A program made the position numbers and the translations under genes. The notes under the pieces are model-generated. The model was not told the origin of the DNA, made no database searches, and saw nothing but the letters and a program-made list of their open reading frames with translations. 36,200 bases of DNA, taken from contig PLMA01000045.1 of assembly GCA_003141455.1 (NCBI GenBank), positions 1 to 36,200 on the forward strand. The letters are read 5' to 3'. Source of the DNA: Chloroflexota bacterium (GTDB taxonomy: Bacteria > Chloroflexota > Limnocylindria > Limnocylindrales > CSP1-4). Positions 1 to 36,200 of the stretch are shown here, piece after piece; position 1 is the stretch's first letter, and each line of letters starts with the position of its first letter.

Positions 1-363
<363 letters not shown>

Positions 364-366
364 ACC

Positions 367-401
367 TCAGCCTTGCGGCTGACGACCAACCTTGCGGTTG
401 G
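367..401 (-). other. Twin GNRA-tetraloop hairpins in the rRNA leader
   Basis: Directly upstream of the 16S 5' end are two short perfect hairpins, each with a 6-bp stem and a GCAA loop when read on the minus strand: CCAACC-GCAA-GGTTGG (401-386) and TCAGCC-GCAA-GGCTGA (382-367). GCAA is a GNRA tetraloop. Their position between promoter and mature rRNA suggests a role in pre-rRNA folding, processing or antitermination. That role is an inference. Confidence 0.6.
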
Positions 402-455
402 ATTTGTGTCCGAGGGTTGTTCCCGCTCGATCCTTACCGGATTTCCTGCCACTCT

Positions 456-472
456 TCAGTTGTTAAGGTGCC
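456..472 (-). promoter_or_regulatory. boxA-like rRNA antitermination site (tentative)
   Basis: On the minus strand the leader contains GCACCTTAACAACTGAAG. It resembles the E. coli rRNA boxA (TGCTCTTTAACAA) in the CTTTAACAA core with one change. Its place between the promoter and 16S is right for Nus-factor loading. The similarity is short and could be chance. Confidence 0.35.
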
Positions 473-511
473 CGCGCAAAGACGCGCGACCGCGCCAGGC
501 GCAACGCTCCA

Positions 512-540
512 ATGGTGAGGGCGAACCTCATCAGTGTCAA
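512..540 (-). promoter_or_regulatory. Possible second rRNA promoter
   Basis: The minus strand carries a perfect -35 TTGACA (540-535). A 17-nt spacer leads to CACCAT (517-512), only a 3/6 match to the -10 consensus. Its place downstream of a better promoter at 637-609 is like the tandem promoters of many rrn operons. Weak on the -10 side. Confidence 0.35.
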
Positions 541-608
541 GCGAGGAGTCGGGAACGGCCCGCTCGCCGACGGTCTTGACGAACCGCCGGACCAGGGCGC
601 GAGGCGGA

Positions 609-637
609 ATGATACGGGGCCCTGACCTGGGCGTCAA
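609..637 (-). promoter_or_regulatory. rRNA operon promoter, sigma70 type
   Basis: On the minus strand TTGACG (637-632) and TATCAT (614-609) are separated by exactly 17 nt, each a 5/6 match to the consensus. Transcription would start near 602, about 240 nt before the 16S 5' end. This is the best promoter match in the recR-16S gap. Confidence 0.6.
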
Positions 638-778
638 ACGAGGTCGGGAGCAAAGACCCTGGCCGGCTCAGACGACCCACCCACGGGAGTCCGGCGCCGG
701 TCGGCCATGGTCGGGTGAAGCCCTCCGGCGGGCGGATTCGCGGTCCTGACGTGAGCGAGAGGCGACCTGGCCGCGCGG

Positions 779-964
779 CTAGATAGGGCTGCTCTCACCG
801 AGCAGCAGGGCCACGGCCGCGGAGATCCAGCACAGCGCCGCGAGCTCGAACGACGGAGCCGCCCCCACCGGCCCGACGGCGATGAGATACAGGATCGCGG
901 CGACGATGCCGGCGGCGACCAGTTTGGAGAGGCGCAGCAGGATCTCGTTGCGGAGCTCGCTCAT
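779..964 (-). CDS. Small two-helix membrane protein (61 aa) between recR and the rRNA operon
   Basis: This encodes a 61-residue protein of unknown function. A short charged N-terminus (MSELRNEILLRLSK) precedes two hydrophobic segments, at about residues 16-34 and 38-56, so it is probably a helical hairpin in the cytoplasmic membrane. The ATG at 964 follows GAGGT at good spacing, which supports translation. It lies about 90 bp downstream of recR on the same strand, likely at the end of the dnaX-ebfC-recR operon. In B. subtilis the same slot between recR and rrnA holds yaaL and bofA, and BofA is also a small membrane protein. I see no sequence similarity to BofA, so the parallel is positional only. 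Confidence 0.65.
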   Translation of the reverse strand: MSELRNEILLRLSKLVAAGIVAAILYLIAVGPVGAAPSFELAALCWISAAVALLLGESSPI

Positions 965-1052
965 GGGTTACCTCGATTGTGGTCGTGGCTGGAGGCGTCG
1001 CAAACGGTCGGCCGCGGGGTGTGGGCCGGGCAGCAGAGGCCGTAGTCGGTCA

Positions 1053-1670
1053 TCAGATCGCTCGTCTGCCCTGCAGGGAGCGGATGAGCGTTACCTCGTC
1101 TGCGTACTCCAAGTCGCCACCCACCGGGAGGCCGCGGGCGATCCGGGTCACGCTGCCAACGAGCGACGCGAGGCGCTCGGCCAGATACATGGCCGTGGCT
1201 TCCCCCTCAAGGGTCGGGTTGGTGGCGATGACCACTTCCTCGAACCGCTCCCCCGCCAGCTGGGCCTCCTCCGCCCGCTCAAGGAGCTGGCGGATCTTCA
1301 GGCGTTCGGGACCCACTCCATCGATCGGCGAGATGGCGCCGTGCAGCACGTGGTAGAGCCCCTTGAACTCGCCGGTCCGCTCCAGCGCGAGCACGTCCAG
1401 CGGCTCCTCGACGACGCACAGCCGCGATATATCTCGGCCGGGGTCGGAGCAGATGCCACACACGGCTTGCTCGCTGATGTTGAAGCAGCGCTCGCAGAAG
1501 ACGACCTGCTCGCGGACGGCTATCAGCGCCGCCGCGAGGGCCCGCGCTTCCGTCTCGGGAGCGCGCAGGAGGTGGTACGTCAACCGCTGGGCGGTCTTGG
1601 GGCCGATGCCCGGCAGTCGAGAGAGAGATTCGATGAGCCGCGCAACCGGCTCGATGAGGGGTGCGGGCAC
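1053..1670 (-). CDS. recR: Recombination mediator protein RecR
   Basis: RecR acts with RecO (and RecF) to load RecA on gapped DNA during recombinational repair. The 205-residue product has the family's usual length. It shows the N-terminal helix-hairpin-helix region (SRLPGIGPKTAQRL), a four-cysteine zinc finger (CERCFNI...CGIC, residues ~59-74), and a TOPRIM domain beginning LCVVEEPLDVLALE. It ends with the typical TRIARGLPVGGDLEYADEVT segment. The start is a GTG at 1670, nine bases after the ebfC stop, so the two genes are probably translated from one mRNA. The dnaX-ebfC-recR order is widely conserved in bacteria. Confidence 0.97.
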   Translation of the reverse strand: MPAPLIEPVARLIESLSRLPGIGPKTAQRLTYHLLRAPETEARALAAALIAVREQVVFCERCFNISEQAVCGICSDPGRDISRLCVVEEPLDVLALERTGEFKGLYHVLHGAISPIDGVGPERLKIRQLLERAEEAQLAGERFEEVVIATNPTLEGEATAMYLAERLASLVGSVTRIARGLPVGGDLEYADEVTLIRSLQGRRAI

Positions 1671-1679
1671 GGCCGGCGA

Positions 1680-1985
1680 CTACATGCCCGGCAGGCGCAT
1701 GCCGCCGGTGACTGCCGCCATCTTCGCTTCGCCGAGTTCCCTGGCGGACCGCTGGGCTTCGCTGATCGCGGCCACGACGAGATCCTGGAGCATCTCGACG
1801 TCAGCGGGATCGACGGCCGAAGGTTCCACGGTGACGCTGACGATCTCCAGTTTGCCGTTGACGACGGCCTTGACGACGCCTCCTCCGGCCGAGCCTTCGA
1901 CGTGGGCGGCGGCCAGTTCCTCCTGAACCCGGACGATCTCCTGCTGCATCTGCATCGCCATCCGCTGCAGGTTCCCCATGCCCAT
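1680..1985 (-). CDS. ebfC: YbaB/EbfC-family nucleoid-associated protein
   Basis: This is a small DNA-binding protein of the YbaB/EbfC family, almost always found between dnaX and recR. The 101-residue product starts MGMGNLQRMAMQMQQEIVRVQ. It shows the coiled N-terminal helix, the central beta hairpin (VVKAVVNGKLEIVSVTVEP), and the long C-terminal helix ending in the Met/Gly-rich tail (GGMRLPGM) seen in homologues. I chose the ATG at 1985 because GGAGGAGA lies just upstream; the frame stays open further 5', but that part has no family similarity. An alternative ATG is two codons downstream (1979). Confidence 0.95.
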   Translation of the reverse strand: MGMGNLQRMAMQMQQEIVRVQEELAAAHVEGSAGGGVVKAVVNGKLEIVSVTVEPSAVDPADVEMLQDLVVAAISEAQRSARELGEAKMAAVTGGMRLPGM

Positions 1986-2107
1986 GTCGTCTCCTCCTGA
2001 CGCCGCGTGCGCCGGCTGCCTCAGCCGCGTAGACCCAAGTCTGGCCGAAACGGCGGCCGGCTGCACGCCCCGGGTTCGCGCCGGAGGCCCGTTCGTTCGG
2101 CGGGAGC

Positions 2108-3751
2108 CTAGCCCACGTCTCCGACGTCCACGACGTCGTCGCCGTAGATGCGCCGGAACTCGGTCAGGAGGCGGGAGCTGTCCGGATCCGCGGGCAGCGG
2201 CGACACTTCCACGTTCGCGGCGACGCAGCGGACACTCACGGGGATGCCGAGCACGCGGCTGACTCCATCTTCCAGGATGGCACGTCGCCGCTCCGCAACG
2301 TCTTTGAAGAAGCTCTGGGCCTCCGGGAAGCCGAGCGTAACGACCGATCCGTCCACGCTCACGGGGCGGCAGGCCACGATGAGCGGCCTGGTTGGGGGGC
2401 TCTTGCTCACCAGTTCGACGACTTCGGCCCAGCGCTCGAGAAGCAGAGCCAGGGTGGGCCCCGTTCGGGGCCGGTGGGCCTTCGGCGCTCCGGGGATAGC
2501 GGGCTCGGCTTCCTGGGCAGCCGAGGCGGCGGGAGCGGGCGCCGCGGGCTCGGCCGGGGCCTTGCGACCGGCGGTTGGCCTGGCGCTCGGATGCTCGTCG
2601 GCGGCCGGACGACTCAGAGCCACGGGAGGTGGAGAGGCCGCGGGTTGGGCCACCGCGGTTCGGTCGATCGAAACGGGGGGCTGGAGCCGCGAGTGAGGCC
2701 GCGCTTCCGGAGGAGCAAGGAGCTGGAGCTCGAGCTGCAACCGCAGCCCGCCGGGGCCGGGGTGCCTGGGGTCGATCGAGGCGAGGCGCCGGGCTGCGGC
2801 GCCGAGCGCCTCCGGACCCGCGGCGGCCAAACCGACGGGATCCCCACGACCCAAAGAGGCGACCAGGGCGACGCGCAGCCGTTCGATCGCCTGCTCGGCA
2901 AAGGCACCCAGGTCGCGCCCCAGCTCCTCCATCCCATCGAGCAACTCGATGCCCGCGACAGCGTCGCAGCGTACCAGCGCGCCCAGGAAGGCCTCGACCG
3001 TCTCCTCGTCCACCAGGCCGAGAACCTCCCTCACTCGATCGGCGGTAAGGGCTCCGGTGTCTGTCGCCAGCAGCTGATCGAGCATCGACTCGGCGTCTCG
3101 CATGCCTCCCGCGGCCAGGCGCGCGATCAGCTCTATCGCCTGGGGCTCGGCGGTTCGACCGTCCCCCTCGAGGATCGTCCGCAGCTTTCCGGAGATCTCC
3201 GGGACGGTCATGCGCCGGAAGTCGAAGCGCTGCACTCGAGACAGGACGGCCGGCCGGATCCCGTTGCTGTCGGTCGTGCAGAAGATGAATACCACGTGGT
3301 CGGGGGGCTCTTCCAGTGTCTTGAGGAGGACATCCCAGCCCTCCTTGATGCGCTGGACCTCGTCGACGATGAAGACCTTGTACCGGAGATCCGAAGGTGC
3401 GGTGAAGATCCGTGGCAGCAGTTCGCGCATGTCGTCGACGCGGTTGTTAGAGGCGGCGTCCATCTCGCTGACGTCCAGGGCGCGTCCTTCGCGGATGGCC
3501 ACGCACGAGGGGCAAGCGTCACACGGCTCGCCGTCACGCAGGTCGGAGCAGTTGAGTGCCTTGGCCAGGATTCGGGCCAGGGAAGTCTTGCCCGTGCCGC
3601 GCGGCCCCACGAAGAGGTAGGCGTGGAAGGTTCGGCCCGATCGGACGCCGTTGCGCAGGGTTTCGACGACGGCCTGCTGGCCAACGATCTGGCCGAAGGT
3701 CTGGGCGCGCCAGCGGCGGTAGATAGCCTGACGCGGTGCGGTCGAACTCAC
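2108..3751 (-). CDS. dnaX: DNA polymerase III subunits gamma/tau
   Basis: This is the ATPase motor subunit of the replicative clamp loader. The 547-residue product begins at a GTG with the conserved opening YRRWRAQTFGQIVGQ. It has a Walker A (GPRGTGKTS, ~residue 50) and the four-Cys zinc module (C-S-D-L...C-D-A-C-P-S-C). The Walker B is VDEVQRI, where most homologues have VDEVHML. The sensor/SRC segment is AVLSRVQRFDFRR. Residues ~350-440 are a Pro/Ala-rich linker. The C-terminal part resembles the tau region (VTLGFPEAQSFFKDVAERR). I see no clear slippery heptamer for a gamma form. It is first in the dnaX-ebfC-recR operon, with the SRP RNA gene immediately upstream. Confidence 0.97.
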   Translation of the reverse strand: MSSTAPRQAIYRRWRAQTFGQIVGQQAVVETLRNGVRSGRTFHAYLFVGPRGTGKTSLARILAKALNCSDLRDGEPCDACPSCVAIREGRALDVSEMDAASNNRVDDMRELLPRIFTAPSDLRYKVFIVDEVQRIKEGWDVLLKTLEEPPDHVVFIFCTTDSNGIRPAVLSRVQRFDFRRMTVPEISGKLRTILEGDGRTAEPQAIELIARLAAGGMRDAESMLDQLLATDTGALTADRVREVLGLVDEETVEAFLGALVRCDAVAGIELLDGMEELGRDLGAFAEQAIERLRVALVASLGRGDPVGLAAAGPEALGAAARRLASIDPRHPGPGGLRLQLELQLLAPPEARPHSRLQPPVSIDRTAVAQPAASPPPVALSRPAADEHPSARPTAGRKAPAEPAAPAPAASAAQEAEPAIPGAPKAHRPRTGPTLALLLERWAEVVELVSKSPPTRPLIVACRPVSVDGSVVTLGFPEAQSFFKDVAERRRAILEDGVSRVLGIPVSVRCVAANVEVSPLPADPDSSRLLTEFRRIYGDDVVDVGDVG

Positions 3752-3814
3752 GACGCTCCTGGGGGCATTGACGAGGCGAATGGCGCGGCGGCCTCCGTCA
3801 GACGGCCGCGTCTT

Positions 3815-4085
3815 GTAGTGCCGTGCACCCTCCGTCGATCGACCGACCCCGCGCCCACAGTTGGTGGTGGCTCAGACCAGGCCGTTCCGCGGCACCCGAC
3901 AGTCATCGCTTAGTGCTGCTTCCTTCCGGATCTGACACGGTTCGCGAGCCGCCGCTGCGCGGGACCCGGCCCTCAACGTCACCAAGAACGGCGGCCTTCG
4001 AGGACGGAGACCTGGGGAGGGAATTCAGCCCTGCTGGAGCGGATTGCAGGTACAGGGCACCGCTAGTTCCCCGCCTAGCACGGCT
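3815..4085 (-). ncRNA. ffs: Signal recognition particle RNA, large (Alu-containing) bacterial form
   Basis: This is the RNA scaffold of SRP, which binds Ffh for co-translational membrane targeting. Read on the minus strand, the S-domain loop motif TCCGGAAGGAAGCAGC is unmistakable (~3932-3917). It is flanked by helix 8 and helix 5 arms: GGCCGGGTC (3971-3963) pairs with GGCCTGGTC (3883-3875). The RNA extends beyond the 4.5S core. GCCGTGC (4084-4078) can pair with GCACGGC (3826-3820), and the 5' part (GTGCTAGGCGGGGAACTAGC..., GGTGCCCTGTACC) resembles the Alu domain of Gram-positive and Chloroflexota-type large SRP RNAs. The total is about 270 nt. The ends are set by that closing helix and by the promoter. 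It sits just upstream of dnaX, as scr does in Bacillus. Confidence 0.93.
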
Positions 4086-4090
4086 CCGGA

Positions 4091-4099
4091 ATCATAACA
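4091..4099 (-). promoter_or_regulatory. Extended -10 promoter of the SRP RNA gene
   Basis: Minus strand TGTTATGAT (4099-4091) is an extended -10 element: TGn followed by TATGAT, a 5/6 match. No -35 is visible at the usual distance, as expected for this class. The predicted start at about 4084 coincides with the first base of the closing helix of the SRP RNA. Confidence 0.55.
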
Positions 4100-4317
4100 G
4101 CCCCTCGGAGCGACCCCCGGAGCGTGGCCCGCGAACCCGACTTCGAGCCGACCATCAGCCTCTGCACTCACCGCTGCCGGTACCCGGGCTGTCCGGGGCG
4201 ATAACATGATCGGGCCTCCGGCTTCCCGGTTCGGCCGCCGAGCCCGATTGGGGGCAAGCCGCCCGCCGGCGCCCGTGGTTCCATGGGAAGAGGGGGGTAC
4301 GAAGAGCAGGTGCGCAA

Positions 4318-4704
4318 ATGGGCAATATCGCCGGAGCAGGAGGCCCGCAAGAGCAGATCCAGAGGGCAATCACCGCCCATGGTGTGTTCAAGGTCCGTCT
4401 GAGTTTGATCGTGGAAGCGGGCACGGCGGACATGACGGCTGCGGCTGCGGCGGCCGACAACCTCTGTCCCGTGGGACAGTGGCTCTACGAGGGGCTGGGG
4501 CCGTCGGCCAAGGCCGATCCGCACTACGAGAGCGTCAGGGCGTTGCATGCCACGTTCCACCGCGCCGCGGGCGAGGTGATGGCACTCTCGCTCGCCCGGA
4601 AACAGGGCGAAGCGCTGGCCGCAATGGAGACACCGTCGACCTTCAAGCAGGCGTCGGACAAGCTCGTGGCCGCTCTTGTGGCCTGGTCGGAGTCGCTCGG
4701 CTGA
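4318..4704 (+). CDS. Stand-alone CZB (chemoreceptor zinc-binding) domain protein
   Basis: This is a 128-residue soluble protein consisting almost only of a CZB domain. CZB domains usually sit at the C-terminus of chemoreceptors or diguanylate cyclases, where they bind zinc through a His-Cys-His-His set. All four ligands are visible: His21 in AHGVFK, Cys50 in LCPVGQWLYEGLG, and His77 and His81 in RALHATFHRAAGEV. There is no methyl-accepting, GGDEF or membrane segment. It could be a zinc- or redox-sensing partner acting in trans; the partner is unknown. The ATG at 4318 begins the domain. No gene follows on its strand, and the stop codon lies inside the first of three 17-bp tandem repeats. Confidence 0.8.
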   Translation: MGNIAGAGGPQEQIQRAITAHGVFKVRLSLIVEAGTADMTAAAAAADNLCPVGQWLYEGLGPSAKADPHYESVRALHATFHRAAGEVMALSLARKQGEALAAMETPSTFKQASDKLVAALVAWSESLG

Positions 4705-4750
4705 GCCGTCTGGGCGGCTGAGCCGTCTGGGCGGCTGAGCCGTTCTGGGC
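4699..4750 (+). repeat. 17-bp tandem repeat, three copies
   Basis: The unit GGCTGAGCCGTCTGGGC occurs at 4699-4715 and 4716-4732, then once more with a single T insertion (4733-4750). The first copy contains the stop codon of the CZB gene, so the array probably arose by slippage at the gene's 3' end. Each unit can form a small GCCGTCTGGGCGGC-type hairpin. Confidence 0.85.
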
Positions 4751-4863
4751 GCCCGGAAGCGTCCGCTCATCGCACGTGTGCCTGGGCGCTGGCTCGGGCA
4801 GTGCCCCCGGCTCCGTTCGGGGCGACCGGGGCGGCAGGTGGAGGGCGCGGGAGCAGCGAGGGG

Positions 4864-4951
4864 TGGCGGAGAGGGAGGGATTTGAACCCTCGATGGGTTG
4901 CCCCATACCGCATTTCCAGTGCGGCGCCCTAGGCCACTAGGCGACCTCTCC
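4864..4951 (-). tRNA. tRNA-Ser(GGA), CCA encoded
   Basis: On the minus strand an 88-nt tRNA begins GGAGAGG and closes CCTCTCC-G-CCA. It has a long class II variable arm, an anticodon loop CTGGAAA (anticodon GGA, reading UCC/UCU) and a T-loop GGTTCAAATCC. The CCA tail is encoded. It lies about 66 nt downstream of tRNA-Ser(CGA) on the same strand and may be cotranscribed with it. Confidence 0.96.
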
Positions 4952-5017
4952 GCGGCGACTTCCCGCATCGGCGGGTAGGGACGCCGGCGGCCATACCGGC
5001 GGCTCGGAATGCTGGAG

Positions 5018-5103
<86 letters not shown>

Positions 5104-5110
5104 GCGCGAG

Positions 5111-5119
5111 AGGATAACA
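5111..5119 (-). promoter_or_regulatory. Extended -10 promoter before tRNA-Ser(CGA)
   Basis: Minus strand TGTTATCCT (5119-5111) is TGn plus TATCCT. The start site would be about 5104, almost exactly at the tRNA 5' end (5103), so little or no 5' leader would remain. No -35 is seen at 17 nt. The motif is nearly identical to that of the SRP RNA gene. Confidence 0.45.
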
Positions 5120-5237
5120 GAGCGAGACGATCGTCCGGCTTGGCCGGGCTGACCTGCGAACGACCCAGGGGAAACCCAATGCTCGTCCCGACGAAAACCA
5201 GCCCGGGGCCAATCTCTAGCAAGTGCGTGCCGGCCCG

Positions 5238-5717
5238 TCAGCCCAGGGCGTTCACGCCTTCGGGGGCGCGCGTCTGCTCGACGGGAAGAGCTTGAGAGAA
5301 GAGCTCCTCCGCCTCTTCGCAGCGGATCCCGCTCACGATCCTGAGCCTGCGAGCGAGCCGGTCGTCCTGAGCGAGCTGGATCACGCCCCCGGCCGCCCCG
5401 TCGACGCGATTCGGGACGGCGAAGACGAGCGCTTCGACGTCGCTGGCGAGCAGCGCGCCCACGCACATCGGGCACGGCTCGCGAGTGACGAAGATGGTCG
5501 CGTCGGCGAGGCGGGCGCGGCCCATCTTGCGGGTGGCCTCGCGAAGGGCGACCACGACTGCGTGGGCGGTTGGGTCATTGGATTCCTGGACCCGATCGTG
5601 GGCTCGAGCCACCATCGCGTCGTTGACCACGGCTACCGCACCGATAGGCGTCTTGCCCTGATCGAACGCAATCTGCGCCTCTGCCAGGGCCTCGCCCATG
5701 AACAACTCGTAGTTCAT
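5238..5717 (-). CDS. tadA: TadA-family tRNA adenosine deaminase homologue lacking the catalytic Glu
   Basis: TadA normally deaminates A34 of tRNA-Arg(ACG) to inosine. The 159-residue product has the family fold and length: MNYELFMGEALAEAQIAFDQ, then TPIGAVAVVN, DPTAHA, EPCPMCVGAL and SGIRCEEAEELF. The zinc ligands His52, Cys82 and Cys85 are intact. The HAE motif, however, reads HAV: Val54 replaces the proton-shuttling Glu, and the codon GTC is two changes away from GAA or GAG. The usual Asn of the 'AHN' segment is Asp41. The position upstream of SRP RNA-dnaX matches B. subtilis yaaJ (tadA), so it is likely the orthologue rather than a distant paralogue. I chose the ATG at 5717 by homology; the open frame extends 31 codons further 5'. 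It may be a pseudo-enzyme or have a new substrate. Confidence 0.85.
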   Translation of the reverse strand: MNYELFMGEALAEAQIAFDQGKTPIGAVAVVNDAMVARAHDRVQESNDPTAHAVVVALREATRKMGRARLADATIFVTREPCPMCVGALLASDVEALVFAVPNRVDGAAGGVIQLAQDDRLARRLRIVSGIRCEEAEELFSQALPVEQTRAPEGVNALG

Positions 5718-5724
5718 GCCGGGA

Positions 5725-6627
5725 TCATACAGGCCGGCGGTCCGCATCCGCGTCGCCCGTCGCGCCAGTCCGTATGGCGCGGGCCAGGACCGACATGTCC
5801 TCGTCGCCATGGCCTTCGGCCATCAGCTCGTCCTCCAGCGAGGCCGTCAATGCGGCCATCGGAAGCGAGACGCTCAGACCGCGCGCTAGTTCGAGCGCGA
5901 TCCCGAGGTCCTTTCTGTGCAGCGCCAGCCGGAAGCCCAGCGGGTACGCATCGTCGATCATTCGGCCGCTCCGATTGGCCAGCACCCAGCTCTGGGCCGC
6001 CCCTCCCGAGAGCGCCTCGACCAGCCGACGCGCATCCAAACCGGCGCGCATCCCCAGGATGATCCCTTCAGCCACGCCCAGGTAGGCGCCGCTGATGATC
6101 ACCTGATTCACCGCCTTGCCGGCCTGGCCGCTGCCGAGGGGCCCGAGGTGTGTGATCGTCTTGCCCATCACCTCCAAGACGGGCCTGGCCCTGATCACGG
6201 CCGCCTCGTCGCCGCCCGCGAAGATCGTGAGCGTGCCGAGCCGCGCCCCTTCCGAGCCGCCGGACACGGGCGCGTCCACCATGCCCACTCCCCGTTCCGC
6301 GAGCCGCCGCCCGAACTCCCTGGTGGCATCGGGCGAGATCGTGGAGCAGTCGATCACCAGGCTTCCCCGCCCCGCGCCTTCGATGATGCCGCCCGGGCCG
6401 AACAACACCGCCTCGACGTCCGGCGTGTCCGATACGCAGACCACGCTGATCTCGGAGCGAGTCGCGACGGCTGCTGGCGATTCGGCCGCCTGAGCGCCCA
6501 GCTCAAGCAAGGGCCCGGCCCGGCCCGGAGTACGGTTCCAGACCGTCAGCGGTGCCCCGGCCCGAAGTAGATTGGCGGCCATCGAGGCACCCATGGTGCC
6601 CAGGCCAACGAACCCGATGCGCTCCAT
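5725..6627 (-). CDS. 3-hydroxyisobutyrate dehydrogenase / beta-hydroxyacid dehydrogenase family protein
   Basis: This is an NAD(P)-dependent short beta-hydroxyacid dehydrogenase of 300 residues. The start MERIGFVGLGTMGASMAANL carries the GxGxMG dinucleotide motif. The substrate-binding motif DAPVSGGSEGA is present, as is the catalytic-lysine motif GSGQAGKAVNQ. A C-terminal helical domain (FRLALHRKDLGIALELA) follows. Members oxidise or reduce 3-hydroxyisobutyrate, tartronate semialdehyde or related acids, and the substrate cannot be read from sequence. The ATG at 6627 is supported by the Rossmann start. It ends seven bases before the tadA-like start, so the two are probably cotranscribed. Confidence 0.9.
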   Translation of the reverse strand: MERIGFVGLGTMGASMAANLLRAGAPLTVWNRTPGRAGPLLELGAQAAESPAAVATRSEISVVCVSDTPDVEAVLFGPGGIIEGAGRGSLVIDCSTISPDATREFGRRLAERGVGMVDAPVSGGSEGARLGTLTIFAGGDEAAVIRARPVLEVMGKTITHLGPLGSGQAGKAVNQVIISGAYLGVAEGIILGMRAGLDARRLVEALSGGAAQSWVLANRSGRMIDDAYPLGFRLALHRKDLGIALELARGLSVSLPMAALTASLEDELMAEGHGDEDMSVLARAIRTGATGDADADRRPV

Positions 6628-6771
6628 TCCGCTCCTTTGGGACTGCGGCGATCCGGGGCGAGCATACCTTTCGCGCCCGACGGGCGGCGCGTGGCGGAAC
6701 GGCCCAAAAGGACTCATTCGGCGGCGCACATGGCCCTGCCAAATGCACGAGCAGCCCTCACAATACTGATC

Positions 6772-7870
6772 GTGAGGGAGCTGCCCAGAGCCATTGCCAA
6801 GCGCGTTCGCCTGCCTCGCAGGCGGGCGGCCCTGGCCGTGGCGATCCTCGCCGTCGTCGCCGTCGCGACCGCGGCCGCGGTCGTTCCATTGGCGGTCGGC
6901 AGCCGCACGGCCGAAGGGCCAGCGCCCGCTGCCGGCACCACCGGTTTCCTCGGCGCCGGCAACCCTTCCTCGGCGACGACACCGGCATTGTCGTTCGCCC
7001 ACCGGATTCGATCACGCGAGCGGCCAGAGCGCCTCCCCGCAGCCGACGGCGAGCTGGAGCGCGCCGACCGGGACTCCGACGGCAGAGCCATCTCCGAGCG
7101 CCTGCGTACCGGCTCCCTACGTGGCCTGTGACACAACCGCGGCGCCTACGCCCCTGCCTTCGGCCGATCCGGAGGCCACACCGTTCGGGCTGCGCGTGCC
7201 CATCCTCGAGTATCACCGTGTGAAGCCGTTCGACACGGAGACCGGCTACCAGGTGGGCCTCGTCGTGCCGCCGGAAGTGTTTGCGGCCCAGATGGACGCG
7301 CTCTATGCCGCGGGCTGGCAAACGATCACCATGGGCCAACTGGGCGATTACATGCGGTTGGGCATCTCGCCAGCTTCCAAGAGCTTCGTCGTCACGCTGG
7401 ACGACGGGTATGACGACGGCTTCGTCTATGCCTTCCCGATCCTGCATCGAGATGGCTTCGTGGCCACCTTCTTCATGATCGGCTCCCTGATCGACCGGCC
7501 CGGAAGACTGACCGTCGACCAGATGCAGAGGCTGGCGGGCGACGGCGATGAGATCGGCAACCACTCCATGTCGCACGAGGACATGCGCTACATGCCGGCG
7601 GATCGGCTGGTGACCGAAACCTTCGGAGCCTCGGCGCTGATCGCCCGGGCCATCGGCGAGTGGCCCAAGTCGTTTTCGTATCCGGTAGGTTTTACGGGCC
7701 CTGCGGTGATCTCGGCCCTGTCGAAATGCCCGGGCATCGAGACGGCCGTGATCCAGGGCGGCACAAAGCCCCAGACGTGGCCGAACCGCTTCGGGCTGAC
7801 GCGAATCCGCGTCGGCCCGGGGACCAACGCACAAGATCTAGTCGAAAGGATGAACAGGTACCTGCCATGA
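6772..7870 (+). CDS. Membrane-anchored polysaccharide deacetylase (NodB/CE4), with a frame break
   Basis: The C-terminal part (~7180-7870) is a clear NodB-homology domain, which removes acetyl or similar groups from surface polysaccharides. It shows VPILEYHRV, TLDDGYDDGF (motif 1 Asp-Asp) and GNHSMSHEDM (zinc-binding His pair, motif 2). A Ser/Pro/Thr-rich linker precedes it in the same frame from ~7010. A plausible basic N-terminus and membrane anchor (PRRRAALAVAILAVVAVATAA) lies in a different frame, opening at a GTG (6772) and running to ~6990. The span is not a multiple of three, so a one-base shift between ~6985 and 7015 is likely: an assembly indel, or a real frameshift. If the shift is an error, this is a signal-anchored extracytoplasmic enzyme. 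The stop overlaps the next gene's ATG (ATGA). Confidence 0.75.
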
Positions 7871-8709
7871 GACTGTGGGGGCGTGCCCGGAAGTGGGCGG
7901 ATGACGTCGAGAGCGGCCCGGAGACCAAGGCGGCGGGCAGGCGGCGCAAAGATCGGGGTCGCAGCCGGTTGGTCTCCGGGGTGCTCATGGTCCTGACTCT
8001 AGCCATTTTCACCGAGCGCGGCCGAGGTGCCGTACGGTCGGTCGCGCGGTGGCTGGACGCCAGAGTCGATGGCTTCTCCGCGCCGGAATCGCGGACCTAC
8101 TCCCACTTCTTCGCACCGGTCTTTGGACGCCTATATCGGGGAGTGGCCAGGGACGTGATAGCCGAGCTGGAGGCACGCGGCCGGACGAGCAAGGCCACGA
8201 TCGTCGAACTCGGCTGCGGGCCGGGCGACCTCGCCCTGGAGCTGTCGCATCGGCTCCGTAGCTCACGGGTGGTGGGCCTGGACCTCTCTCCGAGCATGAT
8301 GCAGCTGGCCAGCCGGCACGCCACGACGGACGGGCGGCTGCGGTTCATCGTCGGCAACGCGGAGGCGATGCCCTTCGCCGACCGGTCGGTCGATCTGGTG
8401 GTCTCGACCCTCAGCCTGCACCACTGGAAGAAGCCGGCCGCCGTCTTCGCGGAGGTCTCGCGGGTACTGCGGCCGGGCGGAGTGGCTCTGATCTACGACA
8501 TCAGTATTCTCAGTCTGAGGACGTCGGAACTGGAGACCATCGCCCGCGAAGTCGGGCTCGATCCGGACGACCTGCAACGCGAGCGCGTGAAGGGCGGATT
8601 CGGGGCGAGACTGTTCGTTCGCTTCAGGCTCGAAGGACCGGAGATCGAAGACGCTAGGGGGGGGCTGACGGGACCGCCTGGGTTCTGCGGGGCCGGCCGG
8701 CCATGCTAG
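7867..8709 (+). CDS. Class I SAM-dependent methyltransferase
   Basis: The 280-residue product starts MRLWGRARKW at an ATG overlapping the deacetylase stop, so the pair is translationally coupled. A hydrophobic stretch at ~41-55 (VSGVLMVLTLAIF) may bind it to the membrane. The methyltransferase core follows: motif I IVELGCGPGDLALEL, VVGLDLSPSMMQLA, then NAEAMPFADRSVDLVVSTLSLHHW and EVSRVLRPGG. This is the UbiE/type 11 pattern of small-molecule or lipid methyltransferases. The substrate is unknown. A run of eight G at 8657-8664 lies close to the 3' end, so the last ~15 residues could be wrong if that run was miscalled. Confidence 0.85.
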   Translation: MRLWGRARKWADDVESGPETKAAGRRRKDRGRSRLVSGVLMVLTLAIFTERGRGAVRSVARWLDARVDGFSAPESRTYSHFFAPVFGRLYRGVARDVIAELEARGRTSKATIVELGCGPGDLALELSHRLRSSRVVGLDLSPSMMQLASRHATTDGRLRFIVGNAEAMPFADRSVDLVVSTLSLHHWKKPAAVFAEVSRVLRPGGVALIYDISILSLRTSELETIAREVGLDPDDLQRERVKGGFGARLFVRFRLEGPEIEDARGGLTGPPGFCGAGRPC

Positions 8710-8712
8710 AAT
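8704..8712 (+). promoter_or_regulatory. Extended -10 promoter before tRNA-Ser(GCU)
   Basis: TGCTAGAAT (8704-8712) is TGn followed by TAGAAT, a 5/6 match to the -10 consensus. It would start transcription near 8719, 13 bases before the tRNA. It overlaps the end of the methyltransferase gene. No clear -35 is present. Confidence 0.4.
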
Positions 8713-8731
8713 CCCGGCCGCTGTGGCTCCA

Positions 8732-8824
8732 GGAGAGGTCGCATAGCTGGTCTAGTGCAGCGGTTTGCTAAACCGCCAGGTGGGGTAACCTGCCTCGAGG
8801 GTTCGAATCCCTCCCTCTCCGCCA
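8732..8824 (+). tRNA. tRNA-Ser(GCT), CCA encoded
   Basis: This is a 93-nt class II tRNA with acceptor GGAGAGG/CCTCTCC, discriminator G and encoded CCA. The anticodon loop is TTGCTAA (anticodon GCT, reading AGC/AGU). It has a long variable arm and a T-loop GGTTCGAATCC. tRNA-Arg follows 28 nt downstream on the same strand. Confidence 0.96.
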
Positions 8825-8852
8825 GTCCTTCCGCATTGAGTCACAGCCGCGC

Positions 8853-8928
8853 GCGCCCGTAGCTCAGTGGATAGAGCGCCAGGTTGCGGACCTGGAGGTC
8901 GTGGGTTCGAGTCCCGCCGGGCGCGCCA
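8853..8928 (+). tRNA. tRNA-Arg(GCG), with G rather than A at position 34
   Basis: This is a 76-nt tRNA with acceptor GCGCCCG/CGGGCGC, discriminator G and encoded CCA. The anticodon stem is CCAGG/CCTGG around the loop TTGCGGA, giving anticodon GCG at 8886-8888. Most bacteria read CGU/CGC/CGA with tRNA-Arg(ACG), whose A34 becomes inosine through TadA. A GCG anticodon needs no deamination and would read only CGC and CGU. See the TadA-like gene at 5238-5717. Confidence 0.95.
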
Positions 8929-8945
8929 GACTTCCCGGATTCTAT

Positions 8946-8974
8946 TTGACACCGGCCCTTGCGCCCGGTACTGT
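8946..8974 (+). promoter_or_regulatory. Promoter of the aro (shikimate) operon
   Basis: A perfect -35 TTGACA (8946-8951) and TACTGT (8969-8974; T, A and final T match) are separated by 17 nt. The predicted start (~8980-8982) is only about five bases before the ATG of the leader peptide, so the leader ORF would be essentially leaderless. Confidence 0.65.
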
Positions 8975-8985
8975 CGCGAGCACCA

Positions 8986-9024
8986 ATGGAACGCATCTTC
9001 TTCTTTTATCGCTACCCGGCATGA
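8986..9024 (+). CDS. Phe/Tyr-rich leader peptide MERIFFFYRYPA of the aro operon
   Basis: This 12-codon ORF has three consecutive Phe codons and two Tyr codons (FFFYRY) and ends in TGA at 9022-9024. The layout matches ribosome-mediated attenuators such as pheL: promoter, tiny ORF loaded with the regulated amino acids, then an intrinsic terminator and the biosynthetic gene. The first structural gene, DAHP synthase, makes the precursor of Phe and Tyr. The predicted logic is that scarce Phe-tRNA or Tyr-tRNA stalls the ribosome in the leader and lets transcription pass the terminator at 9071-9096. No strong Shine-Dalgarno is seen; the ATG is within a few bases of the predicted transcript start. 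Confidence 0.75.
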   Translation: MERIFFFYRYPA

Positions 9025-9070
9025 CCGTTCCCGGAGCCTAGGCCCGGGATCGCGGGTCGTGCCGGGTGCA

Positions 9071-9096
9071 AGCAGAGGCAACGCCTCTGCTTTTTT
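9071..9096 (+). terminator. Attenuator: intrinsic terminator in the aro operon leader
   Basis: GCAGAGGC (9072-9079), loop AAC, GCCTCTGC (9083-9090), then six T: a textbook Rho-independent terminator about 90 nt upstream of the first aro gene. A competing pairing is visible upstream. ACCCGGCA (9014-9021, overlapping the last leader codons) is complementary to TGCCGGGT (9060-9067), just before the terminator stem. I cannot resolve a single antiterminator helix by eye. Confidence 0.85.
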
Positions 9097-9149
9097 GTTG
9101 CCCGACCAAAACCCCGACTCCGGCAAACGGAGCTAGCCGACAGGCCCCC

Positions 9150-9168
9150 AGCCAACCGTCGGTTGGCT
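9150..9168 (+). other. Perfect hairpin directly upstream of the DAHP synthase ribosome-binding site
   Basis: AGCCAACC (9150-9157), loop GTC, GGTTGGCT (9161-9168): an 8-bp perfect stem that ends five bases before the Shine-Dalgarno AGGAGG (9173-9178). It may protect the processed mRNA end or tune translation. No T-tract follows, so it is not a terminator. Confidence 0.7.
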
Positions 9169-9186
9169 AACCAGGAGGACCGCCAG

Positions 9187-10263
9187 TTGATCATCGTGAT
9201 GTCCGCAGGCGCGACAGAACAGGATGCCGACGCAGTCCGGAGCCAGATTCGAGCGCACGGACTGAGCCCGCACGACAATGTCGGCACCCAGCGTGTGGTG
9301 ATCGCGGTATTGGGTGACGTAGCTCCAGTACGAGAGCATCTGATGAGCAAGCTGAATGCGATGAGCGGAATCCAATCGGTGACGCAGATCAGCCGGCCCT
9401 ACAAGCTGGCGTCGCGCGAGTCCCATCTCGAGGACACCGTCATCGAGGTCCGCGGCACCAAGATCGGCAACGGGACGCTCACGATCATGGCCGGGCCTTG
9501 CTCCGTCGAGAGCCGGGAAATGATGCTCGAGACCGCCAGGGCGGTTGCGAAGGCAGGAGCCACCATCCTGCGCGGCGGGGCATACAAGCCTCGCACGAGC
9601 CCGTACAGCTTCCAGGGTCTTGGGTTGGAGGGGCTGCAATACCTGGCCGAGGCGCGCCAGGCCACCGGCCTGCCGGTCATCACCGAGGTCATGGAGCCGA
9701 GCCTGGTCGACGTCGTCGCCGAGCACGCGGACATCCTCCAGGTGGGCACCCGCAACATGCAGAACTACTCGCTGCTGACCGCGGTGGGCAAGGCCGGCAA
9801 GCCGGTCATGCTCAAGCGCGGTTACGGGGCCACGATCGAAGAGTGGCTGATGGCAGCCGAATACATCATCTCGTCGGGCCAGCCGGAAGTGATCCTATGC
9901 GAGCGCGGCATCCGGACCTTCGAGACGTACACGCGCAACACGCTCGACCTGACGGCCGTGCCTCTGCTGCACCACCTGACCCACCTGCCCGTCATCGTCG
10001 ACCCGTCCCACGCCACAGGCAAGCGCTGGCTGGTGCGGCCGATGGCCCTGGCCGCGGTCGCCGCAGGCGCCGACGGGATCATGGTGGAGGTCCATCCCAA
10101 CCCGGACGAGGCCCTCTCCGACGGGGAGCAGTCGCTCACCTTCGACCAGTTCGCGGACATGGCCGGCGCGCTGCGCCACATCCACGACGAGGTCCGAACC
10201 CTCATCAAGGACCCCTACGTCAGCGACGGGCCGATCACGGTCGGCGGCGACAGCAAGCACTGA
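9187..10263 (+). CDS. aroF: 3-deoxy-7-phosphoheptulonate (DAHP) synthase, type I-beta with N-terminal regulatory domain
   Basis: This enzyme condenses PEP and erythrose-4-phosphate, the first committed step to aromatic amino acids. The 358-residue product begins [17 protein letters not shown], a ~70-residue ferredoxin/ACT-like domain of the Thermotoga-type enzyme, which in that family mediates Tyr/Phe feedback. The barrel follows: [26 protein letters not shown] (PEP and metal site), [17 protein letters not shown] and [11 protein letters not shown] chose the TTG at 9187 because AGGAGG lies eight bases upstream and family members start MIIVM; the frame is open to an earlier TTG at 9163. It is first in the operon, behind the Phe/Tyr leader and terminator. 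Confidence 0.95.
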
Positions 10264-10268
10264 TCGTC

Positions 10269-11678
10269 ATGAGTGCGCCGCCGCTCCCTGTGGAGCTTTC
10301 CCGCTCGGTCCTGCCGGCCGCGCGCCTGCGCGGAGAGCCCCGGCTGCCCGGCGACAAGTCGATCTCGCACCGGGCGCTGCTGCTGGCTGCACTGGCCGAG
10401 GGCGAGAGCATGGTGAGCGGCGCCGGCGACGGCATGGACGTCCAGGCCACCGCCGCGATCCTCGCGGCGCTCGGGGCGGCTGTTGACCGGGTCCGCGAGG
10501 ACGGCCCGAACGTGGACTACCGGGTCGTCTCGCCGGGCGCCGACGGGCTCCACGAGCCCGGCGGAGTGCTGGATTGCCGCAACTCGGGGACGAGCCTTCG
10601 GCTCTGTTCAGGTGCGCTCGCGGGCCTGCCATTCTTCAGCATCCTGGACGGCGACGTTTCGTTGCGGAGCCGTCCGGTGGCCCGTATCATCGAACCGCTG
10701 CGCTTGATGGGCGCGGCTTTATATGCGCGCCGTTCCGACACCCTTCCTCCGCTGGTCGTCATCGGTAGTCCTCGGCTAACCGCCATCGACTTCTCGACCC
10801 GCGTGCCGAGCGCCCAGGTCAAATCGGCGATCCTGCTGGCGGGCCTGCGCGCGGAGGGGCGGACGACGGTGCGCGAGGCGGTCGCCACGCGAGACCACAC
10901 CGAGCGCATGCTCCGATCGCGCGGCATCGACGTCCGGCGTGAGCCGGCGGCGAGTACGGGAGGAGGCCCTGTGGCCTGGACTCTGGATGGTGGCGCGCGA
11001 CTTCGGCCGCTCGACGAACGAGTCCCGGCCGATCCGTCCGCCGCGGCCTTCTGGCTGGTGGCCGGCGCGATCCATCCCGACGCGGACCTCACGCTGCGTG
11101 CGGTCGGGGTGAACCCGACGCGGCGGGCGGCGATCGACATCCTGGTTCGAATGGGCGCTCGGATCGACGAAACGGCACTCGGCGCGGCCACGGTCGGTGG
11201 GTCGGCCACGGCCGGCGGGGCGGCCACGGCCGGTGGGGCGGCCGACGTCGGAGAGCCGCTGGCGGACCTGACCGTACGCTCGAGCGAGCTGCGCGCCGTC
11301 GACCTGGGTCCCGCGGAGGTCGCCTCCGCCATCGACGAGATACCGATCCTGTGCCTGGCCGCCACCCAGGCTCGCGGCCGGACCACCATCCGAGGCGCCG
11401 GAGAGCTACGCAACAAGGAGTCGGACAGGATCGCCGGCGTTGCCGGCGGCCTGCGGGCCCTGGGGGCGCGGATCTCCGTGAAAGGCGACGACATCATCAT
11501 AGAAGGACCCACTCCATTGGTCGGGTCGGAAACTCAAACCCTGGACGACCACCGGCTGGCGATGACCTTCGCAGTCGCCGGCCTCATCGCTTCGGGCTCG
11601 ACGACGATCGACCGTGCCGAAAGCGCGGCCGTCTCGTACCCGAGCTTCTTCCTCGAACTGGAAAGGCTGCGAGCATGA
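10269..11678 (+). CDS. aroA: 3-phosphoshikimate 1-carboxyvinyltransferase (EPSP synthase)
   Basis: AroA transfers enolpyruvate from PEP to shikimate-3-phosphate. The product (469 aa; typical ~430) shows PGDKSISHRALLLAALAEG, CRNSGTSLRL, SRPVARIIEPLRLMGA, PSAQVKSAILLAGLRAEG, ADPSAAAFWLVAGA, GELRNKESDRI and DDHRLAMTFAVAGL, so both domains are complete. The extra length includes a Gly/Ala/Thr repeat (residues ~305-325), encoded by three 18-bp tandem copies in the C-terminal half. The ATG at 10269 lies five bases after the DAHP synthase stop, and the stop overlaps aroE as ATGA. Confidence 0.97.
   Translation: MSAPPLPVELSRSVLPAARLRGEPRLPGDKSISHRALLLAALAEGESMVSGAGDGMDVQATAAILAALGAAVDRVREDGPNVDYRVVSPGADGLHEPGGVLDCRNSGTSLRLCSGALAGLPFFSILDGDVSLRSRPVARIIEPLRLMGAALYARRSDTLPPLVVIGSPRLTAIDFSTRVPSAQVKSAILLAGLRAEGRTTVREAVATRDHTERMLRSRGIDVRREPAASTGGGPVAWTLDGGARLRPLDERVPADPSAAAFWLVAGAIHPDADLTLRAVGVNPTRRAAIDILVRMGARIDETALGAATVGGSATAGGAATAGGAADVGEPLADLTVRSSELRAVDLGPAEVASAIDEIPILCLAATQARGRTTIRGAGELRNKESDRIAGVAGGLRALGARISVKGDDIIIEGPTPLVGSETQTLDDHRLAMTFAVAGLIASGSTTIDRAESAAVSYPSFFLELERLRA
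11187..11240 (+). repeat. 18-bp in-frame tandem repeat inside aroA, three copies
   Basis: Three copies of an 18-bp unit close to GCCACGGCCGGYGGGGCG encode (A-T-x-G-G-x)3, a flexible insertion between conserved EPSP-synthase blocks. Multiples of three keep the frame. Slippage expansion is the simplest origin. Confidence 0.85.
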
Positions 11679-12601
11679 CCAACCGCGTCGTCCTGATCGG
11701 CCACCCGGTCGCCCATTCCTTCTCGGGCGCCATGCAGCAGGCTGCCTTCGACGCAGCCGGCATCGACGCCCGATACGAGCTGTGGGACCGGCGGCAGATC
11801 GACCTCGCTGCCGCAGTCGCCGAGCTTCGTGGCGACGAGTTCCTGGGAGCGAACGTCACCGTCCCGCACAAGGAGCATGTCGTCCCGCTCGTCGATCGGC
11901 TGACCGAAGACGCGCAGGCCACGGGCGCGGTGAACGTCATCTCGCGCGAAGGCAAGAAGCTGATCGGCCACAACACCGACGTGCCGGGCTTCAAGGCCGC
12001 GCTGGACAAGCTGGTGGGACGCCAGAAGATGCCCCGTAACGCAGTCGTTCTCGGGGCCGGCGGCGCCGCGCGAGCCGTGTTGTTCTCCCTAATCACCGAG
12101 GGTTTCCAGCGGGTCGTCATCTTCAACCGCCACCTCCACAAAGGAGAGGCGCTCGTCCGGCACTACGGCCGAAGCGCTTCCCACATGGACCTGCGCGCCA
12201 TGCCATGGCACGAGTCCGTCCTGGAGGCCGAGCTGGCCAAGACGAAGCTGCTCGTGAATGCCACGTCCGTGGGCCTGACACCGGGCGAGACGCCGATCCC
12301 GGCGGAGCTGCTGCCTCCGGACCTGCTCGTGATGGATCTCGTCTACAACCCACCCCAATCGCAACTCCTCAAGGACGCGGCGGCCGCCCGCTGCGTCGTC
12401 ATGAACGGCGAGCAGATGCTCCTCCAGCAGGGCGCGCTTTCGTTCGAGCTGTGGACGGGCAAGGCTGCCCCGATCGAAGTCATGCAGGCCGAGCTCGACC
12501 GCGCCCGCGAGCAGGGTCTCGTCGGCGAACCCATCGACATGGGGCCAGCAGACGGGACGGGGGCGGCCGAGCCCGACCAGACCCCCACCCCCGCGGCTTG
12601 A
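11675..12601 (+). CDS. aroE: Shikimate 5-dehydrogenase
   Basis: AroE reduces 3-dehydroshikimate to shikimate with NADPH. The 308-residue product shows the substrate motif [15 protein letters not shown], the catalytic Lys in [28 protein letters not shown], the dinucleotide loop [33 protein letters not shown] and [18 protein letters not shown]. The final ~35 residues are an acidic/Pro-rich tail beyond the usual end. The ATG overlaps the aroA stop (ATGA), implying translational coupling. Confidence 0.97.
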
Positions 12602-12614
12602 GCGGGATAGGACC

Positions 12615-13904
12615 GTGGGTCGCCTCCGTTTCCTGACAGCCGGGGAGTCGCACGGGCCTGCCCTGGCGGCGACCGTCGAAGGGATCCCTGCCGGCCTGCC
12701 GCTCGTTGCGGAGCAGATCGCCGCGGATCTGGCCCGTCGCCAGCGCGGCTACGGCCGTGGGGCCCGCAGCACTTCCATTGAGCAGGATCGGGCCGAGATT
12801 CTGTCCGGAGTCCGCCACGGCCTGACCCTGGGCTCACCGATCCTGCTTCTGATACGCAACCGCGACTGGGAGAACTGGACGCGCGTGATGCAGGTCGAGC
12901 CGCTCTCCGAGGTCGAGGCGGGCGAGCTGGCCGCCCTGGCTGCGGCGGGCGACAAGAAAGCCGCGCCGATCACGCGCCTGCGGGCCGGGCACGCCGACCT
13001 GGCCGGCGCCGCCAAGTACGGCTTCGACGACGTGCGCAACGTCCTGGAACGAGCCTCGGCGCGCGAGACGGCGGCGAGGGTCGCGGCCGGTGCCGTGGCG
13101 CGGGCGCTGCTGTCCGCACTCGGCATCGACGTCTGGTCGTACACGACCGAGATCGGGGGCGTGGCGCTGGATCCGGCCGCCGCCACGCGGACCCGCGAAC
13201 AGACGGAGGCAAGCCCGCTGCGCTGCCCGGACGCCGTCGCCGAGGAACGGATGATCGCCCGCATCGACGAGGCTCGGAGCGCCGGCGACACCGTCGGCGG
13301 CATCTTCGAGGTCGTGGCTCGGGGCGTCCCCATGGGCCTGGGAAGCTATGTCCACTGGGATCGCCGGCTGGACGGCGCCCTGGCCGGCGCCGTGATGAGC
13401 ATCCCGATCGTCAAGGGTGTGGAGTTCGGGCTCGGGTTCGAGCAGACGCGCCGATTCGGCTCGGCGGTGATGGACGTCATCGACGGCCGCGATCCTCAGG
13501 GTGGGTGGCTGCGTCGAAGCAACAACGCCGGCGGCCTGGAGGGTGGCATCAGCAACGGCCAGCCGATCGTGATTCGCGGCGCGGTCAAGCCCATCTCCAC
13601 TCTTCCCCGCCCCCTACCGTCCGCGGATTTGCTGACCGGCCAGCCCGTTGAGAAGGCCCACTACGAACGCAGCGACATCAGCGTCGTGCCGGCCGCCGGA
13701 GTGGTGGCCGAGGCCATGGCCTGCCTGACTCTGGCGGACTTTGCCCTGGAGAAGTTCGGCGGCGATTCTCTGTCCGAGTTGCTGGACAATGCCGCCCGCT
13801 TCCGGGAGCGGACCGCCCATGCCCCCTCGGCGCCGTCCGAGAACGCTCCGCGCCGACAAGCCGGCGGCGAAGCTGAAGACGTCATCCCGGCGGAGAGCGA
13901 GTAG
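12615..13904 (+). CDS. aroC: Chorismate synthase
   Basis: AroC converts EPSP to chorismate using reduced FMN. The product (429 aa) starts at a GTG with [23 protein letters not shown]. It shows the family motifs [15 protein letters not shown], the [38 protein letters not shown] region (signature 2), [29 protein letters not shown], and the C-terminal [15 protein letters not shown] with [12 protein letters not shown]. The last ~35 residues are a charged extension. GGGATAGG precedes the GTG. It lies 13 bases after aroE. Confidence 0.97.
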
Positions 13905-13908
13905 CCTC

Positions 13909-15567
13909 ATGGACCTCGTCCTCGTCGGGCTACCAGGCAGCGGCAAGACCGCCGTCGGGCGCCGTCTGGCGAACCGCCACGGAGCCACGTTCGTCGACCT
14001 CGACGATCTCGTCGAGCGCCAGGCGGGCAGCCCCGTGACGGCCATCTTTGCCGCGGAGGGAGAGGCCGGCTTCCGCCGCCACGAGCGCGAGGCGGTGCTC
14101 TCTCTCGGACCGGCGGACCCGGAGCCGGACCTGCGCCGCGTCATCGCCACAGGCGGGGGCACCGTCATCGATCCCCGTAACCGCTGGCTGCTGTATCGCG
14201 GCCGCTTCCCCGTCTGGTTGGACGGCTCGCCCGAGATCCTGGCGAGCCGCCTGGGACGGAGCGCCAACGTGCGGCCCCTCATTGCCGGCAGCCAGCCGCT
14301 GGAAACTCTGCGCACACTGGCTGCCGAGCGGCACCGCTTCTATGCGCCGGCCCTGCGGCTCAGCGGCACATCCAATGTCGACGGGCTCGTCAAGGCCATC
14401 GAAGGCAGCATCGGCGATGGCCCGTCACCCGGTGTAACCGTCATGTCTGCCGAGACTCCGATCGGGCGCGTGGAGATCGGCCAGGGCATCGCGGCCACAT
14501 CCGTCGCCTCCGCTCTGACCCGCGCCGAAGCGAGCCGGGCCATCCTTCTGTCCGAGCCGAAAGCCTGGGACGTCGCCGGAGCTGGGATCGCCGCCGCGCT
14601 GACGGCAGACGGCTGGCCCGTCGAGCGCGTGCTCATGCCCCGAGGTGAGAACGCCAAGCGCCTGAGTGTCGTCGAGGAGACCTGCCGCGCCCTGGCCCGG
14701 CTGCACGTGGATCGCAAGGAGACGCTCGTCGCCATAGGCGGCGGGGCGCTGACCGATGCCGCCGGGCTGGTCGCCGCCATGTACCTGCGTGGCGTTCCCG
14801 TCGTACACGTCCCGACGACCCTCGTCGGCCAGATAGACGCGGCCCTGGGCGGCAAGACGGCCGTGGATCTGCCGGAGGGCAAGAACCTCGTCGGGGCGTT
14901 CCACCAGCCCGCGGCCTTCATCGCGGACGTGGCCTTCCTGGTCACGCTCCCGCCCAGGCAGCGCCGCGCGGCCCTCGGCGAGGTGGTCAAGATGGCCGTT
15001 CTCGGCGACGAGCGTCTGCTGGAGATCGTCGAGAGGGACGGCGAAGCCTTCGTCCGAGGTGCGGCGGCGCCGTTCGAGTCGGGTGCCGTGGCGGAGATGG
15101 TCGAGCGCTGCGTCTGGGCCAAGGTGGAAGTTGTAGTGGCGGACGAGCGCGAGTCCGGCCGGCGCATGATCCTGAACCTCGGCCACACCATCGGTCATGG
15201 CATCGAGGCCGCGGCCGGCTACAAGGCCATCCTTCACGGCGAGGCGGTGGCCTATGGGCTGCGCGGCGCCTTTGGAATCGCGCGCGCCATGGATCTCACG
15301 CCGGTTCAGCGGGCCGACCGGGTCAATTCGCTCCTGGACCGGCTGGGGCTCGGAGTGGAGCCGCCGGCGGTATCGCAAGATGGCGTTCGCGAGCGCATGG
15401 CCACCGACAAGAAGCACATCATGGGCCGCCTGAACTGGGTTCTGCCGACCGAGTCCGGGGTGGATATCCGGTCGGACGTGCCGGCGGATGCGGTTGCCGC
15501 CGGGTTGGTCGCCGCCCTCCGGCTGGTGCCCACCTCGGCCCGAACGGAGGCGACGGTTCTGCCATGA
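13909..15567 (+). CDS. aroKB: Bifunctional shikimate kinase / 3-dehydroquinate synthase (AroK-AroB fusion)
   Basis: One 552-residue polypeptide carries two shikimate-pathway enzymes. Residues 1-~170 are shikimate kinase: P-loop GLPGSGKTAVG (Lys13), VDLDD, ATGGGTV and the lid region RPLIAG. Residues ~181-552 are 3-dehydroquinate synthase: GEN, GGGALTDAAGLVAAMYLRG, VPTTLVGQIDAALGGKTAVD, GKNLVGAFHQP, GEVVKMAVLGD, LGHTIGHGIEAA and HGEAVAYG, including the zinc His residues. The two catalyse steps 5 and 2, so the fusion does not channel consecutive reactions. The ATG at 13909 is four bases after the aroC stop, and the end overlaps aroQ as ATGA. Confidence 0.96.
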   Translation: MDLVLVGLPGSGKTAVGRRLANRHGATFVDLDDLVERQAGSPVTAIFAAEGEAGFRRHEREAVLSLGPADPEPDLRRVIATGGGTVIDPRNRWLLYRGRFPVWLDGSPEILASRLGRSANVRPLIAGSQPLETLRTLAAERHRFYAPALRLSGTSNVDGLVKAIEGSIGDGPSPGVTVMSAETPIGRVEIGQGIAATSVASALTRAEASRAILLSEPKAWDVAGAGIAAALTADGWPVERVLMPRGENAKRLSVVEETCRALARLHVDRKETLVAIGGGALTDAAGLVAAMYLRGVPVVHVPTTLVGQIDAALGGKTAVDLPEGKNLVGAFHQPAAFIADVAFLVTLPPRQRRAALGEVVKMAVLGDERLLEIVERDGEAFVRGAAAPFESGAVAEMVERCVWAKVEVVVADERESGRRMILNLGHTIGHGIEAAAGYKAILHGEAVAYGLRGAFGIARAMDLTPVQRADRVNSLLDRLGLGVEPPAVSQDGVRERMATDKKHIMGRLNWVLPTESGVDIRSDVPADAVAAGLVAALRLVPTSARTEATVLP

Positions 15568-16040
15568 CTCGGGTCCTCGTCCTCAACGGCCCCAACCTCA
15601 ACCTGCTCGGCACGCGCGAGCCGGAGATCTACGGCGACACGACGCTGGCCGAGATCGAAGAAGGCCTCCGAGACCGCGGGCGTGAGCTCGGCCTGGAGGT
15701 CGAGACATTCCAGTCGAACCACGAGGGGGTCCTGATCGACCGGCTCCACCAGCGCGACTTCGACTGGGCGATCGTCAACGCGGGCGGGCTCACCCACACC
15801 AGCGTCGCGCTCCGGGACGCCCTCCTCGGCGTGGCCAGGCCCTTCGTCGAGGTCCACCTGTCCGACCCGAGCCGGCGCGAGCCGTTCCGGAACGTGAACT
15901 ACCTGCACGACATCGCCGCGGAGCAGATCGTGGGGCGGGGTGCCGCAGGCTACACGATGGCCCTCGAGCTCATTGCCCGTCGGGTCAGTAATCGCCGTCA
16001 CGGCGAACACGATCGAGCGGAGTCCGGCCGGCATGACTGA
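15564..16040 (+). CDS. aroQ: 3-dehydroquinate dehydratase, type II
   Basis: AroQ dehydrates 3-dehydroquinate to 3-dehydroshikimate. The 158-residue product has the type II pattern: LNGPNLNLLGTREPEIYGDTTL (catalytic Arg and Tyr), FQSNHEGVLIDRLH, IVNAGGLTHTSVALRDAL, VEVHLSDPSRREPFR (catalytic His) and GAAGYTMALELI. It is slightly longer than the usual ~145 aa, with a polar C-terminal tail. ATGA overlap with aroKB; its own last codons overlap the chorismate mutase start by eight bases. Confidence 0.97.
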   Translation: MTRVLVLNGPNLNLLGTREPEIYGDTTLAEIEEGLRDRGRELGLEVETFQSNHEGVLIDRLHQRDFDWAIVNAGGLTHTSVALRDALLGVARPFVEVHLSDPSRREPFRNVNYLHDIAAEQIVGRGAAGYTMALELIARRVSNRRHGEHDRAESGRHD

Positions 16041-16320
16041 TCGCCTGGACGAAGTCCGATCCGAGATAGACGAGCTCGACCGCGAGATCGTCAAGCTTCT
16101 CAATCGCCGGACCCGGCTCGGCCTGGAGGCCGCCAGGACAAAGGCTCGAAACGGCCGCCCCTTAGTTGACGCCAAGCGCGAGCGCGAGGTCCTCATGCAC
16201 GTCGCCATGGCCAACGAGGGGCCACTTCCACAGGATGCCCTACTGGCGCTCTACCGCCAGTTGATCGAGACTATGACGCGTCTCGAGGAGATCGAAACAG
16301 CCGACTCCCCGCCCGCCTAG
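16033..16320 (+). CDS. Chorismate mutase, AroQ class
   Basis: It rearranges chorismate to prephenate, the entry to Phe and Tyr. The 95-residue all-helical product matches the AroQ-class monofunctional mutase: LDEVRSEIDELDREIVKLLNRRTRLGLEAARTK is helix 1 with its Arg and Lys ligands, then KREREVLMHV and a C-terminal helix (LYRQLIETMTRLEE). No prephenate dehydratase or dehydrogenase domain is attached, and neither gene is in the window. It overlaps the aroQ end by eight bases, so it is part of the operon. Confidence 0.93.
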   Translation: MTDRLDEVRSEIDELDREIVKLLNRRTRLGLEAARTKARNGRPLVDAKREREVLMHVAMANEGPLPQDALLALYRQLIETMTRLEEIETADSPPA

Positions 16321-16345
16321 CTCACCAGCCAAGGGGAATGGTTCG

Positions 16346-16561
16346 ATGGACAAGCCAGCATCCTCCAGGCGAAAGATGCACACGTACACGGTCGGAGCGC
16401 TCCTTGCGCTCTTCGTCGTCGCGGTCGTGGCGGCGCTCGCCAGCCGGCTCCTGCCGGGCGGCCTCTCCGGCATCGTCGCCCGCAAGTTCCGCGGGAGTGG
16501 CGAGGCGTCGGGGAGTGGCGAGGGTTCAGGCAGTGGCGAGGGCGGCTCCGAGCGGCCCTGA
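16346..16561 (+). CDS. Small single-pass membrane protein with Gly/Ser/Glu repeat tail
   Basis: This 71-residue protein is of unknown function. A basic N-terminus (MDKPASSRRK) precedes one hydrophobic helix (~residues 13-34) and then a Gly/Ser/Glu-rich tail made of near-repeats of SGEGSG. The start has a purine-rich stretch (AAGGGGAATGG) upstream. It lies 25 bases downstream of chorismate mutase on the same strand and is probably the last gene of the aro transcript. I do not recognise a family, and there is no reason beyond position to link it to aromatic metabolism. Confidence 0.55.
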   Translation: MDKPASSRRKMHTYTVGALLALFVVAVVAALASRLLPGGLSGIVARKFRGSGEASGSGEGSGSGEGGSERP

Positions 16562-16620
16562 CCCTCCGGCCGATTGGTAGGGAGATTGGCCTGGCGGGGC
16601 GCCCGGAGCCCCTGGTTTCT

Positions 16621-16826
16621 CCGTATTACCAGTGGGGGCGGTACTACGTGGAGCACGGCGCCGAATGGCCGGCCCAGTCAGTCGCGATCGGGTACTCAGA
16701 TAGCCGCTCGCGGCTAACAGAGACGATCGAAGCCCGTCGTGGCGCCCACAAACGCCCGTTTGACGGTGCCCTTGACGTGGCTGCGGGTCACTCAGCCACT
16801 TAGCACCGCCACCGCTGGTAATACGG
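16621..16826 (+). mobile_element. MITE-like element, 206 bp, with ~31-bp imperfect terminal inverted repeats
   Basis: The left end begins CCGTATTACCAGTGGGGGCG, and the right end is its inverted counterpart, closing CGCTGGTAATACGG. The outer 12 bp are identical, and about 27 of the outer 31 match. The core carries no ORF. Size and symmetry suit a non-autonomous transposable element parked between the convergent aro and trp operons. I find no convincing target-site duplication, so a chance or functional inverted repeat (for example a long bidirectional hairpin) remains possible. There are no other genes in the 16,562-16,887 gap. Confidence 0.55.
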
Positions 16827-16887
16827 ACTTTCGCGGCGACGTCAGGCGCGCAACCGGCCGAGTTCTACCAGCCGTAGACGAGACCGC

Positions 16888-17847
16888 CTAGCGAAGGGTG
16901 GCGGCCCGGAGTTCAGCGACCAGCGCGGCAAGCGCCGCAACGTCGCGGCCGTCCGGGCCCAGGGCGTCGACCAGGGCCGAGGCCACGATGACGCCGTCGG
17001 CACCGGCGCCGACCAGCAGCCGAACGTGGGCGGGGCGACTCACGCCGAAGCCGACGGCCACAGGCACCGGTGAGTCGGCCCTGGCCGATGCCACGAGACC
17101 GCGCACGGAAGGCGGGAGCGACGCCCGCGCCCCGGTCACACCTACGAGCGAGACGCAGTAGAGGAATCCGCCCGAACGTCGAGCGACCGCGGCTCGGCGG
17201 GCAGCGGTCGTCGTGGGAGCGATCAGATAGACGACGGCCAGGCCGATATCGCGGGCGACGGCCTCGAACTGCGACCCTTCGTCCGGGGTCAGGTCGGCGA
17301 CGATCACGCCACTCGCCCCCGCCTCGACCAGGCGAGTTGCAACGGCGCGGCCGTCGCCGCCGCCCAGGATCTGGTTCGCGTAGCACATCGGGACCAGCGG
17401 CAGGTCCGGCCGCGCCGCCGCTATCTCTCGCAGAAGCGCGACGGAACCGTCGAGCGTGGCCCCGGCCCGCAGGGCGGCCGTCGTCGCCCGCTGGAGAGTG
17501 GCGCCGTCGGCGAGGGGGTCCGAATACGGCAGACCGATCTCGAGCAGATCCGCGCCCGCATCGGCGGCCGCCAGCGCGGCGGCAAGGGAGGTGGCGTGGT
17601 CGGGATAGCCGGCCACCACGTAGGGAATGAGCGCGGCACGGCCTTGCCCGGCCGCCCGCCCGAAGGCCGCGGCGATGCGCTTCGCGCCGGCCGTATCGTT
17701 CGTGCCCGCGCCGGCCGTGTCGTTCCCGCCTACGGCGCCTGCCACGTTCGCAACTGCGCGAGGGGTAGGCGCGGCCGCGCCCGTTGGGGTTGGCGCGGCC
17801 GCACCACGAGAATCGATCGGGTTCGATGGGAGCGTCTGCGCGGTCAT
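16888..17847 (-). CDS. trpA: Tryptophan synthase alpha subunit
   Basis: TrpA cleaves indole-3-glycerol phosphate to indole and glyceraldehyde-3-phosphate. The product is 319 aa (typical ~265) because of a ~55-residue low-complexity N-terminal extension made of duplicated AAAPTP and NDTAGA motifs. The enzyme proper starts at KRIAAAFGRAAGQGRAALIPYVVAGYP. It has the catalytic Glu and Asp in LLEIGLPYSDPLADG, MCYANQIL, GVIVADLTPDEG, YCVSLVGVTGAR and VGFGVSRPAHV. The ATG overlaps the trpCFB stop (ATGA). If the extension is not translated, a later start near 17,690 would be needed, but I see no obvious one. Confidence 0.95.
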   Translation of the reverse strand: MTAQTLPSNPIDSRGAAAPTPTGAAAPTPRAVANVAGAVGGNDTAGAGTNDTAGAKRIAAAFGRAAGQGRAALIPYVVAGYPDHATSLAAALAAADAGADLLEIGLPYSDPLADGATLQRATTAALRAGATLDGSVALLREIAAARPDLPLVPMCYANQILGGGDGRAVATRLVEAGASGVIVADLTPDEGSQFEAVARDIGLAVVYLIAPTTTAARRAAVARRSGGFLYCVSLVGVTGARASLPPSVRGLVASARADSPVPVAVGFGVSRPAHVRLLVGAGADGVIVASALVDALGPDGRDVAALAALVAELRAATLR

Positions 17848-20800
17848 CGCCCGACCTCCTTGAGTCCAAGAGCCGCAAGATCCTTGTCGCCGCGGCCCGA
17901 GAGTCCCAGAACCACCACCGCTTCGCGAGGCAACGGGCCGGCGGCGGAGGAGGAAACGCCGCCGGACCGCGCTGCGGTGGAGAGCTGGGTATCGGCCTCG
18001 CGTGCGATTCGCGACAACACATCCGGCAGAGCCGCCACTGCGTGGGCCGACTCCACGGCCGCCAGGATCCCTTCGGTTCGAGCGACCTGGCGGACGGCCG
18101 CCACGGCCTCCGTGTCGGTCGCGGACGAGACGACGAGTCGTCCGGCCTCCATGAGCGCCGCGAGCTGGGGCCCGATTCCCGGATAGTCGAGGCCCGCCGA
18201 GATCGAGACCGCCTCGATGACCTGGCCGTCGGGGCCCTGGAGCATGTACGAGCGTGAGCCGTGGAGGATCCCCGGCGATCCGCCGAGCAGCGCCGCCGCG
18301 TGCCGGCCGGTCGCGATCCCCTTCCCCGCCGCCTCGGCCACCGCCAGCCGGACGCCCGGCTCGCCGATGAACCGATTCAGGAGGCCGAGAGCGTTGGAGC
18401 CGCCGCCGACGCAGGCTATCGCCAGGTCCGGCAGCCGCCCTTCGACGCTTCCGAGCTGCGCTGCCGCCTCGTCGCCGATGACGCGCTGGAAGTCGCGCAC
18501 CAGCATCGGGTATGGGTGCGGGCCCATCGTCGACCCGAGGCAGTAGTGCGAGGTTTCGACGTTGGTTACCCAGTCGCGCAGGGCCTCACTGACGGCGTCC
18601 TTCAGGGTGCCGGAGCCGCCGTAGACAGGCCGGACCTCCGCGCCCAGAGCCTGCATCCGGAGAACGTTCGGCGCCTGGCGCGCAATGTCTTCGACGCCCA
18701 TGTGGACGACGCACGGGATCTGCAGCAGAGCACAAGCCGTGGCCGTCGCCACGCCGTGCATGCCCGCACCTGTCTCGGCGATTACCCGGCTCTTGCCCAA
18801 GCGCCGCGTCAGCAGGACCTGGCCGAGGGCGTTATTCAGCTTGTGGGCACCGGTGTGGTTGAGGTCCTCACGCTTCAGGTAGAGCCGGATCCTCTCGGGC
18901 AGCCGATCCGCCGCCGATCCGGCCAGCACTCGCGCCGCGTCGTGGATCTCAGCCCCGAGCCGATCGGCCCGGTAGATGGGCGTGGGGCGTCCACCATAGT
19001 GGAACTGCAGCTCGCGCAGTTCGGCCCAGAAGCGCGGGTCGTGGCGCGTCTGCGCCCAGGCGGCTTCCAGCTGGTCGAGCGCCGCCACGAGCGTCTCGGG
19101 CACGTAGCGCCCGCCGAAGTCGCGCTCGAGCCCCCAGCGACCGCGCTCGTCCGGGTCCAGGAGCGATTCGGGGGCGGGCGTCGGCCGGAATCGGACGTGC
19201 GGCCGATCGAACCGCACCGCCCTTGCTCGCTTGACGAACAGAGCCACGCGCAGGGGATCCTTGCGAGGCCGCGACCCGACCGCCGCGACCCCTCGGGCGG
19301 ACGCCGCCGCTGCGCCGGCCGTCGCGCCGGACGGTTGGATTTCCACGCCGGATGCCACGTCGACGCCGACGGCGGCCACCGCCAGCAGAGTCTCGGTCAC
19401 GTTTCCCGGGTCCAGTCCGCCGGCGAGGATGACCGGTATCTCGCGCGCCACTGCGGCCGCGATCTGGCGGGCGACCTGGCGGCCGGTCCCTCCGGGGAAC
19501 GGGCCTCCGGCGGTATCGAGAATGAGCCGCTCGGTGCCGGCTGCGAGGTACGTCTTGCCTGCCTCGATGGCGCCGGCGGCCAGTGAACCGGCGTCGGCGG
19601 GACCAGACGGAGCGCCGGCCGCGTCCGCGGCCGGCAGATGCAGCACCTTCCAGACGGGACGGCGTATGGCCGCGATCGATTCCGCGGGCTCGTATCCGGA
19701 GAGCTGCACCGCATCCGGATCGATGGCGGCGATGGCCGCCTCGATCTCGGCCGCCGAAGCGTCGGCCAAGACGGCCACTACCCGGGGCCGCTTGCCGGCG
19801 GGTGAAGCCCCGCGGGCAAGAGTGGCGAGCCACGAGGCCTCGGACAGGGCGAGACAGCGCGGCGTGCCCGGGACCAGGTTCAGCCCGATGGCGTCCGCGC
19901 CAGCGCGCAGTGCGGAGAGCACGCCCTCCGAATCGGTCACGCCGCAGATCTTGACGATCGGTTGCCGCGCCTCCGCCGCCACGTCTCGCGGCACCGCACC
20001 CGCGTGGACGAACGCACGGGCCGCCGAGGCCGGATCGGACGAGCGCATCAGCGCCTCACCGATGAGGGCAGCGTCCAGCTCGACCGCCCGCCAGCCGACC
20101 AGCGTCCGGGGCTCGCCGACGCCCGACTCACCTACGACCAGCCGGTCGTCCGGCACGAACCGCCGCAGCCGCAGGCACAGCTCGGGATCGACCTTGAGCG
20201 TGCGCAGGTTCCGGTTGTTCAGCCCGATCAGGCGGACGTCCGTGGCCAGTGCCGCCTCCACCTCACGCTCGTCGTGGGCCTCCACCAACGGCTCGAGGCC
20301 TAGCTCGCGGGCCAGTTCGGCGAACCGGGCGAGCTTCCTGCCCGGCAGGATCGCGGCGATCAGCAGGACAATGTCGGCCCCGGCCGAGCGCAGGACGGGG
20401 AGCTGCCGCTCGTCGACGACGAACTCTTTGGCGAGGATCGGGATCGCGACCGCATCTCTGACTGCCCGCAGGTCCGCCACCGATCCGCCGAACCAGTGCG
20501 GCTCGCACAGGACGGAGATCGCGCTCGCGCCGCCCGATTCGTAGGCCCGGGCCAGGGCGACCGGATCGGCGTCCGCGGCGATTGCGCCGGCCGACGGCGA
20601 GCGGCGCTTGACCTCGGCGATCAGGTGCAGGCCGGGTGCGGCCAGACGCTCGACGATGGGCCGCGGCGCGTTGCCCGGCTGGGCGGAGTACTCGGCCGCG
20701 TCGTTTGCGAGATTCCGATATGTGCGCGACCCGAGCTCCGCCTTCACGTCCGCAAGACGGCGGGCCGCGATCTCAGCCACGATCCCGGCCCGAGAGGCCG

Positions 20801-20861
20801 TTCCCGTGCCCGCAGGAGCGCGCCGGCTGGCGGGCCGACGCGGTTCAGCCACTGTCGTCAT
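17844..20861 (-). CDS. trpCFB: Trifunctional TrpC-TrpF-TrpB fusion (IGP synthase / PRA isomerase / tryptophan synthase beta)
   Basis: A single open frame of 1005 residues holds three Trp enzymes. Residues ~28-290 are indole-3-glycerol-phosphate synthase (AEVKRRSPSAG with Glu83/Lys85, ILAKEF Lys145, LVEAHDERE Glu194, NNRNL, VGESG). Residues ~301-548 are phosphoribosylanthranilate isomerase (KICGVTD Cys306, LILDTAGG Asp449, LAGGLDPGNV). Residues ~575-1005 are tryptophan synthase beta (FGGRYVPETL, KREDLNHTGAHKLNNALGQ with PLP Lys674, AETGAGMHGVA with Glu696, GGGSNALG, GLDYPGIGP). The usual AGQHG is AGMHG. Fusion of TrpC with TrpF is common; adding TrpB is rare. The frame is continuous, with linkers rich in Ala/Gly/Arg. 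It overlaps trpD and trpA by four bases each. Confidence 0.96.
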   Translation of the reverse strand: MTTVAEPRRPASRRAPAGTGTASRAGIVAEIAARRLADVKAELGSRTYRNLANDAAEYSAQPGNAPRPIVERLAAPGLHLIAEVKRRSPSAGAIAADADPVALARAYESGGASAISVLCEPHWFGGSVADLRAVRDAVAIPILAKEFVVDERQLPVLRSAGADIVLLIAAILPGRKLARFAELARELGLEPLVEAHDEREVEAALATDVRLIGLNNRNLRTLKVDPELCLRLRRFVPDDRLVVGESGVGEPRTLVGWRAVELDAALIGEALMRSSDPASAARAFVHAGAVPRDVAAEARQPIVKICGVTDSEGVLSALRAGADAIGLNLVPGTPRCLALSEASWLATLARGASPAGKRPRVVAVLADASAAEIEAAIAAIDPDAVQLSGYEPAESIAAIRRPVWKVLHLPAADAAGAPSGPADAGSLAAGAIEAGKTYLAAGTERLILDTAGGPFPGGTGRQVARQIAAAVAREIPVILAGGLDPGNVTETLLAVAAVGVDVASGVEIQPSGATAGAAAASARGVAAVGSRPRKDPLRVALFVKRARAVRFDRPHVRFRPTPAPESLLDPDERGRWGLERDFGGRYVPETLVAALDQLEAAWAQTRHDPRFWAELRELQFHYGGRPTPIYRADRLGAEIHDAARVLAGSAADRLPERIRLYLKREDLNHTGAHKLNNALGQVLLTRRLGKSRVIAETGAGMHGVATATACALLQIPCVVHMGVEDIARQAPNVLRMQALGAEVRPVYGGSGTLKDAVSEALRDWVTNVETSHYCLGSTMGPHPYPMLVRDFQRVIGDEAAAQLGSVEGRLPDLAIACVGGGSNALGLLNRFIGEPGVRLAVAEAAGKGIATGRHAAALLGGSPGILHGSRSYMLQGPDGQVIEAVSISAGLDYPGIGPQLAALMEAGRLVVSSATDTEAVAAVRQVARTEGILAAVESAHAVAALPDVLSRIAREADTQLSTAARSGGVSSSAAGPLPREAVVVLGLSGRGDKDLAALGLKEVGR

Positions 20862-21922
20862 GCCGGCGTCGCCTCCATGGCCCGAGCCGCCTCGGCCTTC
20901 GCCTGGTCCCGTGCCGTCTTCGCGGATTGCAGCCTTGCCAGCAGCGCCGTCGCAGCGCCCGAGTCGATCGTGGCGGCCGCCAGCGGGATGCCGTCGGCAA
21001 GTGCCTCGACCCGACCCGCTACGAGCAGGGCGGCCGCGGCGTTGAGCAAGACCACGTCGCGACGCGGCCCTGGCTCACCGGCCAGCACCGATTCCACCAG
21101 CGCTGCGTTCTCCGCAGGAGAGCCGCCGGCCAGCGCAGCGAGCGGCGCCGCGGTGAGGCCCAACTGCGAGGCCACGACCGGTCGCCGCTTCACCCCTCCG
21201 GGCGTGACATCGTAGAGGACTCCGGTCCCGTCGAGCGGAAGCTCGTCGATCCCGGCACCGTGGACGATGAACGACCTCTGCGTGCCCAGCAGCCGCAGCA
21301 CCTCCGCCAGGCGCGGGGCCACCGACGGATCCCCGACCCCCACCACCTGGCGCTGGGCGCCGGCCGGGTTGGTCACGGGTCCGAGCAGGTTGAAGGCGGT
21401 CCGGACGCCGATCTCCCGGCGGGTGGGGCCGGCGTGCTTCATGGCGGGGTGATAGGCCATGGCAAAGAGGAAGGCGAAGCCGTCCGTGTGCAGCGCCGCG
21501 CCGGCCTCCTCCGGCGAAAGGTCCGTGGCGACGCCGAGCGCCTCGAGGACGTCGGCCGATCCGCAAGCCGAGGTCATGGCCCGGTTGCCGTGTTTGGCGA
21601 CCGGCACGCCGGCGGCGGCCACGACGAGAGCGGCGGCCGTGGAGATGTTGAACGTGCCGCTGTGGTCGCCGCCAGTGCCGCACGTGTCGATCGCGCCGTC
21701 CGGTGCGGCGACGCGAAGGACACGCGCACGCATCGCCATGGCGAAGCCGGCGAGCTCTTCGACGGTCTCGCCGCGCATACGAAGCGCGACGAGCAGCGCC
21801 GCCAGCTGGGCCGGCGTGGCTTCGCCGTCCATGACCGATCCCATGGCCCCGCGGGCCTCTTCGGTCGAAAGCGTCTTGCCGTCGACGATCGCGGCCAGAG
21901 CCGCCCTTACCTTGTCACTCAT
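20858..21922 (-). CDS. trpD: Anthranilate phosphoribosyltransferase
   Basis: TrpD joins anthranilate to PRPP. The 354-residue product has the family length and motifs: the PRPP loop DTCGTGGDHSGTFNISTAAALV, KHGNRAMTSACGSADVLEALG (most homologues read KHGNRS.SS..GSADVLE), HPAMKHAGPTRREIGVRTAFNLLGPVTNPAGA and GIDELPL. The N-terminal helical part covers residues 1-~70. It is coupled to trpG and trpCFB by four-base overlaps at both ends. Confidence 0.97.
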   Translation of the reverse strand: MSDKVRAALAAIVDGKTLSTEEARGAMGSVMDGEATPAQLAALLVALRMRGETVEELAGFAMAMRARVLRVAAPDGAIDTCGTGGDHSGTFNISTAAALVVAAAGVPVAKHGNRAMTSACGSADVLEALGVATDLSPEEAGAALHTDGFAFLFAMAYHPAMKHAGPTRREIGVRTAFNLLGPVTNPAGAQRQVVGVGDPSVAPRLAEVLRLLGTQRSFIVHGAGIDELPLDGTGVLYDVTPGGVKRRPVVASQLGLTAAPLAALAGGSPAENAALVESVLAGEPGPRRDVVLLNAAAALLVAGRVEALADGIPLAAATIDSGAATALLARLQSAKTARDQAKAEAARAMEATPA

Positions 21923-22650
21923 CGAACTGCCTCCACGCGACCGGCAGCGGCCGCCATTGACTCAGATACCGCCCCCGGCCCGCCGGCCGGCCCGTCCCCA
22001 CCGAGCCCCGAGAGCGCGAAAGTGCCCGAAACCCGGTCGAGGAGGGTTCCTTCGCCCTCTCCGGCAAGCCTCAGGAAGTTCGCGAGCAGATGCGGACCCT
22101 GTGGCGTGAGGACCGACTCCGGATGGAACTGCACGCCCTCGACCGGCGCATTCAGATGCCGGATGCCCATGACCACGCCGTCCCCTTCGGTCCAGGCGGT
22201 GACCACGAACTCGCCCGGCAGGGTCTCCGGCGCGACGCTCAGGGAGTGGTAGCGGGCCGCCATGAAGGGAGAGGGCATCCCGGCGAGGAGCCCGTTCCCG
22301 TCGTGGCGGATAGTCGATGCTTCGCCGTGGACCAGCGTTGGGGCGCGGACGATCGTCGCTCCGAACGCCTGCGCCATCGACTGCATCCCAAGGCAGACCC
22401 CCAGGGTGGGGATCCGGCGCTCGACGCCGACGCGGATCGCGTCCATCGAGACTCCCGCCGAGTCGGGGTCGCCCGGACCGGGCGAGACGACGATGCCGCG
22501 CAGCTTGGCCGCCGGATCAGCGGCGAGGGCCTCGATACCGGCCCGGTCGATGGCGTCGTTGCGCAAGACTCGAACGTCGGCACCGCCAGCTTCCAGGGCC
22601 TGGACGAGGTTGAAGGTAAATGAATCGTAGTTGTCGATCATCAGGATCAT
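21919..22650 (-). CDS. trpG: Anthranilate synthase glutamine amidotransferase component
   Basis: TrpG supplies ammonia to TrpE. The 243-residue product has a complete class I amidotransferase domain: MILMIDNYDSFTFNLVQ, VVSPGPGDPDSAG, the nucleophile Cys in GVCLGMQSMAQAFG, and the His/Glu of VEGVQFHPESVLTP. The ~45 C-terminal residues are an unusual Gly/Ala tail. The ATG at 22650 follows AAGGAGA and overlaps the stop of a 44-codon ORF (ATGA). A near-copy of its first codons lies 130 bases upstream (see 22647-22781). Confidence 0.97.
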   Translation of the reverse strand: MILMIDNYDSFTFNLVQALEAGGADVRVLRNDAIDRAGIEALAADPAAKLRGIVVSPGPGDPDSAGVSMDAIRVGVERRIPTLGVCLGMQSMAQAFGATIVRAPTLVHGEASTIRHDGNGLLAGMPSPFMAARYHSLSVAPETLPGEFVVTAWTEGDGVVMGIRHLNAPVEGVQFHPESVLTPQGPHLLANFLRLAGEGEGTLLDRVSGTFALSGLGGDGPAGGPGAVSESMAAAAGRVEAVR

Positions 22651-22781
22651 CGGAAAGTCTCCTTGCCACTGCGGTCGGCGTTGAAGCGACGACAGAGGCG
22701 TCGCTCCCGACCGCCAGAGCGACGCCCAAAGCGAGGCGCATGCCTCGCTCGGCGTCGCTCGTTGTTGATCATCAGGTTCAC
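22647..22781 (-). CDS. Small basic ORF (44 aa) filling the trpE-trpG gap
   Basis: GTG at 22781 has a strong Shine-Dalgarno, AGGAGG, that overlaps the trpE stop as TAGGAGG. The ORF ends in a TGA overlapping the trpG ATG (ATGA). Coupling at both ends suggests it is translated. The peptide begins (V/M)NLMINNE, strikingly like the trpG start MILMIDNY, and then becomes Arg-rich (RRRARHAPRFGRRSGGRERR). The simplest story is a partial duplication of the trpG 5' end with a palindromic insert. A leader-type role in controlling trpG translation is also possible. I know of no matching family. Confidence 0.5.
   Translation of the reverse strand: MNLMINNERRRARHAPRFGRRSGGRERRLCRRFNADRSGKETFR
22697..22760 (-). 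repeat. Three copies of GAGCGACGCC in alternating orientation: mutually exclusive hairpins before trpG
   Basis: On the minus strand GAGCGACGCC (22760-22751) can pair with GGCGTCGCTC (22726-22717), enclosing a second perfect stem AGCGAGGC/GCCTCGCT (22749-22742 with 22737-22730). The same middle arm can instead pair with a third copy, GAGCGACGCC (22706-22697), across a 10-nt loop. The two structures cannot form together. They lie inside the small ORF just upstream of the trpG ribosome-binding site. Confidence 0.75.
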
Positions 22782-22791
22782 GGGACGCCTC

Positions 22792-24555
22792 CTATCGAGC
22801 CGCGCCGGCTGGGGCGCCGGGGGATGCTGGTTCGGCGCGGGACGCGGCGACGGTGGGGGCCCCGCCACGGGGCGTTGTGGTGCCACTCCCCGCACCGGCC
22901 GGTGCGTCCGCCGCCGCTTCGGCGATGGCCAGCTCTATTGCCCGCCGAACCGCCCCGGCCTTGTGCTCCGTCTCCTCGAACTCGCGCTCCGGCACGGAGC
23001 CCGCGACGATCCCCGCCCCGACGTGGAGATGGATCTTGTCCTCGCAAAGGACGGCGGAGCGGATCGTGATTGCCGTGTCGAGGTTGCCGTCGTAGCCGAG
23101 ATACCCCACGGCGCCGCCGTACAGCCCGCGCCGCTCGCGTTCGGCTTCGGCGATGAGCTGCATCGCCCGGACCTTCGGTGCGCCCGAAAGCGTTCCCGCC
23201 GGGAAGATGCTGCGCAACGCGTCGAGCGCGTCCAGGCCGGGCTTCAGCCGCGCCTCCACGTTACTCACCAGATGCAGGACGTGGCTGTAGCGCTCCACTT
23301 CCATGTACTTGGTCACGGCCACCGTCCCCGCCCGAGCCACCCGCCCGAGGTCGTTGCGGCCCAGATCCACGAGCATCACGTGCTCCGCTCGCTCCTTGGG
23401 ATCGCGCTGCAGGCCGTAGGCCAGGGCGTCGTCCTCGAGCGGAGTGGCGCCGCGTGGCCGCGTCCCGGCGATCGGGTGAGTGGTGACGCGGTCGCCCTCG
23501 ACCCGGACCAGCAGCTCCGGGCTCGCCCCCACGACCGAGAACTCCGGCATCCGGACGAAGTAGAGGTACGGACTCGGGTTGATGCGCCGCAGCGAGCGAT
23601 AAAGCGAGACCGCGTCGAGAGGCTGACCGCCGATGACGGGGCGTTCGTACGTCTGGCGGCGCGCGACGACGATCTGGATGGCCTCGCCGGCGGCGATCGC
23701 CTCCTTGGCCGACCGAACGGCCGACTCGTACTCGCCTCGCCCAAGGCTGACTTCGATCTGGCGCAGGCCGGAGGCCGGCGCCTCATACGCGCCGTCTTCG
23801 AGCGAGCCGGCTCCGTCGCCGCGCCTGGCACCGTCCGAGTCTTGGCCGGCGCCAGCCGGACCGTCGGTCTCCCTCCGGCTCCTTCGGGTGAGGGCGGCAA
23901 GCTCGGCATCGGTCGGTCGTCCGGTCCGCTCCAGGGCTTCGAAGATCGCCCGCTCGGCGATCGCGTAGCGGCCTTCGATGTCCGGGGCATCCGTGTGAAG
24001 CGAGGCGACGGCCGAGAGGGCGTGGGTCAGGTGGTCGAAGACCAGGACCAGGTCGGTCTCCTGGAAGGCGGCCATCGGGACGCCGATCGGGTCGCGGTCC
24101 GGAAGCGGCACCGTCGGCTCGAAGGTGGAAACCGCGTCGTAGGCGAGCGCGCCCACCGCTCCGCCTGGGAAGCGCGGAATCCCCTCGTTGGGCAGAATGC
24201 GGCGCTTCGGCAGGAAGTGGCGCAGGGCCGTGAGCGGGTCCGGGGCGCTGATCGTCTCCGTCGGCAGGTCCGGGGCGAAGTCGAGCACACCCACCGGGCG
24301 AGACTGGATCGTGGCCTGTCCGTCGCGGACCGTCAGCAGACGCCGCGGCCCGACTCCCAGGAACGAGTAGCGACCGAGGCGCTCGCCGCCTTCGACGGAC
24401 TCGAGCAGGAAGGCCGGGCCCCCGTCGTCGAAACGCATGAAGGCGCCTATCGGGGTCTCGAGGTCAGCGTTGCGGGTGGCCGTGAGCAGGATGGTGTCGG
24501 CCGAGCCCGACATCTGCCGGACCTCGCGAAGACTGAGCGGATCTGTGAGTGCCAT
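22792..24555 (-). CDS. trpE: Anthranilate synthase component I
   Basis: TrpE converts chorismate to anthranilate, with TrpG. The 587-residue product carries the N-terminal Trp-feedback motif (FLLESVEGGERLGRYSFLG; LLES is the classical inhibitor-binding element), so allosteric inhibition is likely. The chorismate-binding domain follows: PSPYLYFVRMPEFSVVGASPELLVR, PIAGTRPRGATPLED, VMLVDLGRNDLGRVA, HLVSNVEARL, FPAGTLSGAPKVRAMQLI and YGGAVGYLGYDGNLDTAITIRS. Extra Gly/Ala-rich segments lie at ~270-305 and the C-terminus. I chose the ATG at 24555 (preceded by GAAAGG), because the frame upstream runs through the T-box and terminator. It is first in the trp operon. Confidence 0.97.
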   Translation of the reverse strand: MALTDPLSLREVRQMSGSADTILLTATRNADLETPIGAFMRFDDGGPAFLLESVEGGERLGRYSFLGVGPRRLLTVRDGQATIQSRPVGVLDFAPDLPTETISAPDPLTALRHFLPKRRILPNEGIPRFPGGAVGALAYDAVSTFEPTVPLPDRDPIGVPMAAFQETDLVLVFDHLTHALSAVASLHTDAPDIEGRYAIAERAIFEALERTGRPTDAELAALTRRSRRETDGPAGAGQDSDGARRGDGAGSLEDGAYEAPASGLRQIEVSLGRGEYESAVRSAKEAIAAGEAIQIVVARRQTYERPVIGGQPLDAVSLYRSLRRINPSPYLYFVRMPEFSVVGASPELLVRVEGDRVTTHPIAGTRPRGATPLEDDALAYGLQRDPKERAEHVMLVDLGRNDLGRVARAGTVAVTKYMEVERYSHVLHLVSNVEARLKPGLDALDALRSIFPAGTLSGAPKVRAMQLIAEAERERRGLYGGAVGYLGYDGNLDTAITIRSAVLCEDKIHLHVGAGIVAGSVPEREFEETEHKAGAVRRAIELAIAEAAADAPAGAGSGTTTPRGGAPTVAASRAEPASPGAPAGAAR

Positions 24556-24646
24556 CGCCGACTTGCCTTTCTCGATCGTGGTTCGCGCCGCGCCTGTCGC
24601 CCCGCCCCTCGCCGCCGGCTGACCGGCTTCCCGCGGGCCGGGAATC

Positions 24647-24677
24647 AAAAGACCTTTCGTCCCAGGGACGAAAGGTC
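24647..24677 (-). terminator. T-box-controlled intrinsic terminator before trpE
   Basis: On the minus strand GACCTTTCGTCCC (24677-24665) pairs with GGGACGAAAGGTC (24663-24651) around a one-base tip, followed by TTTT. The 5' arm lies right after the T-box antiterminator sequence, as in transcriptional T-boxes. It lies 92 bases before the trpE start. Confidence 0.9.
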
Positions 24678-24925
24678 GATCCTTCCGCGGTGCCACCCAC
24701 ATTCGGCAATGCCGCTCTTTGGCCGACGGGTCGGGCTCTCGCGTGGCTCTTTGGCCGGGCGCGACTCCCGCCGATCGGTGCTGCCCTGTATCGCTGGCGC
24801 TCTGCGCCGGAGCCTACTGGCGAGCCCTGGAAGCTTGCGGTTTGGTCCGGTGGCTCACGGGTCCATTCACTCTCGTCGCCGCTCCAGCTTGCACCAACCG
24901 CTGGTTCTCTATGCCGGCGCCGGGA
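24647..24925 (-). promoter_or_regulatory. T-box riboswitch, tRNA-Trp specific, controlling the trp operon
   Basis: The minus strand contains the T-box core GGGTGGCACCGCGG (24698-24685), whose NCCA-binding bulge pairs with uncharged tRNA. The terminator helix follows immediately (24677-24651). Upstream, stem I begins with AGAGAACC (~24915), and the specifier region reads GTGAATGGACCC: the codon UGG (24865-24863) is preceded by GAA and followed by A, as in known specifier loops. UGG is Trp, matching the downstream genes. Uncharged tRNA-Trp should stabilise the antiterminator and switch the operon on. The boundaries of stem I are approximate. Confidence 0.92.
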
Positions 24926-24967
24926 GGTACTCGTCCCGATCACAGCCCGTATTCGTATGTGGCGCGG

Positions 24968-24997
24968 AGTCTATGGGGAGAGGCGGCGCGGTGTCAA
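24968..24997 (-). promoter_or_regulatory. Promoter of the trp operon
   Basis: On the minus strand a perfect -35 TTGACA (24997-24992) is followed after 18 nt by TAGACT (24973-24968), a 4/6 match. Transcription would begin near 24961, giving a leader of about 400 nt that contains the whole T-box. Confidence 0.6.
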
Positions 24998-24999
24998 AT

Positions 25000-25361
25000 G
25001 GGTGGCGCGGGCGGTCGCGGAACGGGACGCGGAGGGACGGCTGGGCGTGGCGCGCGGGCCGGACGCGGAGGGGCGAGGGCGACAGCGGGCGCCGCCCGAA
25101 ATCGCGGGGCGGCGGGCGAGAGCGAGCGCTCGGCGAGTGCCCCCGAGAGGGCACGCCATGGAAACTGCGCAACACGCGTGGGGGTGGTGTTGTGGCCCGC
25201 CGGGGCCGGTCTCGCGGCGGGCATACACCGAATCGAAGGCGCGTCGGCCCGTCAAAGGCGGCTGCGTAGCCGGATTCGGCTAACAACGTCGACGACACCC
25301 GGCCGGAACCACGTCCTCGGGGCCGAGCTGGCGCATAGCACTACGGCCACTGGTATTGCGC
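25000..25361. other. Non-coding gap between the trp promoter and the repeat array
   Basis: I see no credible gene in this very GC-rich stretch: open frames on both strands have arginine/alanine-rich translations with no motif and no ribosome-binding site. A GTCAAAGGCGGCTGCGTAGCCGGATTCGGC segment (~25249-25280) holds small inverted repeats. No tRNA or known riboswitch core is visible. Confidence 0.6.
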
Positions 25362-25468
25362 AGATCCGCCGGCCCCCGAAGATCCGCCGGCCCCCGAAGA
25401 TCCGCCGCCCCCGAAGATCCGCCGGCCCAAGGGGATCCGCCGGCCCAAGGGGATCCGCCGGCCGAAGA
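25362..25468. repeat. ~18-bp tandem repeat, six copies
   Basis: Six successive units of AGATCCGCCGGCCCCCGA and variants (one copy has lost a base; the last three end CCCAAGG or CCGAAGA) fill 107 bp. There are no spacers, so it is not a CRISPR array. It lies 17 bases beyond the stop of the ferredoxin reductase gene, in its 3' untranslated region. Each unit contains GATCCGCCGGC, a partly palindromic core. Confidence 0.9.
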
Positions 25469-25484
25469 GGGATCCTCCCCTCCT

Positions 25485-26441
25485 CTACCAGTATTCCTCG
25501 GTGTGAAGCGTGCCGATGTCGTGACCCTTGTCGCGAACGAAGCCGCGGGCCAACGCCAGCTCGATCACCGTTTCGATCATGCCCGGGTTGCCGCACAGGA
25601 AGAGGTCGAAGTTGTCGGGCGTGAGCTCCAGCCCGGTTTCCTCCTCGATCTCGCCCGAGGCGATGAGGTTCTGCAGGTAGCCGCTGCGGCCGCGCCAGGT
25701 AGTGTCTTCCTGCGGCCGGGTGATGACCGGCATGTAGTGGAAGTTGCCGCAATGACGGGCGAGGCCCGTGAGTTCGGTGCGGTAGCCCAAGTCCCACGAA
25801 TAGCGGGCGCCGTGGACGATGACGAACTGCCGAGGCCCGTTGCAGACCAGTTCGCTGCGGAGCATCGACATGTACGGCGCCAGGCCCGTGCCCGTGCCGA
25901 TCATGAGGATGTGCTTGCCGGGCGCTTTGTCGAGGGTGAAGACGCCGACCGCCTTGGGGCCCACGTACAGCCGGTCGCGGATCTTGAGGCCGAAGAGCCG
26001 CGGCGTCAGCTCGCCGCTCATGACCACGGTCAGGTAGAACTCGAAATACTCGTCGGCGCGGCTTTCGGAGGCGATCGAGTAGGCGCGCCGGAGCATCCGA
26101 TCTGGGTCCGCGGCGGCGCGGGAGACCGACTCCGCCTGGGCGTCGACGGCCCACTGGCTCTCCGGCGTACCCAGGATCTCGTCCGGGATGGCAACCGGTG
26201 CGGCAACTCCGAGGCCGCCGGTCACGACGCCTGGGCCGGCGACCTCGATGCCGCTGGCGACTACGCCCGGGGCATCGGCCTCCGATTCATCGATCCGTGG
26301 CTCCGAGGCCTTCAGACCGAGAACGACATACTGGCCGGACTTGAACTCGAACGGCAGCTTGTCCGGCGCGACCCGCAGGATGATAAGCCCGGGCGCGACT
26401 TCAACCCGGCTGACCACCGTTGCGTTGTACTCGGCCGCCAT
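25485..26441 (-). CDS. fpr: Ferredoxin/flavodoxin-NADP+ reductase with an internal insertion
   Basis: This flavoenzyme transfers electrons between NADPH and ferredoxin or flavodoxin. The 318-residue product shows the FAD-binding barrel (FEFKSGQYVVLGL ... RRAYSIASES) and the NADP domain (ILMIGTGTGLAPYMSMLR, FVIVHGARYSWDLGYR, DLFLCGNPGMIE). It ends in the bacterial FPR signature EEYW, whose aromatic residue stacks on FAD. Bacterial FPRs are usually ~257 aa; here ~60 Gly/Val/Ala-rich residues are inserted between GQYVVLGL and RAYSIAS, within the FAD domain. The ATG at 26441 follows GGAGGG; the frame is open 45 codons further but without homology. Confidence 0.93.
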   Translation of the reverse strand: MAAEYNATVVSRVEVAPGLIILRVAPDKLPFEFKSGQYVVLGLKASEPRIDESEADAPGVVASGIEVAGPGVVTGGLGVAAPVAIPDEILGTPESQWAVDAQAESVSRAAADPDRMLRRAYSIASESRADEYFEFYLTVVMSGELTPRLFGLKIRDRLYVGPKAVGVFTLDKAPGKHILMIGTGTGLAPYMSMLRSELVCNGPRQFVIVHGARYSWDLGYRTELTGLARHCGNFHYMPVITRPQEDTTWRGRSGYLQNLIASGEIEEETGLELTPDNFDLFLCGNPGMIETVIELALARGFVRDKGHDIGTLHTEEYW

Positions 26442-26600
26442 GCTGCCCTCCGATTCTCCAGTGAGCTCCGATGAGCGGAGTCCCCGGAGCGAAGGATACG
26501 GGGCCGCGACCCGGGTGTCAGCAGTGCCCGGCAGGTCCGGCGCGGGTGGGACGCCACGTCGGCGGTACTGGGGCACGAGGCGCGGGCTGCTTGTCCCCTG

Positions 26601-27509
26601 CTAGAAGCCGGCCAGCTTCGCGACCGGGCCGGTCTGGACCATGGCCGACCGCAGGCTGACCCACGGCACGACGACCGCGGGAAGGCTGCTGAGGCTCTTC
26701 GCGACCTGGTGCTCGGCAAAGGTGATCTTCATGCCTACCGCTGTGATGGCCCAATGGATGAAGTTCGTCCGAGACGGGCTGATCCCCTCGGCCACCACGG
26801 CCTGGTCGTAGTTGTTGCCCAGCTGGTCGATAAGTTGGGAATCCGCCGCGTTCGACATAGCGATCAGAGCCAAGTCCGCGTCGCTGAACAGATCGTCGAA
26901 GGCGATCCGCTGGCCAGTGCTCAGATCGTAGTTGAGCGTCTCAACGCCCGTCGCTGGTTGCGAGGCTGAGGCATCGTCTTCCCAGGTGAGCGTGAATGAG
27001 GCCAGGGACGGCGTCAGCAGCTCGGTCTTGAACGCGCCCGACAGGACATTCATCTTGCCGGACACCTGGCGGTTCGAGGCAGGTCCTTGCTCCCACTGTA
27101 TGACCCGCGTCTGGACCTCGAGCCCGATGTCGGCATCGATAGCGTCCGCCCAAGGGGTCGTGCCCGCGAGGAAGGACGGATAGCCCATGTAGACCGTCCA
27201 GATGCCGTTGGGATCCGACTCGGATATGGCCGAGTTGATGATCGTCGGCCGGCTGTCCGGCACGGAAGCGGACGGGGCCGGGGTGGGGATCGAGGTATCG
27301 GTCGCGAACGGGATAATCGTCGGCGATCCGAGGAGCGACGGCGAGGGGCTATCGGAAGGCGACGGCGAGTTGAAGTTGAGTGCGATCGGCGCCGCGGTGA
27401 CGAGCACGTTCATGGCGATGAAGACGCCGACGACGCACAGGCCCAGGACTCCGGCCACGGGCAGCACGTCGAGAGCTCGGGAGAACAACGAAGGGCGGCG
27501 CGGCCTCAT
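26601..27509 (-). CDS. Membrane-anchored protein with a DUF3298/RsiV-like C-terminal domain
   Basis: The 302-residue product starts with a basic segment and one transmembrane helix (~residues 13-40). A Ser/Pro-rich linker (SPSPSDSPSPS, PTPAPSAS) follows, then an extracytoplasmic domain. The C-terminal part, with the pattern LNYDLSTGQRIAFDDLFSD then WAITAVGMKITFAEHQVAKS...VVVPWVSL, resembles DUF3298, the C-terminal half of the B. subtilis anti-sigma factor RsiV, which binds lysozyme. No sigma factor gene is adjacent, so an anti-sigma role is not supported. A small gene on the same strand lies 51 bases upstream. Confidence 0.7.
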   Translation of the reverse strand: MRPRRPSLFSRALDVLPVAGVLGLCVVGVFIAMNVLVTAAPIALNFNSPSPSDSPSPSLLGSPTIIPFATDTSIPTPAPSASVPDSRPTIINSAISESDPNGIWTVYMGYPSFLAGTTPWADAIDADIGLEVQTRVIQWEQGPASNRQVSGKMNVLSGAFKTELLTPSLASFTLTWEDDASASQPATGVETLNYDLSTGQRIAFDDLFSDADLALIAMSNAADSQLIDQLGNNYDQAVVAEGISPSRTNFIHWAITAVGMKITFAEHQVAKSLSSLPAVVVPWVSLRSAMVQTGPVAKLAGF

Positions 27510-27560
27510 TCCCCGAGTATGCGGGACCGGCCTGTGACGCGCATTTCACCCAGATGCGCG

Positions 27561-27821
27561 CTAGGCTGCCCTCGCCGGTGCGCTCGCCGCAGCTTGCGCC
27601 GACGCTTCCGCCGCTGCCTTGCGGACGGTCTCTTCCGACCTGGGACCCGCTGCCCGCTCGAGACGGCTCGCCATTGCCAGAATCTCTTCGGCTTCGCTCT
27701 TCACCAGCGCCCCTGATTGCAGAGCCTGGAAGAGCAGCAGCTTCCGCGTCGGCTCGTCGGAATCGAGGAGCAGATCGATTAGATCCGCGCGCGGAATCTG
27801 CGAGGGTTTTCGGTGGAACAA
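27561..27821 (-). CDS. Small helical hypothetical protein (86 aa)
   Basis: This is a predicted all-helical, soluble protein (PRADLIDLLLDSDEPTRKLLLFQ, then SEAEEILAMASRLE) with an Ala-rich tail. It would start at a TTG at 27821, nine bases after GGAGG. It lies upstream of the DUF3298 gene on the same strand. I do not recognise a family. The evidence is ribosome-binding site plus plausible composition only. Confidence 0.45.
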   Translation of the reverse strand: MFHRKPSQIPRADLIDLLLDSDEPTRKLLLFQALQSGALVKSEAEEILAMASRLERAAGPRSEETVRKAAAEASAQAAASAPARAA

Positions 27822-28012
27822 GTCCTCATTCCTCCGGAGCCTTGGTCCCCATCAGTCGTTCAGGATGAGCGGCCAGTAAAGGTGTCGGCAGAGCCCGGAC
27901 AAATGGTGTTCCCCGATGGTCCGGTTACAAGGCATTCTTTCGGGCTTCTCGGGGCCACCGAACGTGCTATCGCCATCTCCCCAAAACCCGATCGACGGCG
28001 CATGATTGAACC

Positions 28013-29164
28013 ATGACAGACCCCGACTCTCTGGACCTACCTTCACGGGCTGCGCCACCGGTTCGCGAGGTCGATTGCCTCATCGTCGGAGGCGGGGCGG
28101 CCGGCCTATCCGCGGCGATAAACCTGGGGCGCATGCGCCGCAGCGTGGTCGTCGTGGACGACAAGGACCGCTTCCGGTGGCGCCATCCGATTCACAACTA
28201 CCTGGGCTTTCCGGAGGGGATCAAGGCTGCGGACCTCCGCCGCCTCGGGCGACGCCAGGCCGCGAAGTACGGCGCCGGGTTCGTCATCGGCGTGGTCAAC
28301 TCGGCCGCGCCGGACGGTGATCGGTTCCGGCTGCGGATCGATGCTCTGCCAGCTTTCGCGCCTGCAGGCGGTGCCGGATCTGTGCATGCGGCCGCGCCCG
28401 GAGGCGTTGTCGGGCACGCGGACGCTCCCCAACGCGAGAGCGTTGCCGCACCCGCGATCGACGGACCGGACGAGGAGCTGGCCCGAACTTCCGATCGGGT
28501 CCAGGACGGCCGCCCCATCGAGGTGCTGGCACGCTCGGTCATCCTGGCGACGGGAGTGCGGGGCCACTTCCCCGAGTTCCCCGGTCGCGAGGATTGCGTC
28601 GGCGTGAGCCTCTTCTGGTGCATCCATTGCGACGGATATGAGTCGATCGACCGGGTCGTCGCCGTGGTGGGCGACGACGAGGAGGCGGTCGAGACTGCTC
28701 TCGATCTGCTCGACTTCACCAGTCGCGTCACGATTGTTGCCGGTCGACCGGAAGGGTTCAGTGTCCCGTCGTCACGGCTGGCGGACCTGGAGGCAAACGG
28801 CATCCTCGCCTACCCTCACGGCGTCGCCGAGTACCAGAACCGCGAAGGGCAGATGCAGGCGCTCGTCCTGGACGATCCGACCCGGACGCGCATCAACGTC
28901 GAGCACGTCTATATCGTCCGGCCCGCGAGCGCGGCCAACGACCTCGCCAGCCAGCTCGGAGTGGCGGTCAACGGGATCGGCCAGATCATCGTAGACACCG
29001 ACCAGCACACCAACGTGCCGGGAATCCTGGCCGCCGGCGACGTCACCAGCCCGCACGACCACCAGTTCAGCGCCGCCGTTCACGAGGGCAACCAGGCCGC
29101 CTGCGCGGCCAACTACCGCCTCTACCGCCCGGTGCAACGGGACCCGGGCGCGGAGGATTGCTGA
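28013..29164 (+). CDS. Thioredoxin-reductase-like FAD/NAD(P)-dependent oxidoreductase
   Basis: The 383-residue product has an FAD-binding N-terminus (VDCLIVGGGAAGLSAAINLGRMRRSVVVVDD), the redox-active CxxC in FWCIHCDGYE, a nucleotide-binding core (VAVVGDDEEAVETALDLLDF), and the C-terminal FAD motif GILAAGDVTSPHDHQFSAAVHEGNQAA. This is the TrxB order. TrxB is normally ~315 aa with CAxC; here the loop is CIHC. A low-complexity insertion of about 50 residues precedes SVILATGVRG. The substrate could be thioredoxin or another dithiol. It is divergent from the gene at 27821. No strong Shine-Dalgarno is seen before the ATG. Confidence 0.88.
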   Translation: MTDPDSLDLPSRAAPPVREVDCLIVGGGAAGLSAAINLGRMRRSVVVVDDKDRFRWRHPIHNYLGFPEGIKAADLRRLGRRQAAKYGAGFVIGVVNSAAPDGDRFRLRIDALPAFAPAGGAGSVHAAAPGGVVGHADAPQRESVAAPAIDGPDEELARTSDRVQDGRPIEVLARSVILATGVRGHFPEFPGREDCVGVSLFWCIHCDGYESIDRVVAVVGDDEEAVETALDLLDFTSRVTIVAGRPEGFSVPSSRLADLEANGILAYPHGVAEYQNREGQMQALVLDDPTRTRINVEHVYIVRPASAANDLASQLGVAVNGIGQIIVDTDQHTNVPGILAAGDVTSPHDHQFSAAVHEGNQAACAANYRLYRPVQRDPGAEDC

Positions 29165-29313
29165 GGCTCCTCCGGCGGTCGGGGCCCGCAACTGCCCCAC
29201 GACGAATGGCACTAGGCAGCGATGGAGCCCCCGCAGATTCTTGTCGCGCAAGCGCTGGGCCGGGGATGCCACGCTCTGCGTGGGTCGGCGGCGCTGGAGG
29301 AGAGGAGTACCGC

Positions 29314-30125
29314 ATGAAGACCCGACTTGGGCTTCGATTCGTTGCGGTCGCGAGTTCCGTATCGATCATGGCGGCGCTGACAGCCGTGGCACTGCGGCCG
29401 CTCCAGCCACTCTCGACCAGGAGCAGGCGATCGTCGAGTACGCCCACGGGTTCCCGGTCGATCTGGCCCAGACGTTTACGGCCGGCATCACCGGCGATCT
29501 CGTCGCCGTCTCCATCTACCGCGGGGCAGACGTGCCCGATGTCGTCGTTGCGCCGAACGATGTAGGGCAGACAACCCTGTCGATCTACAGCGTCGTGAAC
29601 GGGATACCGGACAACTCCCTGTCGGCCGCATTGCTCACCATGTCCGATGGCGGCTGGAACATCTTCAATTTCGGTGCCCCTATGTCGATACAGGCCGGAA
29701 CCCAATACGCGATCGTGGTGCGCAACGACGTCGACGGAAACCACTGGAACGGCAACTGCACGGACGACTACACCGCCGGCCAAGCACTCATCTGGCAGGA
29801 TCCCGAGTGGTTCACCGGCACTCAGGCGGAGCAATGCTTGAAGGATTTCGCCTTCAGGACCTTTGTCCAGGTTGCCGCAGCGACGCCCACGCCCACGCCC
29901 ACGCCGACGGCCACGCCGACGGCCACGCCGACGGCCACGCCGACGGCCACGCCTGCGCCAACCCCGACCCCAACCCCAACGCAAGCCACGACGCCGCCGC
30001 CCACGAGCGGGACAGGCTCGGACGGGCGTGACAACCCGCTGCCGGTCGGTCTGCTTGTCGCGGGTCTGGTCAGCCTCGCCGGCGTCGCGATAATCGCGAA
30101 GCGCTGGTCGACCGCGAGGCGGTAA
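29314..30125 (+). CDS. Secreted, C-terminally anchored protein with Thr-Pro linker; frame break after the signal peptide
   Basis: ATG at 29314 (GGAGAGGAG upstream) opens a clear signal peptide: MKTRLGLRFVAVASSVSIMA. The mature protein continues in a different frame from ~29395 (AAPATLDQEQAIVEYAHGFP), so a one-base indel at ~29385-29400 is likely. The ectodomain (~160 aa) has the pattern DLAQTFTAGITGDLVAVSIYRG ... QAGTQYAIVVRND, like beta-sandwich surface domains. A (TPTATP)n linker and a C-terminal helix with RRR-type ending (LLVAGLVSLAGVAIIAKRW) follow. This is a signal-linker-anchor layout like sortase substrates, but no LPxTG is present (NPLPVG instead). Confidence 0.7.
29883..29980 (+). 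repeat. Thr-Pro coding microsatellite (12-bp unit)
   Basis: Four tandem copies of a 12-bp unit (GCCACGCCGACG) are flanked by shorter ACGCCC and CCAACC units. They encode the TPTATP-type linker of the anchored protein. Length variation here would change linker length without breaking the frame, since units are multiples of three. Confidence 0.85.
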
Positions 30126-30236
30126 TCCGCGGCGACGAGCTCGCCAACGTTTGCCCGAGGCGGCCATTCGACGCTTGGACCGGCCGCCTCGGGAGACTGT
30201 CCTCGACGAGCTGTCCTGACCTCGGCGCTCGGAGGC

Positions 30237-31466
30237 TCAGGGCCGATAGAGTTCAGCCGAGGCCACCGTACCGTCAGCGCCAATGCCTCCCGCAAGGAGG
30301 ACCCGGCCGTCTTGCAGCAGCGTGGCCGTGTGGCCGCTGCGGGCCGTAGCCAAGGATGCGGTGGCGGTGAAGGCGCCGCTCGCGGGGTCGAACAGCTCCG
30401 CGGAAGCCAGCTGGCGGTGGCCGTCGTCGTAGCCTCCAGCGAGAAGAACCCGCCCGCTCGGGAGCAGGCTGGCGGTGTGCTCGTTCCGAGACGCCGTCAT
30501 CGTGCCGGCCGTAGCGAAGGTGCCCGCCGTCGAGTCGTACGACTCAGCCGACTTGTCGGTTGCGCCTCCGGCCAGGAGGACCCGGCCATCCGGCAAGAGC
30601 GTGGCCGTGGGAAAGTCTCGCCCTATCTTCAGCGGTCCGGTCGCGCTGAAGACGCCGGTGTGCGAGTCGTACGTCTCAGTTGAAGTGACGAGATTGGCGA
30701 ACATGGTGGTGGGGATCGTGAAGCCGCCCGCGATCAGGACTCGACCATCGGTCAGGAGGGTGGCGGTGTGGTAGTCGCGCGATGTGCCCATGGAACCGGT
30801 GGCAGTGAAGCTAGCGGTCTTGGGGTCATACAGCTCGGCCGTGGCGAGGGTCGAAGTGGGAGCGTACCCACCAACGATGAGGACTCGGCCGTCTGTCAGC
30901 AGGGTTGCCGTGAAGTTGGTTCGCCGATCGGTCATCGAGCCCGCAGGAGTGAAGGCTCCTGTCTGTGGGTCATACAGTTCGGCCGCGCTGTCGGGTGCGC
31001 CTCCGGCGATGAGGACCCGACCGTCCGGCAGGAGCGTGGCGGAGTGGCCGCTCCGCGCGGTCTTCATCGAGCCCGTGGGCGTGAAGGTACCGGTCTTCGG
31101 GTCGAACAGCTCGGCTGAGGCGAGGACGCTGGATCCGGCGTCTCCTCCGGCGACCAGGACTCGGCAATCCGGCAGCAATGTCGCGGTGTGGCCGCTCCGG
31201 ACGCTCGTCATCGATCCTGTCGAGCTGAAGGTGCCGGATGGCGCGGCGGCGGGCTGTGCCGAGCTCGGACATGGAGTCCTGGCGGGAGCGGGCGCCGTGG
31301 TCGCCGCGGGCATCGAGGTGGATTGAGAGCGGCTCGCCGAAACGATCGATGGCCCGGCGCCTGAGGGGGCCGCAACCGAGCCGCAGCCCGAGACGCCCAG
31401 GCCGCAGATCACCACCAACCTAGCGAGAGCCATCCGCCCGATCAACCAGCCACTCCCTGCGATCAT
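30237..31466 (-). CDS. Kelch-repeat lipoprotein, seven-bladed propeller
   Basis: The N-terminus has a hydrophobic signal ending in a lipobox, GLGVSGC, so the mature protein should be lipid-anchored at the Cys. A ~50-residue Ser/Ala/Pro linker follows. Then seven ~45-residue kelch-like repeats each carry the pattern F..TGSM...R..HTATLL.DGRVL.AGG...ASAELYDP.T. Seven copies are enough for a closed beta-propeller, a binding rather than catalytic scaffold in most such proteins. The start could be the ATG at 31466 or at 31433; an earlier codon at 31505 is less likely. Neighbours give no clue to its ligand. Confidence 0.85.
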   Translation of the reverse strand: MIAGSGWLIGRMALARLVVICGLGVSGCGSVAAPSGAGPSIVSASRSQSTSMPAATTAPAPARTPCPSSAQPAAAPSGTFSSTGSMTSVRSGHTATLLPDCRVLVAGGDAGSSVLASAELFDPKTGTFTPTGSMKTARSGHSATLLPDGRVLIAGGAPDSAAELYDPQTGAFTPAGSMTDRRTNFTATLLTDGRVLIVGGYAPTSTLATAELYDPKTASFTATGSMGTSRDYHTATLLTDGRVLIAGGFTIPTTMFANLVTSTETYDSHTGVFSATGPLKIGRDFPTATLLPDGRVLLAGGATDKSAESYDSTAGTFATAGTMTASRNEHTASLLPSGRVLLAGGYDDGHRQLASAELFDPASGAFTATASLATARSGHTATLLQDGRVLLAGGIGADGTVASAELYRP

Positions 31467-31581
31467 CGCGCCGGGCAATTCTCTCGCCCATTGCGAGGGA
31501 AACACCCGGCAGCCGCCTGTGCGGGAGTTGTCGGCGCTGCCCGCTACATAGACGAGGCGCCAGACCTGTTGCTCTCCCAGG

Positions 31582-32235
31582 TCAGCCCTGGTGTACCGAT
31601 GACTTGGGTGCGCCGATCAGGGAGAAGGCCGTCCGCCAATCCCCCTCCGCGGTCATCTGCAGAGAGATGTTCAGGAAGGCCATCGCCTCGAGCTCGCGAG
31701 CCCTCGCGAGAGGCCCGACGTAGACCGGACGGAAGCCGAGCGAGCGCAACAGATCGCCCACCGTAGCCCTGGCGTCCTGGTCGTCCGCGGCGAAGAGGGC
31801 GTCGATCACCACGCCGTGGGACTTGGGATCGGCCTGGACGCTCGCGAAGATGGTATTGAGCGCCTTCACGACCCGCGCACCGGGCAACCACGCCGCGAAG
31901 GTCTCGGCGCCGGACGGGCCGCCTTCCGTCGCGAGTCCGCTGTAGTCGGGCTTGAGGGTGTTGGTAGCGTCGATCACGATCTTGCCGCCAACGACCGGCG
32001 CGAGCTCCGTGGCCACCTGACGGGCGGCCGCGGCATATGGGACGGCGATGATCACCAGCTCGGCGCGCTCCGCCGCCTCGCGGACACTCCCAGCCGCGGT
32101 TCCCCCCGCCGCCTCCGCGGCCTCGGTGGAACTCTCGACGCTCGTGCTCGCATAGACGACCGAGTGGCCGGCTCGAACGAGCGAGGCACCAAGGGCCTTG
32201 CCGACTTTGCCCGCTCCGACGATTGCGACCTTCAT
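31582..32235 (-). CDS. NADPH:F420 oxidoreductase-like protein (NADP-binding Rossmann fold)
   Basis: The 217-residue product starts MKVAIVGAGKVGKALGASLVRAGH, then SVVYAST, LVIIAVPYAAA, VIDATNTLKPDY and VVKALNTIFA, and ends GDWRTAFSLIGAP. This is the family of F420-dependent NADP reductase and related NADP-binding reductases. F420 specificity cannot be proved by eye. An AGGAGG lies nine bases before the ATG at 32235. An F420-type PPOX gene lies about 900 bases away, which is weak support for F420 use in this organism. Confidence 0.85.
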   Translation of the reverse strand: MKVAIVGAGKVGKALGASLVRAGHSVVYASTSVESSTEAAEAAGGTAAGSVREAAERAELVIIAVPYAAAARQVATELAPVVGGKIVIDATNTLKPDYSGLATEGGPSGAETFAAWLPGARVVKALNTIFASVQADPKSHGVVIDALFAADDQDARATVGDLLRSLGFRPVYVGPLARARELEAMAFLNISLQMTAEGDWRTAFSLIGAPKSSVHQG

Positions 32236-32445
32236 GACAGTGAACCTCCTGGGGCCGGCGTCGTTGGACCGAGTGCGGCGACCTGGCCTATCCGGAGATT
32301 CACGTTAGTCCCGCTCGAACGATTGCGCCGTCAACGACACCGGGACGGTTCACCAGCCGAGCCCGCTCCGCCCGCCGCGCCGAAGCGAACGGCATCGCTG
32401 TGGAGCCAAACACATGTCGGCCCGGGCGCCGGGTAGGATGGGCTC

Positions 32446-32976
32446 ATGAATCCTGACCTCAGCCAGCTGGACCTGGCGCCTCGAAAGCGCATCGGGCTCG
32501 TCGCCCATGACAACAAGAAGCTGGATCTGATCGAGTGGGCGCGGTACAACCGGCCCATGCTGGAAATGCACGACCTGGTCGCAACGGGGACTACGGGCGT
32601 GATGCTCCAGCGCGAGCTGGACCTACCGGTCACGTTGCTCCAGTCAGGTCCGCTCGGCGGAGACCTTCAGGTTGGGGCGATGATCGCCGACGGCAGCATC
32701 GACTTCCTGGTCTTCTTCTGGGACCCACTCGAGCCCCAGCCCCACGACACGGACGTGAAGTCGCTGCTCCGAATCGCGGTCGTGTGGAACATCCCTGTCG
32801 CCTGCGACCGGGCCTCGGCCGACTTCATGATCAGTTCACCGCTGATGACCGGCTCGTACGCTCGTCGGGTGCCCGACTATACGGCCCACAACGAGCGAGA
32901 GGTCCCCGTGGCCGATGACGCCGAAACTGCCGACGAGCCCGACCAAATCGGCGGGACCGACATCGATCCGGCTTGA
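32446..32976 (+). CDS. mgsA: Methylglyoxal synthase
   Basis: MgsA converts dihydroxyacetone phosphate to methylglyoxal and phosphate, a bypass of lower glycolysis. The 176-residue product has the family motifs: RIGLVAHDNKK, LVATGTTG, SGPLGGDLQVGAMIADG (with the catalytic Asp) and FFWDPLEPQPHDTDVKSLLRI. The last ~25 residues are an acidic tail. GGATGG precedes the ATG. It is divergent from the F420-reductase-like gene, sharing a 210-bp intergenic region. Confidence 0.95.
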   Translation: MNPDLSQLDLAPRKRIGLVAHDNKKLDLIEWARYNRPMLEMHDLVATGTTGVMLQRELDLPVTLLQSGPLGGDLQVGAMIADGSIDFLVFFWDPLEPQPHDTDVKSLLRIAVVWNIPVACDRASADFMISSPLMTGSYARRVPDYTAHNEREVPVADDAETADEPDQIGGTDIDPA

Positions 32977-33101
32977 GTGTCGCCCGCCGTCCCGTGGCCA
33001 TCCTCGAGGGCGAGATCCGCTGGATCGACGATTTCGTTCGGGAGTTGAGCGCGGGCCGGACGGGCGCCGGCAACACGCAAGCGACCGGCGCGCGGTCCTA
33101 A
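32973..33101 (+). CDS. Possible small coupled ORF after mgsA (42 aa)
   Basis: A TTG overlapping the mgsA stop opens a 42-residue frame with a plausible amphipathic helix (RRPVAILEGEIRWIDDFVRELSAGR). It could be a coupled microprotein or the decayed C-terminus of a regulator. No independent ribosome-binding site is seen. Weak. Confidence 0.25.
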   Translation: MSVARRPVAILEGEIRWIDDFVRELSAGRTGAGNTQATGARS

Positions 33102-33163
33102 GCTGCACACGCCAGCGCCTCTCGTCGCCGATTCCCGGCAGGCGCTGGGTAAGGAGTGCGTCG

Positions 33164-33601
33164 ATGGAAACACGCGCGTCCGAAACGGGGCCGCTCGCGT
33201 CCGCTAAGGGGGCCTGGGCGGCCGAGCATCTGGCGACCGACGTTGTCGGTTGGCTGACGACCGTTGCCGCCGACGGCCGGGTGCAGAGCTCGCCCATCTC
33301 GTTCCTGTGGGACGGCCAATCGATCCTCTTCTACAGCAAGCCCGCGACGCCGAAGCTGCGCAACATCGAGGCCCATCCCCAGGTGTCGTTCAGCCTCAAC
33401 TCGGACCCATACGCGGACCACGCTCTGGTCATCGAAGGGACCGCCGCGGTGGACGCCGCAGCCGTGGCCTCAGACGTCCACCCGGCCTACCTGGCGAAAT
33501 ACCACGCCCCACTGGCGCACTGGGAGATGGACGAGGCGGAGACGGCCCGAGAGTTCTCGGTGCCGGTCCGGATCACGCCCGTTCGCATCAGGGCCTGGTA
33601 G
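33164..33601 (+). CDS. PPOX-class F420-dependent oxidoreductase (Rv3369-like)
   Basis: The 145-residue product is a split-barrel flavin/deazaflavin-binding protein: HLATDVVGWLTTVAADGRVQSSPISFLWDGQSILFYS, TPKLRNIEAHPQVSFSLNSD, ALVIEGTAAVD, and a C-terminal VPVRITPVRIRAW. The pattern matches the F420-dependent PPOX subfamily rather than true pyridoxamine-phosphate oxidases. AAGGAG lies seven bases before the ATG at 33164. The substrate is unknown. Its end overlaps the convergent gene at 33588 by 14 bases. Confidence 0.88.
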   Translation: METRASETGPLASAKGAWAAEHLATDVVGWLTTVAADGRVQSSPISFLWDGQSILFYSKPATPKLRNIEAHPQVSFSLNSDPYADHALVIEGTAAVDAAAVASDVHPAYLAKYHAPLAHWEMDEAETAREFSVPVRITPVRIRAW

Positions 33602-34166
33602 GTCTGGGGTTCGGGTCCGGGCCTGGGTTCTGGGCTCCCGAATCCAGCCGTCGCCTCTCGAACACCCGCCATGCCGCCAGGCTTACCAACGGGTTGCCCC
33701 GCCGCTTACCCGTCGGGCCCCAACCTGCGAAACTCCCGCGACTGATCACCTTGTCCGCTCTGGTGGCGTTGGCTTCCTCGAGCGGAAAGCCACCGTCGGC
33801 GAGCCGCTTGGATTCGAGCAGTCGAAGGGCGTCCGTGCAGCGTTCATCGCCGATGCGCCCGACCTCGGCCATGACCTGCAGGGCGAACAGGACGTCGTAG
33901 AACTGGATCGGGAAGTGGATCCGGTCGACGTGCCCGCCCCAATCCGGCTCGATGAGCTGCCCGTCCCGGCGACGCCACAAGAGCCGGCGCGCCAGGAGCA
34001 GCTCCGCCGCGCGCAAGGCCGCTTCCAGGGCACGGGCGTCTCCGTAGCGCTGCCCGAATGCCCACAATCCGCGCACCGGTATGGCCGTCTCTTGGAACGA
34101 CGAGACCGCCGCCGTCGCGCGATCGTCGCAGTTCCAGCCGCCGTCCCGCAACCCCAAACATACCAC
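33588..34166 (-). CDS. Terpenoid-cyclase/prenyltransferase-fold protein, short or N-terminally truncated
   Basis: The 192-residue frame has an alpha/alpha-toroid pattern: LRDGGWNCDDRATAAVSSFQET, then AALRAAELLLARRLLWRRRDG, WGGHVDRIHFPIQFYDVLFALQVMAEVG and RLADGGFPLEEAN. The DGGW and DGGF motifs resemble the QW-type repeats of squalene cyclases and prenyltransferases. Relatives I know of this style are ~300 aa, so the N-terminal half is probably missing or was replaced by the hairpin and unrelated gene immediately upstream. It would start at a GTG at 34166 in this truncated form. Function unknown; could be a decaying gene. Confidence 0.5.
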   Translation of the reverse strand: MVCLGLRDGGWNCDDRATAAVSSFQETAIPVRGLWAFGQRYGDARALEAALRAAELLLARRLLWRRRDGQLIEPDWGGHVDRIHFPIQFYDVLFALQVMAEVGRIGDERCTDALRLLESKRLADGGFPLEEANATRADKVISRGSFAGWGPTGKRRGNPLVSLAAWRVFERRRLDSGAQNPGPDPNPRPTRP

Positions 34167-34185
34167 GGCCAGGAGGCAGAGAGGC

Positions 34186-34210
34186 GCCCGCCGGCGACTG
34201 GCCGGCGGGC
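34186..34210 (-). terminator. Strong GC hairpin downstream of the gene at 34219-34654
   Basis: GCCCGCCGGC (34186-34195), loop GACTG, GCCGGCGGGC (34201-34210): a perfect 10-bp stem that starts nine bases after the stop codon at 34219-34221. There is no T-run, so it is either a U-less terminator or an mRNA-stabilising hairpin. Confidence 0.5.
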
Positions 34211-34218
34211 ACTTCGGA

Positions 34219-34654
34219 TCAGGCGGCGGCGGCTGCCGCCCGGCATCCGTCCGGATCGGTCAGCCTCGGATCCCACTCGGATCCCGGCATCCCGTGGAGC
34301 CACCCGCCCACCAGGACGGCGGCGTCGGCATGTAGGTCGTCGTCCGGGAACAGCCGGGCGATCATGGCGCCGGCTTCCCTGGCCAGGGCTCCGGCCAGGT
34401 GGTGGCGCTGCTCGCGGGTCAGCTTGGTCGGCGCCGGCGCCGGGGCGGGCGTCTCGGGGTAAGACTTCAGGGTGGCGGGCTTCGGGGCGGCGGCGGGCGG
34501 CGGCGGGCTGCGGCGGGCAGTTGACGGCGGCCCGCTTGGCCTCCGTCTCGACCTGGGCGGCGATCCGCCTGGCCTCCTTCTCGGCCGCGCGCCTGACCTT
34601 GACCGGGGTGGCTACGGCGGCGTGGCCGGTCATCCGTTCGCGGGCTTCGTTCAT
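34219..34654 (-). CDS. Hypothetical protein with a frame break in a GCC-repeat region
   Basis: ATG at 34654 with a good ribosome-binding site (AAGGAG, seven bases upstream) opens MNEARERMTGHAAVATPVKV and a basic helix (AAEKEARRIAAQVETEAKRA). In a different frame, coding-quality sequence continues: ATLKSYPETPAPAPAPTKL, then LTREQRHHLAGALAREAG, MIARLFPDDDLHADAAVLVG and GWLHGMPGSEWDPRLTDPDG, ending at a TGA at 34219-34221. The span is 436 bp, not a multiple of three. A one-base shift in the GCC-rich run ~34480-34520 joins the two. This is a soluble protein of ~145 aa with a Pro-rich middle and no family I recognise. Confidence 0.55.
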
Positions 34655-34764
34655 CGGGTGGCTCCTTCGGGTGGGGTGTGGATATCCCGACGATGCGCCC
34701 TGGAGCGTGAGATGCAAGCCTCAGGGCAAACGCAACCTTCACCGTGCGGTGCGGGACTACCTCG

Positions 34765-34790
34765 CAGCTTCGGGGACGTCCCCGAAGCTG
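34765..34790. repeat. Perfect 26-bp palindrome
   Basis: CAGCTTCGGGGAC and its exact inverted copy GTCCCCGAAGCTG abut without a spacer. It lies in the 450-bp gap between the divergent genes at 34654 and 35103, which otherwise contains no credible gene. It could be an operator for a dimeric regulator or a hairpin (loop GACGTC). Confidence 0.9.
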
Positions 34791-35102
34791 GGCCACGGGG
34801 CCAAGGCGAACGGGGCCGATGGCATCGCCGCGTTCCTCAGCTGGCCGGGGGCGCCCCCTCCGGGGGTGGAGTCGGGCGTTCCGTGGAGTCAGCGGGCCGG
34901 GATCGTCGGCGACTCGCGGAGCGGGGCCTACGCGCACCGGCGACGGCGCAATGCGACCAACGACTCTATTGCTGCTCCGCTTGTCCCGGTACTATCCGGG
35001 CGTCACGACGGGGAGGCATTGACGCGCGGCCCAAACCCTGGCCGCCGGGACCGCGCCGAGCCACTGGCGAGACCGACCCTCCGTAGGAACGGAGTGTGCT
35101 CC

Positions 35103-36059
35103 ATGTGGTCGTCTCGTCGCGTCCTGACGGTCGGCATCCTGCTGGCCGCCCTGCTCGTCGTCCCCGCGGTCGGCGCCGCCGGAGCTCCGAAGGATCCCCA
35201 AGCTGAGCCTGGCACCGGTCTGCAGGTCACGCTGCCCGGCGGGCCGACCGTCGTTGCCGCCCAGGTGCCCGGGGCGACGGTCGGTGCCGTGGGCCTGTCC
35301 GACCCGTACGCCTACTCGTACAGCGCGGGTGCCACGGTCGTTACCGTCTGGTCGGGCTCCGCCTACTACGAGTACAACTCCGTAGCAACCGGGCCCATCC
35401 TGGCCTCCCTCGGGCTCCCCGCGGGCGCGACGCTCTGGCAGATCGATTACTACGGCTACACCACGGGCGCGACGACCCAGGCCTGGGCGTTGTACGACGA
35501 GAACGTCACCACCGGTACCCAGACCTCTCCCGGCTTCGTGACCACCTCGACCGGGCCTGGGGTCGTCCACGCGACAAACACCTTCCCCAGCGGCCTGACG
35601 CTGGCGGCGGGCCACGAGTGGAATGTTGACCTAAGCGCCGCGTCCGCGACGAGCGGCTTCGTCGGGGCGGTCTTCCAGTACACCTTGCCGACGCTCTCGT
35701 TCGTGCCGATCACCCCGACAAGAGTCCTCGATACCCGCAACGGCACAGGCGGACTCGGTGGTCCGTTCACTAACCACGTCGCCCGAACCTTCACGGTCGG
35801 CGGCGTACCAACCGGTGCCAAAGCCGTGACCGGCAACCTGACGGTGACTGGGCAGACGAGCAACGGCTATCTGTACATCGGCCCGGTCGCCATGAACGAT
35901 CCGACAAGCTCGACTCTCAACTTCCCCGCCGGCGACGATCGAGCCAACGGCGTGACTGTGGCTCTGGGAGCCGGAGGCACCCTCTCGATCACCTTTGTGG
36001 CTCCCAGCAACGGACCCACCGCCCACGCCATCTTCGATGTGACCGGTTACTACCTGTAA
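35103..36059 (+). CDS. Secreted protein with a C-terminal 'PTRVLDTRNGTG' beta domain
   Basis: The 318-residue product begins with a signal peptide (MWSSRRVLTVGILLAALLVV, cleavage near VGAAGA). Residues ~40-205 are a Tyr/Ser/Thr/Gly-rich beta-type region (SYSAGATVVTVWSGSAYYEY). The last ~110 residues form a domain with PTRVLDTRNGTG, AVTGNLTVTGQTSNGYLYIG, STLNFPAGDDRANGVTVALG and FDVTGYYL. This domain is frequent in secreted proteins of Actinomycetota and Chloroflexota, often in enzymes or adhesins; its ligand is unclear. The ATG at 35103 follows GGAACGGAG. A terminator follows. Confidence 0.85.
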   Translation: MWSSRRVLTVGILLAALLVVPAVGAAGAPKDPQAEPGTGLQVTLPGGPTVVAAQVPGATVGAVGLSDPYAYSYSAGATVVTVWSGSAYYEYNSVATGPILASLGLPAGATLWQIDYYGYTTGATTQAWALYDENVTTGTQTSPGFVTTSTGPGVVHATNTFPSGLTLAAGHEWNVDLSAASATSGFVGAVFQYTLPTLSFVPITPTRVLDTRNGTGGLGGPFTNHVARTFTVGGVPTGAKAVTGNLTVTGQTSNGYLYIGPVAMNDPTSSTLNFPAGDDRANGVTVALGAGGTLSITFVAPSNGPTAHAIFDVTGYYL

Positions 36060-36073
36060 CGCCTAAGTCCGCG

Positions 36074-36107
36074 GAGACCCCTCGGCCACCCGGCCGGGGG
36101 GTCTCTT
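36074..36107 (+). terminator. Intrinsic terminator after the secreted-protein gene
   Basis: GAGACCCC (36074-36081) pairs with GGGGTCTC (36098-36105), with an inner CGGCC/GGCCG extension and an ACCC loop, followed by TT. It lies 14 bases after the stop. Strong stem, short T-tract. Confidence 0.75.
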
Positions 36108-36200
36108 GTGCATCAGGGCCCCCGACGCGGCCGGTCTAGCTGTCACGACGTAGCCGACTAGCGGAGCGGGGGCCAGCGCGAGGTAGCGGAGCGGACTATC

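Follow-up and report, generated by a model that had tools for sequence, protein, structure and literature searches.

A conserved TadA-derived protein with valine in place of the catalytic glutamate in Chloroflexota that carry tRNA-Arg(GCG)

TadA, the deaminase of tRNA A34, is usually treated as essential for bacterial decoding of CGN codons. At the tadA position in a draft genome of the Chloroflexota class Limnocylindria stands a gene whose product has valine where the catalytic glutamate should be. This locus raises the question of what has become of TadA in these bacteria, and of whether a deaminase without its key residue is a relic or a protein with another task. The window, by which we mean the whole stretch of DNA analyzed (36,200 nt), is one contig of a metagenome-assembled genome (MAG) of 3.07 Mb in 68 contigs, estimated to be 92% complete.

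The gene lies on the minus strand (positions 5238 to 5717; reading frame from 5717 down to 5241, stop codon at 5240-5238) and encodes a pseudo-deaminase of 159 aa. Matches to Pfam families PF00383 and PF14437 and the predicted structural model agree on a cytidine-deaminase-like TadA fold. The translation includes the motifs T-A-H52-A-V54 and EPC82PMC85. The initial annotation had described retained zinc ligands (His52, Cys82, and Cys85), a change of HAE to HAV, and an Asp at position 41, all of which the translation bears out. It is likewise correct that the Val codon GTC is two changes from any Glu codon; this is codon 54 (5556-5558, minus strand), the site of the catalytic Glu in TadA (E59 in Escherichia coli). 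The protein scores 107.5 bits against the NCBIfam TadA profile, versus a cutoff of 150. We rejected this cutoff as a test of activity because it is uninformative: HAE-type TadAs of family f3 also mostly fall below it.

Downstream of the gene on the same strand are tRNA-Ser(CGA) (5018-5103) and tRNA-Ser(GGA) (4864-4951), both predicted by ARAGORN, followed by genes for the large SRP RNA (3821-4083; RF01854, 177 bits), dnaX (2108-3751; PF13177, PF22608, and PF20964), ybaB/ebfC (1680-2066; PF02575), and recR (1053-1670; PF13662, PF21176, and PF02132). Rfam and Pfam matches thus uphold the earlier placement of the gene at the tadA position of a tadA-SRP RNA-dnaX-recR block, to which we add ybaB and the two tRNA-Ser genes between tadA and the SRP RNA. 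HAE-type tadA genes of sister family f3 occupy an identical block (tadA, tRNA-Ser(cga), tRNA-Ser(gga), SRP RNA, dnaX, ybaB, recR). Adjacency of tadA and tRNA-Ser(cga), found in the pseudo-TadA family, recurs in HAE-type loci of other Chloroflexota. The window gene is the positional, in-place orthologue of tadA.

Directly upstream is a gene for a 3-hydroxyisobutyrate dehydrogenase-like protein (HIBDH; 5725-7002, minus strand; PF03446 and PF14833), which is possibly cotranscribed with tadA in family f1. We considered it as a fixed partner of tadA, but the f4 loci that were read show no such adjacency, and an obligate partnership is unlikely. At the other end, 16S rRNA follows directly beyond recR (window positions 1-362; also L194, 14025-14572), which places the rRNA operon right next to the tadA block. 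The window also contains a c-di-GMP-II-GAG riboswitch aptamer (35003-35086, plus strand, 71 bits).

To place the substitution in context, we compared 81 aligned homologues with HAE-type TadAs of f3 and of other Chloroflexota. In E. coli numbering, the residues lost from the pseudo-TadA family are E59, N46, K110, N127, F148, F149, and R153, nearly all of which are retained in the f3 TadAs. Residues H57, C87, C90, and E85 are kept in all 81, as are P54 and T55 without exception, and a GAAG segment is nearly invariant. Summaries of work on Staphylococcus aureus TadA with RNA attribute the grip on the anticodon loop to N46, residues near 108-111, and the C-terminal helix (PMC3711424, PMC8216470). 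Judging from the alignment, the proton-shuttling Glu and nearly all of the anticodon-loop contacts are gone, and the protein has kept its fold and all three zinc ligands. The AlphaFold model (pLDDT 90.5) is consistent with this pattern. The solved structures closest to the protein are TadAs, and the best match of the model is to that of Bacillus subtilis (7cph; TM-score 0.86, rmsd 1.4). The last helix of the model stops at residue 142, and the FF..R helix end is missing. The tail (145-159) is predicted to be disordered and is not conserved in the family, with no conserved C-terminal zinc ligand seen. HAV proteins are also more acidic than HAE TadAs (median pI of 5.2 versus 6.4). At residue 103 (D108 in E. 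coli), 53 of the 81 family members have Asn for Asp, a substitution that was also selected when TadA was evolved in the laboratory into base editors; the match is probably a coincidence.

A protein that keeps its zinc site might also keep a zinc-bound water, and could then either catalyze a different reaction or act as a sensor of nucleobases or nucleosides. The invariance of the zinc ligands and pocket motif would fit this alternative, as would the Asp that replaces Asn46 in 59 of 81 members and the proximity of the fold to guanosine and guanine deaminases. However, to our knowledge all characterized deaminases of this superfamily require the glutamate. Furthermore, Val, Ile, and Thr all occur at the site, and a few members have the motif HPV or HAT; this suits a hydrophobic position in the protein interior more than a newly acquired catalytic one. 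We consider this explanation unlikely.

The tRNA complement of the genome bears on whether TadA has a substrate. The tRNA-Arg in the window (8853-8928, plus strand), 3 kb from the pseudo-tadA gene, was confirmed by both ARAGORN and Rfam to have the anticodon GCG (G34) in place of the usual ACG. Beside it is tRNA-Ser(GCT) (8732-8824, plus strand; ARAGORN), its constant neighbor in the f1, f2, and f4 loci that were read. The Arg anticodons of the genome are GCG, TCG, CCG, TCT, and CCT; neither tRNA-Arg(ACG) nor any other A34 tRNA is present among the 44 tRNA genes of the 92% complete assembly. Searches of the same assembly for a second TadA homologue, HAE type included, returned none besides the HAV protein. 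Because the class is represented here almost only by MAGs, an ACG tRNA or second TadA may have gone unassembled in any single genome. In the genome as assembled, there is no A34 substrate for TadA. Separately, a tRNA-Ile with the anticodon TAT, seldom used by bacteria, was noted in L022 (1501-1576; G000:C32:74389).

These observations weigh against a second alternative, an active A34 deaminase built as a heterodimer in the manner of ADAT2/ADAT3. The HAV protein would then be its structural subunit, and the HAE partner would be encoded elsewhere. The identical Glu-to-Val change, the retained zinc site, and the C-terminal helix shortened as in ADAT3 speak for such an arrangement (PMC8216470, PMC7713142). 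It is nevertheless very unlikely, given that the genome has neither an HAE TadA nor an A34 tRNA to serve as substrate and that the 159-aa protein has no ADAT3-like N-terminal RNA-binding domain.

We then asked whether anticodon and enzyme change together across the class. A tRNA-Arg pattern search of 151 genomes found, among the matches listed, GCG in 72 f1, 9 f2, and 16 f4 genomes and ACG in 14 f3 genomes; the pattern misses tRNAs with other D arms, so only anticodons found, and not absences, count as evidence. Where tRNA-Arg lies in the named flanks, its anticodon is GCG in 47 of 47 cases. Both f1 and f4, GCG families, have the HAV pseudo-TadA. In f2, a GCG family with genomes of 1.1 Mb, TadA was searched for and none was found. 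The single f2 locus that was read across the site has the HIBDH gene, a small unrelated ORF, and tRNA-Ser(cga). That 135-aa ORF, at the place of tadA in genome G043 (L298, 4378-4785), resembles by eye a pyridoxamine phosphate oxidase-type protein. All 18 of the f3 TadAs read are HAE type with the C-terminal FF..R end.

Two f3 genomes, G056 and G114, have tRNA-Arg(GCG) instead of ACG. In G056 there is no TadA at the locus, and the rest of the block (tRNA-Ser, SRP RNA, and dnaX) is intact. In G114 (L297, 7835 to 7626), the N-terminal 43 residues of TadA are in frame with the C-terminal helix and the zinc-binding and catalytic core is absent; contamination in this one MAG is 6%, and the core deletion could be an assembly join. 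We rejected tRNA-Arg(TCG) as a marker of the anticodon switch, since it also occurs in f3 genomes with ACG.

More broadly, GCG was found in 211 of 400 genomes of the phylum, where it goes with absence of TadA. HAV was looked for outside the class and not found, the 27 TadAs read from other families of the phylum all being HAE type. Of seven genomes outside the class with an HAE TadA, five have ACG, one has no pattern match, and one, G327 of family f66 (L285 at 7671, and L286), has a pattern match to tRNA-Arg(GCG). The correlation between GCG and loss of active TadA is thus not perfect, with G327 as the sole exception outside the class. Genome G060 (family f5), which has no TadA, contains a sequence (L209, about 1690-1760) that resembles tRNA-Arg(ACG) but lacks a T arm; ARAGORN makes no call there. 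The window had first suggested that replacement of inosine by G34 decoding is linked to loss of TadA activity, and this is supported by the class- and phylum-wide comparisons and by the two f3 cases.

Is the pseudo-TadA gene then decaying? At the site of the catalytic Glu, the 81 aligned homologues have Val in 78, Ile in 3, and Glu in none, and all four Val codons are used (GTG 44, GTC 30, GTT 3, and GTA 1, with ATC 3 for Ile). Relatives at the same tadA locus have Val or Ile everywhere except for one Thr. Zinc ligands of the form H..PCxxC are present in 81 of 81. The median dN/dS (omega, Nei-Gojobori) is 0.076 over 171 within-genus pairs, and change at synonymous sites is about 13-fold faster than at nonsynonymous sites. 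Rates of this kind indicate that the gene is constrained at the protein level by strong purifying selection, and conservation over two families (f1 and f4) indicates that the product does something. In the tree, the HAV proteins group together in a single clade (support 100/100) whose stem is long (1.24 changes per column), and the root among TadAs is weakly resolved. A long stem of this kind is what one would expect if the function had shifted and constraint had then returned.

The same rates make it highly improbable that selection acts solely on the DNA or transcript of the gene, for example as spacing or a promoter for the tRNA-Ser genes, SRP RNA, and dnaX. Its constant place ahead of tRNA-Ser(cga) and the SRP RNA could be read this way, but the excess of synonymous change points to the protein, and G056 has tRNA-Ser, SRP RNA, and dnaX without the gene. 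In a draft of 68 contigs, with a real TadA remnant in a sister family, one might suspect a mistake in sequencing or assembly, or one isolated pseudogene in decay, but Val or Ile in all 81 homologues from many assemblies rules out the former, and together with four Val codons, open frames, and the low omega leaves the explanation next to no probability.

We therefore return to loss of the TadA substrate after a switch from A34 to G34, with retention in f1 and f4 as a noncatalytic, zinc-binding pseudo-deaminase, a reading that we regard overall as quite probable. The genome would decode CGU and CGC by the G34 tRNA-Arg(GCG), and CGA and CGG by the TCG and CCG tRNAs. The switch would have left TadA without a substrate, the anticodon presumably changing first and the enzyme second. 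Subsequently, TadA may have decayed or vanished in some lineages (missing in f2 and G056, a coreless remnant in G114). Judging from established TadA chemistry, the pseudo-TadA should be unable to deaminate A34. The initial annotation had left it between lost activity and repurposing. Purifying selection (dN/dS of about 0.08), the retained zinc site, and the retained fold now favor the second of these, a protein kept for a different role, over decay.

In f1 and f4, the protein may be a zinc-stabilized binding or scaffold protein and would probably be dimeric. Its partner is proposed to be a protein or small ligand rather than an RNA to be edited; the pseudo-catalytic domain in ADAT3 has a comparable structural role. 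We lean towards a role of this kind, exercised with a partner new to the protein. It also seems more likely than not that TadA, once freed from tRNA, was recruited for a new function in the cell as a conserved zinc-binding pseudo-deaminase, perhaps a regulatory scaffold or nucleobase sensor, and that the change that made ADAT3 was here repeated independently.

The clade offers a natural experiment in which a G34 anticodon is accompanied by three outcomes for the enzyme within one class (a conserved pseudo-enzyme, clean loss, and a core-deleted remnant), and sister family f3 still shows the ACG/HAE state at the same locus. It parallels, in bacteria, the way in which ADAT3 arose, and it makes testable what job a dead deaminase may have once editing ends. 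It also calls for caution in annotation, as calls of tRNA deaminase based on the domain only would predict inosine in genomes that cannot make it.

Compared with known systems, the protein resembles bacterial TadA, the tRNA A34 deaminase, in fold, zinc ligands, and locus. It differs in having Val or Ile for Glu, in loss of the anticodon-loop contacts and FF..R end, and in a genome without an A34 tRNA. The open-license literature searched yielded no account of a bacterial TadA that is conserved yet lacks the glutamate. Use of tRNA-Arg(GCG) instead of ACG is known in Thermotogae and Spirochaetes (PMC8007984) and in CPR (PMC8629427). These groups, like other Chloroflexota, share with the present genomes a G34 tRNA-Arg and no active TadA; in the other Chloroflexota sampled with GCG, however, no TadA homologue is left, whereas f1 and f4 have kept and conserved the pseudo-TadA. 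Loss or weakening of TadA has also been described in mollicutes, where TadA is likewise dispensable once CGN decoding changes, but A34 is kept in the tRNA and the remaining TadAs keep the active-site AE motif (PMC3711424). The closest likeness is to ADAT3/Tad3, the inactive subunit of ADAT2/ADAT3. That subunit has Val for the catalytic Glu, retains zinc, has a short last helix and no anticodon pockets, and plays a structural part (PMC8216470, PMC7713142). The pseudo-TadA has the same Glu-to-Val change at the same site, the zinc ligands, a shorter last helix, and loss of the anticodon-loop pockets. Unlike ADAT3, it has no N-terminal RNA-binding domain, its deaminase domain starting at residue 2; no ADAT2-like HAE partner was found in the genome; and there is no inosine system left to serve. 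By this analogy, the protein looks like an independent bacterial reinvention of the inactive half of ADAT2/ADAT3.
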